Below are positions 1 to 64,000 of a stretch of DNA of 64,000 nucleotides, one piece after another. The stretch covers positions 1 through 64,000 of the forward strand of contig JAKPGY010000079.1 in NCBI GenBank assembly GCA_029550685.1. Reading direction: 5' to 3'. The notes beneath the pieces were generated by a model, which saw only the letters and a program-made list of their open reading frames with translations, searched no databases and had not been told where the DNA came from. Source of the stretch: Bacillota bacterium (lineage in GTDB: Bacteria; Bacillota; Syntrophomonadia; Syntrophomonadales; Syntrophomonadaceae). The translations under genes and the position numbers were made by a program. Each line of letters begins with the position of its first letter. Position 1 is the stretch's first letter.

Positions 1-1
1 C

Positions 2-937
2 GGAGACGTTGAGATTGCCGGTGGTGTCCAACATATGACCCATATTCCTATGGGTGCCGGTGCTGATCTCCATCCTGATTTGGGCAACTACATGAACTTG
101 GCAGCAATCAACATGGGTTACACTGCTGAAATCGTAGCCCGCCGCTTTAACATTACCCGTGAACAGCAAGACGAGTTTGCTATGGAATCCCACCTGAAGT
201 GCGCCGCTGCTCAGGCCGCCAACAAGGTTAAAGATGTCATTATCCCCATTCAAGTTAAAGTTCCGGCTAAAGGTGCCAAGGATACCAACCCGCACAACAT
301 GCCTGCCCTGTATACAGCCAGCGATCACCTGGCTAAAGCCGCTGCTGAAAAAGGTGAAGAACTGGTAGAATGTGTCGTAGCCCGTGACCAGGGTGTACGC
401 CCTGACACCAATATGGAAACTCTGGCCAAGATGCCCACTGTTTTCATGCAGGACGAAGCTGCCACCGTTACCGCTGGTAACTCTTCTCAGATCAACGACG
501 CTGCTGCCGGTGTTGTGCTAGCCACTGACGAAGGTGCCAAGGCACTGGGCAAAAAACCGATTATGAAGATGGTCAGCTGGGCAGTAGTTGGTCTGGAACC
601 CGACATTATGGGTATTGGTCCTGCCCTAGCTATTCCCAAGGTGCTCAAGAGAGCTGGCATGACCATGGATCAGATCGGACTATGGGAAGTTAACGAAGCC
701 TTTGCTTCCCAGTCAGTATACTGCCGTGACACTCTTGGACTTCCCAAAGATCGTGTAAATGTATGGGGATCTGGTATTTCCATCGGCCATCCGCTGGCTT
801 GCACCGGTGCTCGTATCGCCACCGATATAACAGCCCTGTTCAGAGATCCCGACTTTGCCGATGTAGAATACATCGTCGAGTCCATGTGTATCGGTCACGG
901 TCATGGTGCTGCTGCTATTTGGCAGAGAGTAAAATAA
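2..937 (+). CDS. Acetyl-CoA C-acyltransferase (thiolase), N-terminus outside window
   Basis: Thiolase-family enzyme, which condenses two acetyl-CoA or cleaves a 3-ketoacyl-CoA in the cytosol. The frame is open from base 2, so the N-terminal part with the nucleophilic cysteine is missing and the ATG at 35 is internal. Family hallmarks seen: NEAFASQ in the middle of the visible part, the GHP motif inside SIGHPLACTGAR, and the second catalytic cysteine loop CIGHGHG close to the C-terminus. The residue after GHP differs from the more common GHPxGxSGAR pattern. A strong terminator follows directly, so this is the last gene of its transcript. In a beta-oxidising syntroph it would serve butyrate or fatty-acid metabolism, but that is inference. 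Confidence 0.93.
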   Translation, partial: GDVEIAGGVQHMTHIPMGAGADLHPDLGNYMNLAAINMGYTAEIVARRFNITREQQDEFAMESHLKCAAAQAANKVKDVIIPIQVKVPAKGAKDTNPHNMPALYTASDHLAKAAAEKGEELVECVVARDQGVRPDTNMETLAKMPTVFMQDEAATVTAGNSSQINDAAAGVVLATDEGAKALGKKPIMKMVSWAVVGLEPDIMGIGPALAIPKVLKRAGMTMDQIGLWEVNEAFASQSVYCRDTLGLPKDRVNVWGSGISIGHPLACTGARIATDITALFRDPDFADVEYIVESMCIGHGHGAAAIWQRVK

Positions 938-970
938 TCCAGCCGAATAGTTTTATATTAAGCTTATTCA

Positions 971-1000
971 GCGGGAGACCTTATAGGTTTCCCGCTTTTT
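971..1000 (+). terminator. Rho-independent terminator after the thiolase gene
   Basis: Ten-base inverted repeat GCGGGAGACC / GGTTTCCCGC (one mismatch) around a TTATA loop, followed at once by TTTTT. It lies 33 bases after the thiolase stop and separates that transcript from the Ku operon. Confidence 0.88.
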
Positions 1001-1078
1001 ATATGGCTATTATATCTTTACCTGAATAAAAGCTGATTTCCTTAGCTAAGCTACTAAAAACGGCTGGGGGTAATTATT

Positions 1079-1927
1079 GTGCGAACTCTTTGGAAAGGTG
1101 CAGTCAGCTTCGGCCTGGTTAATATACCTATCAAAATGTATGTGGCTACTGAACGGAAAGACATCAAGTTCAACTACCTGCATAAAGAGTGCATGTCTCC
1201 CATTCAGTACCGCAAGTTTTGTCCCAATTGTAACCGGGAAATTGCCAGTGAAGAAATTGTGCGCGGCTATGAATACCAGAAAGGCAATTTTGTAGTTATT
1301 AATGAGGAGGATTTGGAACGCATTCCTTTGGAGTCCACCAAAACTATTGACATCCTGGACTTTGTGGATTTAGCCCAGGTTGATCCGATTTACTTTGATA
1401 AGACCTATTACCTGGAACCATCCCAGGGCGGTGAAAAAGCTTACACCCTTCTGATCGAAGCCATGACGCAAACTAGTAAGGTGGCTATCGCCAAAGTTAT
1501 AATTCGCTCCAAACAAACTTTGGCTGCTCTGAGAGTTAAGGACCAGGTTTTAATAATGGAAACCATTTTCTGGCCGGATGAAATCCGTTCCCCTTCTGCC
1601 CTGGACCTAGGAGTAGACCGGGTAAAACTCCATGACAATGAAATAAAAATGGCGGTCAGTCTCATCGAAAACCTATCTACCGACTTTGAACCGGCCAAGT
1701 ATCAGGATGAACATCGCCAGGCTTTGTGGGAACTAATTGAAAGCAAGATCGTAGGAAAAGAAGTCGTAGCTGCGGCTCCGGCAGCTGACCGCGGCAATGT
1801 GGTGGATTTGATGGAGGCTTTAAAAGCCAGCGTCAAACTGGCGGAAGAAAACCGCAATGCCCAGCAGGCTGATTCCGAACCACGCCAGGCTTCCCGGGGG
1901 CGCCGCAAAACCAAAACCGGGAGTTAG
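1079..1927 (+). CDS. ku: Bacterial Ku protein (non-homologous end joining)
   Basis: Prokaryotic Ku forms a homodimeric ring that binds double-strand DNA ends and recruits LigD. The N-terminus (RTLWKGAVSFGLVNIPIKMY) is the classic Ku core start. An HKEC...CPNC cysteine cluster at residues 36-53 resembles the zinc-binding insertion of many bacterial Ku proteins. The 282-residue length is typical. The last 40 or so residues are lysine/arginine-rich (RGRRKTKTGS), like the basic tails that help Ku bind DNA. GTG start with a weak GGGGGT ribosome site. Only 5 bases separate its stop from the ligase gene, so the two are co-transcribed. Confidence 0.96.
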   Translation: MRTLWKGAVSFGLVNIPIKMYVATERKDIKFNYLHKECMSPIQYRKFCPNCNREIASEEIVRGYEYQKGNFVVINEEDLERIPLESTKTIDILDFVDLAQVDPIYFDKTYYLEPSQGGEKAYTLLIEAMTQTSKVAIAKVIIRSKQTLAALRVKDQVLIMETIFWPDEIRSPSALDLGVDRVKLHDNEIKMAVSLIENLSTDFEPAKYQDEHRQALWELIESKIVGKEVVAAAPAADRGNVVDLMEALKASVKLAEENRNAQQADSEPRQASRGRRKTKTGS

Positions 1928-1932
1928 CATCC

Positions 1933-2865
1933 GTGGTTGAAGTACCTGGTTTGGCTTTAGTTGAGCCAATGATGCCTATACTGGTCAAAGAAATAATTGA
2001 AGGCCTCGAGTATGTTTACCAGGTTAAATGGGATGGGGTGCGTATGCTGGCTTACCTTTCCGCAGGAAGGGTAACCCTGGTAAACAGGCGTGGCCACCTG
2101 CGCACCGGGCAGTACCCGGAACTGCAGGAGTTGGCTTCCTTGTTGAAAGTGCCTGCAGCAATATTGGATGGAGAATTGGTGGTCCTAAAAAATGGCAAAC
2201 CCAGTTTTGCATCGATTTTGAAAAGGGATTTAAGCGGCCGGCAAGCTGATCACCTTAAGAAACTTTATCCTATCCACTATATGGTTTTCGACATCCCCTT
2301 TGCCGGTCGGGACCTGCGTAATCTGTCTCTGATGGAACGCCAAAGAGTACTGGAGCAAACTCTGGTGAAAACCGAATGGGTACATACCGTGGAGAATTTC
2401 AGCGCCGGTCACAGCCTTTTCGAAGCCGTAAAAGCACAGGATATGGAAGGAATTGTTATTAAACGGTCTACTTCTCCATACATAAGCGGAAAAAAACATC
2501 GTGACTGGCTGAAAGTCAAATACCGGCGCACCCAATATTGCGTGATTGGCGGGTATACCTTAAACGGAACCACAGTAAATGCCCTCCTACTGGGAGTCTA
2601 TCACAATCAGAATCTACTCTATGTGGGCAAAGCCGGTACCGGTTTAAAACAGGAGGAATGGAGCGTATTAACCCGGGAATTATCCCGTATGTCCATCTCT
2701 CATTCACCCTTTGTCAACAAACCTCCCGCTCGGGGATACTATTTTGTACACCCCCGGTTAACGGTTAAAATCGAATTTGCAGAATGGACGGAGAGCCTTA
2801 CTTTGCGGTCCCCGGTCATAACCGGCTTCAGCAACAAGCCGGCTGAAGACTGCCGCTTAGAATGA
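1933..2865 (+). CDS. ligD: ATP-dependent DNA ligase (LigD ligase module, stand-alone)
   Basis: Seals nicks during end joining using ATP. Visible nucleotidyltransferase motifs: motif I KWDGVR with the adenylated lysine near residue 35, an ILDGELVVL motif near residue 78, EGIVIKR (motif IV) near residue 178, and WLKVKYR (motif V) near residue 197; the C-terminal third is an OB-fold. At 310 residues it matches the ligase module of multidomain LigD, without the polymerase or phosphoesterase domains. GTG start, 5 bases after ku. The stop overlaps an ATG of the downstream frame (ATGA), but the better start of the polymerase lies 18 bases further on. No LigD-type phosphoesterase gene is visible nearby. 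Confidence 0.94.
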   Translation: MVEVPGLALVEPMMPILVKEIIEGLEYVYQVKWDGVRMLAYLSAGRVTLVNRRGHLRTGQYPELQELASLLKVPAAILDGELVVLKNGKPSFASILKRDLSGRQADHLKKLYPIHYMVFDIPFAGRDLRNLSLMERQRVLEQTLVKTEWVHTVENFSAGHSLFEAVKAQDMEGIVIKRSTSPYISGKKHRDWLKVKYRRTQYCVIGGYTLNGTTVNALLLGVYHNQNLLYVGKAGTGLKQEEWSVLTRELSRMSISHSPFVNKPPARGYYFVHPRLTVKIEFAEWTESLTLRSPVITGFSNKPAEDCRLE

Positions 2866-2882
2866 GTTGTAAGGAGGTACCT

Positions 2883-3791
2883 ATGAAAGAACAGGTCACA
2901 ATCGCCAGCCGGGAATTTGCTCTTTCCAACCTGGAAAAAGTGCTGTGGCCGGAAGATGGATATACCAAAGGGGAACTTATCAACTATTATGTGCAGGTGG
3001 CTCCCTATCTGCTTCCCCACTTAAGCGGGCGTCCTCTGGTATTGACCCGTTTCCCCGACGGCATCCACAGCAAAAGCTTTTATCAAAAAAATGCCCCCGA
3101 TTATCTGCCGGAATGGATCAGAACCTTCTCCTGGTATTCAGCTGATTCCCAGCGGGACATTAATTTCATAGTCGCAGATGAGCCAGCGACTCTGGCCTGG
3201 CTGGCTAATCAAGCCTGTATTGAAATGCATCCCTGGCTGTCAAGCATCCACAGCCTTAACTATCCTGATTTTGCAGTAATCGACCTGGATCCCTCCAAGG
3301 AAAGCAGTTACCGGGATGTAATCGATATTGCCCTAGTGGTCAAAGAACTGCTGGACAATTTGGACCTGCGCTCTTATCCTAAAACCTCTGGATCAGAAGG
3401 ATTGCATATTTACATCCCTATTATCAATTCCTACACCTATGAGCAGGTCCGTAAATTTGCCCAGGTGGTGGCAGCTCTCGTCGTAGAAGTGCTTCCTCAA
3501 ATAGCTACTATTGAACGCACTGTAAAAATGCGAGGCAACAAAGTATATGTAGACTACCTGCAAAATGCCCTGGGTAAAACCCTCAGCAGCGTGTACAGCG
3601 TGCGTCCCCGTCCAGGTGCTCCTGTATCAACCCCTCTTTTATGGGACGAGATAACTCAGGTAACACCTGCCCAGTTTAACATAAAGACTATTTTTCCCCG
3701 TTTACAGGAAAAGGGAGATTTGTTTGCGCCGGTATTATACGACCGGCAAAGCCTGGACCAAGCCTGCCGGAAGCTGGGTGTGTCCCTGTAA
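2883..3791 (+). CDS. ligD: LigD-type primase-polymerase (PolDom), stand-alone
   Basis: Archaeo-eukaryotic primase-superfamily polymerase that fills gaps and adds nucleotides at broken DNA ends. The metal-binding DLDP motif is in VIDLDPSKESS (around residue 137), and the SGSEGLHIYIP motif (around residue 172) is the nucleotide-binding signature of LigD PolDom. The start at 2883 was preferred over the upstream ATG at 2862 because AAGGAGGT sits at 2871-2878, giving 302 residues. It completes a ku-lig-pol operon in which the LigD activities are encoded as separate polypeptides. The downstream 950 bases hold no gene, only repeats. Confidence 0.93.
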   Translation: MKEQVTIASREFALSNLEKVLWPEDGYTKGELINYYVQVAPYLLPHLSGRPLVLTRFPDGIHSKSFYQKNAPDYLPEWIRTFSWYSADSQRDINFIVADEPATLAWLANQACIEMHPWLSSIHSLNYPDFAVIDLDPSKESSYRDVIDIALVVKELLDNLDLRSYPKTSGSEGLHIYIPIINSYTYEQVRKFAQVVAALVVEVLPQIATIERTVKMRGNKVYVDYLQNALGKTLSSVYSVRPRPGAPVSTPLLWDEITQVTPAQFNIKTIFPRLQEKGDLFAPVLYDRQSLDQACRKLGVSL

Positions 3792-4340
3792 TTCTGAGAC
3801 CCCAATCAATGGTGTATCAACTGAAGAACAGGCCATGATAAATGAAAACATGCCTCACGGCTAATACTCCTGCATCCTGGCTGACACTCCTGCAAAACCG
3901 TGGTTAGCGTAGAGCGGCATAGAGGTTGCCATGTTCCTTGCAGGAGCTCTTAGTTGCCAGTAGGTTGCCCTTCGCACCTGTTCCGTCGTCACGATATAGT
4001 AATGGCTCGATGTGCGTCTCAGGGGGTACCGGGCTAAACAAACATCCTGTTTGATAGCCCTCTTGGGACATCCTATCCCTCGCCCCCCTTCGCCCGCCCA
4101 TCTTCACCGACTATATCGGACTCCTTCACCAAGGTGCTCATGGCAAACCCACTGTCAAACTATTTTAGTAAAATGATAACATCGCTGCACGGCTTAAGCA
4201 GGGAGTATTAGCTGGGCGAGTGACGTACGACGTGCCGTTGCAGGGTCCATCAGTAGTCCTTTAGGGCAATGACACATTAGGAAACCATCTTCACAGCAAT
4301 TATCACCTGTGGTACAGACCACGAATGAAAAAATAATTGC
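3792..4340. repeat. Truncated repeat-element fragments downstream of the NHEJ operon
   Basis: No convincing gene here. 3856-3950 matches the right end of the repeat family described at 4297-4641 (CGGCTAATACTCCTGC, then GGCTGACACTCCTGC, then CCGTGGTTAGCG). 4183-4250 matches its left end (GCACGGCTTAAGCAGG, GTATTAGC, TACGACGTGCCGTTGC). Between them, 3951-4140 is unlike the other copies but contains a clean hairpin, GGGCTAAACAAACA / TGTTTGATAGCCC, at about 4030-4060. 4266-4297 carries the module CAATGACACATTAGGAAACC...TTCACAGCAATTATCACC, which recurs in reverse complement near 42650 and 49970. A 67-codon minus-strand frame here has no recognisable product. Confidence 0.6.
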
Positions 4341-4641
4341 ATGGCTTAGGAAGAAATATTAGCCCGGCGAGCGACTTACGACGAGCCGTTGCTACCCACA
4401 GCGAAACTGAGGGCTGCGAAGCGGAGCGAGAAACAGGATGTTTCGAGCAGCAAGTACTGAGTGCATGGATGCCGAATTACGAGCGGACCGCTTCGCACCG
4501 AAGTAAGCTGGTGGGTTGCAGGCGAGGAGTCCCGGAGCGAGCCGGCTAATACTCCTGCATCCTGGCTGACACTCCTGCCAAGTTGTGGTTAGCGCAGGTG
4601 GACATAGAGATCGCCACGCGCTACGCGCTCGCGATGACAGT
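4297..4641 (+). repeat. Repeat element copy B (palindromic core 4348-4558)
   Basis: One of four near-complete copies of a modular repeat. The core of about 211 bp is a nested inverted repeat: outer arms ATATTAGCCCGG / CCGGCTAATACTCCTGC, then GCTACCCACAGC / GCTGGTGGGTTGC, then GCGAAGCGG / CCGCTTCGC, closing on an internal AAACAGGATGTTT palindrome. Left of the core is an ACCTGTGGTACAG module; right of it is a REP-like half, ATCGCCACGCGC...GCGCTCGCGATGACA. It lies between the convergent ligase/polymerase operon and the metallo-beta-lactamase gene. Short open frames across it are by-products of its GC-rich composition. Confidence 0.8.
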
Positions 4642-4748
4642 ACAGCTGTCTTTTGCACTAACACGAGGACAGTTTTCACAGCAATATCTTAAATAATCTA
4701 CGCCAATCTGCGTCTGATTTTTTACGAGCAACACAGGCGATGGGCCTT

Positions 4749-5636
4749 TTATCTTGCGGTATAGGTAATTCCGGCGGGATGGAAATGAGTTTTTATGCTG
4801 CGGTTGTCCAGAAGATAACTTATTACTGCCGATACACTGGACCAAGCCAAATAGAATTGAACCGTATTTACAGTCAGCTTTCTCTTTTCAATGATGCAGC
4901 TCACCAGTTGCTCCCGGTTCATAGCCTGCCCTTGCAGTGCCCCTAGTACATCGTTAATTAACCCCAACAGCCATTCCCGGTTTTGCTCAATAACGGCTAA
5001 AGGTTGGTCAACCCAACCTCCATGGGAGATACACAGGTGATCGTACCGGCTTTCTGCCAGAGTCTCTAGAGCTGTCAGCTGACTTTTCACATCAGCTACA
5101 ACCGGGCAGGGAAAGGTATGATAAGCCTGGCTGGACAGCAGACTGTCCCCGGCAAAAAGAACCTGGTCTGGAGTAAAAACTCCTATTTGTCCGGGAGTAT
5201 GACCGCTCAGGTCAAAAAACTGTATGGACACACCTTGCATAACGCAGTTTCCTGGTGAGACAGCTTCCACTTCCGGGGAGGCGGGTGGGACTATAAAGCG
5301 ATTGTCCAAGGATCTGGGGGGATGGGCGGAAAAAAGCGTATAGGGAATCAGCCAAGGATTTTCCAAAAAAATTTTCTCGGGAGCAGAAGCGTAAATATCT
5401 GCTCCGGTTGCTTCAGCTATCAACTTATTGGCTCCACAGTGATCAGCATGGGCATGGGTATTAATGATGGCTGATACTCTCCAACCCTGCTCGTTCAAAA
5501 AGTCCAATACCTGCTGACCATGAGCAGCCTCACCGCTGTCTATCAACAGGCAGTTATGTTTATCAATAAGGTACACACCTATTGTTGCTGCAGGAGTAGC
5601 CAGACAATAAGTTTTTCCTGCTATGTGAGTTAGCAT
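4749..5636 (-). CDS. Metallo-beta-lactamase fold hydrolase
   Basis: Probable metal-dependent hydrolase of unknown substrate, glyoxalase II-like. The zinc motif THAHADH is at about residues 60-66, with further ligands in DLSGHTPGQ, AGDSLL and ISHGG. The roughly 80-residue C-terminal extension after the fold could be the helical or winged-helix tail of RNase-Z/LACTB2-like members. It begins 2 bases after lplA ends and is the last gene of the gcv operon. No link to lipoate or glycine chemistry is visible in the sequence. Confidence 0.85.
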   Translation of the reverse strand: MLTHIAGKTYCLATPAATIGVYLIDKHNCLLIDSGEAAHGQQVLDFLNEQGWRVSAIINTHAHADHCGANKLIAEATGADIYASAPEKIFLENPWLIPYTLFSAHPPRSLDNRFIVPPASPEVEAVSPGNCVMQGVSIQFFDLSGHTPGQIGVFTPDQVLFAGDSLLSSQAYHTFPCPVVADVKSQLTALETLAESRYDHLCISHGGWVDQPLAVIEQNREWLLGLINDVLGALQGQAMNREQLVSCIIEKRKLTVNTVQFYLAWSSVSAVISYLLDNRSIKTHFHPAGITYTAR

Positions 5637-5638
5637 GA

Positions 5639-6631
5639 TTAGTTTTCATCCCCCATAATCAATCCCAACCACTGTTGACGGTCCATCTCTGGTATAAACT
5701 TATGCAATTCATGGGAGTTCAGCAGCTTTTCCACTGCCTCCCGGTTATAGGCTGTACCCTGCAGAGCTTGTTCCAGCCTCTCTATATCCTGACCGGTGAA
5801 AAAATCTCCGTATATCTTACAAAGGGCTATACGTCCCTTTTTCACTTCCAGCCGTATATCAATCTGCCCCCAGGGATAACGCCGGTTACGCTGCAGGTTA
5901 TATTGGGGTGATTGACCGTAATTCCATTCCCAGAGGCGGTACTTGTTACCGGCCAGCTGATTGACTCTTTCTTTCTCCTCAAGGGTAAGCTCCCTGGCAG
6001 GTTCCAGGGGCCAGTATTCACTTACTGTCTGAATTAGCGCATCCTGCAGATCCTGGATGGAAAGGGGTTTAGGCAGGTGATCAGCTATATTGGTCACCCG
6101 GCTGCTTACTGATTTTACCCCTTTTGAGGCCATTTTTTCTGGATTCACATTAAGTACTTTTTGCATAATATCTAAATCGGTATCAAATAGCAGGGTTCCA
6201 TGATGAAGCAGCCGCTTTTTCCCAATAAATTGGGCATTGCCAGAGAATTTCCGGCCGGCAATGGTCAGGTCATTGCGGCCGCTTAGCTCGGCAGCAATAC
6301 CCAATTTGTGCAAAGCAGTGAGCACGGGTTGGGCAAACCTGGCAAAACTGTGGTCGCCAGACAAAGCCACCACGAAGGTAAAGTTGAGATTGCCCAGATC
6401 GTGATAGACCGCGCCTCCGCCGGACATGCGTCGAACTACTACAATATCATTTTCCCGGGCAAAGACCTGGTTAACTTCCTCAGCCGTGTTCTGATTCCGG
6501 CCTACGATGACCGCCGGCTGGTTCTGCCACAACATAAACCATTCACTGTCATCAGGAGTCTGGGTTATAAGGTATTCCTCTAAAGCTATATTAAAACATG
6601 GATCATGGGAGGGATTTAGCAAGTGGTACAC
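5639..6631 (-). CDS. lplA: Lipoate-protein ligase A
   Basis: Activates lipoate with ATP and attaches it to the target lysine of apo-proteins, here most likely GcvH. The N-terminal catalytic domain shows VVVRRMSGGGAVYHDLGN near residues 63-80 (the RRxSGGGxVxHD signature) and KFSGNAQ near residue 128. The C-terminal accessory domain is present, which fits the 330-residue LplA type rather than a LipB or short LplA2. GTG start, 3 bases after the lpdA stop, with AAGGGGG inside the lpdA end as ribosome site. Its place at the end of the glycine cleavage operon supports GcvH as substrate. Confidence 0.95.
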   Translation of the reverse strand: MYHLLNPSHDPCFNIALEEYLITQTPDDSEWFMLWQNQPAVIVGRNQNTAEEVNQVFARENDIVVVRRMSGGGAVYHDLGNLNFTFVVALSGDHSFARFAQPVLTALHKLGIAAELSGRNDLTIAGRKFSGNAQFIGKKRLLHHGTLLFDTDLDIMQKVLNVNPEKMASKGVKSVSSRVTNIADHLPKPLSIQDLQDALIQTVSEYWPLEPARELTLEEKERVNQLAGNKYRLWEWNYGQSPQYNLQRNRRYPWGQIDIRLEVKKGRIALCKIYGDFFTGQDIERLEQALQGTAYNREAVEKLLNSHELHKFIPEMDRQQWLGLIMGDEN

Positions 6632-6634
6632 TTG

Positions 6635-8035
6635 TTATTCCCCCTTGCCCAAGCGCTTACGAGGCGGAGCGTTATGAATGGCTTGGCCTTCCGCATCCAG
6701 CAAAGCTTCTTTGATGGCTTCTCCCAGAGTAGGATGGGCATGAATGACAGACCGCATCTCGGACAGGGTCAATTTATGGTTCACCGCCAGAGTACCTTCC
6801 AGAATGAGGTCACTGGCATGGGGGCCTATAACATGCATACCGATAATTTGTTTATCCTGGTTGGCAATAACTTTTACAATGCCATCGGTTTCTCCCATAG
6901 TCAAGGCTTTACCATTGGCGGCAAAATTGAATTTGCCTATAAGAGGTACAATACCCTGCTCCCTGGCTTCCTCCTCGCCGAGACCCACCGCAGCAATCTC
7001 GGGGAAAGTAAAAATTGTACTAGGTATAGCATGATATGCTACCTTACTCTTGTGGGCGGCCATTCCTTCCACGGCGGAAATGCCTTCTTCGGAAGCCACA
7101 TGGGCCAGCATCGGTCCGCCGATAACATCTCCAATAGCGTAAATACCCGGCACATTTGTCTGATAATTCTCATCCACCAAAATGAAACCACGCTGATCAA
7201 CTTTGATTCCCAGCTTATCCAAATTCAGACCTACTGTGCAGGGTTGCCGTCCTGCGGCCTGCAAAACCAGATCTGCTTCTATGCTCAGCTCACCTTGGGC
7301 AGTATCAGCAACAACTGACAGTCCTCTGCTGGAGCCGTCCAGTTTTTTTACCTGCACCGATGTGTAGACACTAATGCCTTGTCTTTTCAAGAAAACCTGC
7401 AGGCGCTTGACAATTTCCCGGTCTAGTTGGCTGAGAACTGTTGACTGAGCTTCCAGGACCGTAACCTGACTGCCAAAAGCATTAAAAATACAAGCAAATT
7501 CCAGACCGATAACCCCTCCGCCAATAACCACCAGACGGGGAGGAACCTCTTTTATATCTAAAATCTGGTCACTGTTTAAAAGCCGGGGATCATCGCTGCC
7601 AGCTATGGGCAATACCGCTGGCTGGGAGCCGGTAGCTAACAGTATTCGCGGGGCCGTATACTGCTCATCACCCACTCTAAGGGTGCGGGCATCGACAAAA
7701 CTGGCTGACCCGCGTACCATGTCCACCTGATTGGCCTTCAATAGTTGCTCTACTCCAGCTACCAGTTTCTTGACTACCTGCTCTTTGCGTTGCCAGGCCA
7801 CCTGCATGTCAAAGGAGAAACCTTGGACCTGAATACCGAATTGCTGGCTGTGCTGTACACTTCTGAGGGTACAGGCGTTTTCATAATAAGCTTTGGTAGG
7901 AATACAGCCCCGGTTTAAACAGGTGCCTCCTACCTGATCTTTCTCGATAAGCAACACGGACATGCCCAGCTGGGCAGCCCGGATGGCAGCCACATATCCA
8001 CCTGGCCCGGCCCCGATAACAATCAGATCATGCAT
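6635..8035 (-). CDS. lpdA: Dihydrolipoamide dehydrogenase (glycine cleavage L-protein)
   Basis: Reoxidises dihydrolipoyl-GcvH and reduces NAD. FAD-binding GAGPGGY at the N-terminus, the redox-active disulfide CLNRGC at about residues 39-44, an NAD-binding GGGVIGLE, a second FAD motif YAIGDVIGG, and the dimer-interface catalytic HAHPTLGE near residue 439. At 466 residues it is full length. Overlaps the end of gcvPB by 8 bases. As the only E3 seen with the gcv genes and no other lipoyl complex nearby, the L-protein role is well supported. Confidence 0.96.
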
Positions 8036-9488
8036 CCTGGCTTTCCTCCCAGCGTACTACCGGAGTTCGGGCTGCTTTGACTTCGTCCAGTCTTCTTACT
8101 ACGGTATGGTGAGGAGCACCTTTTACCAGCTCCGGGTTTTCTCTGGCTGCCTTAGCAATTTCTTTCATAGCAGCAACAAAATCATCCAGTCGTTCCCGAC
8201 TCTCAGTTTCGGGCGGCTCGATCATCAGAGCTTCCCGTACTATCAGGGGAAAATATATAGTAGGAGGATGATAGCCGTAATCCAGCAAACTTTTGGCGAT
8301 ATCCAAAGCCGATACCTTATTGCTATCCATCTGGTGTTTGGCAGTGGCTACGAATTCATGCTTGCACAGCCGGTCAAAGGGGATATAGTATTCATCGCTG
8401 AGATGGTGTTTCACGTAATTGGCATTGAGAACCGCTTGTTGACTAGCTTCTTTAAGTCCTTCCCCTCCCAGGGCGCGTATATAGGTATAGGCTTTTACTA
8501 TCACCCCGAAGTTACCGTAAAACTGTTTTACTTTACCGATAGAATCAGGATAATTATAGTCTAAAATGAACTGATCTCCTTGGGGGATGACCCGGGGAAC
8601 CGGCAGCAACTCAGTCAGATGCTGTTTAACACCTACCGGTCCTGAACCTGGCCCTCCGCCTCCGTGGGGAGTACCAAAAGTTTTATGCAGGTTGACATGC
8701 ACAATGTCAAAACCCATATCTCCCGGACGAGCCATCCCCATTATGGCATTGAGATTGGCTCCATCATAATAGAGCAATCCCCCGCTTTCATGAACCAGCC
8801 GGGAAATCTCCAAAATATTTTCTTCAAACAAACCCAGAGTATTAGGGTTGGTCAGCATGAGACCAGCAATATGGGGCCCCAGTTTGCTTTCTAGGTCTTG
8901 CAGATCCACCAGACCTCGTTCATCGGATTTTACCTCTACAACCTTATAGCCCACCACATTAGCTGTAGCCGGGTTTGTCCCATGAGCGGAATCAGGCACC
9001 AGCACGGTATTCCGGCCTTCATCTCCCCGCTTTTTATGATAAGCCTTAATCATCATTACTCCGGTCATTTCCCCATGGGCTCCAGCCGCCGGCTGCAGGG
9101 AAAATTCATCCATACCTGTGATTTCACACAGCCACTGTCCGGTTTCATACATTATCTGCAAAGCACCCTGAACCGTCTCCAAAGGCTGATAGGGATGCAG
9201 TCCGGCCAAACCAGGCAGGCGTGCTGCCCATTCATCAATTTTGGGATTGTATTTCATGGTGCAAGATCCCAAAGGATAGAAACCGTCATCTACACCATAA
9301 GCCCGTTTGGAAAGAGCCGTATAGTGGCGAACCGCTTCTACTTCATTGACATCGGGCAACGGCAGTTCACCGTTACGCAGGTACTCCTCCCCAATTGTTT
9401 TCGTTACGTCAACCGGCTCCACCTCAGCCGGGGGTATATTCATTTTATTGCTTGCCCTGCGGCTTTTTTCAAATATCAACATGCTCAC
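8028..9488 (-). CDS. gcvPB: Glycine dehydrogenase (decarboxylating) subunit 2
   Basis: PLP-carrying half of the two-subunit P-protein, which decarboxylates glycine and passes aminomethyl to lipoyl-GcvH. The PLP lysine is in [16 protein letters not shown] (around residue 268), followed by the glycine-rich loop typical of GcvP. 486 residues, normal for the split form found in Firmicutes and Archaea. It lies 3 bases after gcvPA and overlaps lpdA, so translation is coupled. Nothing is missing or broken. Confidence 0.96.
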
Positions 9489-9491
9489 CTG

Positions 9492-10802
9492 TTATTCCCC
9501 CTTAAATGCAGCTACCAGTCGATCAATATCCTGCCGGCTACGTTTTTCCGTAAAGGCCAGTAACATTCCACCCTCTATTTCCAAGCCGCCAATGATTCCC
9601 TGTTCTTGCAAACGTCGGTTGATCGATCCCGCATCAGGAGTTTTAACGGCAAATTCACGGAAGAAGGGCTGATTGTACAACAGCGGGAAACCAGCTTCCT
9701 CCAGCCGTTTCTGGGCATATACAGCCAGTTGATGGCAGCGCAGGGCAATTTGTTTCAGTCCACGGGGACCCATTAAAGTCAGGTAAATAGCTGCTGCCAG
9801 AGCGTTTAAAGCCTGATTGGAACATATGTTGGAACCTGCTTTTTCCCGGCGAATATGCTGTTCCCGGGCCTGCAAAGTCAGTACAAATCCCCGCCTGTCT
9901 TCCAGGTCAGTAGTTTGTCCCACAATTCTTCCCGGAATCTTGCGCATCAAGGGCCGGGTAACTGCCATGAAGCCCAAGTAAGGTCCTCCAAAGCTTAAGG
10001 GGTTTCCCAAAGGCTGACCTTCTCCAACAGCTATATCGGCTCCCCAAGCTCCCGGGGGTTTTAGAATAGCCAGGGAGAGAGGATCTACAGCCATTATCAG
10101 CAATCCCCCTGCTTCGTGGATTAAATCGGCGGCTGCTCCTACCGGTTCCAGATGGCCAAAAAAGTTGGGGTGCTGTACCACCAGCGCTGCTGCCTGATTT
10201 TTCGCCAGGTCGGATACCGCATTTAAGTCCATGATCCCATTGGGACAAGGTACAAACACCGGCTCAAAATGCCCGGATAGAGCATAAGTTTCCAATACTT
10301 GCTTATATTCGGGGTGAACTGTTTCCGGCACCACTACCAGCTTTTTACGGGTATGCACAGCGGCCAGGGTACAGGCTTCCGCCAGGGCGGTTGCTCCGTC
10401 ATATAAGGAAGCATTGGAGACATCCATCTCGGTTAGCTGGCATATCATGGTCTGGTATTCAAATATTCCCTGCAAAATACCCTGACTGATCTCCGGCTGG
10501 TAGGGGGTGTATGAAGTGTAAAATTCTGACCTGAGCAACAATTGCTCCAGAGCTGCCGGTATGTAACTGTCATAAGCTCCGGCCCCTAGAAAGCAGGGAT
10601 GATCGGCAGCAGGAACGTTCCTGGCTGCTAATGCTGTCAGCAGTGACTTTAGCTCTATTTCACTCATTTCCGGCGGCAGATCAAGGGGGCGGTCCATTTT
10701 CACCTCATCAGGGATATCCTCAAAAAGCTCTTCTATATGCTGTAGCCCCAAGCTTTCCAGCATTTCCTGAACCACCGCATCAGTGTTGGGAGTAAACCTC
10801 AT
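9492..10802 (-). CDS. gcvPA: Glycine dehydrogenase (decarboxylating) subunit 1
   Basis: N-terminal-type subunit of the P-protein; pairs with GcvPB to build the active decarboxylase. Shows the conserved FLGAGAYDSYIPAALEQLL segment near residue 58 and YTPYQPEISQGILQ just after it, both diagnostic for GcvPA. It keeps the aspartate aminotransferase-like fold but lacks the PLP lysine motif, as expected. 436 residues. Starts 14 bases after gcvH and ends 3 bases before gcvPB. Confidence 0.96.
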   Translation of the reverse strand: MRFTPNTDAVVQEMLESLGLQHIEELFEDIPDEVKMDRPLDLPPEMSEIELKSLLTALAARNVPAADHPCFLGAGAYDSYIPAALEQLLLRSEFYTSYTPYQPEISQGILQGIFEYQTMICQLTEMDVSNASLYDGATALAEACTLAAVHTRKKLVVVPETVHPEYKQVLETYALSGHFEPVFVPCPNGIMDLNAVSDLAKNQAAALVVQHPNFFGHLEPVGAAADLIHEAGGLLIMAVDPLSLAILKPPGAWGADIAVGEGQPLGNPLSFGGPYLGFMAVTRPLMRKIPGRIVGQTTDLEDRRGFVLTLQAREQHIRREKAGSNICSNQALNALAAAIYLTLMGPRGLKQIALRCHQLAVYAQKRLEEAGFPLLYNQPFFREFAVKTPDAGSINRRLQEQGIIGGLEIEGGMLLAFTEKRSRQDIDRLVAAFKGE

Positions 10803-10816
10803 TGGTCATCGTCCCC

Positions 10817-11212
10817 CTAACCTAATTCTTGTTCCTGTTCGCGGCAGAACTGTTCATACTCTTCGGGAGTCATAAGCTCCTCCACTTCACTGGGATCATC
10901 CATTTCAATTATGGCAATGAACTGTTCATAAGGTTCCTGATTCAGCAGTTCCGGGCTATCTTCCAGGGACTCATTAATCTCCATAACCTTTCCGCTGACC
11001 GGTGTATATACTGAAGCTACCGCTTTCACTGACTCAACCACTGCCACAGCTTCGCCGTTGGCTACCTGGGCATCAAGCTCGGGTAATTCCACAAAGACTA
11101 TGTCACCCAGATGCTCCTGAGCAAAGTCAGTAATACCTAAAATAGCCCTATCTCCTTCTACCTTCAACCATTCATGTTCATTGGTGTACAGCAAATTAGT
11201 TGGCACCTTCAT
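10817..11212 (-). CDS. gcvH: Glycine cleavage system H protein
   Basis: Lipoyl carrier that shuttles the aminomethyl group between P, T and L proteins. The lipoylation lysine is in VVESVKAVASVY (around residue 64). HLGDIVFVELPE and the C-terminal acidic helix fit the family; 131 residues is normal. Located 17 bases after gcvT. The presence of lplA in the same operon suggests the apoprotein is lipoylated by salvage. Confidence 0.97.
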   Translation of the reverse strand: MKVPTNLLYTNEHEWLKVEGDRAILGITDFAQEHLGDIVFVELPELDAQVANGEAVAVVESVKAVASVYTPVSGKVMEINESLEDSPELLNQEPYEQFIAIIEMDDPSEVEELMTPEEYEQFCREQEQELG

Positions 11213-11229
11213 TATTATCCCTCCTAGAT

Positions 11230-12330
11230 TTATTTCTGGGGCCGCTTGTAGAAAGCTCCCCGGGTGACTCTGGCCGGTATTAACTTGGATCGAATCATTA
11301 TTTCAATATCTTCACCTGGCTCACTCCAGCGGCTCTGCACCAGAGCTAAGCCCATGGGTTTACCCAAAGTGGGAGCATGGCCCCCGGAGGTAACATAACC
11401 TATGTTCTCTCCATTCTTGTATACTTCATAGTGAGAGCGGGGAATACCCTTGCCAATCATCTCGAACTCAACCAGGGTACGCATAGGCTGGTTTTCTCGC
11501 TGTTTTAGCAAGGCATCCCGGCCGATAAAATCACCGCTGTCCAGCTTAACAAAGGTACTTAAACCGGCTTCCAGCGGAGTTATATCGGGTCCTAACTCCT
11601 GTCCGTACAAGGGCAGTTTGGCTTCAAAACGCAAAGTATCCCGGGCTCCAAGCCCAGCCGGAACTATGTTTTCACCACCGGCTTCAATAATTTTTTCCCA
11701 TAATTCTGCCGCCTGAGCTGCTGGTAGATAAATTTCAAATCCGTCCTCACCGGTGTAACCGGTTCGTGATACCATGCACTCGATTCCCGCCATTTTCACC
11801 TGGGGCTCAAACCAGAAAAATCGAATCTGGGACAAATCTGTATCGCTGATTTTCTGTAGAATTTCCTGGGCTTTAGGCCCCTGCACCGCTATTTGTGCGT
11901 ATTGTTCAGAAACATTGGCAACCTGGATGCCCTCCGGCGCATGGCTTAGTATCCACTGGTAATCCTTGTCTGTATTACTGGCATTAACTACTAGCAGATA
12001 ATGTTGTTCCGAAAAACGGTAAACCAGTAAATCGTCCACCACACCACCGTCAGGGTAGCACATCAAAGTATACTGAACCTGCTTGTCCTTGAGTTTGGTA
12101 ACATCATTGGTCATAAGATAGCGGGTAAATTCCTGAGCTTTGGCCCCGGTGATTTCTATTTCTCCCATGTGGGATACATCAAAAATCCCCGCTTTTCCTC
12201 TTACCATATGGTGCTCCTGTATAATACCGGTATACTGAACCGGTAGTTCCCATCCGCCAAAATCAATCATTTTGCCTCCATGCCGCTGATGTATCTCATA
12301 CAGAGGCGTCCGTTTCAGCGAATCGCTCAC
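11230..12330 (-). CDS. gcvT: Aminomethyltransferase (glycine cleavage T protein)
   Basis: Transfers the methylene group from aminomethyl-lipoyl-GcvH to tetrahydrofolate, releasing ammonia. Shows the GcvT N-terminus LKRTPLYEIHQRHGGKMIDF, the folate-site FDVSHMGE, and the C-terminal GYVTSGG...LGKPMGLALV. The frame is open up to 12411, but the GTG at 12330 has GGGAGGAG just upstream (about 12337-12344) and gives the usual length of 366 residues, so the extra 27 upstream codons are probably untranslated. It is the first gcv gene. No riboswitch is recognisable between it and the upstream phosphoesterase gene. Confidence 0.95.
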   Translation of the reverse strand: MSDSLKRTPLYEIHQRHGGKMIDFGGWELPVQYTGIIQEHHMVRGKAGIFDVSHMGEIEITGAKAQEFTRYLMTNDVTKLKDKQVQYTLMCYPDGGVVDDLLVYRFSEQHYLLVVNASNTDKDYQWILSHAPEGIQVANVSEQYAQIAVQGPKAQEILQKISDTDLSQIRFFWFEPQVKMAGIECMVSRTGYTGEDGFEIYLPAAQAAELWEKIIEAGGENIVPAGLGARDTLRFEAKLPLYGQELGPDITPLEAGLSTFVKLDSGDFIGRDALLKQRENQPMRTLVEFEMIGKGIPRSHYEVYKNGENIGYVTSGGHAPTLGKPMGLALVQSRWSEPGEDIEIMIRSKLIPARVTRGAFYKRPQK

Positions 12331-12461
12331 CAATACTCCTCCCTTCTGATATGGCAAATCTGTTGCATCCACATTAACAGTATTGAGCCAGCGGCCCTTG
12401 ACTATCCCCATCTATATCAAGCTGATCAAAGCGATGCAGTTTTATCTTGGTCAAATCACTG

Positions 12462-12935
12462 TTAAATCAGCAGTATTGCCGGATCAAGACTATTTCTCTC
12501 GATACTGATAATGGCATAGGTTCCCCGGTTTGACAAGCCCCGTGGATAAGTGGGACTGCCTGGATTAATCATCCAAATATCATCTATTTTCTGGCAAAAG
12601 GGAATATGGGTGTGGCCAAAAACAGCCACCTGGGCTCCAACCTCCTGGGTTCTATAAAACAGTGACTGCATCCCCCTTTTTACTCCCCAACGATGTCCGT
12701 GAGTCAGGAAAAACTTCCGGCCGGATAATTCTATTACTCTTTCTTTTTCTCCTGCTTCACTGGGATCACAATTTCCAACCACGCTGTATACCGGCAAATT
12801 CAGCTGTTTGGCCAGAAGCCGCCCATCCTGAATATGATCGCCAGTAAATAGAATTATATCCACAGCGTGTTTTTTTATAGCCTCCCTGACTTTGCTCACC
12901 TGACCGTGGGTGTCTCCGGTCACCGCGATTTTCAG
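12462..12935 (-). CDS. YfcE/MJ0936-type metallophosphoesterase
   Basis: Small calcineurin-like phosphodiesterase of unknown natural substrate. Metal-binding motifs: GDTHGQ at the N-terminus, FTGDHIQDG, VVGNCD, THGHRWG and GHTHIP. Without an upstream alternative the first usual start is GTG at 12923, which would begin inside the first beta strand (VTGDTHG). An in-frame CTG at 12935, 8 bases after AGGAGG, would restore the strand (KIAVTGD) and may be the true start. Lies 18 bases after rdgB. Confidence 0.88.
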   Translation of the reverse strand: MKIAVTGDTHGQVSKVREAIKKHAVDIILFTGDHIQDGRLLAKQLNLPVYSVVGNCDPSEAGEKERVIELSGRKFFLTHGHRWGVKRGMQSLFYRTQEVGAQVAVFGHTHIPFCQKIDDIWMINPGSPTYPRGLSNRGTYAIISIERNSLDPAILLI

Positions 12936-12953
12936 CGTTTTCCCCTCCTGATC

Positions 12954-13565
12954 TTATGACCGTCTTGCAGCCCAGTATTCCTTTAATACCGGTAAGGCTT
13001 TGGATAAGGCTGCGCCCCGATGACTAATACGGTTTTTCTCAGCAGCGGACAGCTGGGCATATGTTTGCTTATACCCATTGGGAATAAACAAAGGGTCATA
13101 GCCAAAGCCCCCACTTCCTGCAGGAACCCGGGCAATAGTACCGGAACACTCTCCCCGTACTGTTTTTACGACACCATGAGCATCACATATAGCTATTACT
13201 GATACAAAGCGAGCCGAGCGTTTTTCATCGGGTACGGACTCCATTAATTTTAATAATTTATTATTATTCTCTTCATCGCTGGCATGTTCTCCGGCAAATC
13301 GAGCAGAATATACCCCGGGCTTGCCCTGCAGAGCATCAACTTCCAGACCTGAATCATCAGCCAGACTCAGTATTCCGGTAGCCAGAGCAGTTGCACAGGC
13401 TTTCTTAACAGCATTGGCTTCAAAAGTATCCCCATCTTCTTCGACTTCGGGAATAGCATCAACATCTTCCAGGGTAAGAATCTCTACCTCCATATCAGCC
13501 AACAGTTCCTGCAATTCCCTTTTTTTGTGCTGGTTGCGGGTTGCCAGTAATAGTTGTTTTTTCAT
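12954..13565 (-). CDS. rdgB: XTP/dITP diphosphatase (non-canonical purine NTP pyrophosphatase)
   Basis: Removes XTP, ITP and dITP from the nucleotide pool. N-terminal [18 protein letters not shown] is the Ham1/RdgB signature, followed by [22 protein letters not shown] and the C-terminal GYDPLFIP and SHRGAAL. 203 residues, full length. Overlaps the 3' end of rph by 4 bases, an arrangement (rph-rdgB-phosphoesterase) common in Firmicutes. Confidence 0.96.
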
Positions 13566-14284
13566 GCTTCCCCCACAACCTGCTGCTGTTGCTCAATAAG
13601 CTGCCGAATGCCCTTTTCCGCCAGAGCCAGCAGGGTATCCAGTTCCTGGCGGCTAAAGGTTTGGCCCTCAGCAGTTCCCTGGATTTCTACAAAGGTTCCC
13701 TGACCGGTCATAACCACATTCATATCTACATCAGCGATAGAATCCTCCGCATACTCCAGGTCCAGTACGGGCTGACCATCCACAATGCCTACACTTACAG
13801 CAGCCACAAAGTCTTTAATAGGGAAGGCCTCGATCAACCCTTCCGCCTGGAGTTTCTTAAGAGCTAAATACAAGGCCACAAAACTGCCGGTAATAGATGC
13901 GGTTCTGGTACCTCCATCAGCCTGGATCACATCACAGTCGATCCATATCGTACGTTCTCCCAAAAGCTGCAGATCTACTACCGCCCGCAAAGCCCTGCCA
14001 ATAAGCCTTTGAATCTCGGAAGTTCGTCCGCTGACTTTGCCGCGAGCAGCTTCCCGGGCAGTACGGGTTTCTGTAGAAGACGGCAGCAATGAATATTCAG
14101 CTGTTATCCAGCCGCTGCCGGTTCCCTTTAAAAAAGGCGGCACCTTTTCCTCTACCATAGCTGAGCACAATACCCTGGTATCACCGGCTTCGATCAGAAC
14201 AGATCCCTGGGGGTATTTTACAAACCCAGCCGTCATTTGCACCGGTCGCATTTCGTCATATTTACGATCATTAGGTCTGCCCAT
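13562..14284 (-). CDS. rph: Ribonuclease PH
   Basis: Phosphorolytic 3'-exoribonuclease that trims tRNA 3' ends. Starts [14 protein letters not shown], contains [18 protein letters not shown] and [19 protein letters not shown] (phosphate and RNA contacts), and the [16 protein letters not shown] motif. 240 residues is standard. Overlaps rdgB by 4 bases; a gap of about 60 bases separates it from the fumarase genes upstream. Confidence 0.97.
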
Positions 14285-14343
14285 AACCTACCTCCACCTA
14301 TATGTATTTATTTTCAGCACCTTTATCCCAAAAACAAGGCTTA

Positions 14344-14877
14344 TCAGGTCCAACTTTTATATACTGAATTACCTTGGTTATCTATGGCAACTATACAGGG
14401 AAAATCCTTAAACTCCATCTTTAACAAAGCCTCAGGACCCAACTCGGGATAGGCAACAATCTCTACGGATGTAATCCTCCGGGACAGGTAAACACCAGCC
14501 CCTCCCACTGCAGCCAGGTAAACCGCACCATATTTAATCATGGCATCTTTAACTATCTGACTGCGGTCACCCTTTCCGATCATAGCCTTCAGCCCTCTGG
14601 CAAGTAAAGCCGGGGTATAAACATCCATACGGCTGCTGGTGGTGGGACCGGCTGAGCCGATTATACGTCCGGGCGGAGCCGGACAGGGCCCCACATAATA
14701 AATAATCTGTCCAGTGATATCGAAGGGCAGCTGGTCACCTGACTCCAGGGCTGCTATCATTTTTTGGTGGGCAGCATCCCGGGCGGCATATACTGTTCCC
14801 TGTACCAGTACTTCGTCCCCGGCCTTAAGTTGCTGCAATATGCTGTTTTCCAGCGGTGCCCTTAGAATATGGGTCAC
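14344..14877 (-). CDS. Class I fumarate hydratase, C-terminal (beta) subunit
   Basis: Smaller subunit of the oxygen-sensitive [4Fe-4S] fumarase that interconverts fumarate and malate (tartrate dehydratase is a close relative). Shows the conserved YVGPCPAPPGRIIGSAGPTT (around residue 61) and YGAVYLAAVGGAG (around residue 116). 177 residues. Placed 19 bases after the alpha subunit gene. The separate-subunit form is typical of anaerobic Firmicutes and Archaea. Confidence 0.93.
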   Translation of the reverse strand: MTHILRAPLENSILQQLKAGDEVLVQGTVYAARDAAHQKMIAALESGDQLPFDITGQIIYYVGPCPAPPGRIIGSAGPTTSSRMDVYTPALLARGLKAMIGKGDRSQIVKDAMIKYGAVYLAAVGGAGVYLSRRITSVEIVAYPELGPEALLKMEFKDFPCIVAIDNQGNSVYKSWT

Positions 14878-14896
14878 CTGCTTCCCCTCCTTCTAG

Positions 14897-15739
14897 TTAT
14901 ATCTTCACTACCGCCCGGCGGGTGGAGTGGCAGTTCAGACTTACAGCCACCGGAAGGCTTGCGATGTGGGTTGGGTACACTTCCATATTAACTGCCAGGG
15001 CAGTAATGTCTCCCCCCAGCCCCTGGGGTCCGATACCTAACTGGTTAATAGCTTGCAGGAGTTCCGCTTCTTTTTCGGCAATTTTGGGATCGGGATGAGG
15101 CCTGTTTATAGGTCGTAACAGCGCCTTTTTGGCAAGAAAACAAGCTTTCTCCAGGTTTCCGCCCATCCCCACTCCTACGATAATAGGAGGACAGGGATTA
15201 GCATTGGCTATTCTCACTGTTTCAACTACAAACTGACGGGCTCCTGCCCAACCCTCAGCAGGTTTCAGCATAGCAGTGCGGCTCATATTCTCGCTTCCCG
15301 CTCCTTTTGGGAATACGGTAATTACCACTTCTTCCCCGTCAGTTAATTCCAGATGCACAATTGCCGGGGTATTATCCCCGGTATTTATCCGGTTTAAAGG
15401 GTCTTTTACCATGGAGGCCCGGAAATAACCAGCCTTATATCCTTCCCGCACACCTTGATTGATAGCCTGGTATACATTACCGCCGTCCAAATGTACTTCC
15501 TGTCCAAGTTCAATATGTACCGTTACCAGACCAGTATCCTGACATAAAGGCATGCCTTCCTCTTGAGCCTGACGGGCATTTTCCAAAATAATTTCCAGCA
15601 GGCGCCGAGCCCGGGGCACGGTTTCCAGATCCCGAGCTTTCTGCAATCCTTCTAAAACATCAGCTGGTAACTGAGTATTAGCAGTGATTACCGCCTTGCT
15701 AACTGCCTCTTTTATTTTCTCCACATCTACTATGCGCAT
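14897..15739 (-). CDS. Class I fumarate hydratase, N-terminal (alpha) subunit
   Basis: Catalytic [4Fe-4S] subunit of fumarase. Cluster cysteines are expected in MPLCQDTG (around residue 62), in the [13 protein letters not shown] region (around residue 188) and near the C-terminus in SLNCHSTRR. 280 residues, normal for the split enzyme. Followed by the beta subunit. Substrate could be fumarate or tartrate; fumarate is more likely in central metabolism. Confidence 0.93.
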
Positions 15740-15756
15740 AGCTCATTCCGCCTAAT

Positions 15757-16500
15757 TTATATAGTTATCGCCAAATCAGGGGCGGCCATAATCAGCTTGC
15801 CCTGGTATTCCTGTTCAATCTCCCGCTGCAACACAAGTACATCATACTCCGGCCAAAAGTGAGTAGCCAGCAATACCCCAACACCACCTTCCCGAGCCAG
15901 CCTTCCGGCCTCGGTGGTAGTCAAATGGCCTAATTGTTGAGCGAAATCACCTTCCACAGCCATTAAGGTACATTCACACAGCAGCAGATCCGTCCCTTTT
16001 TTGACTTCATCCATTAATGACCAGCTAATGCTGGTATCAGCAGTATATACTAGGGACTGGTTCTGGTTTTCCACCCTGACCCCAAAAGAAGGCAGGGAAT
16101 GGTGCACCGGGAAGGGCTGAACCCGCATATTTCCCACCATAAAAGCGCTGTTGGCAGTCAAAGTATTGACCTGCAATTCAGGCATGGCGGCAAATTCCTT
16201 ATAGAGGTGGGCCGGTTCAGCAGGCAGGTAAACAGAAAGCGGCTGCTGCCGGGTTTTTAGGAACAAAGCAGCCCGGATCATATGCCGGATGGCATACAGA
16301 TCGACATAGTGATCAGGATGAAAATGACTAATTATGACTGCATCCAGTTGTTCTGCTGGTAACCAGCGGGTTAGCTGGGCAGCGACGCCATGGCCGCAAT
16401 CCAGTAGTAAATAAGAACTGTCGCTGGACACCAGATAGCCAGAACAGGCTTCGGCGGCACGGGGATAAGGTGTCCAGCATCCTATTGTCCTAAGCAGCAT
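15757..16500 (-). CDS. RNase Z/YhfI-like metallo-beta-lactamase
   Basis: Small metallo-hydrolase of the arylsulfatase/RNase Z-like branch, similar in layout to Bacillus YhfI; substrate unknown. N-terminal RTIGCWTPYPRAAEACSGYL is the YhfI-type opening, zinc motif SHFHPDH near residue 73, further ligands in YTADTS and ATHFWPEYD. The frame extends to 16542, but the ATG at 16500 is preferred: GGAGG lies upstream, and the longer form would only add residues read across the end of the preceding gene. Confidence 0.88.
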   Translation of the reverse strand: MLLRTIGCWTPYPRAAEACSGYLVSSDSSYLLLDCGHGVAAQLTRWLPAEQLDAVIISHFHPDHYVDLYAIRHMIRAALFLKTRQQPLSVYLPAEPAHLYKEFAAMPELQVNTLTANSAFMVGNMRVQPFPVHHSLPSFGVRVENQNQSLVYTADTSISWSLMDEVKKGTDLLLCECTLMAVEGDFAQQLGHLTTTEAGRLAREGGVGVLLATHFWPEYDVLVLQREIEQEYQGKLIMAAPDLAITI

Positions 16501-16504
16501 TAGC

Positions 16505-17254
16505 TTACATTCCTCCAAAAACACAGCATCCAATGGCTCCATTATATTGAGGATCCGGCAGAGCCAAGACTTCCCGCCCAGTTTCCCGGGCTAGTATAGC
16601 TCGCAAGGCTTTATTTAATGCCACTCCACCGGATAGAACTAATAGTTCGCTGTCCAAACGTTTCAATAAAGGAGCCAGGCGGTGATAAAGTGCGTAATTA
16701 ACTCCTGCCGCCAATTGAGGCAGGGAATAACCTTCCACTATACGGGCTACCAGTTCAGTTTCACCAAAGATGGCACAAGTAGCATTGATCTCAGCGGGAT
16801 CTTGGTCATAACTAGACAATTCCTCCAGGCTTATATTCAATACCACCGCCATATTTTCCAGATAACGGCCAGAACTGGCAGCACAGCGATCATTGGTTAG
16901 GAAATCGACTACCTTGCCGGACCGGATTAATATGACTTTAGAGTCCTGGCCGCCAATGTCTATAAGGGTAAATGATTCCTGCCCACTCTGGAATACTGCT
17001 CCCAAGGCATGGGCCTGAATCTCCGGTATCTGCCGGGCCCCGGCAATGGGTACGGCTAACTTGCCGTAACCGGTAGCAATTACCAGCTCACGGCCCCAGC
17101 CGGCTTCTTCCAGATTAATCTGCAGCTGACCGGCTTGAACCCGTCCATATTGACGATAAAAGGTAATGGTGTCATGGATTTCCCTGCGGATCACCTTCCC
17201 CTGCTCCATCTCCACCAATTTAACCTGGCGGGAGCCCAAATCAATGCCAATCAT
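16505..17254 (-). CDS. BadF/HgdC-type ATPase, activator of a dehydratase-like iron-sulfur protein
   Basis: ASKHA-fold ATPase that drives one electron to low potential in a partner iron-sulfur protein. Phosphate loop GIDLGSRQVK at the N-terminus, IDIGGQDSK (around residue 95), and the two cysteines expected to hold the dimer-bridging [4Fe-4S] cluster in DRCAASSGR and ATCAIFGETE. 249 residues, the short single-domain form. The partner gene ends 13 bases upstream of it. No 2-hydroxyacyl-CoA dehydratase alpha subunit or CoA-transferase is nearby, which argues for the double-cubane type of pair (see the next gene). Confidence 0.88.
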   Translation of the reverse strand: MIGIDLGSRQVKLVEMEQGKVIRREIHDTITFYRQYGRVQAGQLQINLEEAGWGRELVIATGYGKLAVPIAGARQIPEIQAHALGAVFQSGQESFTLIDIGGQDSKVILIRSGKVVDFLTNDRCAASSGRYLENMAVVLNISLEELSSYDQDPAEINATCAIFGETELVARIVEGYSLPQLAAGVNYALYHRLAPLLKRLDSELLVLSGGVALNKALRAILARETGREVLALPDPQYNGAIGCCVFGGM

Positions 17255-17267
17255 CAGCAGCCCTCCG

Positions 17268-18242
17268 CTATTTCAGCATATTGATAAACGCTTCCAGGCG
17301 CAGACGACTGCGGGCGTCTACCTTGCCTGGCTTATCACCTTCCAAAGTGAGAAAGGGCAATTTCAGCCTTTGCCGGTAAATCAAATCCTCTATCTGACGA
17401 TAGCAAAAAGTCTGGGTATAGTGAATAACTCCCTGCACTTGCCGCTTTTGTATCTGCTCCTCCAAATCAGCTAACCTGGCAAAGGCTCCATAAGGATAAG
17501 TATAGCGCATATACTGCTCGACAATATCATTGGTGAGGTATGGCATAGAGAACTGGCGCTGCACTTCATTAAAAACTACCCGGGCACCTAGGGTTTCCAG
17601 CACTTGATAAAGATCGGTAAAAATAGGCGGTACCCCGATATAAGCCAGGCGCACCTGATCTGTAGCCGGCGGCCGCTGCCTGGCCTGGCTGATGAGCCTT
17701 TCCATTTCCCCTGCAAAACGGTCCGGGTCTCCTTCAAAATCACTGGTTGATACCAGCTTAATATGGTTTTCAAACCCGGTAACCTGGTTATCTTTCCAAG
17801 TCATTTCATCCCAGGTCCAGCATAAGCGACGCACCTCATCCAACCGTTGCTTTTCCTTCTGCACCCGGGCTTCACTGACCCCAAATTGATCCATTAATTT
17901 ATGAAGGTTCATCCGCAATGCTTGCGGGTCGCGGTCATAGGGAAAGGCAAAGGGAATCATCTTAATTCCCTGCAATTCCAAGGTTTCCATAAGAGCCTGG
18001 GTATTGGAGCAGTCCCCCTGCATAACGGCTATAACTGCTTCCAGCTCAGTGGTCAAGGCCGCGGTATACAGTCCTTTAATCCATCCGCAGGTAGTGCGAG
18101 GATAACCGGCTTCTTCAGCTTGATCCACCATATCCTGGGGGTGATCAGAACCGATAAATAAATTATTCAAATCCACTGGCTCTTTTCCTGCCGCCAGCAA
18201 TACTTCCACCGGTATAGTGGTGGTAAATCCAACTCTCCCCAT
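17268..18242 (-). CDS. 2-hydroxyacyl-CoA dehydratase D-family protein, possibly a double-cubane cluster protein
   Basis: HgdB/FldC/BcrB-family iron-sulfur protein of 324 residues. Three cysteines lie where the family binds its cluster: RTTCGW (around residue 52), QGDCSN (around residue 80) and TFCYRQ (around residue 284). Only one such subunit is present, paired with one activator ATPase. That single-subunit layout matches the double-cubane protein and its reductase known from Carboxydothermus, rather than the two-subunit dehydratases; this is an inference from gene content. The product may therefore reduce a small molecule instead of dehydrating a hydroxyacyl-CoA. It lies 30 bases after murI. 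Confidence 0.8.
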   Translation of the reverse strand: MGRVGFTTTIPVEVLLAAGKEPVDLNNLFIGSDHPQDMVDQAEEAGYPRTTCGWIKGLYTAALTTELEAVIAVMQGDCSNTQALMETLELQGIKMIPFAFPYDRDPQALRMNLHKLMDQFGVSEARVQKEKQRLDEVRRLCWTWDEMTWKDNQVTGFENHIKLVSTSDFEGDPDRFAGEMERLISQARQRPPATDQVRLAYIGVPPIFTDLYQVLETLGARVVFNEVQRQFSMPYLTNDIVEQYMRYTYPYGAFARLADLEEQIQKRQVQGVIHYTQTFCYRQIEDLIYRQRLKLPFLTLEGDKPGKVDARSRLRLEAFINMLK

Positions 18243-18272
18243 GCTAGTTGCAACTCCTTAAATAACTAAACC

Positions 18273-19073
18273 TCAATCGAGAAAAACCTGTTCCACCTTC
18301 TGAATGACATCACCAATTAACAACTTCCCCACGGTGAAAAAGGATTCCTGGTTGCCACTGACATAAAACTGCCGCTGTGGCTGCTCATTGGTTTGCCGGG
18401 CTAAATTCTGGCTCCGCAGAACCTGTTTCAGTTCCTCCACTGTAGCATGGGAGGGATCTATCAGAGTGACTTGGCTACCGGCAAATTCGGCTATTACCGG
18501 AGACAAGAAAGGATAATGGGTACAGCCTAAGACCAGAGTATCTATACCTTGATCCATTAGAGGGCCAATATATTCATGCACCGCTTGCCGGGTATCACTG
18601 TCATCCAGTTTACCAGACTCAACCAGAGGTACAAATTTAGGGCAGGCGATCTCCACAACGGTGCAGTCAGGACGCAGAGACTTGATTTCCCGGGTGAAAG
18701 TTCCACTGTTTACCGTAGCCTGGGTAGCCACTACGCCAATGCATTGATTTGATGTGGCATCCACCGCACTGCGCGCTGCTCCTTTTACCACCCCTAACAT
18801 AGGAATAGGATAATCGTTTATGATATGCTGCAGGGTAACCGATGAATGAGTCCCGCAGGCGACTACCACTGCTTTTACCGGAAACTGCCCGAAAAAAGCC
18901 ATAATACTCCGGGCGTAGGTCATCAGTTGTTCGGGAGTCTTGTTTCCATAGGGTAAATGAGCCGTATCACCGAAGTAAATAAAATCTTCATCAGGTAGTT
19001 CGGCCAGCAGAGTTTTTATGACAGTCAGGCCTCCCACACCCGAATCTAATACCCCGATGGGTTGTTTATTCAT
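18273..19073 (-). CDS. murI: Glutamate racemase
   Basis: Makes D-glutamate for peptidoglycan. N-terminal PIGVLDSGVGGLTV, the first catalytic cysteine in VVACGTHSS (around residue 73), and the second in LVLGCTHYPF (around residue 184). The usual ACNTAS-like motif reads ACGTHS here, a modest departure. 266 residues. First gene of the long minus-strand run that continues through fumarase to the gcv operon. Confidence 0.95.
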   Translation of the reverse strand: MNKQPIGVLDSGVGGLTVIKTLLAELPDEDFIYFGDTAHLPYGNKTPEQLMTYARSIMAFFGQFPVKAVVVACGTHSSVTLQHIINDYPIPMLGVVKGAARSAVDATSNQCIGVVATQATVNSGTFTREIKSLRPDCTVVEIACPKFVPLVESGKLDDSDTRQAVHEYIGPLMDQGIDTLVLGCTHYPFLSPVIAEFAGSQVTLIDPSHATVEELKQVLRSQNLARQTNEQPQRQFYVSGNQESFFTVGKLLIGDVIQKVEQVFLD

Positions 19074-19147
19074 TCAACAAACACCTCATTGAATGGGATC
19101 GGCAGCCTATTTTACCGTTCCCCAACATACACTAATTAATGTATCAC

Positions 19148-19178
19148 TTTTATAATGGTAATGCCATTAATTAACCAA
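19148..19178 (-). promoter_or_regulatory. Candidate sigma-A promoter for murI
   Basis: On the minus strand TTGGTT and TATAAA are separated by 19 bases, about 75 bases before the murI start. The -35 match is partial and the spacing slightly long, so this is a tentative call; the region is AT-rich compared with the flanking repeat. Confidence 0.35.
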
Positions 19179-19237
19179 ATACATTACATACTCAACCAGT
19201 ATTGTTGTGAAAACTCCTTTTACAGGAGTCGAAGTGT

Positions 19238-19620
19238 GACAGAAGGTTTGCCCTTAGCACTTGTGGCACAGGCCACGATAAGTGCAAACATCGCTGCACG
19301 GCTTAAGCAGGAAGTATTAGCCGGGTGAGCGACGTACGACGAGCCGTTGCAACACACGGCGAAACTGAGGGCTGCGAAACGGAGCGAGAAACAGGATGTT
19401 TCGAGCAGCGAGAACTGAGTGCATGGATGCCGAATTCCGAACGGTCCGTTTCGCACCGAAGTAAGCCGATGTGTTGCAGGTGAGGAGTCTTGGAGCGAGC
19501 CGGTTAATACCCCTGCATCCCGGCTAACACTCCTGCCGTGCCGTGGTAAGCTTAGACCGGCATAGAGTTTGCGCGCTCTTCGCGCTCACCAGAACACATA
19601 AGAAAGCATTTTCACAGGAA
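19238..19620 (+). repeat. Repeat element copy C (palindromic core 19307-19516)
   Basis: Near-complete copy in the same orientation as 4297-4641. Core of 210 bp with nested arms: GCAGGAAGTATTAGCCGG / CCGGTTAATACCCCTGC, then TTGCAACACACGGC / GCCGATGTGTTGCA, then GCGAAACGGA / TCCGTTTCGC. Several positions differ from copy B on both arms at once, so pairing is kept. The left flank has CTTGTGGCACAGGCCACGAT; the right flank has GCGCGCTCTTCGCGCTCACC and then TAAGAAAGCATTTTCACAGG. It fills the 625-base gap between murI and the GerMN gene. The 78-codon minus-strand frame across it is a by-product. Confidence 0.82.
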
Positions 19621-19651
19621 GGAAGGGGTTATTGCCCCACCAATAAAATAA

Positions 19652-19678
19652 AGGAGAGACAGCCTGGCTATCTCTCCT
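19652..19678 (-). terminator. Terminator after the GerMN lipoprotein gene
   Basis: AGGAGAGA / TCTCTCCT stem with an inner AGC/GCT pairing; on the minus strand it is followed by TTTATTTTATT. It lies 20 bases past the stop of the gene at 19699. Confidence 0.75.
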
Positions 19679-19698
19679 GGAAGAAGCCCTTCCTCAAT

Positions 19699-20307
19699 TT
19701 AATTGGCCGGTTTCACTGGTTGGCTCAAATCCAGAAATCCTCCTATCTCCTGCACCGGTTCCCCATCAATCATAAAGGTTACTTCTTTAATAGTGGGAAA
19801 CTGGCCGAGGGTATTGACTATTGCCATTACCATCATTTCTTCCTGCTGTTGATTGGTTACCTGGCAGGCCTCATGACTTAAATTAACAATACATAATCCA
19901 TCCGGTTTCACATTAATATCCAATAGTCTGGTACCTTCGGGAAAAACGCTTAAGTACTCGGGAGTTGCCGGTCCTTTGATTAACTCATTGAGAGTGCTGC
20001 GAGCGATACCAACCTCTTTGGGAATGACCCGGCTCTCCGGAACCAGTGAAGTTCCATCCTGTCCTCCGAAATAAAGCATAACTTCAATGGTTTCCTGATT
20101 GAGCTCTATATTGGATGCAGGCTCCCCAGGTGATGCCAAATCCGATGGTTCTTCCGGGCTTTGTCCCTCTGATTCCGGCAGCAGATTAACCAGATCACGC
20201 CAGCTTTTAATCGACGATGATTGTTCTGCGGCAGGCTGGCACCCTCCGCTGATCAAACACACCGCCACGATCAGAACCGCTAAAATTATGAAGAATCGCT
20301 GGTTCAT
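19699..20307 (-). CDS. GerMN-domain lipoprotein
   Basis: Secreted lipoprotein with a GerMN (sporulation and spore germination) domain, of the kind also found in LpqB and GerM. The signal peptide ends in the lipobox ISGGC (cysteine at residue 23). A Ser/Pro/Glu-rich linker follows, then the domain from about residue 75: VMLYFGGQDGTSLVPESRVI, STLNELIKGP, ... FPTIKEVTFMIDG. 202 residues. Its own terminator and a gap upstream suggest a single-gene unit. Role in spore or envelope assembly is inferred from the domain only. Confidence 0.86.
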   Translation of the reverse strand: MNQRFFIILAVLIVAVCLISGGCQPAAEQSSSIKSWRDLVNLLPESEGQSPEEPSDLASPGEPASNIELNQETIEVMLYFGGQDGTSLVPESRVIPKEVGIARSTLNELIKGPATPEYLSVFPEGTRLLDINVKPDGLCIVNLSHEACQVTNQQQEEMMVMAIVNTLGQFPTIKEVTFMIDGEPVQEIGGFLDLSQPVKPAN

Positions 20308-20366
20308 TCTTTCAGCCTCCTTACGGTTGCTTGTACATCATACGAGGTAAGCCTGTGGTTTATACC

Positions 20367-20399
20367 AAAAAAAAAGCGAGCACCACAGTGGTGCTCGTG
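20367..20399 (-). terminator. Strong terminator after the VWA protein gene
   Basis: Perfect inverted repeat CGAGCACCAC / GTGGTGCTCG; on the minus strand it is followed by GC and nine T residues. It ends the AAA-VWA transcript. Confidence 0.92.
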
Positions 20400-20533
20400 T
20401 ATGAAGGAGGAGTTATTAAAGCAAACTACGGGTTTGCATTAGTTCATATTAATAATATCTGCTAAGTTGATTGTATCGGACTCTAGGGAATAATGTCAAT
20501 ATTTGTTTATTAAGTAAGCCTTTTGTCACCTGG

Positions 20534-22312
20534 TCAGGCCAGGCTGCGTTTATCTGCCAGCATAGATTTCTTTTCCGCTTTCACTATATTGATAAGGTTT
20601 TCCTTATTTAAGTCATCTACCAGATAGAGAACACCTTCGCCTTTTTCCGCTACTTTCTCCAGGTAATAGCGGTTGGATTCAACTCCGATACAGATGAACC
20701 TTACCTTGCTTTGGGCAATGCGGCCCGCAGCCTCCAGCCCATCCATTTTAGCATCCAAAGTCCACAACGGAGCGTTGGGGACACCGTCAGTAATCAATAC
20801 CAGCAAAGGATTGCGTACCCGGGTGTTTTTAATCAGGTCAAGGGCGGTCATAATTCCGTCAGCCAGGGGAGTCAGCCCGGCCGGGTTTATGGTTGATAAT
20901 CCTTTTCTAAGCTGGCGTTCATTGCGGGTAAAGGGTACCACCACTTTACTGCTGCGTTCTTGGAAGGTTACCACGGCTACCTTTTCTTTGCCGGTTAATA
21001 ATAGATGCTCCGCCAAATAACAGGCCGCTTGACGCTTATCGCCGGCCATACTGCCGCTGGCATCAATTAAAAGGCAAACATCGATGGGAATGTAGGTTTT
21101 CTTTTCATAGTAATGAAGATCATCTTTTTTTATCCGCAAGCCGGAATCCCCGCGCAGGTACGAGTTCTTTTTGGCCTGAACAATAGTTTCCGGAACCGCG
21201 AGATCACCGGACCAGTTTTTCTCCGGATTATTTTTCGTCTTATTGCGGTTAGTGAATTCTACCTGGCTTGACTTCTTCTCCGCTTTGCCCAGCTTGCGGA
21301 ACCGGCTGGCGCCACCCGAAGGTACCCGGCGCATATTGCGGCGTATCTCGGTTTCCAGTTCGCACTTATGATTCATAACGAATTCCTTGAGGTTGATTCC
21401 CTTCCGAGTAAGAACCTTCCCCACTACGGTATCTTTGAGCAGCCCTAGTTCCTCCAGCTGCTCAATATAATGTTCTATATCTCCCCACTTTTTCTTCTGC
21501 TGGTCGATGCCCTTACGTTTGAAGATATTGGTGGAATAGCTATCCAGAAACTCCTCGATTTCATCTACCCCGCCAAATTTTTCGGCCAGTTTGAGAATCA
21601 ACTGGTTGACATTCTCTTTGGCCGGAAGTTGCCGGGCATTCTGGCCTTTAAATTTCTTCCAGGGCAATTTAATATAACCGGCAAAGCTTTCTTCAGCTTG
21701 TTTCTGATTACCATGGATGATATTGCGCACCTTAGCCAGTTTGACCTCGGACTGCAATACTACTTCTTCCACCGCTTCAGCAATTACATAGACCAGATAG
21801 TATTCTTCCCGGCTCAGCCGGGCCAGAATATGCACATGATCAAAACCCTCTTCCCCCTCGATAAAGGGACGCATAATACCCTGGAATAGATCATAAACTG
21901 TGCCCTTGCCTCCGTTGGTAGTAATAAAAATTCTATTGGCGTAGTCAGTTACCATACGAAAGCGCTCTTCTTCTGCATACTGTAGTTGAGGATTTTTTTC
22001 CAGGAAGTGTTTATCAAGTGCATAGAATATAGCCCGGGCAGTATCGCGAGGGTCAATGTCCCCCGGCTTATGATAAACATCGATATGCACTATTTGATCA
22101 GCATCTACATAATCCAGATAGGTTTTCCCTGCATCGCGATTAAGGAGAATTTTGATCTGACCTTTGATGCGCTTTTCCGGCATACGGGCATGCGCCTTAC
22201 GGCTAACTACTGTACTTTCACCTAAACGCACACCCTGGTTCTGCCCGAAATACAAGCTTAAATAATTGCCTACTGAGGCAGCTTTATCTATATTAGTCTT
22301 CTCACCAAGCAT
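20534..22312 (-). CDS. VWA-domain protein, partner of the ChlI-like AAA ATPase
   Basis: Probable MoxR/ChlI-associated VWA protein of unknown target, like the D-subunit of magnesium chelatase but not tied to chlorophyll here. The C-terminal 200 residues form the VWA domain with the metal-binding motif LLIDASGSMAG, a TPLAD segment and LITDGVPN. The N-terminal 390 residues are helical and charged and match no domain I recognise. ATG at 22312 preferred over an upstream ATG at 22333 because GGGGGGA precedes it and the longer form overlaps the AAA gene. The pair resembles chaperone-like AAA/VWA systems that remodel or insert metal into a client. Confidence 0.84.
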   Translation of the reverse strand: MLGEKTNIDKAASVGNYLSLYFGQNQGVRLGESTVVSRKAHARMPEKRIKGQIKILLNRDAGKTYLDYVDADQIVHIDVYHKPGDIDPRDTARAIFYALDKHFLEKNPQLQYAEEERFRMVTDYANRIFITTNGGKGTVYDLFQGIMRPFIEGEEGFDHVHILARLSREEYYLVYVIAEAVEEVVLQSEVKLAKVRNIIHGNQKQAEESFAGYIKLPWKKFKGQNARQLPAKENVNQLILKLAEKFGGVDEIEEFLDSYSTNIFKRKGIDQQKKKWGDIEHYIEQLEELGLLKDTVVGKVLTRKGINLKEFVMNHKCELETEIRRNMRRVPSGGASRFRKLGKAEKKSSQVEFTNRNKTKNNPEKNWSGDLAVPETIVQAKKNSYLRGDSGLRIKKDDLHYYEKKTYIPIDVCLLIDASGSMAGDKRQAACYLAEHLLLTGKEKVAVVTFQERSSKVVVPFTRNERQLRKGLSTINPAGLTPLADGIMTALDLIKNTRVRNPLLVLITDGVPNAPLWTLDAKMDGLEAAGRIAQSKVRFICIGVESNRYYLEKVAEKGEGVLYLVDDLNKENLINIVKAEKKSMLADKRSLA

Positions 22313-22339
22313 AGGAAGTCCCCCCTTAACCAAGGCCTA

Positions 22340-23542
22340 CTACATATCAGTAGGAGTTAAGGTCTTCTCTGTATTAATAAGTTCACCCCGACTCATATCC
22401 TTCAGAGGGCGGGCATTTTGGGCAAAATACTCGGGCTCACTATCCTTTTGGGCTTTATTCTTGCGGCCGCGGAAAGTTAGGATTCCGTCCTTGGCAGATC
22501 TGGAATCAACGTCATTTATCATTTTGATTAAGGTGTCGCCATCTACTCTATGTTTCAATACCAGCGGTATCATATCTGTGACATCATTGATTAAAACCTT
22601 GTCACGGCCACGAATTATACTGTGCAGGACCGCTCCCTGCTGCATAGCCTCAATAGCGCGAATACTTTCCAGATTGTGTTTAATATACAAACGGGCAATA
22701 AAATTTCGCAGGAAGTCGGGTAGATCAGCTTGTTCATAAAGGCTGGCCCATTTGACTATGTTCTTGCGATAGACTTCATTGCCCTGGTCGTCACTTGATT
22801 CAACTTTATGCTTTTGTCTATAGGCATGGGAATTTTCTTTTAACATCTGAGCCAGGATATCCACGGAATCAGGTCGCCCCATGTAGCACACCATGTCAAA
22901 ACGATCTGACAATTGGCGCCGGATTTCTTCCAGGGGGCCGGGGTCCTCATCCGGGTTGGAAGCCGCCCAAACCGAGACATTAACTGGTATTTCCACCACC
23001 GGCAATCCAGCTTCTTCGATCTGAATATGCCCGGGTTTGTTTCCCATAACATCCAGGAGAATATCGGTAATCTCTGGGGAGGTATCAGCCAACCTGTTAA
23101 TCTCATCTATAAACAGAATTCCTCGATGAGCCTGAGGAATCAATCCTGGCAGCAGGCGGGCTTCTGGTTCATCTTTATCAGTTAGACGGCTTAAATCTAT
23201 ACTTCCAGCCACAGTGCCCACTTTGGCAGAATGAGAAATTTCCAGGAATGGCATGGGGATTTCCTCGGTGCCCAGTTCAGCCAATTCCTGGGCTGTCATG
23301 TTTTTATGCTGTGGGCAGTGGGGCTGTTGTGGATCACAATTGTAAATACATCCTTTAACTCTCGTTATATCGGGAAGAATCCCCCGAGCTGAACGCATTA
23401 TAGTGGTCTTACCGGTTCCCCTCAGACCCTCGGCATGAATATGCAACGGTTCGCCTACCAGGGTGGAAACCACTGACATCAGCACTAATTCAAACAGAGA
23501 CTCATTCCCCTCGTACCGTTCCAATTTACTGAAAGGTATCAT
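22340..23542 (-). CDS. ChlI/MoxR-like AAA ATPase
   Basis: ATPase that works with the VWA protein encoded 27 bases downstream. Walker A GLRGTGKTT near residue 40, Walker B GILFIDEINRL near residue 134, and the sensor region WAASNPDEDPG. Between Walker A and B there is a cysteine cluster, CIYNCDPQQPHCPQH, that could bind metal. The frame runs up to 23602, but ATG at 23542 has GAGGGGAG just upstream and begins where the conserved sequence starts (400 residues). Client unknown. Confidence 0.87.
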   Translation of the reverse strand: MIPFSKLERYEGNESLFELVLMSVVSTLVGEPLHIHAEGLRGTGKTTIMRSARGILPDITRVKGCIYNCDPQQPHCPQHKNMTAQELAELGTEEIPMPFLEISHSAKVGTVAGSIDLSRLTDKDEPEARLLPGLIPQAHRGILFIDEINRLADTSPEITDILLDVMGNKPGHIQIEEAGLPVVEIPVNVSVWAASNPDEDPGPLEEIRRQLSDRFDMVCYMGRPDSVDILAQMLKENSHAYRQKHKVESSDDQGNEVYRKNIVKWASLYEQADLPDFLRNFIARLYIKHNLESIRAIEAMQQGAVLHSIIRGRDKVLINDVTDMIPLVLKHRVDGDTLIKMINDVDSRSAKDGILTFRGRKNKAQKDSEPEYFAQNARPLKDMSRGELINTEKTLTPTDM

Positions 23543-23618
23543 AATATCACTCCCCTCAGGCAAAGGTAGTTCCGTCCAACTATTGACTCTCCAATTCCCC
23601 AACTATGCTAGGATTTAC

Positions 23619-23663
23619 AATTTTCCCGGATTTCATCCCGTCCGATTATGCGCCGGGAAAATT
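23619..23663. promoter_or_regulatory. Inverted repeat upstream of the AAA ATPase gene
   Basis: Perfect 11-base arms AATTTTCCCGG / CCGGGAAAATT around a 23-base spacer, 77-121 bases before the AAA start. It could be an operator or a leader hairpin; no U-run follows on the minus strand, so a terminator is unlikely. Confidence 0.5.
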
Positions 23664-23992
23664 ACTTAATTAATAAAGCCTCCTTTCCTTACTTCTTCAC
23701 CGTTCTTTTTCCCCTAGATTAACCATACACTATTTTGTGATTTTTTTCTCTATAGGAACTGAGGTTGGTTGTAATCAGCGGATATTTAGCCGTAGCTTGC
23801 GACTTTAGGAACAAATTTAGGGCGTTAATTGAAGCTCTTAATAACAAAAAAGGGAGTCACCCTTAAAAAGGCCATCCCTCCCTTGGTTCATTGGCACCAA
23901 ACTATCATTTTTTTACCCTGCTATGATACTCATCCTGGGTATGATAGGAATGATTTTATGGCTAATTTGCTTCTTTTGCTCCCTAAATATAC
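23664..23992. other. Intergenic region between the LytTR regulator and the AAA operon
   Basis: No gene found. Minus-strand promoter-like AT-rich sequence lies at 23700-23760 and would serve the AAA-VWA pair. A sequence identical to a strong ribosome site (AAAGGAGG on the minus strand, about 23685) is followed quickly by stops, so it does not mark a gene. The terminator at 23845-23884 belongs to the LytTR gene. Confidence 0.5.
23845..23884 (-). terminator. Terminator after the LytTR response regulator gene
   Basis: AAGGGAG / CTCCCTT outer stem enclosing an inner CCTT/AAGG hairpin; on the minus strand it runs into TTTTTTGTTATT. It lies about 110 bases after the stop. Confidence 0.75.
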
Positions 23993-24784
23993 TTATTGTA
24001 TGCTCATCTTCTGTCGCAACTGCTTAGCACGGGAACGACTGAGGATAATATTCTTATTACAGTTGTTGAGATGCAGAATGTATGATCCTTCGCCAAAGTT
24101 AACTATCTCTTTTATGTGGTTAAGGTTAACGATAAAAGCCTGATGAGCTCTGAAAAAACTGGTGTGATCCAGGCGTCCTTCCAACTCGTTAAGAGTATAG
24201 TTGCTCATGTAGCCGGTTCCATCCCGGGTGCATATGAGTACCTTCTTGCCCTGACTTTCACAGTAAACGATATCGTCCTGATTTAGCAAAACTATTTTGC
24301 CCTTCTCTCTTATAGGCAGTTTATTGGAGAACACCTCGTAATTCTTATAGCGCTCCAGCATAAAATCTATGCGCTCTTTGAGGCGATCCCGCACTATTTC
24401 TTCTACATAGGACTTATGCACAATACGCTCTTTGGCTCTTTCAACGGTTTTTTCCAATCTTTTTTGCTCAATGGGCTTTACAATGAAGTCCAACGCTCCT
24501 AATTCATAGGCATCTACTGCCATTTCCCGGCGGGCGGTTACAAACGCAAATAACGGCGGATCTTTCATATCCTTCAGCTTACGTGCTGTTTCCAATCCAC
24601 CCATTTCCGGCATAGCGATATCCAGCAATACCAGGTCCACTTTCTTTTCCTGGCAGAGCATCAAAGCCTCTAACCCATGCACGGCCTCTCCCACTATAGT
24701 CACATCTTTAATCTGTTCAACCACATAACGGAGCACAATCCGCTCCCGTTCATCATCATCTACAATTAAAACCTTTACCGACAT
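23993..24784 (-). CDS. LytTR-family response regulator
   Basis: Two-component regulator: receiver domain with DDDE near residue 9, the phosphorylated aspartate in LVLLDIAMPEMGG (around residue 56) and the conserved FVTA and KPI (lysine around residue 106). The C-terminal LytTR DNA-binding domain (from about residue 160) shows KIVLLNQDDIVYCESQGKK and FFRAHQAFIVNLNHIKEI. Start at 24784 follows AAGGTTGGGA; the longer frame adds 11 unlikely residues. No sensor kinase is adjacent, so it is an orphan here. Targets unknown. Confidence 0.92.
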   Translation of the reverse strand: MSVKVLIVDDDERERIVLRYVVEQIKDVTIVGEAVHGLEALMLCQEKKVDLVLLDIAMPEMGGLETARKLKDMKDPPLFAFVTARREMAVDAYELGALDFIVKPIEQKRLEKTVERAKERIVHKSYVEEIVRDRLKERIDFMLERYKNYEVFSNKLPIREKGKIVLLNQDDIVYCESQGKKVLICTRDGTGYMSNYTLNELEGRLDHTSFFRAHQAFIVNLNHIKEIVNFGEGSYILHLNNCNKNIILSRSRAKQLRQKMSIQ

Positions 24785-24952
24785 TAATTCCCAACCTTTA
24801 CAGTATGGTGTTAGCACTCTTGTTTTTTACTATATATTTTTTATAAATAGAAAACAACAGGTAAAACCCTCGCATCCCAATTATTCTACATAAAATGACG
24901 ACTTTCACCTAACCGGAAAATCTGGTAGGCTAAAGTTTAAGGAGGTAGATAA

Positions 24953-25828
24953 ATGCGTTACGAAGGAACCGTTTACAGGCCACCCAGTGAAGCAAACAGC
25001 CTGTTGATCCAAGCAACCATTGGGTGTCCTCACAACAAATGCACTTTTTGCCAGATGTACAAAGGTACCCGTTTTCGCCTGCGGCCGGTTCAGGAAATAA
25101 AAGAAGATTTAGCCATGGCCAGAGATTATTATGGTGATTTCATAGATGCGATTTTCTTTCCAGATGGTAATACCATCATTATGAAAACCGAGCAGCTGGA
25201 AGAAATCTTTCTATATGCCCGTGAGTTGTTTCCCCATCTGCAGCGTATCACAGTATATGGCTCAGCCCGGTTTGTAAACAAAAAAAGCCTCCAGGATTTG
25301 CAGCGCTTAAAAGATGCTGGCCTGACCCGAATTCATACCGGCATGGAAAGCGGTGATGATGTTACCCTGGAAAATATAAAAAAAGGTGTCACTTCTGCCG
25401 AGATAATCGAAGCAGGGCTCAAATTAAAAGAAGCCGGCCTGCAAGTCAGCGAGTATTACCTGGTAGGCATAGGGGGTTTGGAAAGAACCTGTGAACACGC
25501 TTTGGAAAGTGCACGGGTTTTAAGTGCCATTAGCCCTGATTATATTCGCCTGCGTACTTATGTTCCGGTTCCTCATACTCCTTTGTATGAGGACTACCGT
25601 CAGGGCAAATTTAAGCTATTGTCTCCCCATCAGGCTTTGCGAGAAGTACGGCTTTTGATAGAGCACCTGCAATGTGATAACAGCATGGTACTAAGCGATC
25701 ACATCTCCAATTACTGGGATGTTCGGGGTATTATTCCCCATGATCGTGAAGAAATGTTAGCCGATCTTGATCAAGCTTTTCAGATAGATGAAAAAAGGTT
25801 TCGGCCTGCCGAAATCAGTCGCTTATAA
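24953..25828 (+). CDS. Radical SAM protein
   Basis: Binds a [4Fe-4S] cluster and S-adenosylmethionine through CPHNKCTFC (cysteines at residues 25, 30 and 33 or close). Further Elp3-like features: YGSARFVNKK and RIHTGMESGDD. 291 residues, a compact Elp3/MiaB-like core without an attached TRAM or acetyltransferase domain. Substrate unknown. Clear AAGGAGGT 7 bases before the ATG. Single gene, divergent from the LytTR regulator. A sigma-54-like promoter and a terminated short transcript follow it. Confidence 0.88.
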   Translation: MRYEGTVYRPPSEANSLLIQATIGCPHNKCTFCQMYKGTRFRLRPVQEIKEDLAMARDYYGDFIDAIFFPDGNTIIMKTEQLEEIFLYARELFPHLQRITVYGSARFVNKKSLQDLQRLKDAGLTRIHTGMESGDDVTLENIKKGVTSAEIIEAGLKLKEAGLQVSEYYLVGIGGLERTCEHALESARVLSAISPDYIRLRTYVPVPHTPLYEDYRQGKFKLLSPHQALREVRLLIEHLQCDNSMVLSDHISNYWDVRGIIPHDREEMLADLDQAFQIDEKRFRPAEISRL

Positions 25829-25851
25829 TATGTCTCAACTCAGATATTGTT

Positions 25852-25890
25852 GTCTCCATTTAGAGACGATGGTTGTCTCTAAATGGAGAC
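25852..25890. promoter_or_regulatory. Two tandem palindromic sites, likely activator-binding upstream of a sigma-54 promoter
   Basis: Two copies of GTCTC-N6-GAGAC (25852-25867 and 25875-25890), 23 bp apart. They are also inverted relative to each other, giving 17-base perfect arms TGTCTCCATTTAGAGAC / GTCTCTAAATGGAGACA around GATGGTT. A further half site TGTCTC is at about 25831. The centre lies about 108 bases upstream of the start point predicted from the -24/-12 element, the usual distance for an enhancer-binding activator. It could instead be a long RNA hairpin ending the radical SAM transcript, though no U-run follows. Confidence 0.6.
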
Positions 25891-25951
25891 AGCTTAATTT
25901 ATCCACCTATCCAAATTCACTTTTTACCGGCTGTGTTAAAGATGTAGTTTA

Positions 25952-25969
25952 TTGGCATGTAATTTGCAT
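25952..25969 (+). promoter_or_regulatory. Sigma-54 (-24/-12) promoter
   Basis: TTGGCATGTAATTTGCAT matches the consensus TGGCACG-N4-TTGCA at all but one position, with exactly 10 bases between the GG and GC dinucleotides. It points away from the radical SAM gene, and the only thing before the convergent DegV gene is the short region that ends at 26057. Confidence 0.68.
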
Positions 25970-25978
25970 ATTAATGTA

Positions 25979-26057
25979 TGTGGGGGGACATACACAAAAG
26001 GGGTGTATTACCAGATTATAGGGGGCTGGATCGGCAATAATGGCCCCCTATTTTTTT
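25979..26057 (+). ncRNA. Candidate sigma-54-dependent small RNA of about 75-80 nt
   Basis: Predicted transcript from about 12 bases after the -12 element to the terminator. It begins in a small TGTATGT / ACATACA hairpin with a G-rich loop, has an unpaired AAAAGGGGTGTATTACCAG segment and ends with a terminator hairpin. No open frame with a ribosome site fits inside it. The whole arrangement (tandem palindromes, -24/-12 promoter, short body, terminator) is what a regulated small RNA looks like. No experimental support. Confidence 0.5.
26018..26057 (+). terminator. Rho-independent terminator of the candidate small RNA
   Basis: Nine-base perfect stem ATAGGGGGC / GCCCCCTAT with a 16-base loop, followed by TTTTTT. 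The U-run is only on the plus strand, so it ends plus-strand transcription and not the convergent DegV gene. Confidence 0.85.
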
Positions 26058-26901
26058 ATATGTTAACCATCAACCCTCCTTCACCAGCATAGGTCCCAAT
26101 GGTAGCACTCATATCACTAATCCATATGGTACCTGGATTATAACGTTCCGCAATTTGCTGGGCTAGCTGGCTAGCATCAGATAGGCAGTGAACATGAGTA
26201 ATTCCTACTATGCGATTCTCCCAATCGGAAGTGATCCTCTCTCCTAGCATTTCAACCATGCGTTTGATGGCTCTGCTGCGTCCGCGTACCTTCTCATACA
26301 ATTCCGGCTTTCCCTTCGCATTGTTACCCAAGAATATAGGTTTGATATGCAGCAAATCTCCGGCCAGTCCTTCAATTTTTTTTAATCTTCCTCCCTTTAC
26401 CACGTTTTCCAGAGTATTAAGGGTAAAAATGGTTAGCTTTAGATTGAGGATATTCTCCAGCCTTTTGATGATGTCATCCATGCTCAACCCAGCTGCTGCC
26501 ATCTGAGCGGCTCGAACAGCTATAATACCGGTCCCCAGGGACGCAGATAGAGTATCAAAAACTCTTACCTTGGTGTTGCATAGCATTTGCCGTGCCAGCT
26601 GGGCAATCTGGTATGTACTGCTAAGGCCAGAAGACAGGCTGATGAACAACACTTCTCCAGCCTCACGTAATCCTTTTTCAAAATGTTCTATGAAGGTGCT
26701 GGGATCGGGGGCAGCGGTTTTAGGAAGAGTTTTTGATGCGGCCATCTTTTTTACAAAAAGCTCCGGGGACAACTCCCAACGGTCCAGATAGGTCTCTCCA
26801 TCGGCAAAGGTTACCCTTAGGGGAATCATATCAATCTGGTACTGCTCCAATATCTCGTCAGGAAGATCGCAAGAAGTATCGGTTAGTATTTTTATGGCCA
26901 T
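26056..26901 (-). CDS. DegV-family fatty-acid-binding protein
   Basis: Binds fatty acids; in Firmicutes some members (FakB) present fatty acids to a kinase. N-terminal ILTDTSCDLP, then a SLSSGLSSTYQ segment around residue 94 that lines the lipid headgroup pocket, and the C-terminal HVHCLSDA and IGTYAGEGGL. 281 residues, full length. AGGAGGCAG precedes the ATG. No FakA kinase gene is seen in the window. Monocistronic or linked to the upstream DUF1285-like gene. Confidence 0.92.
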   Translation of the reverse strand: MAIKILTDTSCDLPDEILEQYQIDMIPLRVTFADGETYLDRWELSPELFVKKMAASKTLPKTAAPDPSTFIEHFEKGLREAGEVLFISLSSGLSSTYQIAQLARQMLCNTKVRVFDTLSASLGTGIIAVRAAQMAAAGLSMDDIIKRLENILNLKLTIFTLNTLENVVKGGRLKKIEGLAGDLLHIKPIFLGNNAKGKPELYEKVRGRSRAIKRMVEMLGERITSDWENRIVGITHVHCLSDASQLAQQIAERYNPGTIWISDMSATIGTYAGEGGLMVNI

Positions 26902-26924
26902 AACACTGCCTCCTTATATAGATA

Positions 26925-26986
26925 CGTTGCCCCGGCGGGGCGACAAAGTCGTCAGCACCTACATTTTAGGGAGGCTAAAGCCTCCC
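26925..26986 (-). terminator. Hairpins after the DUF1285-like gene
   Basis: GGGAGGC / GCCTCCC with a four-base loop at 26969-26986 lies just past the stop at 26993; the following minus-strand bases are TAAAAT, a weak U-tract. A second hairpin, GTTGCCCC / GGGGCGAC, lies at about 26928-26946. Termination is possible but not strong. Confidence 0.45.
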
Positions 26987-26992
26987 CTACAT

Positions 26993-27481
26993 CTAAGAGG
27001 GTGTTTTCATTGGCGGAACTATGTACACCTCATCACCCCTAAAGTCAAAATAATCGCTTAGTTTCCAGTAAATGCCCCGGCTGAGGCGGGTATCAGCCGG
27101 CCATCGATAGCTTATATAAGGGACATCCCCTTTGAAATACACCCGGGTTTCCTCTTTTAATTCGTATTCCTGCAAATCATGAAATACCAGCTTTATGGTA
27201 CCGTCTTCGGTTTCTTGTATGCCTGTGGCATAAAAAGGCACATCCTCTACATCGATATCCGCCGTTTCATTGCCTAATACTATCCTGTATGTGCCATCCT
27301 CTTTTCTGTCTATGTTAACCGCCAGCACATTAACAATATTGCGACGGAACATCTCCGCATTATTAAAATACCATTTACCATCCCTGCGGATTACTATTTC
27401 ACTCACTACTGGGACCTCCCTTCCTCCTTCATCATATTCTAATAAGGTTATCCAGCCGGGGCTATTTTTCCTGCTAATCAA
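26993..27481 (-). CDS. DUF1285-like protein
   Basis: Protein of unknown function, 162 residues. The order IRRDGKWYFNN, then a hydrophobic NVLAVNIDRKEDGTYRIVL, then DIDVEDVPFYATGI matches what I recall of DUF1285 (dG.W...g..i.R..lv..f...L..d.dG.Y.l....... i.VEDaPf). The second half is rich in beta strands and aromatic residues (YISYRWPADTRLS). Soluble, no signal peptide. A ribosome site is weak (GGAAAAAT). Function not known. Confidence 0.7.
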   Translation of the reverse strand: MISRKNSPGWITLLEYDEGGREVPVVSEIVIRRDGKWYFNNAEMFRRNIVNVLAVNIDRKEDGTYRIVLGNETADIDVEDVPFYATGIQETEDGTIKLVFHDLQEYELKEETRVYFKGDVPYISYRWPADTRLSRGIYWKLSDYFDFRGDEVYIVPPMKTPS

Positions 27482-27596
27482 GCAATAAAAAGGGCCCGGT
27501 CTTAATATTTACTTAATCGATGTTGTATTATGTCACCGGATAAGCAAATAATTTCAAGACCTGACCCTGTTGTTGATTCGTTAATAATTTAACCCT

Positions 27597-30272
27597 TTAT
27601 AAGTTCTGGGCTGGTTTGAACTGGCGGGAGCGGTTATAGATTTGTTCAATATCCTGATCGGTGACCTCTCGCCCATTCATGACCAGTCCTGCCAGGCTGA
27701 ACCCGTGTTTTTCCCCTAAGCTGCGCAAATAAGCCACAGTTTCCAGGGGCAATTTCGTGCCAATACTAAAATGCTGGTAGTTTCCTTCCAAAGCCAGCAG
27801 CACCGTTTCCGACAGGCAAGCCAGGCTGACTCCCTCCCGGTAGCCAAAATTGGGGCCAAAAGATATGTTGTCCGGATACTGTACCAGCCCGCCTTCCAGG
27901 ACCAGAACATCATTTCTCTGCTCATATACTTCCGGAGAAACGTCGGCTGGCCGGGCTACATCGCAAACCACACAACCAGGACGCAAATGCCGTGAGTATA
28001 TTAAATAATCAGGAGCGTTACTGGCTGCAACTATCAGGTCACACAGCGGCAGGGACTCATCCAGGCTGAGGCTGGTGGCAACCGGGATCTCCAGGTTTAA
28101 GTACTCGGCACATTTCTGTACCCAATCTGGAGAAAATTTGCCCTCATGATAATCTTTTAATAGTTGCTCAGACTGCAGGTCACGGCACTGAGACAATCTC
28201 TGCAGGACATTTTTCAGCCAGCCTGCCAGACCGCTTTCCACCCCTCTAGCCAATCTGTCCTTGGCATAGGAAAACAGATCATTATGCAGGGAGCGCAAAC
28301 GGTTGCGGCTGCTGGTAGGATGCTGGGCATTGCCCACCAGAATTATATTGGCCACCTGTTCGGACAGCAGCAGAGCACAAGCCCGGCCAATGGATCCGGT
28401 AGCACCTACCACCGCTCCTTGTGCCTGAGCAATATCTATATGCAGCTTCTCTGCTCCCCGGTACAGGGCTTCCATAGCCATAAGTACTGTGAAGCTGTTG
28501 CCGCTGGTTATGGCTACATTACGATCAGTCACTGAACGTCCTCCCCGGGTAACTACTGATGTTAAGGCACCCAAGCCTACTATACCGGCACCCAGATCAC
28601 GCCCCATATCTACTGCCTCACCTATCACTTGAACCACTTCTTCCCGGGGCAGCGACATTATCTGCCGGGCACCATATGGTACTCCGATCAGCCAGCCTTC
28701 AGCCGTGTCTCCACTGCGGGAACGAATGACCGGCATATGACAGACCATCCCTGCCTCTGCAGTCTGACACTGCCAATCCAAAAGCTGGTTCAGTTCGTTC
28801 CTGGTAAACCGCACAAAGGAAGGGTTGTTAGCAATAACATCCTCGGGGCCGGGATAATGGATTATAAAAGCAAATTTATGAGCAGGTTTTTCTCCTTCTT
28901 CCAATGAAGAGGCCTTGATTTTGCGGCTGGAAGACCGGTAATCAACTATATTTTCAGGGCGGGAACAGTCACCTATCAGGAAACGATACAGCAGAGCATA
29001 ATCCCGGCAGGATAAAATCCGGCAAACCACTTCCAGGGCCTCCATAACCCGATCAATTTCTTCTATCGTGATAGTAAGGGTAGGCTCCAGCCGTAATGTC
29101 ATAGGATTGTTTAAGAAAGGAGCCAGGCGAATGTGGTAAACGTTAAGGAGATATCCGGCAATCAAAGCCGTGAACCCGCTTCGATCACAGAGATAGGCCA
29201 TATCAAAAGATCCGCAGTCATCCAAGTCATAGAACTCTATACCCACCATCAAGCCCTGGCCGCGGACCTCTTTAATTATGTCGGGATATGACTCACCCAA
29301 GCGCAGACACCGTTCTAACAGGTATTCACCCTTGGCCGCTACCTCCCGGATAAGCTTCTGGTCATCTTTCAGCAGTTCATCCAGCACCGCGCTTCCAACC
29401 ACACAGGAAAGATTGTTGTTGGCGAAGGTGGAACTGTGCAAAGAACCAAAATCATCATTATAAACCCGGGGCGAACTTATGCATACCCCCAGGGGAATCA
29501 GTCCTCCCCCCAGAGCTTTGGCCAGCAGAAGCACATCAGGTTCAATACCTTCATGCTCACAGGCAAACATTTTACCGGTGCGGCCTAAGCCGGTCTGTAT
29601 CTCATCCAAAATAAAAACCACTCCATGCTGCCGGCAGAGACTTTGCACCTCTCGCAAATACCCCGGTCGGGCAGGTACTATTCCTCCCTCTCCCTGCACC
29701 GGTTCAACTATGAAGGCGGCTATATCGGAATTTTTTCCCAAAACCTCTGCCAGAGCCTTCGCATCATTAAAAGGAATACGCATAAAACCAGGTACGGGGG
29801 CTCCAAAGGGAGTTTGATATACTTCTCTTCCGGTAGCAGACAATGCTCCCAAGGTCTTGCCATGAAAGCTGCGCTCGGTAGAAACAATCGTCATCCGTCC
29901 GGTAGCAGAACGTGCCAGCTTTATAGCTGCTTCTACCGCTTCCGTGCCACTTTGGCAAAAGGTACAATAGCATAAATCTCCCGGAGTAATTTGGGCCAGC
30001 TTATTAGCCAGACGCAGTGCCTCACCCGGCAAGGAAGGCTGCACCAAACTGGGGATTTGCTGGGTTCTTACTCTATCCAGAGCCTGCCATATAACCTCAG
30101 GATTATAACCAAAAGGTACTGCTCCATACTGAGCAATAAAATCCAAATAACGCTTGCCCTCTCTATCAATTAAATAACTGCCCTGACCCGATACATAGTC
30201 TTTGTCCAGGTAAAAAGTCTGTAAAAGTTTGGCCAGAGTTGGGTTTAACAGGTCTTTACGCAGTGTAGTCAT
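27597..30272 (-). CDS. Fusion: class III aminotransferase + acyl-ACP reductase-like domain
   Basis: An 891-residue two-domain protein. Residues 1-430 are a class III PLP aminotransferase: DEIQTGLGR at 223-231 and the PLP lysine K252 in LLLAKALGGG. After a linker, residues about 490-880 resemble cyanobacterial long-chain acyl-[ACP] reductase: GLGALTSVVTRGG, ITSGNSFTVLMAMEA, the Rossmann motif GAVVGATGSIGRACA, LEGGLVQ, and ACLSETVLLALEG, where C819 aligns with the acyl-binding cysteine. The likely chemistry is reduction of a thioester to an aldehyde that the first domain aminates, giving an amine (compare PigE of prodigiosin synthesis, with the opposite domain order); this is inference. ATG at 30272 follows AAGGAGG; the longer frame adds 8 residues. 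Confidence 0.82.
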   Translation of the reverse strand: MTTLRKDLLNPTLAKLLQTFYLDKDYVSGQGSYLIDREGKRYLDFIAQYGAVPFGYNPEVIWQALDRVRTQQIPSLVQPSLPGEALRLANKLAQITPGDLCYCTFCQSGTEAVEAAIKLARSATGRMTIVSTERSFHGKTLGALSATGREVYQTPFGAPVPGFMRIPFNDAKALAEVLGKNSDIAAFIVEPVQGEGGIVPARPGYLREVQSLCRQHGVVFILDEIQTGLGRTGKMFACEHEGIEPDVLLLAKALGGGLIPLGVCISSPRVYNDDFGSLHSSTFANNNLSCVVGSAVLDELLKDDQKLIREVAAKGEYLLERCLRLGESYPDIIKEVRGQGLMVGIEFYDLDDCGSFDMAYLCDRSGFTALIAGYLLNVYHIRLAPFLNNPMTLRLEPTLTITIEEIDRVMEALEVVCRILSCRDYALLYRFLIGDCSRPENIVDYRSSSRKIKASSLEEGEKPAHKFAFIIHYPGPEDVIANNPSFVRFTRNELNQLLDWQCQTAEAGMVCHMPVIRSRSGDTAEGWLIGVPYGARQIMSLPREEVVQVIGEAVDMGRDLGAGIVGLGALTSVVTRGGRSVTDRNVAITSGNSFTVLMAMEALYRGAEKLHIDIAQAQGAVVGATGSIGRACALLLSEQVANIILVGNAQHPTSSRNRLRSLHNDLFSYAKDRLARGVESGLAGWLKNVLQRLSQCRDLQSEQLLKDYHEGKFSPDWVQKCAEYLNLEIPVATSLSLDESLPLCDLIVAASNAPDYLIYSRHLRPGCVVCDVARPADVSPEVYEQRNDVLVLEGGLVQYPDNISFGPNFGYREGVSLACLSETVLLALEGNYQHFSIGTKLPLETVAYLRSLGEKHGFSLAGLVMNGREVTDQDIEQIYNRSRQFKPAQNL

Positions 30273-30289
30273 ATATATCCTCCTTGTTG

Positions 30290-30305
30290 TGCACATATTT
30301 GTGCA
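30290..30305. promoter_or_regulatory. Operator-like palindrome TGCACA-TATT-TGTGCA
   Basis: Perfect 6-base arms around a 4-base AT spacer. It sits between the predicted transcription start (about 30317) and the ribosome site of the aminotransferase/reductase fusion gene, a position where a bound repressor would block transcription. Confidence 0.5.
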
Positions 30306-30323
30306 TCATCCCGAACTATAACC

Positions 30324-30351
30324 ATTGTATAGATAATTGCCTGCTTGTCAA
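30324..30351 (-). promoter_or_regulatory. Sigma-A promoter of the aminotransferase/reductase fusion gene
   Basis: On the minus strand a perfect TTGACA is followed after 16 bases by TACAAT (5 of 6). The gene starts about 45 bases after the expected transcript start, with the TGCACA palindrome in between. Confidence 0.75.
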
Positions 30352-30486
30352 TGTGGCATACCCATTTTGGCTTGTAAGATTCTCATCCCCTAAGTAATCA
30401 ACTTGCATATCGTACATATTTAACGTGGATTAGGGGAAAATTAGTTTAATACTGATTGGGCTTGATGAAAAGGAGGTGCACCAAGA

Positions 30487-30630
30487 TTGGCTGATAATGA
30501 ATTAAAGACAGAAGATGGTTATGATATTGGTACCTTTCACTTCTTAAAGACTGGATGGTGGATATTCCACATAGTAGTGATCGCTGCCGTTTTCTATCTG
30601 GGATATTTATTTGGTGGTAATGTTTTTTAA
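30487..30630 (+). CDS. Small single-pass membrane protein, 47 residues
   Basis: Too short for usual gene calling, but well supported: AAGGAGGTG (30470-30478) lies 8 bases before a TTG start, and a strong hairpin follows the TAA. The product has a charged N-terminus (LADNELKTEDGYDIGTFHFL), then KTGWWIFHIVVIAAVFYLGY as a membrane span, and ends LFGGNVF. No known family. It is convergent with flxA, the last gene of the hdr-flx operon. Function unknown; similar small peptides often assist membrane complexes, but nothing here proves that. Confidence 0.68.
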   Translation: MADNELKTEDGYDIGTFHFLKTGWWIFHIVVIAAVFYLGYLFGGNVF

Positions 30631-30639
30631 ATTTATAAA

Positions 30640-30660
30640 GGGGCTCTTGAAGTGAGCCCC
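30640..30660. terminator. Shared terminator hairpin between the small membrane gene and flxA
   Basis: GGGGCTC / GAGCCCC with a seven-base TTGAAGT loop. It lies 9 bases after the small gene's stop and 11 bases after the flxA stop on the other strand, so it may serve both. U-tracts are poor: ATAAA-rich on the minus-strand side, TGGTGG on the plus side. Confidence 0.6.
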
Positions 30661-30671
30661 TGGTGGTCTTA

Positions 30672-31508
30672 CTACCATTCCGGAGGTAGTTTTTTAAGTT
30701 GAGCCAGGTTAAATACCGGACCGTCCAAACATATATACTCACTGCCGATGTTGCAGCGTCCGCATTTGCCGATACCGCATTTCATGCGCATTTCCAGAGT
30801 GGTGATCACCTGTTCATCACTGTAGCCCATCTTTTCTAAAGACTGTAAACAAAACTTTATCATAATTGGCGGCCCGCAGATCACGGCTATGGTACCCTCG
30901 GGATTGGGATTGAGTTCTTCCAGATAGGCTGGCACAAATCCCACATGACCGTCCCATCCTTCTTCAGGATTATCGATAGTAACGTAAACCTGGGTGTCTT
31001 TCTGCTGAGGCCACTTCTCGAACAATTCATCCTTGAAACATAAATCCGCAGCACTGCGGCTCCCGTATAGGATAGTTATTTTGCCAAAGTCGTCCCGGTG
31101 TTTAAAGCAATATTTGATAAAAGAACGTAAGGGTGCCAGTCCAATACCGCCGGCAATAAACAGCATATCCTTGCCCTTACACTCTTCTACCGGAAAGCCA
31201 TTGCCATAAGGGCCGCGCACTCCTAGTTTCTGGCCTACTTCAATCCTGTGCAGTTCATCAGTCATTAACCCGGTACGTTTGATGGCGAATTCCAGGTGAT
31301 CATTCTCTTCCTGCCAGGAAACTGAAAACATGCCTTCCCCGACTGGAATCAGAGAAACCATGGCTAACTGGCCTGGCATAACATTGAAAGGTACGCCGCC
31401 TTTCTCACTGCGAACATAAAAATTCTTTACGTCAGGGGTCTCATCAATGATTTTTACTACTTCGACGATTCCCGGTACCAGTGGGTTTTCACAGCTGCAA
31501 TTATGCAC
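30672..31508 (-). CDS. flxA: FlxA-type NAD(P)H-oxidising flavoprotein
   Basis: Ferredoxin-NADP reductase-like electron-input subunit of the Hdr-Flx complex, related to AsrB and hydrogenase gamma subunits. FAD site RGPYGNGFP (around residue 96), NAD site MLFIAGGIGLAPLRSF (around residue 114), and a C-terminal [2Fe-2S] cluster site CGIGKCGRCNIGSEYIC (residues about 246-262). 278 residues, full length. Overlaps flxB by 8 bases. In Desulfovibrio the complex couples NADH oxidation to ferredoxin and DsrC disulfide reduction; the disulfide partner in this organism is not known. Confidence 0.9.
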   Translation of the reverse strand: MHNCSCENPLVPGIVEVVKIIDETPDVKNFYVRSEKGGVPFNVMPGQLAMVSLIPVGEGMFSVSWQEENDHLEFAIKRTGLMTDELHRIEVGQKLGVRGPYGNGFPVEECKGKDMLFIAGGIGLAPLRSFIKYCFKHRDDFGKITILYGSRSAADLCFKDELFEKWPQQKDTQVYVTIDNPEEGWDGHVGFVPAYLEELNPNPEGTIAVICGPPIMIKFCLQSLEKMGYSDEQVITTLEMRMKCGIGKCGRCNIGSEYICLDGPVFNLAQLKKLPPEW

Positions 31509-32517
31509 CGGTTTCCGCCTCCTTTACCGTATCAATAATCTTGATAATACTTACCCCACCCGGGCAAACCACAATACAGCGGCCGCAACCCGTGCAAAGT
31601 GGTCTGCCATATCGCTCCGTAAAAAATTGGAGCTTGTGCAGGAAACGGTTGCGGAATCTCTCCTTAGCTGCTTCTCGGGGATTATGGCCTCCGGCCATTT
31701 GGGTGTATTCACGGTACATGCAGGAATCCCAGCAACGGAAGCGATAGCCTTCATCGCCCCAGGCTTTAACCTGAATGTCAAAACAATAGCAGGTAGGGCA
31801 TAGATAAGTGCATATCCCGCAAGTCTGACAGGGCTCGGAAAACTTTTCCCACATGGGATCTTCAAACATGTCTTTAAGCTTTTCTGCAACACCTTCGTAA
31901 TTGACCTTACGCAGGAACGGCTTTAAGGGGAACAGTTCCACCTCTTGCTCTTCTAATAAGTCTTCAATCTGTTTGGTTACCGCTTCGCCTTTTTCAGTTT
32001 TAACATCCCAAACATAACCGCCGTTTACTTCGCGCATGATAATATCCGCTGCTTCAGAATCAGTCGGGTTTACTCCCATGGATTCGCAAAAGCAGTTGGT
32101 CCCTGGATTATAGCAGGCATTGGCTATGATAGTAGTCTTATCCCGCCGCGCTTTATAGAACTGGTCTACATAGCCCTTGGTCAGAAATACATCGTCTAAA
32201 TGTTCAATTCCCCTTACATCACAGGAACGAATGCCCATGATGATTTTGGGAGTCATCTCTTCAGCTTCCACATCAATCTTTATTTCCTGACCTTCCTGGC
32301 TGAAACTGTACATCTTTTCAGTCTGCGGCAAAATTACATGTTTGGGGGACTGGTAAACATTCAAAATATCGAACATAAGGTCGTCATAACCTTCATCATA
32401 GGTATTCCAGGAAAAGAAACCCGTCTGCTGTCCCCGCAACATGGGTACATACACATCGGCTTGCTGAGCCAGCCGGTCCAGAACCTGTTCTATTTTGCTC
32501 ATTTTAAGCACCTTCAT
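31501..32517 (-). CDS. flxB: FlxB-type iron-sulfur protein
   Basis: 338-residue protein related to sulfite reductase subunit A and hydrogenase-linked ferredoxin subunits; passes electrons between the flavin subunit and Hdr. Two [4Fe-4S] sites: CQTCGICTYLCPTCYC (around residue 232) and CTGCGRCIVVCPGG (around residue 313). The first 220 residues are the AsrA-like domain with SCDVRGIEHLDDVFL. Starts 11 bases after flxC; ATG. Assignment to FlxB rather than FlxC is by gene order and is not certain. Confidence 0.87.
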   Translation of the reverse strand: MKVLKMSKIEQVLDRLAQQADVYVPMLRGQQTGFFSWNTYDEGYDDLMFDILNVYQSPKHVILPQTEKMYSFSQEGQEIKIDVEAEEMTPKIIMGIRSCDVRGIEHLDDVFLTKGYVDQFYKARRDKTTIIANACYNPGTNCFCESMGVNPTDSEAADIIMREVNGGYVWDVKTEKGEAVTKQIEDLLEEQEVELFPLKPFLRKVNYEGVAEKLKDMFEDPMWEKFSEPCQTCGICTYLCPTCYCFDIQVKAWGDEGYRFRCWDSCMYREYTQMAGGHNPREAAKERFRNRFLHKLQFFTERYGRPLCTGCGRCIVVCPGGVSIIKIIDTVKEAETGA

Positions 32518-32528
32518 AATCTCACCCC

Positions 32529-33434
32529 TTACAGGAAATCATCCGGATCATTTTCCTTATAAACGCTTAATGGTGGTTTATTCCCCTCAACATATTCCAT
32601 GCCCGCTTCATAAGGACCAAAGAACTCGTTTACATCTTTGATCAGCTTACGATTGATCAGCATTAACGGAATATTAACCGGACATACCCGTTCACATTCG
32701 CCACATTCAACACATCTTCCTGCCATATGGGAAGCACGTACCAGATGATACATAAAGTTATCGCTGATACTGGTCTCTCGTCCTACCCACTGGGGGCGGG
32801 TTTCATCAAAAATACAGGTCCGGCAGTTGCAGGCTACGCAGGCCTGACGGCAGGCGTAACAGCGAATACACCTGGACAACATATCTTCGAAGAACCTATA
32901 ACGCTCATCGGCTGACATCTGTTCTATTTCTGCAATACGGGCAAAGCGGTCAGTCTCTCCCCGAATGGGCTGTTCTTCTCCCACCATTTCATCATATATA
33001 ACTGGATTAGGCTGGCGACAATCCAAGCATTTCGCTGCCAGACCATCCTCCGGAGTCTGTATCCTTTCAAAACCGGAGTGCTGTTTCATGGCCCGGAGCG
33101 GATCCTTAACTCCGTCGCAGGCAACTCCAATGATATATAAACGATCCCTCTTAATTTGGTTGTCTTCCAGGAGTCTCACTATCCCCCGGGAATCGCAGCC
33201 TTTGACCACAATAGCAATTTTCTCTTTACCATCCCGGTACCGCAGCAGACTGTTGGACAGGTTATGGATAGAGTATTCGTCACAAACTATGCGACCGACC
33301 TCGTCAACGGTCCGGGCAATAAAGGGGATGGTCTGGTATTCATGATCGCCTTTTTCCCAGGCTATAACCATATCTACTTGGCCATTTTCCAACAGCCTGG
33401 CGGCAATTTCACGAATCTCTTGCGTGTAGTTCAT
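32529..33434 (-). CDS. flxC: FlxC-type iron-sulfur protein
   Basis: 301-residue protein with an FrhB-like N-terminal part (KGCDSRGIVRLLEDNQI around residue 90) and two C-terminal [4Fe-4S] clusters: CIRCYACRQACVACNC (around residue 188) and CVECGECERVCPVN (around residue 235). Electron-transfer subunit of the complex. Its ATG shares one base with the mvhD stop (TAATG), so the two are translationally coupled. No substrate site of its own can be seen. Confidence 0.87.
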   Translation of the reverse strand: MNYTQEIREIAARLLENGQVDMVIAWEKGDHEYQTIPFIARTVDEVGRIVCDEYSIHNLSNSLLRYRDGKEKIAIVVKGCDSRGIVRLLEDNQIKRDRLYIIGVACDGVKDPLRAMKQHSGFERIQTPEDGLAAKCLDCRQPNPVIYDEMVGEEQPIRGETDRFARIAEIEQMSADERYRFFEDMLSRCIRCYACRQACVACNCRTCIFDETRPQWVGRETSISDNFMYHLVRASHMAGRCVECGECERVCPVNIPLMLINRKLIKDVNEFFGPYEAGMEYVEGNKPPLSVYKENDPDDFL

Positions 33435-33868
33435 TATTTTGCCCCCTTCAGCTTATGGTTAGGACCAAGATTATTCACATCAGCCACCAACTTTTCCATG
33501 GTCTCCTGGAACTTGATTCCTTCCGAACCAGAAATCCAGGCAGTCTGATATCTCTCCGGCTCAATGCCGACATACTCCAGCAAACTCTTCATAACCGTAT
33601 GACGGCGCCGTTGATAGTAATTGCCACTACCATAGTGGCACTCGCCCGGGTGTCATCCCGATAGCAGAACGCCGTCTGCCCCCCGGTTAAAGGCTCTTAA
33701 AACCAACAGGGGGTCCATCCGCCCGGAACAAGGAGTACGAATAATGCGAACATCGGCTGGATAGTGCAAATGGTTCGATCCCGCCAGGTCCGCAGCGGCG
33801 TACGTGCACCAGTTGCAGGCAAATACTAGGACTTTAGGCTTCCAGGCCTTTTCCTGTTCTATAGACAC
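33434..33868 (-). CDS. flxD: FlxD/MvhD [2Fe-2S] electron-transfer subunit, selenoprotein
   Basis: MvhD-type protein that links the electron donor to HdrA. The frame has one in-frame UGA (33653-33655, codon 72) in LLSG-U-HPGECHYGSGN; related proteins have cysteine there (SGCHPGECHY), so UGA is read as selenocysteine. Without it the product would stop at 71 residues; with it the protein is 144 residues, normal for the family, and ends exactly at the flxC start. N-terminal cysteines: LVFACNWCTYAAADLAG. A perfect 8-bp hairpin sits 16-34 bases after the UGA start, where a bacterial SECIS belongs. Overlaps hdrA by 10 bases. Confidence 0.92.
33622..33640 (-). promoter_or_regulatory. SECIS-like hairpin in flxD
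   Basis: TGCCACTA / TAGTGGCA, perfect 8-bp stem with a TGG loop. The apical loop starts 24 bases into the UGA-proximal sequence (UGA counted as 1-3), within the range used by bacterial SelB. Confidence 0.65.
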
Positions 33869-35844
33869 AGTGCATCCACCTCCGCTACCAGTTGTTCATT
33901 AGTAAATCCCTTCAGGTTCAAAGCGGTCGTGCGGCAGGCCGGTAAACAGGCTCCGCAACCCTGGCACAGGCTGCTGTTCACTGCAGCTACCTGGCGGGTA
34001 AAGGGTCCATGATGACCGCGGTCTTTGATTTCCACCAGTGATAGTGCTTTGTAAGGACAAATCGGCACACACAGACCGCATCCGGAACATTTACTGGTAT
34101 CTACCTCAGTAATCATAGGTTCGGTAGCCAGCCTATCTTTGGAGAACAGACCACAAACCTTAACTGCAGCAGCACTGGCTTGCGCTACTGTATCCGGAAT
34201 GTCCTTGGGTCCCTGACAGGCTCCGGCTACATAAACTCCAGCGGTGAAAGTCTCTACCGGCTGCAGTTTGGGATGGGCTTCCTGGAAGAAGCCATCTTTA
34301 TCGGTGGAGAAGCCGATGGTTTTAGCCAGTTCCTGGGCGCCTTCAGAAGGTACCATAGCGGTTGCCAAAACCACCATATCCACTTCTACTTCCATAGGCA
34401 TTCCTAAAAGGGTGTCTTCCGTTTTAAGAACTAATTTATCGCCCCGGGGATAAATCTTGCTTACTCGTCCCCGGATATATTTGGCCCCAGCGTTCAGAGA
34501 ACGCTGGTAGAATTCCTCGTAGTTCTTACCCGCAGTACGCACATCCATATAGAATACATAGGCTTCGCTGTCGGGAAGTTTGTCTTTTACCTGGTAAGCA
34601 TGTTTGGCCGTATACATACAGCAGGCCCGTGAACAATAGCTCTTGCCCTTGGTATCATCCCGGGAACCAACGCACTTAATGAAAGCCACGCTGTCCGGTA
34701 CTTTGCCATCCGAAGGCCGCTGGATCTTGCCGCCGGTTGGTCCTCCTGAACTGACCAAACGCTCAAAGTGAAGACTGGTAATTACGTCCGGGTATTTGCC
34801 GTAGCCGTATTCACCGTAGGCTTCTTCCCAGGGGAAGAGATCATAGCCGGTAGCCATAACAATGGCACCAACTTCTACGTCCACATACTGATCCTTGTCA
34901 TCATAGCGGATCGCCTTAGTGGGGCATACTTTTTCACAGACTCCGCACTTGCCTTTGGTCAGCTTAGTGCAGGTTTCTGCTTCGATATACGGCTTGCCGG
35001 GAACTGCCTGTGGGAAGACTTTGTGTATCGAAGTCCTGTATCCCATTCCCAGATCAAACTCATTTTTTATCTTTTTACTGGGGCATTTTTCCCAACAGGT
35101 ACCACAGCCGGTACACAAATCCCAGTCAACATACTTGGCCTTTTTCTTTATGGTAACGTTGAAGTTGCCGATATAGCCTGTTACTTTTACTACTTCTGCA
35201 TAGGTTACCAGTTCAATGTTAGGGTGCTGTGCCACAGCAACCATCTTGGGGGTGCCTATTCAAGCAGCACAGTCCATGGTGGGGAAGGTTTTGTCCAGCT
35301 GGGTCATCTTGCCGCCGATGCTGGCCTGCTTCTCCACCAGTATTACCTTATGCCCGGATTCAGCAATGTCCAGCGCAGCCTGCATACCGGCTATACCACC
35401 GCCAATTACCATAGCCTTCTTGGTAATAGGAATAGTGGAGACCTGCAGGGGTACATTCTTCAAGACCTTGCTAACAGCCATGCGCACCAGATCCATGGCC
35501 TTTTTCGTCGCTTCCTCCCGGTCGGTATGAACCCAGGAGTTCTGCTCACGAATATTGACCATCTCGAACATATATCCGTTTATGCCGCCAGCTTCCACTG
35601 CCTGCCGGAAAGTCTTTTCGTGCATACGCGGTGAACAGGAAGCAATAACTACCTGTTCCAGCCCTTGATCCTGGATGGCGTTTCTCACCAGCTCCTGTCC
35701 CGGGTCGGAACACATGTATTTGTAGGTGGTAGCAAAAACCACCCCGGGGAGCTGTCTGGCATATTCGGCTACTTTTTCGGTGTCAACTGCGGATGCTATA
35801 TTGGTACCGCAATCACACACAAAAACGCCTACCCGTTTTTTCAT
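33859..35844 (-). CDS. hdrA: HdrA, flavin/iron-sulfur bifurcating subunit, selenoprotein
   Basis: Central subunit of the heterodisulfide reductase-type complex, carrying FAD and several [4Fe-4S] clusters; bifurcates electrons between ferredoxin and the HdrB/C side. In-frame UGA at 35260-35262 (codon 195) sits in FPTMDCAA-U-IGTPKM, where most HdrA proteins have cysteine, so selenocysteine is inserted. Full length is 661 residues. FAD motif GGGIAGMQAALDIAESG near residue 150; ferredoxin-like sites CTGCGTCWEKCP, CGVCEKVCPTKA, CSGCGLCVPICP and CQGCGACLPACR. Follows hdrB after 39 bases. A 6-bp SECIS-like hairpin lies just after the UGA. Confidence 0.95.
35223..35242 (-). promoter_or_regulatory. 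SECIS-like hairpin in hdrA
   Basis: TGCTGT / ACAGCA with a GGC loop, flanked by GG / CC, 21-40 bases from the first base of the UGA. Loop position and exposed G residues agree with the other three hairpins of this window. Confidence 0.5.
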
Positions 35845-35883
35845 CTCCGTCTCCCTCCTTGCGGAACTTCCACGCAGTGTGAA

Positions 35884-37077
35884 CTATTTTGCTCGCTTCT
35901 TTAATTCAGCTGTTACAAAAGCATCGGCAGCTTTAGATGCCTTTTCGGCATTGTCCACCATAAGCTCAGCTAAACGAGCCGCTTTCTTACTGTCTTCACT
36001 GATTACTTCCAATAAAACGGCTGCCCGTTCTTCGTCATCAATAAGTCTTTTGGCCATCTTATCTGGATTTTTCTCAAAAGCCTTAATCATAGCGTCAATC
36101 TTTTTCTGACGGGCTTCCGGATCACCAGCAGTTTGCTCATTAGTATCTTTCGATTGAGCCGCAGCCTTGGCCTGAGCTTGAGCTTCTTTTTCAGCTTTAA
36201 TATTCTCAGCCCGCTTCTCTACCTCATCCAGGTAGCGCCCGGCTTCTACAAAATGACGATCTATACCGACGGCTTTGCGGGACTCACCCGCTGCCAGTGC
36301 CACCAGTTCAGTTACATAGTAAACAGGTAAATCAAACTTGGTGTCAAACTCTTTTTCCACTGCTCCCTGGCGCATATCAAGGTTCATTCCGCACAGTGGA
36401 CAGGCGGTTACAATACATTCCGCACCTGTCGCCTTGGCATTGCGCAGGATTTCATATAGCATACGATTGCCCACTTCCGGGCGGGAAGTCACCAGAGAAG
36501 CTCCGCAGCACTCGGTTTTATGGGCCCAATCCAAAGTCTCAGCCCCTAAAGCTCTAACTATCCGGTCCATGGTTTGGGGGTCTTCAGAATCGTCAAATCC
36601 GGTATGTTCAACCGGCCGTACCAGAAGACATCCATAATAACAGACCGCTTTCATTCCCAGCAGCGGCTTGGTGACTTTGCTGGCAATCTGCTCAATCCCA
36701 ATCTGATTGGCTAATACATCCAATATAGAGACTGTTTCCGTAGTGCCCTGAATGTCCATTTCAATAACCTGAGCAATGGTCTCCCGCATTTCGGGATCAT
36801 GTTTAATCACATGTTCAGCGGTTCTGTGCCGGTTGTAACAGGCTGCACAAGGAGCCAGCATGGGCAAGCCCATTTGCTCAGCGATAGCCAGATTACGGGC
36901 CGGTAATGACAGGGACAGGAGTTTATTGGTGTTATGTCCGGAGGTAGCACCGCAGCAGTTCCAGTCGTCCAATTCCACAAGTTCGATTCCCAGAATCTCT
37001 GCTGTACGTGCTGTGGACATTCCATATTCCATACCGCTTCCTTCTAAAGAGCATCCAGGATAGTAAGCTAATCTCAT
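35884..37077 (-). CDS. hdrB: HdrB, CCG-domain subunit, with unusual C-terminal extension
   Basis: Disulfide-reducing subunit carrying two non-cubane clusters. First CCG set: YYPGCSL (residue 9), DWNCCG (residues 41-42), APCAAC (residues 76-79). Second set: YYGCLL (residue 151 region), HKTECCGAS and TACPLCGMN. Usual HdrB ends near residue 290; here about 110 more residues follow, rich in Ala, Lys and Glu (for example EVEKRAENIKAEKEAQAQAK) and likely a coiled coil plus a small helical domain. The extension has no recognised family. hdrC overlaps closely (3-base gap), hdrA follows. Confidence 0.92.
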   Translation of the reverse strand: MRLAYYPGCSLEGSGMEYGMSTARTAEILGIELVELDDWNCCGATSGHNTNKLLSLSLPARNLAIAEQMGLPMLAPCAACYNRHRTAEHVIKHDPEMRETIAQVIEMDIQGTTETVSILDVLANQIGIEQIASKVTKPLLGMKAVCYYGCLLVRPVEHTGFDDSEDPQTMDRIVRALGAETLDWAHKTECCGASLVTSRPEVGNRMLYEILRNAKATGAECIVTACPLCGMNLDMRQGAVEKEFDTKFDLPVYYVTELVALAAGESRKAVGIDRHFVEAGRYLDEVEKRAENIKAEKEAQAQAKAAAQSKDTNEQTAGDPEARQKKIDAMIKAFEKNPDKMAKRLIDDEERAAVLLEVISEDSKKAARLAELMVDNAEKASKAADAFVTAELKKRAK

Positions 37078-37080
37078 GTC

Positions 37081-37650
37081 TTATTCACCTCCCAGTTGCT
37101 GCACTTTGTCGAAAATCTTTTTAATATGATCCCGGTTTTTTATCTTAGTGGGAAGAACACTTATTTTACCGCGTTTCATCATAGGCAGTCCATATTGAGC
37201 GTCCTTGAACGGCTGCATGGTTTTAAGATTGTGCTGCAACAGCAATCCGGCTTCGTAGGTACGTCCGAACAGCTTGACTCCCGTCAGGAAAGCCTGATTG
37301 AAAGCCGCCACTTTTTTATCAGTAATCAGGCCCTGGCGCAGAGCTTCACGACGCAGGGTATCCATTAGAGAAGCAATATCCACCCCTCGCGGGCAGCGAG
37401 TCGAACAAGTTTCACAACTGGCACATATCCATATGCTCTCAGCTTTTAAGGCCTGTTTAACCATGCCTAATTGCAGCAGGCGAATTACCTGCCGGGGAGG
37501 ATAGTCCATTGCGAAAGCAGCCGGGCATCCTGCCGAACATTTACCACATTGATAGCAAAGGTTCACATTGGTTCCGGCTTCCGCTTCCAGCCTGCGGATC
37601 AGTTGCTGGTCTGCTTCGCAAGCGGGAATTAGTTTCACAGCTTTTTCCAC
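37081..37650 (-). CDS. hdrC: HdrC, iron-sulfur subunit
   Basis: Carries two [4Fe-4S] clusters that feed HdrB: CYQCGKCSAGCP (around residue 33) and CASCETCSTRCPRG (around residue 76). 189 residues, normal. No membrane span, so the complex is the soluble type. GTG start with an AAGGGGC site 9 bases upstream. First gene of the hdrC-B-A-flxD-C-B-A operon, whose promoter is likely at 37764-37792. Confidence 0.94.
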   Translation of the reverse strand: MEKAVKLIPACEADQQLIRRLEAEAGTNVNLCYQCGKCSAGCPAAFAMDYPPRQVIRLLQLGMVKQALKAESIWICASCETCSTRCPRGVDIASLMDTLRREALRQGLITDKKVAAFNQAFLTGVKLFGRTYEAGLLLQHNLKTMQPFKDAQYGLPMMKRGKISVLPTKIKNRDHIKKIFDKVQQLGGE

Positions 37651-38095
37651 GATACTAAGCCCCTTTCCTGAAACGGAATATATAATAAATCAGCCTAGAT
37701 TTGCACTAGACTGCCATAATCAGCCCTAGATGTACTATATTCGACAAATATTGCTCCTTACTCATAATACGCAAGTCTGTAGTATTTGACAACCAAAGTT
37801 GAACACTTGGGAAACCTTTTCCCCGAATTCTCCATAAAGAAACACTTATCAATTATCATTTCCAATACTTACCAGTTATGCCCTAATACCAAATAATTTA
37901 AGTCAAATGTTATTTCATTATAAAATAAATAGGCTACACAGTAGTGTTAAAATTTTGTTAACAATGACTCTTTTTCCCTAATTTCATATAGCACTTTTTT
38001 ATGTTGATGATCGACCTGGTTTATACTTTATAATCGATTAATATCGAAACCTGGTGGAAATATATGGTCAATTCTGGTAAGCTGAATAGGAACGA
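37651..38095. other. Divergent regulatory region between hdrC and the HD-GYP gene
   Basis: AT-rich, no gene. Contains the minus-strand promoter at 37764-37792 and, on the plus strand, TATAAT at 38029-38034 with a poorly spaced TTGATG 19 bases upstream. CAGCCTAGATTTG and CAGCCCTAGATGT at 37692 and 37721 form an imperfect direct repeat of about 13 bases between the hdr promoter and start; it may be a regulator site. No Rex-type palindrome was found. Confidence 0.5.
37764..37792 (-). promoter_or_regulatory. Sigma-A promoter of the hdr-flx operon
   Basis: Minus strand TTGTCA, 17 bases, TATTAT. Five of six and five of six matches to consensus with ideal spacing; the leader to hdrC would be about 105 bases. 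Confidence 0.6.
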
Positions 38096-39385
38096 ATGGA
38101 AGGCGGCGAAATACTTATGCTGGTTATTGCAACGGCATATGAGTTTTTGTCTCTATTCACCTTTGTGTTAGGAATAAGTATAGCAGTCTTAGCCGCATTG
38201 CGCTTATGGGCACAGGCTTCTCTCCTGAGAAATCTAGCCGAGCATTTATATATTGCTTTTCTTGCTTTGACCGTTTCTCTTTGGTCATTCCTACCGATAC
38301 TCAGTAACGACCGGGTAATACATCCCCAGTGGCAGTGGTTATTATTGCTGGCCATGGTTTTGAGCATTAGCTGGTATACCATCTATGTCTGCAATAGAAT
38401 TATACCGCTATTGGCTAAATATCGCCACGTGCTGTGGGCCGGAGTTTTGTTGCTGTTGATCCCTTTCGTGGGGTTGCTGGTCACGGCTGGGGGTGACCCT
38501 GTATGGACTCTGACCGCATCACTAGTGGTAGGGTTGATTTGGGGTGTTGATGCATTTTTAATGATAACAGCGGCTTACCGGTTAAAGGATAAATTATATA
38601 TATTGGCCGCCGGTTTCATGGTGTCTTTGGCGATCAGTTATGCAGGCGGATTATGGCTGACCAGCAGCTATTTGCACCTGATTACCTTGGGAAGCTTGCT
38701 CTGTTACGTTATTATTGTCAGCTTGGCTGCTTTGGATAATGCTTACTTGAGATCCATGCACTATATGAACCAGAAGGTTGAAGAAGTGCGCCAGGAATTG
38801 GCAGCCCAAACTGAAAATATCGAAGATGTAGTTATCTCACTGGCTCGAACCATAGATGCCAAAGACAAATATACTGAAGGTCACACCGAGAGGGTAAGTC
38901 AATATGCCGTCTTCCTGGGAGAACGCCTTGGACTCAGTGACCGCAGTCTGGAAACATTGCGTATTGGCGCGCTCATCCATGATCTTGGCAAAATCGGCAT
39001 AGACTTAAACATTTTAAATAAGCCTGGTAAATTAACTGAGGAAGAGTTTGCGCAAATCCAGCTTCATCCTGCTCTGGGCCAGCAGATCTGCTCACCTTTG
39101 AAAGCCCTACAGGAAGTGGGCGACATTATCCGCCACCATCATGAGAAACTGGATGGTTCAGGTTATCCGGATGGTTTACAGGGTGACCAGATATCTCTAA
39201 ATGCCCGCATTGTAGCGATCGCTGATATTTTTGATGCTCTGACTACTGAACGCTCCTACCGTGCTGCTTTATCGGTGGATGAAGCTCTAGATATAATGAG
39301 AGAAGAAGCTGCCCAGGGTAAACTGGACAGCTCTATATTATATGAATTTGAAGCCCTGCTCTTAGATTTGGGAGTCACCAGCTAA
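38096..39385 (+). CDS. Membrane-anchored HD-GYP domain protein
   Basis: Probable cyclic-di-GMP phosphodiesterase. About the first 220 residues hold some 7 membrane spans (7TM-like sensor), then a short coiled linker (QKVEEVRQELAAQTENIEDV) and the HD-GYP domain: HTERVSQ, HDLGKIG, HPALGQQ, HHEKLDGSGYPDGLQGDQI and the DIFDALTTERSYR signature. All catalytic histidines and aspartates are present. 429 residues from ATG 38096; ATG 38117, preceded by AAGGCGG, is an equally good start and shortens it by 7. Single gene. Confidence 0.92.
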   Translation: MEGGEILMLVIATAYEFLSLFTFVLGISIAVLAALRLWAQASLLRNLAEHLYIAFLALTVSLWSFLPILSNDRVIHPQWQWLLLLAMVLSISWYTIYVCNRIIPLLAKYRHVLWAGVLLLLIPFVGLLVTAGGDPVWTLTASLVVGLIWGVDAFLMITAAYRLKDKLYILAAGFMVSLAISYAGGLWLTSSYLHLITLGSLLCYVIIVSLAALDNAYLRSMHYMNQKVEEVRQELAAQTENIEDVVISLARTIDAKDKYTEGHTERVSQYAVFLGERLGLSDRSLETLRIGALIHDLGKIGIDLNILNKPGKLTEEEFAQIQLHPALGQQICSPLKALQEVGDIIRHHHEKLDGSGYPDGLQGDQISLNARIVAIADIFDALTTERSYRAALSVDEALDIMREEAAQGKLDSSILYEFEALLLDLGVTS

Positions 39386-39398
39386 CTCGTCGTGTCGC

Positions 39399-41327
39399 TT
39401 AACCTCTGATCAGCCGGTAAGGAAGCATCTGGGCTTCGAAGAAAGCTTGACTAAACCCGCGTGCTTGTTTGGCATCACCTATCACAAATACCTGATCCGG
39501 TAAAGACTGGGGATCCAGCTCTGGCAGAACAGGACGGTTGCCGATGGCGAACAACACATGGTCATATGCACATACTGTGGTCTCATTATTGTCTGCTGAG
39601 CGCAAGGAAACTTTTTCATTGTCAGCCGTTTCTAATTCGGTCCTTTTAAAGATTTTTACCTTTTTCTGCTTCAGTCGGGCCAGCAGTTCCAAACGAGACA
39701 TGTTTTCCATGTCGGGAGCAATTACTTTCCCTTTTTCAACTATAGTTACCTGATTCCTTTCAGACAAGAAATCGGCTGCCTCGCAACCGGTGCTGCCGCC
39801 CCCAACTATGATAATATGTTGGCCTTCCCATCCTGGGTCGTTATCCAGTATTTCCGCTGCACTATAAAAACTTTTTATTCCTGGATAATCCGGTATAACC
39901 GGTTTTGATCCAGAAGCTATCACCAATACATCAGGTTTAATCTCCGCCAACAGTTGACTGGTGACTTGGGTATTTAGCCGTACCTGGATGGAGGAAGCTT
40001 TAACTTCATTGATCAGGTACTGCCTGAGCCTGGCAATAGCATGTTTGCCAGGTGGTTTTTGGGCAACAATCATCTGACCTCCCAGGCAACTGCCAGCTTC
40101 TGCTAGGACAACGCTGCTGCCTAGCTGGGCAAAAGCAAGCGCCGCCTGCATACCAGCAGGTCCGCCACCAGCTACTAAAACAGTTTTATGGTAGGCTGAG
40201 GCAGGACGCAGCAATCTTTCCTCACGACCAGTTTGGGGGTTTACAGCACAGCGAATATGGTGTCCTTGTATTATGGAAGCAAAGCAGGTATTGCAGGTAA
40301 TGCAGGGACGTATTCTTTCAGCGCACCCCTTAAGAGCCTTGTTAGCCCAATCGGGATCAGCCAACATTCCCCGGCCAATCCAGACCAGGTCTATATAACC
40401 TTCTTCGATTAAGCGAGCGGCCATTTCCGGTTGACGAATAACGCCCCCGCCAATTACAGGAATGCTGACCCGTTGCTTTGCCTGCCTGATCATATCCATT
40501 CGCCAGCCTTCCTGGAAAGAACCAGTCTCTATCGAGGTCTGACCAGATTCATAGATACCGCAGGAGGCGTTCAATAAATCAGCCCCGTTTTGTTCAAGCA
40601 ACTGAGCAATTTCCAATCCCTCGTCCAGGCTTATCCCGCCCTTGACAAAATCGGTCAGGTTAAAACGGACCCCTAAAATCAAGCGGGAAGTATAGGTTTT
40701 TATTCCCTCCATAATTTCTCTTAACAGGCGAAAGCGGTTTTCCAAACTACCGCCATACTCATCTTCACGCAGGTTGGTATATGGAGATAAAAACTGGCTT
40801 AACAAATAACCATGGGCAGCATGCAGTTCTACCCCATCGAAGCCCGCTTGTTCAGCCATTACAGCAGCCTGAACAAAACGGTTCCGAATTGAGGCGATTT
40901 CTTCCCGGCTTAACTGACGCGGCTCAGCCCGCATAAAACGGCAGGCTTTAGGGGAAGGTGCCACCGGTTGCCGTCCTGTAACAGCCGGTGCTGTCTGCCG
41001 CCCGGCATGATGCAGCTGTATCATAGCCAGACAGTCATAAGCCTTGATGATTTCTGCCAACTCAGCCAAACCGGGCAGCAGTTCAGGACGGTCTATACAC
41101 AGCTGGGTCAGGCTGCCCTTGCCTTCCGGACTGTCTACACAAGCTATTTCTACAACTATAGCCCCGGCCCCGCCCCGGGCTCTTTCTTCATAATAGCGAA
41201 GCAAGGCGGGAGTTACTTCTCCCTGGGCAGATGCTAAACCAGTACCCATAGCGGGCATAACAATTCTATTTTTGATTGTCTTTGCTCCTATGGAAAGTGG
41301 TGTTCCTAAAATACTTGGATAGCTCAC
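39399..41327 (-). CDS. FadH/old-yellow-enzyme-type NADH:flavin oxidoreductase
   Basis: Three-part flavoenzyme like 2,4-dienoyl-CoA reductase, enoate reductase and trimethylamine dehydrogenase. N-terminal TIM barrel with FMN (RIVMPAMGTGLA, then HAAHGYLLSQFLSPYTN around residue 175), a [4Fe-4S] site CITCNTCFASIIQGHHIRC (around residue 338), then FAD and NAD Rossmann motifs GGGPAGMQAALAFAQ and GGGSTGCEAADFL. Substrate not determined: an unsaturated acyl-CoA or 2-enoate is likely. The frame runs to a TTG at 41345, but GTG at 41327 is better placed after AAGGGGG. Confidence 0.9.
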   Translation of the reverse strand: MSYPSILGTPLSIGAKTIKNRIVMPAMGTGLASAQGEVTPALLRYYEERARGGAGAIVVEIACVDSPEGKGSLTQLCIDRPELLPGLAELAEIIKAYDCLAMIQLHHAGRQTAPAVTGRQPVAPSPKACRFMRAEPRQLSREEIASIRNRFVQAAVMAEQAGFDGVELHAAHGYLLSQFLSPYTNLREDEYGGSLENRFRLLREIMEGIKTYTSRLILGVRFNLTDFVKGGISLDEGLEIAQLLEQNGADLLNASCGIYESGQTSIETGSFQEGWRMDMIRQAKQRVSIPVIGGGVIRQPEMAARLIEEGYIDLVWIGRGMLADPDWANKALKGCAERIRPCITCNTCFASIIQGHHIRCAVNPQTGREERLLRPASAYHKTVLVAGGGPAGMQAALAFAQLGSSVVLAEAGSCLGGQMIVAQKPPGKHAIARLRQYLINEVKASSIQVRLNTQVTSQLLAEIKPDVLVIASGSKPVIPDYPGIKSFYSAAEILDNDPGWEGQHIIIVGGGSTGCEAADFLSERNQVTIVEKGKVIAPDMENMSRLELLARLKQKKVKIFKRTELETADNEKVSLRSADNNETTVCAYDHVLFAIGNRPVLPELDPQSLPDQVFVIGDAKQARGFSQAFFEAQMLPYRLIRG

Positions 41328-41560
41328 AACCTTTTCCCCCTTCAATTACCAATATTTACCGGTATAAGTCCAGGCCTCCTTACTCATACTAGGATCAGAA
41401 ACCAGTGATACAACAGGTTATTAAAGACCTAAGTCCCTTCCCAGAAGGATAAATCTTAGTTTTGTCTTTCAACCGCCCAATCGGGTAATGTATCACTGGT
41501 TTCACTTCTTTTCATAGCTTATTTTTCAGCCAGTCTGCCGCGAAGGTTTTCGCTTATCTT

Positions 41561-42010
41561 TTAACGAAGATAGCGAATTCTGCTGGAGCTCAAGACTGGC
41601 TGTTTTATACGGGTTAAGACCATGAATATTAATCCATAGATCAGGGGCATAGCCAGCAAAAGATAATAATAGATCGGATATCCTGCCACTACCCACTGTA
41701 ACAGGGACAGTAACGGTACCACCGGAGTATACCAAAACATAAGCAGGAAAAAAGCATATTCTTTAATTCCCCACCAGGACCAAGGAAGCAAGCTAATTAA
41801 GGAAAAAACAATGCCAGGAGCCTGCCAGATAAGAAATACTTTAATGGCTCTGCATTTTGTTTCTCCACCCAGAGAACGAATCTGCATGGTAATAATCAGC
41901 AAATATAGAACTGCCAGAACTATGTCCAAACCAGGATAATAGGTAGCCAGCCAGACAGCCAGCCAGGCAAAGATATGGATAAAATAAAGCCGCGCTATAG
42001 TTTTCATCAA
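41561..42010 (-). CDS. Hypothetical membrane protein
   Basis: 149 residues with about four hydrophobic spans (starting YFIHIFAWLAVWLATYY, then VLAVLYLLIITM, FSLISLLPWSWWG and YYLLLAMPLIYGLIFMVL). Ends in a basic tail. No recognised family. Its start overlaps the stop of the YiiX-like gene upstream by 4 bases (ATGA-type), so they are probably translated together and act at the membrane as a pair. Function unknown. Confidence 0.7.
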   Translation of the reverse strand: MMKTIARLYFIHIFAWLAVWLATYYPGLDIVLAVLYLLIITMQIRSLGGETKCRAIKVFLIWQAPGIVFSLISLLPWSWWGIKEYAFFLLMFWYTPVVPLLSLLQWVVAGYPIYYYLLLAMPLIYGLIFMVLTRIKQPVLSSSRIRYLR

Positions 42011-42615
42011 ATACTTTTCTCCCGTATCACCTGAACCCAGGGACTGTCATAAAAATCATCCGGGGATATCCAGATATCTCCATTGCTCTCCAAGTTGATA
42101 TCCTGCTGGCGATAAGCTTCCCATACAATCTTGGTACAATTCCAGATCCGTTCCCCAGGCCGAAAAGCCACTGGGTAAAATAATTTTCCCAAATGACTCC
42201 TGGCATAATCTATAGCGGCTTGCTTTTGTGCAGGGGTTGCTTTAACCTTTAGCAAGCAAATCTCGCTGTAAGTCCAGTAGTGTTCCACCGGTTGTTGAGT
42301 AATCCCTAAGTCCACATAGCCTTCTATAACCTGTCCATCACCAATATAAATACCGGCATGGGAGAACCGGCCGTAAGCGCACTCGGGGTATCCTCCCAGT
42401 AATATATCACCTGGTTCCAGGTCTTGCAGATCGATCATATTACCGTAATTTCCCACTGCTCCATAACCAAGCCTTCCCTGCACGGCATTTAACAGATAAG
42501 TATAGGTGAGTGAGTCTCTATTGTTCAGTGTTGCCTGATTCTGAAAATATATGGAAACCAAAATCAATAAGGTCATCACTGGGAAAAACCATAATTGCCA
42601 ATCTCTTTTTCTCAT
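42007..42615 (-). CDS. YiiX/YebB-like permuted NlpC/P60 cysteine hydrolase
   Basis: Secreted or membrane-tethered protein of the permuted papain-like clan. One N-terminal membrane span (LWFFPVMTLLILVSIYF), then GDILLGG and the catalytic histidine motif SHAGIYIGDG (around residue 92), and the catalytic cysteine in WNCTKIVWEAYRQ (around residue 162). 202 residues. Such enzymes hydrolyse amide or ester bonds in the cell envelope; the substrate is not known. Ends in a 4-base overlap with the hypothetical membrane protein. Confidence 0.82.
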   Translation of the reverse strand: MRKRDWQLWFFPVMTLLILVSIYFQNQATLNNRDSLTYTYLLNAVQGRLGYGAVGNYGNMIDLQDLEPGDILLGGYPECAYGRFSHAGIYIGDGQVIEGYVDLGITQQPVEHYWTYSEICLLKVKATPAQKQAAIDYARSHLGKLFYPVAFRPGERIWNCTKIVWEAYRQQDINLESNGDIWISPDDFYDSPWVQVIREKSI

Positions 42616-42642
42616 TTGTCAAAACACCTTCCGAGATGGTCC

Positions 42643-43020
42643 TTGCTATGAAAACGGCTTCCTAATGTGTCATTGCGAGCCCCGTCAGGGGCGTGGCAAT
42701 CTCTATTTAATTTACGCTAACCACAGCTTAGCAGGAGCTTCAGGTTAGGATGCAGGAATATTAGCCAGCTCGCTCCGGGACTCCCCGCCTGCAACACACC
42801 GGCTTATTTCGGTGCGAAGCACACCGCTCGTAATTCGGCATCCATGCACTCAGTACTCGCTGCTCGAATCATCCTGTTTCTCGCTCCGCTTCGCAGCCCT
42901 CAGTTTCGCCGTGGGTGGCAACGGCTCGTCGTACGTCACTCGCCCGGCTAATACTCCTGCTTAACTCGTGCAGAGATATTTTCATTCATCGTGGCCTGTG
43001 TTACAGGTGACAATTGCTTT
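42643..43020 (-). repeat. Repeat element copy D (palindromic core 42752-42960)
   Basis: Reverse-oriented copy. Order: the R2 module (CTATGAAAACGGCTTCCTAATGTGTCATTGC), a REP-like half (GAGCCCCGTCAGGGGCGTGGCAATC), a spacer, the 209-bp core, then GTGGCCTGTGTTACAGGTGACAATTGC. Outer arms GCAGGAATATTAGCC / CGGCTAATACTCCTGC pair; the inner TGCAACACACCGGC / GCCGTGGGTGGCA arm is only partly paired in this copy. Lies in the 745-base gap between the YiiX gene and the 63-residue gene. Confidence 0.82.
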
Positions 43021-43023
43021 GAA

Positions 43024-43195
43024 AACGCTAAACAAACCCGAAGCCTTCTTATGGGTCATTGCGAGCGCGCCAGCGCGTGGCAATCTATAGTCAACTAACG
43101 ATTTGAGTTAACAGATCGCCACGTCGCTTCGCTCCTCGCGATGACACGCATAATCTTTTTCTTCATCTTTGACCTGCACTACAGGTGACAGTCGC
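43024..43195 (-). repeat. REP-like long hairpin and end module
   Basis: GTCATTGCGAGCGCGCCAGCGCGTGGCAATCT at 43055-43087 is answered by AGATCGCCACGTCGCTTCGCTCCTCGCGATGAC at 43112-43144, giving a long imperfect hairpin around a 24-base spacer with TCAACTAACGATTTGAGTTAAC. It is followed by another ACCTGCACTACAGGTGACA end module, as in copies D, E and F. It looks like a repeat copy whose palindromic core is missing. Confidence 0.7.
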
Positions 43196-43360
43196 CAGCC
43201 CTATCCTTGCTTACTGAATTAGTGTCAGTTTTTTAGACTTCTGAACGTATTGTATCATAATCAAACCTATCCTACGAAATCCAGTAATGCTAATATTTTA
43301 TGGGACCAAAAAAGCACCAACCCGGTAAAACTTTATATAATAGTAGGTGAGGTGAAATAT
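43196..43360. other. Leader of the 63-residue gene
   Basis: AT-rich; nothing conserved recognised apart from TATAAT at about 43336-43341, close to the ribosome site, with no convincing -35. An open frame from 43250 runs into the gene but lacks a ribosome site. Confidence 0.4.
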
Positions 43361-43552
43361 ATGTTGACACCGCATGTTTCCAACCTGCTACGGGATGATT
43401 TCCGCCTATTGGCCGATCACCTGGAAGGACAAAAAATTCGACAGGTTATAACTTTCACCGAACACTCAGTGGCGTTATTGCTTGAAAACAACCTGGTAGT
43501 GGTTTTCTCCAACCTGGAAGATGAGTTAGTCGTGGATTTGGAATCATTATAA
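43361..43552 (+). CDS. Small hypothetical protein, 63 residues
   Basis: Starts at an ATG preceded by GGTGAGGTG (7 bases before). Sequence begins MLTPHVSNLLRDDFRLLADH and has a beta-hairpin-like second half (RQVITFTEHSVALLLENNLVVVF), ending in acidic DELVVDLESL. No cysteines, no membrane span; no family recognised. It lies 26 bases before the deacetylase gene and is probably cotranscribed. Function unknown. Confidence 0.65.
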   Translation: MLTPHVSNLLRDDFRLLADHLEGQKIRQVITFTEHSVALLLENNLVVVFSNLEDELVVDLESL

Positions 43553-43578
43553 TAATATTCGTTTAAGGAGATGTATTT

Positions 43579-44502
43579 ATGAAAAAAACGATCTGCCTGC
43601 TTGTACTATTACTGATCGTAATGTCCAGCGGCTGTTTTAACCCCAGCCAGGCAGATTCTGAACCCCATCATAACCTGGCTACTCAAACAACACCAGAGCC
43701 TTCCCCTGATACAGAAGTGCCCTCCGAACCAGCTCCATCTGCTCCCGCAGATGTTACTTCCGATGTCACTCCCGTTGTTAATCCCGGTGACTCGCCTGCC
43801 AGTCAGACAGATACAATACCTGCGGTTTCTAAATCCTGGTATTTTAAACCCAACCAAAATCATGAAACCCCGCAAGTTAACAACGAGATTCAACCACTGG
43901 CCCTGGAAGGTACGGTCTATTATGCCTTGCCACAAAACGCCCCCCAGATCTACTTAACCTTTGATGAAGGATATGAACAGGGTTATACCGGTCAGATTCT
44001 TGATATTCTTAAAGAGCATAATGTTCCGGCAGTTTTCTTTATCACCGGGCATTATCTCAAAAGCCAGCCCGATCTGATTAAACGCATGGTGGCTGAAGGA
44101 CACCAGGTGGCCAATCATACCTATAATCATCCGGACTTATCCAAGGTATCAAAAGAACGCTTTGATAAGGAGCTTGATCAATTGGAACAGGAATTTGAAC
44201 AATTAACCGGTTCCACTATGGCACCTTTTTTGCGTCCGCCTATGGGTAATTACTCCCTTACCACCCTGCAGTGGGCCAAGGAGCGTAATTATAAGACCGT
44301 ATTCTGGAGCATGGCCTTTCACGACTGGGACCCTAATGATCAACCCGGGGCTGACTTCTCTCATCGTTATGTGACTGAGCATATACACCCCGGTGCTATT
44401 ATCCTGCTGCATGCGGTGTCAGAAAGCAACACCCAAGCCCTGCCCCGCATAATCGAAGACCTGCGCGCTGCCGGCTATGTGTTCGCACCGCTGCCGGAAT
44501 AA
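43579..44502 (+). CDS. PdaA-like polysaccharide deacetylase lipoprotein
   Basis: Deacetylase of the carbohydrate esterase 4 family, exported as a lipoprotein (lipobox VMSSGC, cysteine at residue 19). A Pro/Thr/Ser-rich linker runs to about residue 110. The NodB domain starts with IYLTFDEGYEQGYT, which matches the TFDxGYE motif of the spore-cortex enzyme PdaA better than the TFDDGP of chitin deacetylases. Metal-binding HTYNHPDL at about residue 177, then RPPMGNYS and the C-terminal ILLHAVS. Likely substrate: muramic acid in peptidoglycan during sporulation. 307 residues; AAGGAGAT precedes the ATG. Confidence 0.9.
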   Translation: MKKTICLLVLLLIVMSSGCFNPSQADSEPHHNLATQTTPEPSPDTEVPSEPAPSAPADVTSDVTPVVNPGDSPASQTDTIPAVSKSWYFKPNQNHETPQVNNEIQPLALEGTVYYALPQNAPQIYLTFDEGYEQGYTGQILDILKEHNVPAVFFITGHYLKSQPDLIKRMVAEGHQVANHTYNHPDLSKVSKERFDKELDQLEQEFEQLTGSTMAPFLRPPMGNYSLTTLQWAKERNYKTVFWSMAFHDWDPNDQPGADFSHRYVTEHIHPGAIILLHAVSESNTQALPRIIEDLRAAGYVFAPLPE

Positions 44503-44554
44503 ATTATCTTGGTGCAAATATCCTTCGCTGAGTCATCGTCCTAAGCAGAGTGAA

Positions 44555-44573
44555 GGGCTGGGGACACCAGCCC
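44555..44573 (+). terminator. Hairpin after the deacetylase gene
   Basis: GGGCTGG / CCAGCCC around GGACA, 53 bases after the stop. What follows is CCTCCTCATT, so the U-tract is weak; terminator function is likely but not certain. Confidence 0.5.
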
Positions 44574-44599
44574 CTCCTCATTAACTGTACGTGAGTTCC

Positions 44600-44805
44600 T
44601 TCATGCGTCTTTCCGAGGAGCCTCGTCAGGGGCGTGGCAATCCTTATATAGCTCTAGGCTAACCACGGTTTGGCAGGGTGTTAGCCGGGATTTAGGAGTA
44701 TCAGCCGGTAGTACATCACTCGCCCGTCTAATACTCCTGCATGGGCCGTGCAGCCATGTTTTTCACGTGACCTGTACCACAGGTGACAATTGCGGTGTCA
44801 TGGCG
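44600..44805 (-). repeat. Repeat element copy E (core mostly deleted)
   Basis: Reverse-oriented: REP-like half (GAGCCTCGTCAGGGGCGTGGCAATCC), then CTAACCACGGTTTGGCAGGGTGTTAGCCGG, only the outer part of the core (GTACATCACTCGCCCGTCTAATACTCCTGC), then GGCCGTGCAGCCATGTTTTTCACGTGACCTGTACCACAGGTGACAATTGC in pieces. The palindrome middle is lost. Its end lies immediately upstream of the four-gene operon and seems to provide the -35 box of that operon's promoter. Confidence 0.75.
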
Positions 44806-44818
44806 ATTAAGCTACAAT
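44790..44818 (+). promoter_or_regulatory. Candidate promoter of the four-gene operon, overlapping a repeat end
   Basis: TTGCGG, 17 bases, TACAAT. The -10 is 5 of 6, the -35 only 3-4 of 6. The -35 lies in the conserved ACAGGTGACAATTGC end of repeat copy E. Confidence 0.4.
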
Positions 44819-44844
44819 TATTTAAACTAGGTGGGGCTTGGGCT

Positions 44845-45543
44845 ATGAGGAAATTACTGCGCAAACTGGAGTACAACCATTCCTTATCCGAGGAAGAATA
44901 TGAACAGGTAATGGATTATATAGATTGGCTTCGGCAAAACACGCCTGAATCCTATCTTTTGTTCTGCCAGCAGTACGGCGGGATTCTTTATCAACAGTAT
45001 TCTACCTATTTGCCTCCCTATCCCGCAGGCATGGATCAACTGATCGAATACCTGGTACGCAATTCCTGGGCTTATAAAGAGATTGCGGCTCTTCCGGCAA
45101 CGCTCTCCTCTTTTCCGCGCGCTCTGCATCCTTATTTGCTATACATGCTGCACCATGATCCCCGCTCACTGCAGTCAATCAACATTCCGGATGTGGCTGC
45201 TGCAGATGACACCTGTTCCCTGCCTGAACCCAGGAAACAGCCAGCAGTATTAAAATTTGAAGCCGCCAACAGCAATAAGGAACCTGGACTGAAAGCCCAT
45301 TTTGAAAGATTGAGCCGGTTTACCTTTATATCCCGTCTGCAGAGTTACCGTTACCTAACCAAACACAAGGCAGCTCAGGACCGTATTGAAGTGGTGGATG
45401 GGCAGTGTTTGGCAGGTATTTTTACCAATAAAGAGAAATCCATTTACTATTATATTTTTCTCACTGAAGATAATTTGGCCAAGGCCCAATTGGCCTGCCA
45501 GACCCTAAATACTGCATTGTACGGCAGCCGTAAAAGGAGCTGA
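44845..45543 (+). CDS. Unknown protein, first gene of the Hsp70-like operon
   Basis: 232 residues, no family recognised. The N-terminal part is helical and acidic (KLEYNHSLSEEEYEQVMDYI), rich in Tyr (QQYGGILYQQYSTYLPPY). A low-complexity linker (residues about 135-165) leads to a basic domain with FERLSRFTFISRLQSYRYLT and a beta-rich end (KEKSIYYYIFLTEDN). No signal peptide. The upstream in-frame ATG at 44767 lies in the repeat; the ATG at 44845 has GGTGGGGC in front and is preferred. The AAAGGAG ribosome site of the next gene lies at its 3' end. Function unknown. Confidence 0.75.
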   Translation: MRKLLRKLEYNHSLSEEEYEQVMDYIDWLRQNTPESYLLFCQQYGGILYQQYSTYLPPYPAGMDQLIEYLVRNSWAYKEIAALPATLSSFPRALHPYLLYMLHHDPRSLQSINIPDVAAADDTCSLPEPRKQPAVLKFEAANSNKEPGLKAHFERLSRFTFISRLQSYRYLTKHKAAQDRIEVVDGQCLAGIFTNKEKSIYYYIFLTEDNLAKAQLACQTLNTALYGSRKRS

Positions 45544-47006
45544 TTCTCATCGATATCCTAGATTCGTTTCGCCTGGCCCGATCATCTGCCAACCTATTTG
45601 ATTTTTGGCAGCAGGAAGCGGAGCTGCGTATCAAACTGCGGGAGCAGAAGGATATTGACATTGCTACGGTCCAAGATGGCGATGAATTAGATTTTCTTAT
45701 GCGGGCTCTTTATTTTAGCGGCCGCCAGGAAGTATTTTTTTCCCAGTTAAAGACTGCTTTAAACTCTGCTCCAGTTTTGCAGTGGTGGAAATCCAGTCCT
45801 CTATGGCTAAAAAGGGGCTTCTTTTTTTACCTGATTGATAATCTGGATGAGGCGGAGATAGATGGCAGAACCCTACAGTTCCTGATTCACCTCTGGGAAC
45901 CAGATCTGACCAGCGTTTACAGGCAGTTGCTGTCCCGGCTTGATCTTGATCAATGCCGTTATCTTTTAGCTAAAACAGCCAATGGGGAACTGCGTTCCCT
46001 GTTAAAGTCCCGGGAAGAGGAAATCTTATCCACTCAGAAAAACCACCATTATGGCTTGTTATATCACCAGGACCTCCCAGATCTGGCTTTAACCCTTAGA
46101 TCTGAAAAAGCAGAATTGATAAAAGCAGCCCTGTTCCAATTGGAAAAAGTCACCCTTAAGCACCATAGTGAGGCTCATGCACCCCAGCGCTTACGCGCTT
46201 TGCTGGATACGGTTGAACGTGTATACCAGTGTGGGCTTATAATGGATGCTTGGTGTTTGTTAACTCAGATTTACTTGGAATATCAAAACCAGCCAAGCCC
46301 GGCAGAACCCCTGCCGGCTTCTCGTCTGGGCCAGCGCATGAGTCGTCTGGTTGGGAAAACTGTTGGTGCTCTGCTAATACTGAAAGGAGAATTGCGCTTG
46401 ACTGATCAAGCCGCTCAATGGTGCCAACAGTATTTTCCTGCCTTGGAAGTTGACCAGCGCCTGTATCCTATGCTGAGATTATACGAAGCTATTCTGTCAT
46501 CAAGCCAGGCTGCCTCATTGCTCTGGGAGGTTCTCTCCTGCTATGAGGCAGTGCAGCAGTTGTTCCCCGAAGATGGCCTGCCTGAACTGAGATCACTGGA
46601 GTCACAGCCAGGCAGAGGGAAAAAATTACTGGACCTGTGCCATAATCTGCTGCCCTCCTCGCCGGTAGAAGCTTTTATCCTCATGGAGTTGGTCCGCATT
46701 ATGATGGTACACTCTGTTATTCTTTTATCAAAGAAGGATCGTGAACGGCTGCTGCTAGACTATATTGGCCTTTGGAAATGGGTGCCTTGCCGGCGTTTCA
46801 TTAATAATGACATAGTGAATCAACTGGCTCATGGGGTACAACCACCGGTACGGCAGGAAGCTGAACGTATCTTAAACTGGTCCCAGCCGGGAATGCCGGA
46901 AGATCTGCTGGCTGACTTACAGAAACGTCCTGATATCTACCGGAGCGGAACTGACCCTATACGTAATCTAGCTTTATTAGGATATTTATGGGGGGTGCTG
47001 GAGTGA
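45543..47006 (+). CDS. Unknown helical protein, second gene of the Hsp70-like operon
   Basis: About 487 residues and almost entirely alpha-helical, with many LLxxLE-type repeats that suggest a helical-repeat scaffold. No family recognised. The frame opens with no ATG, GTG or TTG until 45699, but the 50 codons before that are clearly coding (SFRLARSSANLFDFWQQEAE and following), and AAAGGAG lies at 45533-45539. The start must then be non-standard: ATT 45543, CTC 45546 or ATC 45549 are in range; the coordinate given is the earliest. It overlaps the stop of gene 1 and ends in a GTGA overlap with gene 3. Confidence 0.72.
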   Translation: MLIDILDSFRLARSSANLFDFWQQEAELRIKLREQKDIDIATVQDGDELDFLMRALYFSGRQEVFFSQLKTALNSAPVLQWWKSSPLWLKRGFFFYLIDNLDEAEIDGRTLQFLIHLWEPDLTSVYRQLLSRLDLDQCRYLLAKTANGELRSLLKSREEEILSTQKNHHYGLLYHQDLPDLALTLRSEKAELIKAALFQLEKVTLKHHSEAHAPQRLRALLDTVERVYQCGLIMDAWCLLTQIYLEYQNQPSPAEPLPASRLGQRMSRLVGKTVGALLILKGELRLTDQAAQWCQQYFPALEVDQRLYPMLRLYEAILSSSQAASLLWEVLSCYEAVQQLFPEDGLPELRSLESQPGRGKKLLDLCHNLLPSSPVEAFILMELVRIMMVHSVILLSKKDRERLLLDYIGLWKWVPCRRFINNDIVNQLAHGVQPPVRQEAERILNWSQPGMPEDLLADLQKRPDIYRSGTDPIRNLALLGYLWGVLE

Positions 47007-48586
47007 CACTTACCGAACAGCAGTTGAGCATGGTTATTAATCAACAGCTAAATAACATATTAGGTGAACTTAACCAATCAGTAACCCAGTTTGTCAACCG
47101 GGAAAAGGCTAGGCTGCAATCCTGTGACGACCAGTACCTGCTGGCGGTAAACCGTTTCTACTATCAGACTTTCAGCGATCATTTTTTTCCGGTTTTCCGC
47201 CAATCCCTTCAGGAGGATATTGCTCGTCTGCTCAACCTGGCCCATGATGAAGCTTCCCTCAGTCGTGACATATTAGTTACCATACAGCGTTATGCTCGCA
47301 TGTATAACCAAGTGAAGAGCATCCATACCAAGCTGATGGCGACCCGGGAGGAAAGCCAGCTAAAAATCTTGGAGGTTACCCGCCAGCGCAGCCAGCACCT
47401 GTCTGACTTGTTATATCCCCTTAAAACCCTCCTGGACCGGATAGAGCTATTTCAAAGTTTGCTGGAAACTATTGAGGAGTTTATGCAGGATGAAGAGTTG
47501 CTGCGCTTGGCTAAAATTTACCCGGATCATATTATTTTGCTGGAACAGGTTATTGCCCTGGATCTCAGTCATCCTTCCGTTATCCAGGGCTTTAATAACC
47601 TGCTATCTCACCTGCACCACAGTTGTAACACCCTCAAAACTCTAGCGGAGAATCCTTGGAATCAAGAGGATGCCAGGCATATTATTGTGCAGATGGTAGC
47701 AATTACGGAAAAGGTCTTAAACCGGCAGGCCCCTCCATCACTGCTGGCTTTTTATGAAGCCCAGTTTAAGCGTCAGTATCTAATGTACACTTCCCTGATG
47801 GAAGCTGGTATTGACCGCAATCAGACCAAACAGGTCCGGGAAATGGCCAGACAGTTTCAAGCCTGGCTGGAACGGCTGGTGGTGGTATTGGATCGAGGGG
47901 TTCGCTTTGCCAGCCGGCATGGAACCGAATTGCTGCATAGTGCCCATTACATGACCGGTATTTCCTCTACTCAAATCGACCGTCTTCTTAGAGAAGTTCG
48001 GGATATCCGGCAGGATATACATGAGCTGGTCACCGATTTATCAGCCAGTCAGAATGTTGATACCGCTTATTTTCTGGATCGTTCTGGTGAAACCGTAAGG
48101 AAAGCTTTGACGCGGTTGGAACCCTATAAGAGTTCTCCGGCCTTAAGGCTGCCTCCATTAGCGTTTCACATAGAAAGAGTCTTTCTGGAACTTTCTTTTT
48201 TGACCGCCCGTATTGAAATGCTGACTGATAAACATACCCATTCCAGCCAGATTTTAGATCAGCACTTACAGGTATACAATATGATTCAGTCCTACCTGGA
48301 CTTGTTGGTAAATATCAGGGTTGACCTGGAACGCGTTTTAGCTCCTCGTAATATCAGCAGGGTTTGGAAGAACCATGAAGTACGTACCGAGAGAATATCT
48401 CTGGAGAAGGGACATCCCTTTCCGGATGAATATAGCTTTTTGTTAAACCAGTATAATGTGGAAACCCGTTTGGGAGATTATGAATACCCGGTGGTCTTGT
48501 ATGAAGAAGGGGACCTGTTTGTAATCCGGGTTGATCAAAAGGTGGAATATGAACTGCCCGTATTAGTTATTGGCAGGAGAGAGTAA
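47003..48586 (+). CDS. Unknown coiled-coil-rich protein, third gene of the Hsp70-like operon
   Basis: 527 residues, helical throughout with long amphipathic stretches (TRQRSQHLSDLLYPLKTLLD, VREMARQFQAWLERLVVVLD) until a short beta-rich end (NVETRLGDYEYPVVLYEEGD). GTG start at 47003 overlaps the previous stop (GTGA); an ATG at 46988 is also possible. No transmembrane span, no catalytic motif, no family recognised. The layout suits a structural partner or co-chaperone-like subunit for the ATPase encoded 2 bases downstream; this is inference from operon context. Confidence 0.75.
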   Translation: MTLTEQQLSMVINQQLNNILGELNQSVTQFVNREKARLQSCDDQYLLAVNRFYYQTFSDHFFPVFRQSLQEDIARLLNLAHDEASLSRDILVTIQRYARMYNQVKSIHTKLMATREESQLKILEVTRQRSQHLSDLLYPLKTLLDRIELFQSLLETIEEFMQDEELLRLAKIYPDHIILLEQVIALDLSHPSVIQGFNNLLSHLHHSCNTLKTLAENPWNQEDARHIIVQMVAITEKVLNRQAPPSLLAFYEAQFKRQYLMYTSLMEAGIDRNQTKQVREMARQFQAWLERLVVVLDRGVRFASRHGTELLHSAHYMTGISSTQIDRLLREVRDIRQDIHELVTDLSASQNVDTAYFLDRSGETVRKALTRLEPYKSSPALRLPPLAFHIERVFLELSFLTARIEMLTDKHTHSSQILDQHLQVYNMIQSYLDLLVNIRVDLERVLAPRNISRVWKNHEVRTERISLEKGHPFPDEYSFLLNQYNVETRLGDYEYPVVLYEEGDLFVIRVDQKVEYELPVLVIGRRE

Positions 48587-48588
48587 CT

Positions 48589-49848
48589 ATGCTAGTGGGT
48601 ATTGATTTGGGTCCGAAAACCACCAAAATTGCTTACCGGCAGGAGGGAAAGTGGCACTACCACAACGTAGCGCCTTTCCTATATGAAGCAGATGACAGCA
48701 ACACTGATGAGGAAAAAGTTCTGACCAGCTACCTGATTGGTCTGAGTCGGGAAATTGATTTCAACTCTTTGCTATCAGCGGTAATATCTTATCCAAACTA
48801 TTGGAATCTGTCCCGCCGGCGCACACTCTATAAGGCATGTCAAGCCGCCTTTTCAGACCGGATATTTTCTCTTTTACCGGAACCGGTTGCAGCCTTAATG
48901 GGTCATGAATCGACTCGGAGTTTATGCGGAGATATTTTGATTGTGGAACTTCATGAAAACATGGCTTCTTTCAGCTTGTTGACTGTGATTCAGGCTGGCC
49001 AGGATATATGCCTGGAAATACAACTACCTCTGGCATACCACCAGCCGGTGGAGCCAGCCCTGCAAGATTTCATCATTAACCATTTGCAGCCCCGGGCCAA
49101 ACAGCTGGGATTTTTTGAAGCAGGCAGCTGGAGGCTGAAGGCAGTGGTATTAGTGGGCGAAGAGACCTTACTTCACCAGGCAGCTTCCCTGGTAAATAGC
49201 ATTTTCACCCCCCGGGAACTAATAATTCCTGTTCAAGCTGATTTTCAAATTGCCCGGGGACTGGCGGAATGGGCAGCTGGTGGGGAACATTGCCGTGTAA
49301 AAGCCATCTATCCTTTCGAATTTGTTCAGGAAACCTTTAGCCTTGACTCAGCCGATCATCAGTTTGAGCCTCTGCCTTTTGACACAAACAATCTGGCTAT
49401 GGATCTGAAAGCACGCTACCTGATTACTACCTTGACCACCGGATCGCTTTTTAACTTATCGACTGGAAACCATACTCTTCACTACCGGTTATGGGAAAGA
49501 CCTGGCGGTCAGACGCAGGATAACAGCGGGGATAGGCACAACCACCTGATCTGGGAGTTTGAGGACCCAAATGCATATATTGCCGAACCGTTGGGAGTTT
49601 ATTTGCATATGGGAGAGTTTGCTATAGAATCAGATACTATAGGGCAGACGAGTATGAATAAGCCGGCTCCTTACGATCTAAATAGTGATTATCTTAAACT
49701 CGCCCAGCGCCTGCTTGCCATCCCCTTTCTCAATGAAGAACTCAAAAGAGACTTACAGGAACTGGCTAGCCAGCTAGAAGGATATGATTTAACTAATCAG
49801 TTGGAATTGACACGCCTGCGGCTGCTGGCATTTTTACAGCTATATTAA
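48589..49848 (+). CDS. Divergent Hsp70/actin-fold (ASKHA) ATPase
   Basis: 419 residues. The N-terminal LVGIDLGPKTTKIAY matches the phosphate-1 loop of Hsp70/actin ATPases (DLGxxxTK), and SAVISYPNYWNLSRRRTLYKACQAAF with LPEPVAALMGHE resembles the Hsp70 subdomain IIB entry and its connecting helix. The second phosphate loop (VIVELHENMASFSL) and adenosine site (VVLVGEETLLHQ) are weakened: the usual DxGGxT and GG pairs are absent. The last 150 residues replace the DnaK substrate-binding domain. It could bind nucleotide with little hydrolysis. Function unknown; it is the last gene of the operon, followed by degenerate tandem repeats. Confidence 0.75.
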   Translation: MLVGIDLGPKTTKIAYRQEGKWHYHNVAPFLYEADDSNTDEEKVLTSYLIGLSREIDFNSLLSAVISYPNYWNLSRRRTLYKACQAAFSDRIFSLLPEPVAALMGHESTRSLCGDILIVELHENMASFSLLTVIQAGQDICLEIQLPLAYHQPVEPALQDFIINHLQPRAKQLGFFEAGSWRLKAVVLVGEETLLHQAASLVNSIFTPRELIIPVQADFQIARGLAEWAAGGEHCRVKAIYPFEFVQETFSLDSADHQFEPLPFDTNNLAMDLKARYLITTLTTGSLFNLSTGNHTLHYRLWERPGGQTQDNSGDRHNHLIWEFEDPNAYIAEPLGVYLHMGEFAIESDTIGQTSMNKPAPYDLNSDYLKLAQRLLAIPFLNEELKRDLQELASQLEGYDLTNQLELTRLRLLAFLQLY

Positions 49849-49852
49849 TCTT

Positions 49853-50012
49853 GGCTGTGAAAATGGCTTCCTATTGTGTCTTTGCTGTGCAAACAGCCCT
49901 CTCTGTGTCATCGCAGTGAAAATAGCTCTTGCAATGTCATAGTGGTCTCTACTCAAGTGTCATTGCTGTGAAAATAGCTTCCTAATGTGTCATTGCTGAG
50001 AAAACGTTCTAG
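49853..50012 (-). repeat. Degenerate tandem repeat of about 30 bp
   Basis: Five or six units of the form GCTGTGAAAATAGCTTCCTA + ATGTGTCATT, for instance starting at 49855, 49885, 49914 and 49966. The same unit occurs singly at 42643 and, reversed, at 4267-4297. This is the R2 module of the repeat family, multiplied here. Confidence 0.7.
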
Positions 50013-50027
50013 CGATGGACAGACCCG

Positions 50028-50392
50028 AAGCCTTCTTATGTGTCATTGCGAGCCCCGTCAGGGGCGTGGCAATCTCTATTAAATTTACGCTAACCACAGC
50101 TTAGCAGGAGCGTCAGATTAGGATGCAGGAGTTTAGCCGGCTCGCTCCGGGACTCCTCACCTGCAACCCACCGGCTTACTTCGGTGCGAAGCGGACCGCT
50201 TAAGAATTCAGCATCCATACTCTCAGTCCTCGCTGCTCGAAACATCCTGTTTCCAGCGACCCTTCGCAGCCCTCAGTTTCGCCGTGGGTTGCAACGGCTC
50301 GTCGTGCGTCGCTCGCCCGGCTAATACTCCTGCTTAAGCCGTGCTCGATGTTTTCCTCCATCGTGAATTGTTATAAAGGTGACAATAGTGAT
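50028..50392 (-). repeat. Repeat element copy F (palindromic core 50125-50333)
   Basis: Reverse-oriented, near complete. REP-like half GTCATTGCGAGCCCC / GGGGCGTGGCAAT, spacer, then a 209-bp core with arms GCAGGAGTTTAGCCGG / CCGGCTAATACTCCTGC and TGCAACCCACCGG / CCGTGGGTTGCA, then GAAACATCCTGTTTC in the centre. End module GTTATAAAGGTGACAAT. Together with copy E it brackets the four-gene operon in the same orientation. Confidence 0.83.
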
Positions 50393-50427
50393 ACCTGTTA
50401 TACTAAATAGTGAAAGGAGAACCTAAC

Positions 50428-51237
50428 ATGCCTCAAGTTACTTTTGCGCTGCATCCGGCAGCATCAAAACACATAATCGCTCAGGCTGTCTGCCGTCTTC
50501 CCCAAGTGCACGAAGCCTTTACCCATGGTAAAATAATTATAGGCAGCGGGACCACTAACCTGCTGGTAGCAGAAGAGCTGCTGCAGACCAGATTCGAACC
50601 CTACGAACCCTATGTAGCCGGTGTCATAACCCAGCGTTCTGCCTGTGCCACCGAAACCAGCCAGCGCAAAGGTGCATGGTGTATAGAAAAAGGCCGGCTG
50701 GTAGACGAACCTTGGATAGATTTCTTAAACCGGTTCGAACCCGGGGATATTTTTATAAAGGGCGCCAATGCCATTGATCCCTTCGGCAATGCGGCTATCC
50801 TGCTGGGAGATGCCCAGGGAGGAACCATAGGCCAGGCTATCGGAGTTGTGAAGGCGCGGGGTATCGAGTTAATAGTACCGGTAGGATTGGAAAAGCTGAT
50901 ACCCTCATGCCTGGCTGGAGAATCCAAGATGGGGCATTACCGGAGCTCGATGCGTCTGGGAATGAACCTGGGTTATATGGTAGTAACCGGTGCCAATATT
51001 GTTAGCGAAGTAGAAAGTTTCAAGATCTTGTTTAATGTGGAGGCTGTCCCCGTAGCAGCTGGTGGAGTAGGGGGAATGGAAGGAGCGGTGATGCTGGCAG
51101 CAGAATGTCCAGATGAAAAAACCGCTGAACAGATCATAGATTTGGCCCGTAGAGCCAACCAGCAGCCCCCCATTAAAGTTAAGCGCAAAAAATGCTCCCA
51201 ATGTGATAATCCTTGCCAGATATTAGAGAAAGTCTAG
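50428..51237 (+). CDS. Unknown protein with C-terminal cysteine cluster
   Basis: 269 residues. Features: a GSGTTNLLVAEELL loop near residue 42, a glycine-rich ANAIDPFGNAAILLGDAQGG, and VAAGGVGGMEGAVMLAAE near the C-terminus, all suggesting an alpha/beta fold with a nucleotide or CoA pocket. The end (KRKKCSQCDNPCQIL) has a CxxCxxxC cluster that could bind metal. I do not recognise the family. AAAGGAG 9 bases before the ATG. Next to, and probably cotranscribed with, the class IV aminotransferase (18-base gap). Confidence 0.72.
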   Translation: MPQVTFALHPAASKHIIAQAVCRLPQVHEAFTHGKIIIGSGTTNLLVAEELLQTRFEPYEPYVAGVITQRSACATETSQRKGAWCIEKGRLVDEPWIDFLNRFEPGDIFIKGANAIDPFGNAAILLGDAQGGTIGQAIGVVKARGIELIVPVGLEKLIPSCLAGESKMGHYRSSMRLGMNLGYMVVTGANIVSEVESFKILFNVEAVPVAAGGVGGMEGAVMLAAECPDEKTAEQIIDLARRANQQPPIKVKRKKCSQCDNPCQILEKV

Positions 51238-51255
51238 CAAAAGGAGGCAATAAAT

Positions 51256-52086
51256 ATGGAAACAAGCACCGAAAAGTTCTGGCTTAAGAATGACCAATTT
51301 TTTAGCAAGGATGAATTACCCGGCGACTTTATCGAGCAAGGTATTTCCCTATACGAAGTTTTCAGGGTAATACAGGGAGTGCCTCTATTTTTTGAGGAGC
51401 ATATGGCCAGACTTCATAATTCCTCGCAATTAACCGGATTAAAATTGCCTGTAGAAGATGAAACCATTAGAAAAAGGCTTCATGATTTAATTGCACGTAA
51501 CCAGGTGGAGACTGGCAATATTAAAATTGTACTGAATTACCAGCAGCCCAATGAACCCGCTGTTTTTTATGCCTACTTTACCCCGGCTTTTTACCCTTCC
51601 CCAGCTGATTATGAAAAGGGAGCTAAAACGGTTTTAGTCCACATTGAAAGGCCTAATCCCAATGCCAAGGTAGACCGGGCAGAATATCGCCAGGTTATTG
51701 ATACCGCCAAGGAAAAAACTAATTCCTATGAAGCAATACTGGTGGATCACAATGGATATGTAACCGAAGGCGGGAGATCTAATGTATTTATGATCAAAGA
51801 CAACCTGGTTTTGACTCCTCCGGCAGACCAGGTATTAAAGGGCATTAACCGGCAGGTGGTGTTGACAGCCTGTGACAACATAGGCCAGTCAGTGATGGAA
51901 AAGAAAATCAGTCTGAATGAAATGCTGGATATGGATGCTGTGTTTCTCACCGGTACCTCACCACACGTGTTGCCAGTAAGTCAGGTGGATGATTACCTCT
52001 TTGATTCCGCCAACAACCAAATCCTCAGGAACATTATGACCGAGTTTAACAATATCGTAGAAAATTATATTAAAACCCATCGCTAG
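51256..52086 (+). CDS. Class IV PLP-dependent aminotransferase-fold enzyme
   Basis: 276 residues of the IlvE/DAAT/PabC family. Shows SLYEVFRVIQGVPLFFEEHMARL near the start, KTNSYEAILVDHNGYVTEGGRSNVF in two stretches with the likely PLP lysine in the KEKTNSY segment (around residue 156), and FLTGTSPHVLPV at the end. Could be a branched-chain or D-amino-acid aminotransferase or aminodeoxychorismate lyase; the sequence does not decide. AAAAGGAGG precedes the ATG. A perfect hairpin follows the gene. Confidence 0.87.
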   Translation: METSTEKFWLKNDQFFSKDELPGDFIEQGISLYEVFRVIQGVPLFFEEHMARLHNSSQLTGLKLPVEDETIRKRLHDLIARNQVETGNIKIVLNYQQPNEPAVFYAYFTPAFYPSPADYEKGAKTVLVHIERPNPNAKVDRAEYRQVIDTAKEKTNSYEAILVDHNGYVTEGGRSNVFMIKDNLVLTPPADQVLKGINRQVVLTACDNIGQSVMEKKISLNEMLDMDAVFLTGTSPHVLPVSQVDDYLFDSANNQILRNIMTEFNNIVENYIKTHR

Positions 52087-52100
52087 AATAGTGAAAAGAT

Positions 52101-52139
52101 CAGTGCAGAGGCTGTCCTAAAAGGACAGCCTCTGCACTG
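52101..52139 (+). terminator. Perfect long hairpin after the aminotransferase gene
   Basis: CAGTGCAGAGGCTGTCC / GGACAGCCTCTGCACTG, 17 perfect base pairs around TAAAA, 15 bases after the stop. No U-run follows, so it may end transcription poorly or act as RNA stabiliser, but its position fits a terminator. Confidence 0.6.
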
Positions 52140-52157
52140 TCGATATAGGTTATGAAA

Positions 52158-52312
52158 GAGATAGCCGCTTCGCACCGAAGTAAGCCGGTGTGTTGCAGGC
52201 GAAGAGTTCTGGAGCAAGCCGGCTAATACCTCTGCATCCTGGCTAACACCCTGCCAAGCCGTGGTTAGCCTGGAGCCACATAGAGATTGCCAGTCCCTAC
52301 GAGTGCTCTCAT
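52158..52312 (+). repeat. Repeat element copy G (right half only)
   Basis: Forward-oriented right half of the core and flank: CCGCTTCGCACCGAAGTAAG, CCGGTGTGTTGCAGG, GCCGGCTAATACCTCTGC, TGGCTAACACCCTGCC, then CCACATAGAGATTGCC. The left half is absent, so it cannot form the long palindrome. Lies between the aminotransferase and the convergent grdCD gene. Confidence 0.75.
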
Positions 52313-52366
52313 TATTAATTCATCCCGCCTGTTACCTAAACAAAGTTATCTCATGATGACGAATGT

Positions 52367-54919
52367 CTATTGGTTACTTCTGTTTAACAGCCGGCAGGCC
52401 TTTTCGTAATCACTGCTGTTCACCATAATTACCGGGCCGGTGCATCCCATACCGGAACTAGCAAAAATGCCTTCTTTCCAGAGTACTTTAATGGCCTCAT
52501 CCAATTCCAAAATGTCAATGCCGTGGATTTCACAATCAACTGTTTTCGCTGGCGGGCAGACTATTTCCGTTTCCTGGGTGCTAGTATCAGCTTCCCGGCT
52601 GACAATCCAACCACACTTTTTAGCCTGATCAATTTCCTTTTTGACCTGTTCTTGCCATTTATTTTTGACCAGGTTGGCACAATAGCTTATTGCCGCGCTA
52701 ATTACCGGTGCGCCAGAAGCTCGGGAAATGATACAGATAAGCCGGTTGAAATCTTCACCAATGCCAGGTCCATAACCGTAGCCAATTGTCTCATACAAGC
52801 CTCCGCTGTTAAAAGAACTGAAGAGCTTCATGAGAACATTACCGGTAAGGGAATCAGTAACACATACGTCGACACTGCCGGTGATTAAATCATTGCCTCT
52901 TAACACTGGTCCGCCATCTTGGCGAAGTGAGCTTCCCCAGGTAAATTGATAACCGGCTGATTGCATCTGTTGCAGGTGCCTTTCTACCTGCCGCGCTCCT
53001 TCAACATTCAAAATCCCGACAGTAGGATTAGTTTTACCTTCAGTTCGGGCCACGGCTAAACCGAAAACAGCATTTTTTACCATAGCCTGAACCCGGTTGG
53101 TATCTGCTGTACCAGTGGTTGAAGCAATGTACATTTCTTTACCCTGGGCTGGGGTTATAACTTTCCCGATAGTAGTTACCCCAATAGGAAATGGATAATG
53201 CATGGTTACCAGACCATCGATTATACCGCTCTGCAGCAACTGCTCACTGGTTTGCCGGATAGCTTCTTCACTATCGGCAGCATAAACAGTGAACTCCCTG
53301 CTATCACACTGGCCAATTATAACTACGTTCAAGTCTGGATTAGCTTGTACCGCCTGCCGGGCACCTGACAGCATATCTTGGACATCAATCTCCCCGCCAC
53401 CGATGGTTAAACCTATGGTAATACCCTTCTTTTCCGGTTTCACATCCTGCTGAGCTACTGTTACCCGGTTTTCCAGCTCACCCGGATTTTTTTCAATTAC
53501 TATACTGATGCCGTCGAACAAGTCCGTCATGCGTCCTAAGAACAGGCTCCCTTTACCAATAATCATAGCCCGCTTTATCTGATTTTGCTGGATGCTGTGG
53601 ACAATATGACCTATGGCTGGTATACCTGAAGGAATGTGTCCCTGAGTAGGAGCGAAGCCAATTATGCCATGTTTATGACAAAAGTCCAGGAGCTGTTGCT
53701 TTTCCAATTCGCCCCGTTTAACCGCCATGGCACCTATCATTTTATAATTGGCTAAAGGCACATCACCTGCCCCAGCCGGCATGGTGATTTCGGGGTTCTG
53801 CAGTTCCGGTGCATACAGGTCTATATCGGTAATCCGCAAGTTGTTCTTGATCAACGGATCAACCACTATAGCCTGAATGACTGCCTGGGGTGCAGAACCG
53901 GAGCCAATTTTATGTCTGCCGATAATATCAGTCCTTAGAACCGGGCTATTACCATCATTTTTACTGATAAGCACAGCAAAGCTGCCCAGCATATCTTCTA
54001 AAACCGGAGAGCCTTTGGCGATATGATCTTTGCTGTTCATGCCCAATTTGGCTGTCGAACCGCCGCCAATTAGGACCACATTATTAAATATACCGGATTG
54101 TACTAAAGAAGCAGCATTTACTAAACCATGAACAGGGCCCGCACAAAAACCCCGTAAATCAACACCGGTGGCATTTACCAGCCCGGCAGCCTCTCCTACA
54201 GCTTTGGCTAAATTGCCGCCTCCCCGCTGATTCATATCTCCAATAGCTTCTTCGGAGGTTTCGATAATGTAATCGATATCAGCTGGGTCAATTTTATGAA
54301 TGGCTAACAGGTTCTTCAGGGCTAAAACAGCTGAGGCTTTATTGACCAAATTCTCCATTACCACATGGGCTTTTAAATTAGGGTCATACTCGTGAGCCTC
54401 CCGCACACAACCAACCAGTTTCCCCTGTTGGTAGAGTCCCTCTGCCAGACCGGACTCCACCAACTTCTCAATATCCTCAAAGACGGTTCCTTGGTCCAGC
54501 AGGGTTAATTCACTGGCTGAAAAGATGGTCTGCGCCTCTAGTTTTTTCTTCTGCTCCCATGAGAATTGTTCTTCCAATTCCACCAAATTGAAGCGGTCTA
54601 CCAGTTTCAGCAGAGCATAAAGCTCACCCTGATCTACAATCTGCCCATATTTTCCCTGAGAACTAGCGGTGATCTCCTGTTGAAACCAGGGCTGGGGCAG
54701 TTCCCGTAATTGTTCCGGGCTTAAGTTGCCAATATATACCTGATTAGGTGGATACTTCACCGCGTCGGCATAGGAACGCAGGCATTGCGGCAAAGTTTTC
54801 AGAAACTGCGAATCTGGGTTGGTTATCCTTTCCATGGCCGGTGTGGTACCTTGCCAGTACAGTATATCGGGAGCATGTACCAACACATAAGCTGCAGCTT
54901 TTATTACCGGAAATTCCAT
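52367..54919 (-). CDS. grdCD: Glycine reductase component C, fused GrdC-GrdD
   Basis: Protein C releases acetyl phosphate from the acetyl group carried over from protein A. It is usually two proteins, GrdC (about 510 residues, thiolase/KAS-like) and GrdD (about 385, plsX-like). Here one 850-residue frame covers both: up to about residue 490 it is GrdC, with RGFCAGPVHGLVNAA around residue 260, and from about residue 500 (GITIGLTIGGGEIDV) it is GrdD. The acyl-carrying cysteine of GrdD is C826 in GMGCTGPV. No internal stop or ribosome site is visible at the junction, so the fusion is genuine. Last gene of the grd operon. Confidence 0.92.
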   Translation of the reverse strand: MEFPVIKAAAYVLVHAPDILYWQGTTPAMERITNPDSQFLKTLPQCLRSYADAVKYPPNQVYIGNLSPEQLRELPQPWFQQEITASSQGKYGQIVDQGELYALLKLVDRFNLVELEEQFSWEQKKKLEAQTIFSASELTLLDQGTVFEDIEKLVESGLAEGLYQQGKLVGCVREAHEYDPNLKAHVVMENLVNKASAVLALKNLLAIHKIDPADIDYIIETSEEAIGDMNQRGGGNLAKAVGEAAGLVNATGVDLRGFCAGPVHGLVNAASLVQSGIFNNVVLIGGGSTAKLGMNSKDHIAKGSPVLEDMLGSFAVLISKNDGNSPVLRTDIIGRHKIGSGSAPQAVIQAIVVDPLIKNNLRITDIDLYAPELQNPEITMPAGAGDVPLANYKMIGAMAVKRGELEKQQLLDFCHKHGIIGFAPTQGHIPSGIPAIGHIVHSIQQNQIKRAMIIGKGSLFLGRMTDLFDGISIVIEKNPGELENRVTVAQQDVKPEKKGITIGLTIGGGEIDVQDMLSGARQAVQANPDLNVVIIGQCDSREFTVYAADSEEAIRQTSEQLLQSGIIDGLVTMHYPFPIGVTTIGKVITPAQGKEMYIASTTGTADTNRVQAMVKNAVFGLAVARTEGKTNPTVGILNVEGARQVERHLQQMQSAGYQFTWGSSLRQDGGPVLRGNDLITGSVDVCVTDSLTGNVLMKLFSSFNSGGLYETIGYGYGPGIGEDFNRLICIISRASGAPVISAAISYCANLVKNKWQEQVKKEIDQAKKCGWIVSREADTSTQETEIVCPPAKTVDCEIHGIDILELDEAIKVLWKEGIFASSGMGCTGPVIMVNSSDYEKACRLLNRSNQ

Positions 54920-54963
54920 AAGAATTCGCGGCCTCCTCTCCCAAATGCGGTAAAAAGCTCAAT

Positions 54964-56271
54964 TCAGAACAGAGTCTGTTCGGTTACCTCGGTAGTAAGT
55001 GCCTTTAGGGCCCTTTCCACTAAACTTCTGCGCAGTGCTCTTTCCTCTTCAATATTCAAGCTGGGATTTCCCAGCGGGTGAGGTATAGCTACTGCAGGGA
55101 CAATGCGATTAGCACCTACCGTCAAGGATATAGGTACTATAGTACAAACATGGACTACCGGTACGTTTACCGTTTCTTCCAATTCTTTTACCATCGTTGC
55201 ACCGCAACGAGTACAAGTCCCTCAGGTGGAGGTAAGTATTATCCCGTCAATGTTTTCTTGGGCTAGCTCCAGGCCAATAGCATGGGCATATTTCTGGGCA
55301 TTGGCCACGGAAGTGCCATTACCTACCGTTGCATAGTAAACATTGTGTAGGCTGCCGATTACTCCTTCCTTCTCCAGCTGGCGGAGCACATCAATGGGCA
55401 GAACCCGGTCAGCATCCTGGTTGGCATAAACCGGGTCATAGCCGCCATGGGCAGTCTGAAAAATGTCCTCGGTTAAGTCCTCAATTCCGGTAATATCATA
55501 ACGTCCGAAATGAGAAGCACTCGAGGCCTCAATACGATCAGGATTGCCTTTAGGCACAATTCCTCCCGAAGTAACCAAGGCAATCTTGGCATGTTTAAGA
55601 TCTTTTATGGGCGGACGCGGTGTAACCCGGCTGAAACTGGGCATGGGATACTCACTTTGGTAGGGTTCCCCCTTGAGCTTCTTCAACAGCATTTCTACCG
55701 CCCGGGCGGAACCCCGTTCCTCAAAGACGATATTCACCCTTATGCCTTTGTCCAGATACCCTTCTTCCGCCGGGGTCCCTAGTTCCTCTCCCCGGGCTAA
55801 TTTCAGAGCTAATTTGCTCATGGCAGAAATAGCGTCCCGCATTTTGGCCGCCGAATTGCCGGTCTTGACTACATATACCTGTTTACGGTAAAGATCAGCC
55901 CCGGGATTTTCTTCATACATACCAGTTATTACCGGGATGGAAAACCTCTCCGCCGCAGCGGCACAAACCGCACCACAGGCCATGCCATATCTGCCGGCAT
56001 TAAAGGCTGGACCGGCAATTACCATCTGCGGCTGGTAACCAGCCATCAGATCCATAACTTCCTGGCTAGCCGTATCAATATTTTCATTGAAATAGGTATC
56101 CCCGCATATTATCGTTCCTACTATTTCTATTTCCGAGCCCAAAGCTTTCTGCAGAGCGGTACCTGGGCCCACCGGTCCATCCTGCTTAAAGGGTTTGATA
56201 TCAGCCTTTTCTTCTCCGCCAATTTGCCCGAAAAACTGGTTTATATAGTGAACGGCTCTGACTGCTGCCAT
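54964..56271 (-). CDS. grdB: Glycine reductase selenoprotein B, substrate-specific subunit
   Basis: Protein B subunit that attacks the substrate amine through selenocysteine. In-frame UGA at 55222-55224 (codon 350) within TST-U-GTCTRCGATMVKE, the classic GrdB motif; the full product is 435 residues. A hairpin CGTTGC/GCAACG lies directly downstream. The neighbouring pyruvoyl-precursor GrdE and the glycine riboswitch make glycine the likely substrate over sarcosine or betaine. 22 bases after grdA; grdCD follows. Confidence 0.96.
55195..55209 (-). promoter_or_regulatory. SECIS-like hairpin in grdB
   Basis: Perfect CGTTGC / GCAACG with a GGT loop, bases 16-30 counted from the UGA. Fits the bacterial SECIS distance rule. 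Confidence 0.6.
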
Positions 56272-56293
56272 AGTAACATCTGCTCCCCTTTCA

Positions 56294-56770
56294 TTAATCT
56301 TTCATGAGCTCGTCTCTGATATTGCTCATTTCGGCAACTATCTCATCAACTTCCAAAACCATCTCCATCATACTGATTTGATCTTCATAGACCTGCGGGT
56401 CTACTAATTCTTTTAACTCCAGTATGTGGTACACCGGTAACTTCAGGGCAATGTTGGTCAAAGGTCCGGCATAGGTGGGATCTCCGGCAATAACCGTTTC
56501 CGCGGTTAGTCCAGCTGACTCTGCCTCAGCTCCGCCTAATACAACTACTACATTTTCGCTGCCATATTTCTCAGCTATCTCCTTGATGCGGGCTTGATTG
56601 GCCATGTCCATGGCCCCAGCTGCCGTTCAAACGAAGCATTCAGTACTGGTAAACACTATTTCCCCGCCGATGGTTTTCATACATTCAGCGATAGCTGGTC
56701 CGGGAATTCCATCCCGGTCTCCCAATATACAAATCTTTTTGCCGGCAAAAAAGCTTTTATCAATAGTCAT
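56294..56770 (-). CDS. grdA: Glycine reductase selenoprotein A
   Basis: Small carrier that takes the carboxymethyl group on its selenocysteine. In-frame UGA at 56627-56629 is codon 48 in [15 protein letters not shown], the diagnostic CxxU of GrdA. Reading through gives 158 residues, the normal length, starting [20 protein letters not shown] at 56770. A hairpin GGCCAT/ATGGCC follows the UGA. Gap of 27 bases to grdE, 22 to grdB. Stop-codon reading would wrongly annotate only a 105-residue C-terminal piece. Confidence 0.97.
56600..56615 (-). promoter_or_regulatory. SECIS-like hairpin in grdA
   Basis: GGCCAT / ATGGCC stem with a GGAC loop, bases 15-30 from the first base of the UGA, matching the layout in grdB, hdrA and flxD. 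Confidence 0.55.
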
Positions 56771-56797
56771 GTTCAGTCATCCTCCTTAATCTGCTAA

Positions 56798-58087
56798 TTA
56801 CTTTCCAATAGCACCCATACGATTAAAGCCTAGTTCATTGGTAGCACCAATAATGGACTGTATCTCCACTTCAACTGACCCATCCTCTTTCAGGGAATTG
56901 GCAAATCCTCCGGCTATAATATTGGCCGCCTCATCAAAGCCAATGACTTTTTCCATAGCCGGCAAAACGATTAACTGATTAGCATTGCCTCCGCTTACTA
57001 CGGCATCGGCCAGCGCATCTGCATCTGCCAGTGACTGGGAAGCTCCATCCCTTCCGGCATATTCGTCGGTTATTAGAACAGTTTTAATCCCCAGTTTTTC
57101 GATTTTCTTGCAGTTCATGATCAAATCGGTATCCGGATTGCCAAAACCTTCTTCGCTGATAATGACCCCATCTACTCCCAGGGACTGAACTAATTTGGCA
57201 CAGAGATTAGAGCTGCGTTCCTTATCCGCTAAAGTAACGTTTTCGTTAGTTATAACTACTCCTATAAAGTTAAGGTCCTTGCCGTGACGAAGGTAGAGGT
57301 CATGTATAACCGGGTTATTTAAGTGGTGGTAAGTGGTATTCTTGTCGCAGGCAGAAACACAGTTGCCGCTTATAATGGCTCCATCCATAACCTCGGTGGG
57401 GAACATAAAGGTGGGCAGTATTTTCTTAGCATCTACTCCATAAACATAAGTATCGTGCAGCAATCCCTGACTCTGCAGCATATATACATAAGCAACCTTA
57501 GGCAGGTCTGGATACTCGTTATACTGTTGGGGGATGGGCTTGGTTTCGAAGGCTGTTATTTCGTCTGGCTCTACATCCCGGGCTGCCTCAGCTATATACC
57601 GGGTAGCTTTAAGACCAGCCATACGGACTGCTTCCTCATGCTCATGCTGTTTTATATCTCCAGCTTTTTCGCAATCAATCACCAGGTTGATGGTTTGGGA
57701 AAAAGGAGTGTATTCAGCCCCAGGGCCGGTCATATCAATAATGCCTTCTTGGAAACCCACAATATTTCCCACAGTAATGACCGTCATCCCTTTTAATACA
57801 TGGGTACGCCCCTGGCCTACCACGGTTGAGTCTCCAATAATCCCTGGAAACACATGGCCCCCACCTTCGACTTTGACCCGCGGTTCCAGGACATCTTTAA
57901 CCGGGCACAGACGTACCGAATCCCCCGGCCTGACAATGTGGATATCACGGTAGCAAAGGCGCTTATCAGCTATAACGGCTAATAACTCGGCTTTATTTAC
58001 ATATACAATGCCGTCCTTTACTTCCGTCCGTTCACCGAATCTAACATCTTTGACAAATATGTTACCCAGTTCCAGCTTCACCGTCAT
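56798..58087 (-). CDS. grdE: Glycine reductase protein B precursor (pyruvoyl-forming) GrdE
   Basis: Pro-protein cleaved into the alpha and beta subunits of substrate protein B; the beta subunit gains a pyruvoyl group from cysteine. The cleavage site is at C243 in ISGNCVSACDKN, in line with the family. The N-terminal domain shows VFPGIIGDSTVVGQGRTHVL, and the C-terminal part ends in INNELGFNR-like TNELGFNRMGAIGK. 429 residues, full length. Placed between trxA (12-base gap) and grdA in the standard order. Confidence 0.96.
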   Translation of the reverse strand: MTVKLELGNIFVKDVRFGERTEVKDGIVYVNKAELLAVIADKRLCYRDIHIVRPGDSVRLCPVKDVLEPRVKVEGGGHVFPGIIGDSTVVGQGRTHVLKGMTVITVGNIVGFQEGIIDMTGPGAEYTPFSQTINLVIDCEKAGDIKQHEHEEAVRMAGLKATRYIAEAARDVEPDEITAFETKPIPQQYNEYPDLPKVAYVYMLQSQGLLHDTYVYGVDAKKILPTFMFPTEVMDGAIISGNCVSACDKNTTYHHLNNPVIHDLYLRHGKDLNFIGVVITNENVTLADKERSSNLCAKLVQSLGVDGVIISEEGFGNPDTDLIMNCKKIEKLGIKTVLITDEYAGRDGASQSLADADALADAVVSGGNANQLIVLPAMEKVIGFDEAANIIAGGFANSLKEDGSVEVEIQSIIGATNELGFNRMGAIGK

Positions 58088-58099
58088 ACCTCCCGTCTT

Positions 58100-58423
58100 T
58101 TACTTAAGGTATTGTTGTATCTTGGCTTCGATATCTTCGACAGTAATATCCTGACCTGATAGCTCATCAATTTTTTCTCCGTTACGGAAGAATAGTATAG
58201 CCGGCAGTCCCAGGACCTTATGGCTGATGGCTAAACGACGATTACCAGACACGTTCACCGAACAAAACTTCATCTGTTCTTTATACTTCTCAGCTAGTTT
58301 CTCTATATCCGGCATAAGTTCCAAGCAGTGTTCACATTTGGGTCCCCACCAGTCAACCATAACTACTTGATCGGCTTCTAGTACTTCTTGGTCAAAATTT
58401 TCTTTGGTGACCTCCAGCATCAT
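58100..58423 (-). CDS. trxA: Thioredoxin of the glycine reductase system
   Basis: Supplies electrons to protein C and protein A regeneration. 107 residues with the active site WWGPKCEHC (CEHC at residues about 32-35) instead of the common CGPC; grd-associated thioredoxins often vary here. Other core features: MVDWWGPKC, LGLPAILFFRNGEKI with cis-proline. Clear AAGGAGG before the ATG. Located between trxB and grdE. Confidence 0.95.
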   Translation of the reverse strand: MMLEVTKENFDQEVLEADQVVMVDWWGPKCEHCLELMPDIEKLAEKYKEQMKFCSVNVSGNRRLAISHKVLGLPAILFFRNGEKIDELSGQDITVEDIEAKIQQYLK

Positions 58424-58444
58424 TTTAACCTCCTTTGTACTTTG

Positions 58445-59659
58445 TTATTTAAGTAGTTCCTTTAAGCTTTCTTCACTGATTTCATTGATAGTTGCGGTAA
58501 CTTTCCCATCTACAAAGAGCTGTATTAGTGGCAAACTCTCCTCGGAAATCTGATAGCGGGTTTTCACTAGCTCGTTGCGGGTAGCGTCCACTTTTACCAG
58601 GTTAAATTTGCCCGGATTATTCTGGAGAAACTGATCAACCATGCCTGTCTTTTCAGTTCCTTGCATATCCGTGGGATTATAGTAGACAACCACAACTGGC
58701 TTGGGGGAATTTATAACCTCCTTCTCCCATAATTCCCGTTCTTGAATATATTTTTGGGCAGCTACAGCGGCAATACTCCCATCGGCTACGGCTGTAACCA
58801 CCTGGCGTAAATACTTGTCCCGCACATCGCCAGCAGCATAGACTCCTTCCACATTAGTGCGCATTTGGTCATCGGTTATGATATAACCTTGAGGATTAAG
58901 CTCCAAAATGTCTTTAACCAAATCGGTTTTGGGAACAGTACCGATATAAATAAAAACTCCATTGACGGTAAGGTCACTTTCTTCTCCGGTTTTAATATTT
59001 TTTACGGTAATTGATTCTACTATCTCGTCACCGTTAATGGTTTTAACCGTACTGTTCCAGATCCACTTAATCTTATCGGACTTAAAAGCACGTTCCGCAG
59101 ATACCTGGTTGGCATCCACATGACCCTCATCATGAATGACTATCATGGTTACTGAGTCGGCAAATCTTGTCAGGTATTCGGCTTCTTCAACGGCCGCATC
59201 TCCGCTGCCTACTACAGCCACATCCAGTTCTTCAAAAAGATCTGCATCACAGGTGGCACAGTAACTTACCCCCTTACCCCGTAGTTTACCCTCACCTGGT
59301 ACGTTTAACAGACGGGGTTCAGCTCCCAGGGCAATAATCACCGCTTTTGCGTGGTAGTCATCCTTTTTGCCGCTGATTACCTTTATGTTTTCATCCAGCT
59401 TCACTCCGGTTACTGTATCTCGAATAAATTCCACCCCAAATGCCTGTGCGTGATCAGCCATAGCCTGGGTAAGTTCCGGACCAGTAGTTCCTGGCCCAAA
59501 GCCTGGGTAATTTACCAATTCACCAGTGGTAGCTGCCTGTCCACCTGGCCTTCCCTTCTCAATAATGGCGGTCTTTAATTTGGCCCTGGCACCATAAATG
59601 CCCGCTGCCAGTCCGGCTGGCCCGCCTCCAAGAATCAATAGATCATAGTTTGCGGCCAA
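58445..59659 (-). CDS. trxB: Thioredoxin reductase with C-terminal thioredoxin-like extension
   Basis: FAD enzyme that reduces TrxA with NAD(P)H. FAD motif LLILGGGPAGLAAGIYGAR at the start, active disulfide SYCATCDAD (around residue 135), NAD motif VVGSGDAAVEEAEYL, and AAGDVRDKYLRQVVTA. The canonical enzyme ends near residue 310; here about 95 extra residues form a thioredoxin-like fold (KPVVVVYYNPTDMQG, then FNLVKVDATRNELV) without the CxxC pair. The first good start is TTG 59659 behind AAGGTGGTG; the open frame further upstream reads across the riboswitch. 404 residues. Confidence 0.93.
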   Translation of the reverse strand: MAANYDLLILGGGPAGLAAGIYGARAKLKTAIIEKGRPGGQAATTGELVNYPGFGPGTTGPELTQAMADHAQAFGVEFIRDTVTGVKLDENIKVISGKKDDYHAKAVIIALGAEPRLLNVPGEGKLRGKGVSYCATCDADLFEELDVAVVGSGDAAVEEAEYLTRFADSVTMIVIHDEGHVDANQVSAERAFKSDKIKWIWNSTVKTINGDEIVESITVKNIKTGEESDLTVNGVFIYIGTVPKTDLVKDILELNPQGYIITDDQMRTNVEGVYAAGDVRDKYLRQVVTAVADGSIAAVAAQKYIQERELWEKEVINSPKPVVVVYYNPTDMQGTEKTGMVDQFLQNNPGKFNLVKVDATRNELVKTRYQISEESLPLIQLFVDGKVTATINEISEESLKELLK

Positions 59660-59685
59660 TAGTATCACCACCTTAGATAAATTAG

Positions 59686-59727
59686 TTAAAAAAAACAGAG
59701 AACAAGTTATCCTTGTTCTCTGTTTTT
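59686..59727 (-). terminator. Attenuator terminator between glycine riboswitch and trxB
   Basis: AACAGAGAACAAG / CTTGTTCTCTGTT, 13 base pairs around GATAA, followed on the minus strand by six or more T. It stands between the second aptamer and trxB, as in riboswitches that control by termination. Confidence 0.9.
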
Positions 59728-59730
59728 TAA

Positions 59731-59893
59731 CCTGAGAGTTTCGCTTGCGCTTGCCCCTTTGGTGTCTTTCGACTCTCCAGAGATTGGTCCGAACTCGATC
59801 CGTCAACCTGAGAGTTTCACTTTTTCCAGGAGGATAACCAGAAAAGTTTGCTCCTTCGGTGTGAGTATTATACTCAGCTCTCTCGAGCCCATC
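59731..59893 (-). ncRNA. Tandem glycine riboswitch
   Basis: Two aptamers on the minus strand. The first (about 59893-59812) shows GAGAGAGC, CACCGAAGGAGCAAAC and GAAACTCTCAGGTTGACGGA. The second (about 59808-59731) shows CTGGAGAGTC, CACCAAAGGGGCAAGC and GAAACTCTCAGGTT. These are the conserved glycine-aptamer cores in the expected order and spacing. The attenuator that follows and the downstream trxB-trxA-grd genes indicate glycine-induced expression. Confidence 0.93.
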
Positions 59894-59959
59894 ATCCCTA
59901 TATTCAATTGTCACCCCATGCATGGCTGGTGTACAAAATTAACTTCTTAAAAAAGTATG

Positions 59960-61072
59960 CTAGCTGCGTACCGGTAAAACCATACTGTCATGCTCTCCGG
60001 TGATAACCTGTATATATCCGCTGAGTTCCTGATCTAACTGGTTGTCACCAGTATCAACCAGCAGCGAAGCTGGTTGTAAGGCTATCAGCTTTTCTTGGGC
60101 TGCTATCACGATAATGTTTTCCTTACCTACTTTACGAATAATCCGCGGACTTATCTGTTGGTTGCCGCGCCCCAGAAAATGCCCCTGTCCGCCGATAACC
60201 GTAACAATAATCTTAGCCCGTTTCCCATCAATAATCTGATACAATTGTTTTTCATTTACATCAGCAGCAAGCAGCTTTTTATTTAACACTACATCAACAC
60301 CCAGAAGGGTATTGGGAAGGTTGAGTTGTTCCATAATAACGCGAGTAGTTGTGCCAGGGCCGATTATATATAGCACGTCCTCTTCCATGGAGGCAGCTAT
60401 TCGCCTGCCTATACCGCTTAAGTCTGCACTGCCCGAGCGGGACCCGGCTTTAGTATTCTGCATATGGCGCTTATCCTCGGGTATGAGCATATAACCAAAA
60501 AGGCTGGCCTTAACTGTTCCCTGGCGGAAAGCATCTTCATCAATATCCATGACTTCAGCTTCGGTTAGACTTCCGGACTTACCCTGCAGGTACAGCAAGG
60601 CTGCCTGTCCTGCACTGCGGGGGTTGACCGCATATACACCAGAATGAATCTTCACTCCAGCTGGAATCCCTAATACTGGTATTCGTGTATTAACCACTTC
60701 AAAAACATCACGGGCAGTACCGTCGCCTCCGGCAAAAAGCAGGAGATCAATATCCATATTTAACATGTCTTCTACTGCCCTTAAGGTATCCTCTCTACTG
60801 GTGCGGCCGGAATTTATACTCCCCACTACCACGGGTTCAAACCCTGCTTCTCGAGCTTCATTTTCTCCCATTTCAGCAGGATAGGTTATTATTTGTATCT
60901 CTTCTTTAATTGGCAGCAAGACTTTCAGAGCTTCTACTGCACGACGGGGTGATTCCGGCTCTATCCCCAGCTTAAGCGCTTTTTCCACTGTTTCAGTACC
61001 ATCACTGCCTTTTAATCCTGCCTTGCCGCCCATTCCGGCAATTGGGTTAACTAAAAGCCCTAAGCGCTTCAT
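59960..61072 (-). CDS. AcoX/ATP-NAD kinase-like protein
   Basis: Diacylglycerol-kinase/NAD-kinase superfamily member of the AcoX type, 370 residues. The signature is LFAGGDGTARDVFEV around residue 116 (GGDGT), preceded by LLVNPIAGMGG at the N-terminus; GGQGHFLGRGNQQISP in the C-terminal part is typical for AcoX-like proteins. The phosphorylated substrate is unknown. Downstream of the ABC transporter genes and 85 bases after the substrate-binding protein; probably cotranscribed with them, as the intervening hairpin is an imperfect terminator. Confidence 0.85.
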   Translation of the reverse strand: MKRLGLLVNPIAGMGGKAGLKGSDGTETVEKALKLGIEPESPRRAVEALKVLLPIKEEIQIITYPAEMGENEAREAGFEPVVVGSINSGRTSREDTLRAVEDMLNMDIDLLLFAGGDGTARDVFEVVNTRIPVLGIPAGVKIHSGVYAVNPRSAGQAALLYLQGKSGSLTEAEVMDIDEDAFRQGTVKASLFGYMLIPEDKRHMQNTKAGSRSGSADLSGIGRRIAASMEEDVLYIIGPGTTTRVIMEQLNLPNTLLGVDVVLNKKLLAADVNEKQLYQIIDGKRAKIIVTVIGGQGHFLGRGNQQISPRIIRKVGKENIIVIAAQEKLIALQPASLLVDTGDNQLDQELSGYIQVITGEHDSMVLPVRS

Positions 61073-61116
61073 ATTGTTGGTCTCCTTATGCTGTATGCTT
61101 TGCCATTTGTTCTGAT

Positions 61117-61146
61117 AACGGGAATGCAGGTAGCTGCATTCCCGTT
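61117..61146 (-). terminator. Hairpin between the substrate-binding protein and AcoX-like genes
   Basis: AACGGGAATGCAG / CTGCATTCCCGTT, 13 base pairs with a four-base loop. No U-run follows on the minus strand, so it may be a processing or stabilising hairpin that lets part of the transcript pass. Confidence 0.6.
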
Positions 61147-61156
61147 ATGCAACTTA

Positions 61157-62224
61157 TTATAGGAAAGGTACACCCGGCTTGTAGTATTGGTCGACATTAT
61201 CCTGAGTAATAGTTGGTGAAGGTACGTAAATACGGCTATTTACTTTTTCACCACCCAATACTCTCATGATATATTCGACACCGCCTTTACCGGTTTCAAC
61301 GGCACTGTTTACGCCGATGGCTACGATATCGCCGTCTTTTAGGGCTTCAATGGCTTCCAGCTGCCCATCGATGGAGCCCACCAGTACACCTGTTTCTCCT
61401 GCTGATTTAAGAGCAGTTACACAGCTTAATGCCATGGCATCGCCTTCACTAAAGAGAATATCAATCTGTTTGGGGAATTTTACCAGTATATCCTGCATCT
61501 GAGTCAAAGCTTTATCCGGATCCCAGTCACCGGCATAACGCTGAGCCAAAATATTGATTTTGGCAGCACCGAATTTCTCGTACTGGTATTCTGAAAAACC
61601 AGCTATAAATCCGCTTCTTCTCTGCCAGCCTTCCAGGTCTCCCATGTGACCACTCATAATAACTACGTTAGCTTCAGGCTTGTCATACTTTTTGCCTAAT
61701 TCATAGCCAACATTATAACCAATGGTATAGTTATCCGAGGTTACAATGGTCTCGATCCTGGCATTAGGATTAACGCTGGTATCGATAGCGCTGTTAACTC
61801 CTACTACTGGTATACCAGCAGCATTGGCCTGCTCTACAGCCGTCAGTACAGCGGTAGGATGGCAGGGATCCAGAACTATTGCATCTACACCCCGGGCAAT
61901 AAGATCTTCCACGTCAGCAACCTGTTTATCAGGTTTGTTCTGTGCATCAATTACGATCAACTCAATATTGTTTTCAGCTGCTAATTCTTTAGCTGCACTT
62001 ACCATGGCTTCAAACCAGGGAGTTCCGGCCAAAGCTCTTTCACTCCAGCCTATGGTAACCTTTTCACCAGTGGGATTAAGGCTGCCACTAGATTGAGACG
62101 AAGGCTGTTGTGTATCCCCGCCGGTTTGTTCTTGTCCTCCGCATCCGCTTAACATTAATACGGAAAAAACCATAGCGACTAACAGTAAATAGGCTATCCC
62201 TCTGTTTTTACGCAATTGCTCCAA
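61157..62224 (-). CDS. Sugar-type ABC transporter substrate-binding lipoprotein (RbsB family)
   Basis: Periplasmic-binding-protein-like type I lipoprotein. Lipobox VLMLSGCGGQ (cysteine at residue 28), then a Ser/Gln-rich linker and the binding domain from about residue 53 (KVTIGWSERALAGTPWFEAM). Conserved DAIVLDPCHPTAV and the GIPVVGVNSAIDT stretch resemble ribose/xylose and autoinducer-2 type binders. 355 residues. The ligand cannot be read from the sequence. Gene order with the permease and ATPase (ATPase, permease, binder) fits an Rbs-like operon. Confidence 0.88.
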   Translation of the reverse strand: MEQLRKNRGIAYLLLVAMVFSVLMLSGCGGQEQTGGDTQQPSSQSSGSLNPTGEKVTIGWSERALAGTPWFEAMVSAAKELAAENNIELIVIDAQNKPDKQVADVEDLIARGVDAIVLDPCHPTAVLTAVEQANAAGIPVVGVNSAIDTSVNPNARIETIVTSDNYTIGYNVGYELGKKYDKPEANVVIMSGHMGDLEGWQRRSGFIAGFSEYQYEKFGAAKINILAQRYAGDWDPDKALTQMQDILVKFPKQIDILFSEGDAMALSCVTALKSAGETGVLVGSIDGQLEAIEALKDGDIVAIGVNSAVETGKGGVEYIMRVLGGEKVNSRIYVPSPTITQDNVDQYYKPGVPFL

Positions 62225-62253
62225 CCTCCTTTTTTTCTCACCGTCTATGAGCT

Positions 62254-63273
62254 TTACTCTTTTCCACTCTGCACTATATCTGTTTCTGGTTGAACACCAC
62301 CTCCGGTTTTCTTTTTGGTTACTATAAGCCCACTGCCAAGATTCTGGCTAAGTACGGCCAAGATGATGATTAGACCTTTTACTATTAACTGTGGATAGGT
62401 AGCTACTCCCAACAGATTGAGTATATTGCGGATAAACCCTATAATCAGAGCACCCAGCATGGCATTCAACGGTGCACCAATACCACCCATAAGTGATGCA
62501 CCACCAACTACAACGGCAGCTATAGTATCAAGTTCCCATTCAGAACCTATGGTGGGGCTGCCAGCTCCCAGGCGGAAGGCCATAAAAGCACCCGCTAGCC
62601 CGGCCAGAGCGCCTGAACAAACGTAAACCGCAAATAAATACCTGGGTACATTGATGCCTGCCAGGCGGGCCGCTTCCGGATTTCCTCCGACTGCATAAAG
62701 CCTGCGGCCTACGACAGTTTTAGTTAAAACAAACCATACCAGGAAAATAACCAGCAACATTACCCATATCATTACTGGCATACCCAGAATGCTTCCCCGC
62801 CCTAAGAACTTGAAAGTGGGATCGGAAACATAAGTAACGTGCCCACCTGATTGAACAAATGTCATACCTTTGACCATTACCATGGTGGCCAGAGTGGCAA
62901 TAAAAGGAGCAAACTTGAATTTGGAAACCAGCAGACCACTTATGACTCCTGCTAGAGCACCAATACCGATAGCAGCCAATATGGCAACATATACCGACAT
63001 GCCACCTACTACGAATTTAGCCGTCATGACACCGGTAAGTGCCAAAATAGCTCCTACCGACAGGTCGATTCCTCCAGTAATAACCGCCAGCAACTGTCCC
63101 ATAGCCACAACCACCAGCATGGCATTCTGGGTCATAATATTGCTGATATTCCTGGAGGTAAAGAAATCAGGTGAAATTAAACTATAACAGATAATTAAAG
63201 CTATAAAAATTATCCATACCTGATATGAATTCCAAAAGGATCGAAAGTCAAAGTTGCGTAAACCGTTCTTCAT
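62254..63273 (-). CDS. ABC transporter permease (RbsC family)
   Basis: 339-residue integral membrane protein with about 8-10 hydrophobic spans, belonging to the BPD_transp_2 type. It shows AVITGGIDLSVGAILALTGV (around residue 67) and GGNPEAARLAGINV (around residue 195) and VVGGASLMGGIGAP, all hallmarks of ribose/galactose/xylose permeases. Starts 13 bases after the ATPase gene, ends 30 bases before the binding protein. Substrate unknown. Confidence 0.9.
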   Translation of the reverse strand: MKNGLRNFDFRSFWNSYQVWIIFIALIICYSLISPDFFTSRNISNIMTQNAMLVVVAMGQLLAVITGGIDLSVGAILALTGVMTAKFVVGGMSVYVAILAAIGIGALAGVISGLLVSKFKFAPFIATLATMVMVKGMTFVQSGGHVTYVSDPTFKFLGRGSILGMPVMIWVMLLVIFLVWFVLTKTVVGRRLYAVGGNPEAARLAGINVPRYLFAVYVCSGALAGLAGAFMAFRLGAGSPTIGSEWELDTIAAVVVGGASLMGGIGAPLNAMLGALIIGFIRNILNLLGVATYPQLIVKGLIIILAVLSQNLGSGLIVTKKKTGGGVQPETDIVQSGKE

Positions 63274-63286
63274 CTTCCTGCCCTCC

Positions 63287-64000
63287 CTAAAACATTGCCA
63301 TTCCTATTTTTTCTTCAGTAGCTTCTTCATGATCAAAGACAGCGGTAACCTGACCTTGGCCAATGACTATGATCCGGTCACAGACTGCTAGCAATTCCTG
63401 CATGTCGCTGCTTACCATGACAATGGTTCCACCCTGATCAACGTATTCCAGCATCAGTTCATAAATTTCTGACCTGGCCCCTACATCGATTCCCCGGGTA
63501 GGCTCATCAAACATGAGGATTTGGCATTCAGGCAGCAGCCACTTGGCCATTACCACCTTTTGCTGGTTACCGCCAGATAAAGTTTCTACCATTTGCTCCC
63601 GGCTTCTGCTCTTAATCCTGAGTTTTTTTATGAGCTGATCCACCACTGCATTTTCCTGGTGGTTTTTGACCACGAAGAAGTTACTTAGTTGATCCAGTCC
63701 AGTCAGGGAAATATTGCGCTTGATAGTCATTCCCAATACCAATCCCAGGTTTTTTCTATCAGCCGGTAAAAAAGCCAGACTGTTTTTAATGGAAGTGGCA
63801 GGTTCGAAGGACTTAATCTCTTTACCTTGAATTTTGATCCTACCGCTAACCGCCTGTTTGGCTCCAAAAATACACTGTAATATCTCGCTATTGCCTGAAC
63901 CTACCAGGCCAGCTATACCTAAAATTTCACCCTTACGAACGCTCAACGAAACATTCTTTAAGTTCTTCCCGTCGCCTAAGCCTTCAACTTCCAGAACTAC
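63287..64000 (-). CDS. Sugar-type ABC transporter ATP-binding protein (RbsA family), C-terminal part
   Basis: Only the last 237 residues are in the window; the frame is open to base 64000 and the N-terminal ATPase domain lies outside. Visible: second ABC domain with Walker A-like GLVGSGNSEILQCI, the signature LSGGNQQKVVMAKWL, and Walker B ILMFDEPTRGIDVGA, all typical of the two-domain Rbs/Mgl ATPase. The glycine and lysine pattern of Walker A is changed (GSGNSE), as often in the second domain. Drives the permease encoded downstream. Confidence 0.9.
   Translation of the reverse strand, partial: VVLEVEGLGDGKNLKNVSLSVRKGEILGIAGLVGSGNSEILQCIFGAKQAVSGRIKIQGKEIKSFEPATSIKNSLAFLPADRKNLGLVLGMTIKRNISLTGLDQLSNFFVVKNHQENAVVDQLIKKLRIKSRSREQMVETLSGGNQQKVVMAKWLLPECQILMFDEPTRGIDVGARSEIYELMLEYVDQGGTIVMVSSDMQELLAVCDRIIVIGQGQVTAVFDHEEATEEKIGMAMF

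Follow-up and report, generated by a model that had tools for sequence, protein, structure and literature searches.

Gene content and distribution of the operon

What is the function of a four-gene operon whose last gene appears to encode an Hsp70 stripped of its ATP motifs, and whose first three products belong to no recognised family? The genes, here g1 to g4, form four co-directional reading frames in an intact operon at 44845-49848 (+) of the window, the 64,000 nt stretch of a Syntrophomonadaceae genome that was analysed (Table 1). Inspection of the letters alone had led an earlier note to describe them as tightly packed and undescribed, and the reading frames, the GTGA overlap of g2 with g3 (47003-47006) and the 2-base gap between g3 and g4 are as it reported. 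The g1/g2 junction requires a rare start codon, ATC in the window and in the related locus L041 versus ATG or GTG in relatives L042 and L043; the first ATG lies at 45699. The first product is indeed tyrosine-rich (8.2%), and the first three remain as unrecognised as the note had found them, with no credible family in Pfam, NCBIfam or PHROGs and no convincing match in PHROGs and PDB sequence searches. An Rfam search of 42000-52500 returned no match, and a literature search on Swol_0386-0389, the ATP-intact version (by gene order) in the culturable species S. wolfei, found no publication in the collection searched.

Table 1. Genes of the operon and features within their products (window coordinates)
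Feature	Position	Strand	Description	Basis
g1	44845..45543	+	232 aa; N-terminal part helical, C-terminal alpha/beta domain strongly conserved	model
g1 C-terminal alpha/beta domain	45241..45522	+	conserved; NPYKExGLKxHF...RLQSYRYL...GIFTNKEKSIYYYIFLTE	alignment; model secondary structure
g2	45549..47006	+	~485 aa; all-helical, TPR-like solenoid; start codon ATC inferred	model
g3	47003..48586	+	527 aa; very long helices (coiled coil) and small C-terminal beta domain	model
g3 C-terminal beta domain	48380..48583	+	VRTERISLEKGHPFPDEY...EEGDLFVIRVD...ELPVLVIG	model
g4	48589..49848	+	419 aa; putative pseudo-Hsp70 with degenerate nucleotide-binding domain and Hsp70-type C-terminal domain	C-terminal domain from model
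g4 phosphate-1 loop remnant	48601..48627	+	IDLGPKTTK (intact relatives IDFGTSYTK)	sequence
g4 phosphate-2 remnant	48943..48975	+	VELHENMASFS (intact relatives DIGGGTxDFS)	sequence
g4 adenosine-motif remnant	49147..49164	+	VLVGEE (intact relatives LLLGGxS)	sequence
g4 substrate-binding-domain-beta-like region	49306..49710	+	starts IYPFEF	structure model of relative; dN/dS 0.27
g4 short helical C-terminus	49711..49845	+	rudimentary lid	structure model of relative

Among 63 genomes of the class, 46 carry both g1 and g3, 12 carry neither, and the 5 with only one of the two are mostly cases of contig ends. Judged by gene content, the four-gene set is all-or-none within its class and belongs to the core of its lineage, the families Syntrophomonadaceae and Syntrophothermaceae. 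Neither g1 nor g3 was found outside the class in a 399-genome sample of the phylum, and g1 was not found in plasmids or phages. Gene order and strand are identical in all 20 large loci (L041-L060), and each genome has one copy with conserved chromosomal neighbours. One genome (G026) keeps g1-g3 with no g4 seen. By these signs the set is inherited vertically at one locus. Its recurrence in 46 genomes with order kept, together with dN/dS ratios of 0.10-0.26 against the nearest relative across the operon genes, is more than chance would give. Neither outcome named beforehand as speaking against a distinct operon occurred: no known system has all four genes, and the set is conserved.

The boundaries of the operon exclude two neighbouring features. 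Repeat copies lie at 42639-43017, 44618-44793 and 50019-50389, with an inverted copy at 52165-52297, so the earlier observation of flanking repeats holds as far as their existence goes; they are dispersed elements rather than part of the operon, however, because further copies of the repeat core are found at other places in the genome. A fifth gene (50410-51237) was considered and rejected, as it adjoins the operon directly in some relatives but also occurs elsewhere in genomes and in other families.

Hsp70 ancestry and loss of the nucleotide motifs

Compared by profile with DnaK (hhalign), the g4 family scores a probability of 99 (E 9e-18). Its intact relatives match Pfam HSP70 above the gathering score (E 2e-16) and the DnaK models of NCBIfam (E 5e-18); the window g4 alone has no Pfam match. 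The best relative reaches 65 bits against the curated DnaK cut-off of 648, and relatives fall below the DnaK, HscA and HscC cut-offs. On this profile evidence g4 is a true but very divergent Hsp70. The same genome carries an ordinary grpE and dnaK, and the operon is therefore an additional system.

In most relatives g4 is 550-585 aa long with its ATP motifs intact. The window protein lacks equivalents of an intact relative's residues 43-78, which hold the FKLELK lysine segment, and 204-295, which form subdomain IIB. Four elements of the nucleotide domain are gone in the window's genus and on other branches: phosphate-2, the GG of the adenosine motif, the segment with the catalytic lysine, and subdomain IIB. 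Motif loss affects 14 of 32 scored loci and requires between 3 and 6 changes along the tree; phosphate-2 is intact in most of the 18 loci scored as intact. The earlier description of weakened nucleotide motifs in an ASKHA-fold protein, with a DLGxxxTK loop and no GG adenosine motif, matches what is seen. With a dN/dS of 0.26, similar in both halves, the window g4 reads as a pseudo-Hsp70 that has lost its ATP motifs while purifying selection continues.

A relative, L075, was modelled as an artificial g3+g4 read-through, so the structure describes the protein of that relative rather than the shortened one of the window. The model (pLDDT 82) comprises an ASKHA domain and, after it, 8-9 beta strands with 3-4 helices, and Foldseek aligns it over approximately the whole length of the two-domain, lid-truncated Hsp70 structures 6eof and 6zmd (E 1e-20 to 1e-19; 520-residue targets, rmsd ~5.3 A, TMt 0.67-0.68), with Ssz1 of the ribosome-associated complex (6sr6) also among the matches. 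When the C-terminal domain by itself was compared by profile with the DnaK substrate-binding domain, the result was not significant, so the assignment rests on the structure model. The g4 family probably has an Hsp70 substrate-binding beta domain, and the contrary statement of the earlier note, that no DnaK substrate-binding domain is present, is probably wrong at the family level, given this superposition on structures that combine nucleotide-binding and substrate-binding beta domains. An interdomain linker of the LLLDV type is not recognisable in g4, which makes DnaK-like allostery doubtful even in intact members; xIKxIYPFxFYIE stands in its place, and only P and IE of DnaK's TPLSLGIE hold position.

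Partner proteins and the exchange-factor reading

Structure models support an alpha/beta domain in g1, a TPR-like solenoid in g2 and, in g3, a beta domain that caps a long coiled coil. The best conserved of the four proteins is g1 (51% mean column identity in the alignment). For g2 the model is all-helical and its Foldseek matches are weak (best E 4e-3), mostly TPR and solenoid proteins; the search was run on a joint g1+g2 model in which g1 was swamped, and it returned weak TPR-like matches only. At the C-terminus of g3 the model predicts a 63-residue helix leading into beta structure, a short helix and five more strands, with the motif order KGxPFPxxY, EEGDIFxIxVD, PxLVV.

By eye this arrangement of secondary structure and motifs reads like the wing of GrpE, and it would fit a dedicated Hsp70 machine driven by ATP, with g3 as a GrpE-like nucleotide exchange factor and g1 and g2 as client adaptors, the window version having decayed to a residual function. 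Comparison of g3 with the GrpE profile gave a probability of 0.2% (hhalign), however, with shuffled sequences scoring equal or better in 41 of 100 cases, and Pfam PF01025 (GrpE) has no match in g3; sequence thus gives no support to g3 being GrpE, and that identification was rejected. GrpE binds DnaK at subdomain IIB. In the window's genus g4 has lost this subdomain, yet g3 is strongly conserved (dN/dS 0.10), which makes nucleotide exchange a doubtful candidate for its chief function in that genus. We consider the exchange-factor reading unlikely, though less so than the alternatives weighed below. The J-domain model of Pfam (DnaJ) finds no match in g1-g3 or their relatives at E up to 1; the operon has no recognisable J-domain protein or GrpE-type exchange factor.

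Proposed function

We propose, at about an even chance, that the products of this operon form an Hsp70-type complex that binds protein, is private to Syntrophomonadaceae and Syntrophothermaceae, and serves as an ATP-independent scaffold in the window's genus. Within it g4 would be the Hsp70, its nucleotide-binding domain followed by a substrate-binding beta domain and a short helical tail. It would have three partners dedicated to it and associate with them physically: g1 with its alpha/beta domain, g2 as a TPR-like solenoid adaptor, and the capped coiled-coil protein g3. In ATP-intact relatives g4 may cycle with ATP and clamp a client or partner. Since the nucleotide domain has lost its ATP-holding parts in the window's genus, g4 would there stay bound through its beta domain as an ATP-independent scaffold, comparable to Ssz1 in the ribosome-associated complex. 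Among the roles suggested in the earlier note (specialised chaperone, scaffold or defence module), chaperone or scaffold remains the best reading, and defence is not supported.

Two other readings seem improbable, to a similar degree. In one, g4 is an actin-like filament or membrane-division component (MreB/ParM/FtsA-type), and the operon builds a structure of the cytoskeleton or envelope that g3 crosslinks through its coiled coil. Intact g4 relatives do show weaker MreB matches (Pfam E 4e-10) and match a PHROGs partition protein (1.6e-8), and cell-wall enzymes (polysaccharide deacetylase, NlpC/P60) lie upstream. HSP70 models outscore MreB models in both Pfam and NCBIfam, however; actins have no Hsp70-type C-terminal beta domain, the best structural matches are Hsp70s, and the cell-wall genes do not adjoin the operon in all genomes. 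In the other, the operon specialises in assembling the abundant complexes that carry out beta-oxidation or electron transfer in syntrophic fatty-acid oxidisers, consistent with its restriction to fatty-acid-oxidising families and with the S. wolfei locus, which adjoins the acyl-CoA dehydrogenase Swol_0384 and the YaaH-type acetate transporter Swol_0383 (the latter by gene order). Against this, adjacency is a weak argument, and acyl-CoA dehydrogenases are also abundant in genera without the operon (15-25 in the operon-less family f2), for which reason beta-oxidation was rejected as the defining trait. A suggested link to sporulation genes also failed, SpoIVA being found in almost all relatives, whether or not they have the operon.

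An anti-phage or other conflict module, suggested by unknown helical proteins beside a nucleotide-motif protein and by the weak similarity of g1 to CARF7 in PADLOC (10 of 27 members match, best E 3e-4), is very improbable, as g2, g3 and g4 have no PADLOC match, no nuclease or other effector is recognisable, g1 is absent from phages and plasmids, and the single-copy set is inherited vertically at one conserved chromosomal locus with no mobile context.

ATP-driven opening and closing is considered essential to Hsp70s. In this operon, genera that are close relatives differ in whether the Hsp70-like orthologue has its ATP machinery, while its three partners stay the same, and comparing them could test the role of the motor. 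Syntrophomonas and its kin degrade fatty acids jointly with other microbes, a limiting step for methane formation, and the operon gives the bacteria that drive it four conserved, lineage-defining proteins.

Comparison with known Hsp70 systems

The E. coli YegD-type chaperone (NF008673 / PRK11678) is the best NCBIfam match of one intact g4 relative (2e-15), far under the curated cut-off (57 vs 331 bits), and it is not known to have partners like g1-g3. Closterovirus HSP70h, used in virion assembly, is like g4 a divergent Hsp70 with nucleotide-binding and beta domains and is among the structural matches to the g4 model; it is viral, and the sequence relation is apparent only at the level of the Hsp70 superfamily. 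AtcJABC of Shewanella is likewise restricted to one lineage and consists of four genes for unknown proteins connected with the Hsp70 machinery, but it includes a J-domain protein, acts through DnaK and encodes smaller proteins (atcA 540 bp, atcB 759 bp) (PMC6715715).

Three prokaryotic Hsp70 types have been named, DnaK, HscA and HscC (PMC8215388). They share with g4 the fold of the nucleotide-binding domain, the motif order and a C-terminal beta domain followed by helices, and HscA and HscC are a precedent for specialised paralogues with deletions in that nucleotide-binding domain. They differ in that identity to g4 is very low, g4 has no recognisable LLLDV linker and has lost nucleotide-domain motifs in the window's genus, and the operon has three unrelated partner proteins in place of J-domain or GrpE partners. 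Tentatively, and with less confidence than we place in the complex itself, the operon may represent a further type beside these three, with partners from three new families, in which an ATP-cycling clamp has repeatedly become a scaffold that needs no ATP, the complex itself being retained; its members would then form a natural series that shows how an Hsp70 complex works once the motor is gone. Ssz1 of the eukaryotic ribosome-associated complex offers a parallel to such a scaffold, a non-canonical Hsp70 without ATP hydrolysis, lid or conserved linker and with a reduced substrate-binding domain, through which it is held in a stable complex (PMC10191838). It differs from the window g4 in being eukaryotic and ribosome-bound with a J-protein partner, and in still binding ATP (PMC10191838), whereas g4 has lost elements of the cleft.

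Operon structure and surroundings

The four genes, g1 to g4, are arranged head to tail on the forward strand of the window, which was placed on contig C182 of a 2.93 Mb draft genome; a GTGA overlap joins g2 to g3, a 2-base gap separates g3 from g4, and operon and window have equal GC content (0.468 and 0.474). Across loci, adjacent genes are usually joined at -4, -1 or a few bases. At the position of the ATG or GTG that opens g2 in relatives, the window and the nearest relative compared with it, locus L041, have ATC (window 45540-45551). This codon follows a good ribosome-binding sequence, AAAAGGAG, so that use of a rare start codon by g2 appears probable; being common to both genomes, it is no simple sequencing error. 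ATT and CTG also occur just upstream.

Features of the operon and its surroundings in the window
Feature	Position	Strand	Description
Dispersed repeat, ~350 bases	42639-43017, 44618-44793, 50019-50389		three direct copies
g1	44845-45543	+	ORF
g2	~45549-47006	+	ORF, start approximate
g3	47003-48586	+	ORF
g4	48589-49848	+	ORF
275-aa protein ORF	50410-51237		no match in Pfam or NCBIfam
Dispersed repeat, same element	52165-52297		inverted copy
850-aa ORF	52367-54919	-	DUF5940, FA_synthesis and ACP_syn_III domains

The repeats near the operon (three direct and one inverted within 10 kb) are dispersed copies, since nine sites in the draft genome carry their 18-base core. The gene for the 275-aa protein directly follows g4 in several relatives and overlaps it in L041, and is also found at other genomic locations and in further families. 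The 850-aa ORF may be a fusion that unites both component C subunits from a reductase of the glycine/betaine type.

Conservation and distribution

The operon is a lineage-restricted core operon that is vertically inherited. That its four genes are conserved together is confirmed by their order on a single strand in 20 of 20 large loci (L041-L060; L058 and L060 have a split g2), with mostly constant chromosomal neighbours, and by the joint distribution of g1 and g3 among 63 genomes of the class, present in 48 and 49 respectively: both in 46, neither in 12 and one only in 5, most of the latter at contig ends. g1 is single copy wherever found. Both genes are absent from family f2 of the same order (0/5). 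In a phylum sample of 399 genomes g1 is restricted to families f1 (Syntrophomonadaceae) and f3, which we take to be Syntrophothermaceae because its genome G038 is probably Syntrophothermus lipocalidus; g3 occurs in the same two families, plus two marginal matches (E ~7e-4 and ~9e-4). A search of 72,556 plasmid and 50,697 phage records found no g1. At L067 (G026:C372) g1-g3 are kept and g4 was undetected, tblastn with a same-genus g4 giving nothing.

Named genomes with g3 relatives (n=30), among them S. wolfei subsp. methylbutyratica, are labelled Syntrophomonas or Syntrophomonadaceae except for one Gelria and one 'Firmicutes' MAG. Published Swol_0384 peptides (PMC9676460) are present in a gene of genome G023 (L046:3349-5220), taken to be S. 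wolfei Goettingen. Counting from Swol_0384, the operon there would correspond to Swol_0386 (g4) to Swol_0389 (g1), loci unmentioned in the literature searched, where only Swol_0383 and Swol_0384 were found in that range.

g4 is a divergent Hsp70

Taken by itself, window g4 hits no Pfam family; orthologues 550-585 aa long match Pfam HSP70 (E 2e-16), and the family profile aligns with DnaK (probability 99, E 9e-18) from the phosphate-1 loop to DnaK TPLSLGIE, there opposite IYPFxFYIE. Intact orthologues retain IDFGTSYTK, DIGGGTxDFS and LLLGGxS. A structure model of g3 and g4 from the intact locus L075, with the stop between the genes read through so that one job covered both, had mean pLDDT 82 and pTM 0.52, the relative placement of the two proteins not being interpretable. 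Its g4 part comprises an ASKHA domain followed by 8-9 strands and 3-4 helices, and the top PDB matches in Foldseek were Hsp70s. Lid-truncated two-domain Hsp70s (~520 residues) aligned over 533-540 columns (~5.2 Å, TM 0.67-0.68 by target length), versus 377 residues (0.77) for 3qml, which has the nucleotide-binding domain (NBD) only, so that part of the match comes from the C-terminal domain. Taken together, these results make g4 an Hsp70 whose NBD is followed by a probable substrate-binding beta domain and a short lid, and the model thereby argues against the earlier note, which had seen no DnaK substrate-binding domain; sequence-profile comparisons of the C-terminal domain alone give no proof of one. 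In NCBIfam, g4 relatives fall below all curated DnaK and HscA cut-offs, and ordinary grpE and dnaK lie elsewhere in the window's genome.

Loss of the ATP machinery

Relative to L075, window g4 is missing residues 43-78, which hold FFKLELKR, taken as the counterpart of the DnaK catalytic lysine, and residues 204-295, which form subdomain IIB. The weakened nucleotide motifs reported earlier are real, and survive as IDLGPKTTK, VELHENMASFS and VLVGEE. This degenerate state is common to all four genomes of the window's genus; across loci, motif scoring gave 18 intact and 14 degenerate g4. On the g1-g3 tree at least 6 changes between states are needed, 3 of them forced by well-supported branches, and g4 is intact in L050 and L051, the nearest relatives of the window's genus. 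We infer that these changes were losses rather than gains, because DnaK and family f3 share the intact state. Nor is g4 in decay, dN/dS between window and L041 being 0.26 (NBD remnant 0.26, beta domain 0.27; g1 0.14, g2 0.17, g3 0.10).

The partner proteins

In line with the earlier note, which recognised none of them, g1-g3 have no credible family among Pfam, NCBIfam and PHROGs entries or the sequences of the PDB. In a read-through model of g1 and g2 from L079 (pLDDT 82), the N-terminal part of g1 is helical and its C-terminal domain combines four to five strands with two helices; g2 forms an all-helical solenoid. Foldseek returned weak TPR-like matches (best E 4e-3). g3, in the L075 model, contains helices 88 and 63 residues long and ends in a beta domain, whose likeness to a GrpE wing receives no support from profile comparison. 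By mean column identity g1 (51%, versus 37-42% for g3 and g4) is the best conserved of the members aligned. In PADLOC, 10 of 27 g1 members weakly match a CARF7 effector profile at its C-terminal end (best E 3e-4). In the search of the class genomes for g1, the stretch matched includes a stop codon in three of them, at L154, L176 and G040:C184:20975-21664 (TAG in G038, TAA in G020, TGA in G040); near-full-length ORFs are called there, and the stops probably lie at the margin of the matched region.

Proposed function and comparison with known systems

Operon presence does not track acyl-CoA dehydrogenase number, nor does it track sporulation, which the earlier note had suggested checking. The note's suggestion of a defence module is also unlikely, given a conserved locus, no mobile context and no recognised effector. 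The products of g1-g4 most likely form one complex, in which the g4 beta domain would bind a partner or client, g2 and g3 would contribute surfaces of adaptor and extended coiled-coil type, and the functional surface under the tightest constraint would be that of g1. Binding by g4 should be ATP-regulated in intact lineages; in the window's genus, where the ATP cleft is gone, it would have to be constitutive.

Three prokaryotic Hsp70 types, DnaK, HscA and HscC, are named in PMC8215388. We regard the operon as a system of Hsp70 type that has three unknown partners and whose ATPase has been lost repeatedly. The ATP-free, constitutive binding proposed for g4 of the window's genus would resemble that of Ssz1, the non-canonical Hsp70 of the ribosome-associated complex, which does not hydrolyse ATP, functions independently of ATP binding and is held in the complex via its substrate-binding domain (PMC10191838).
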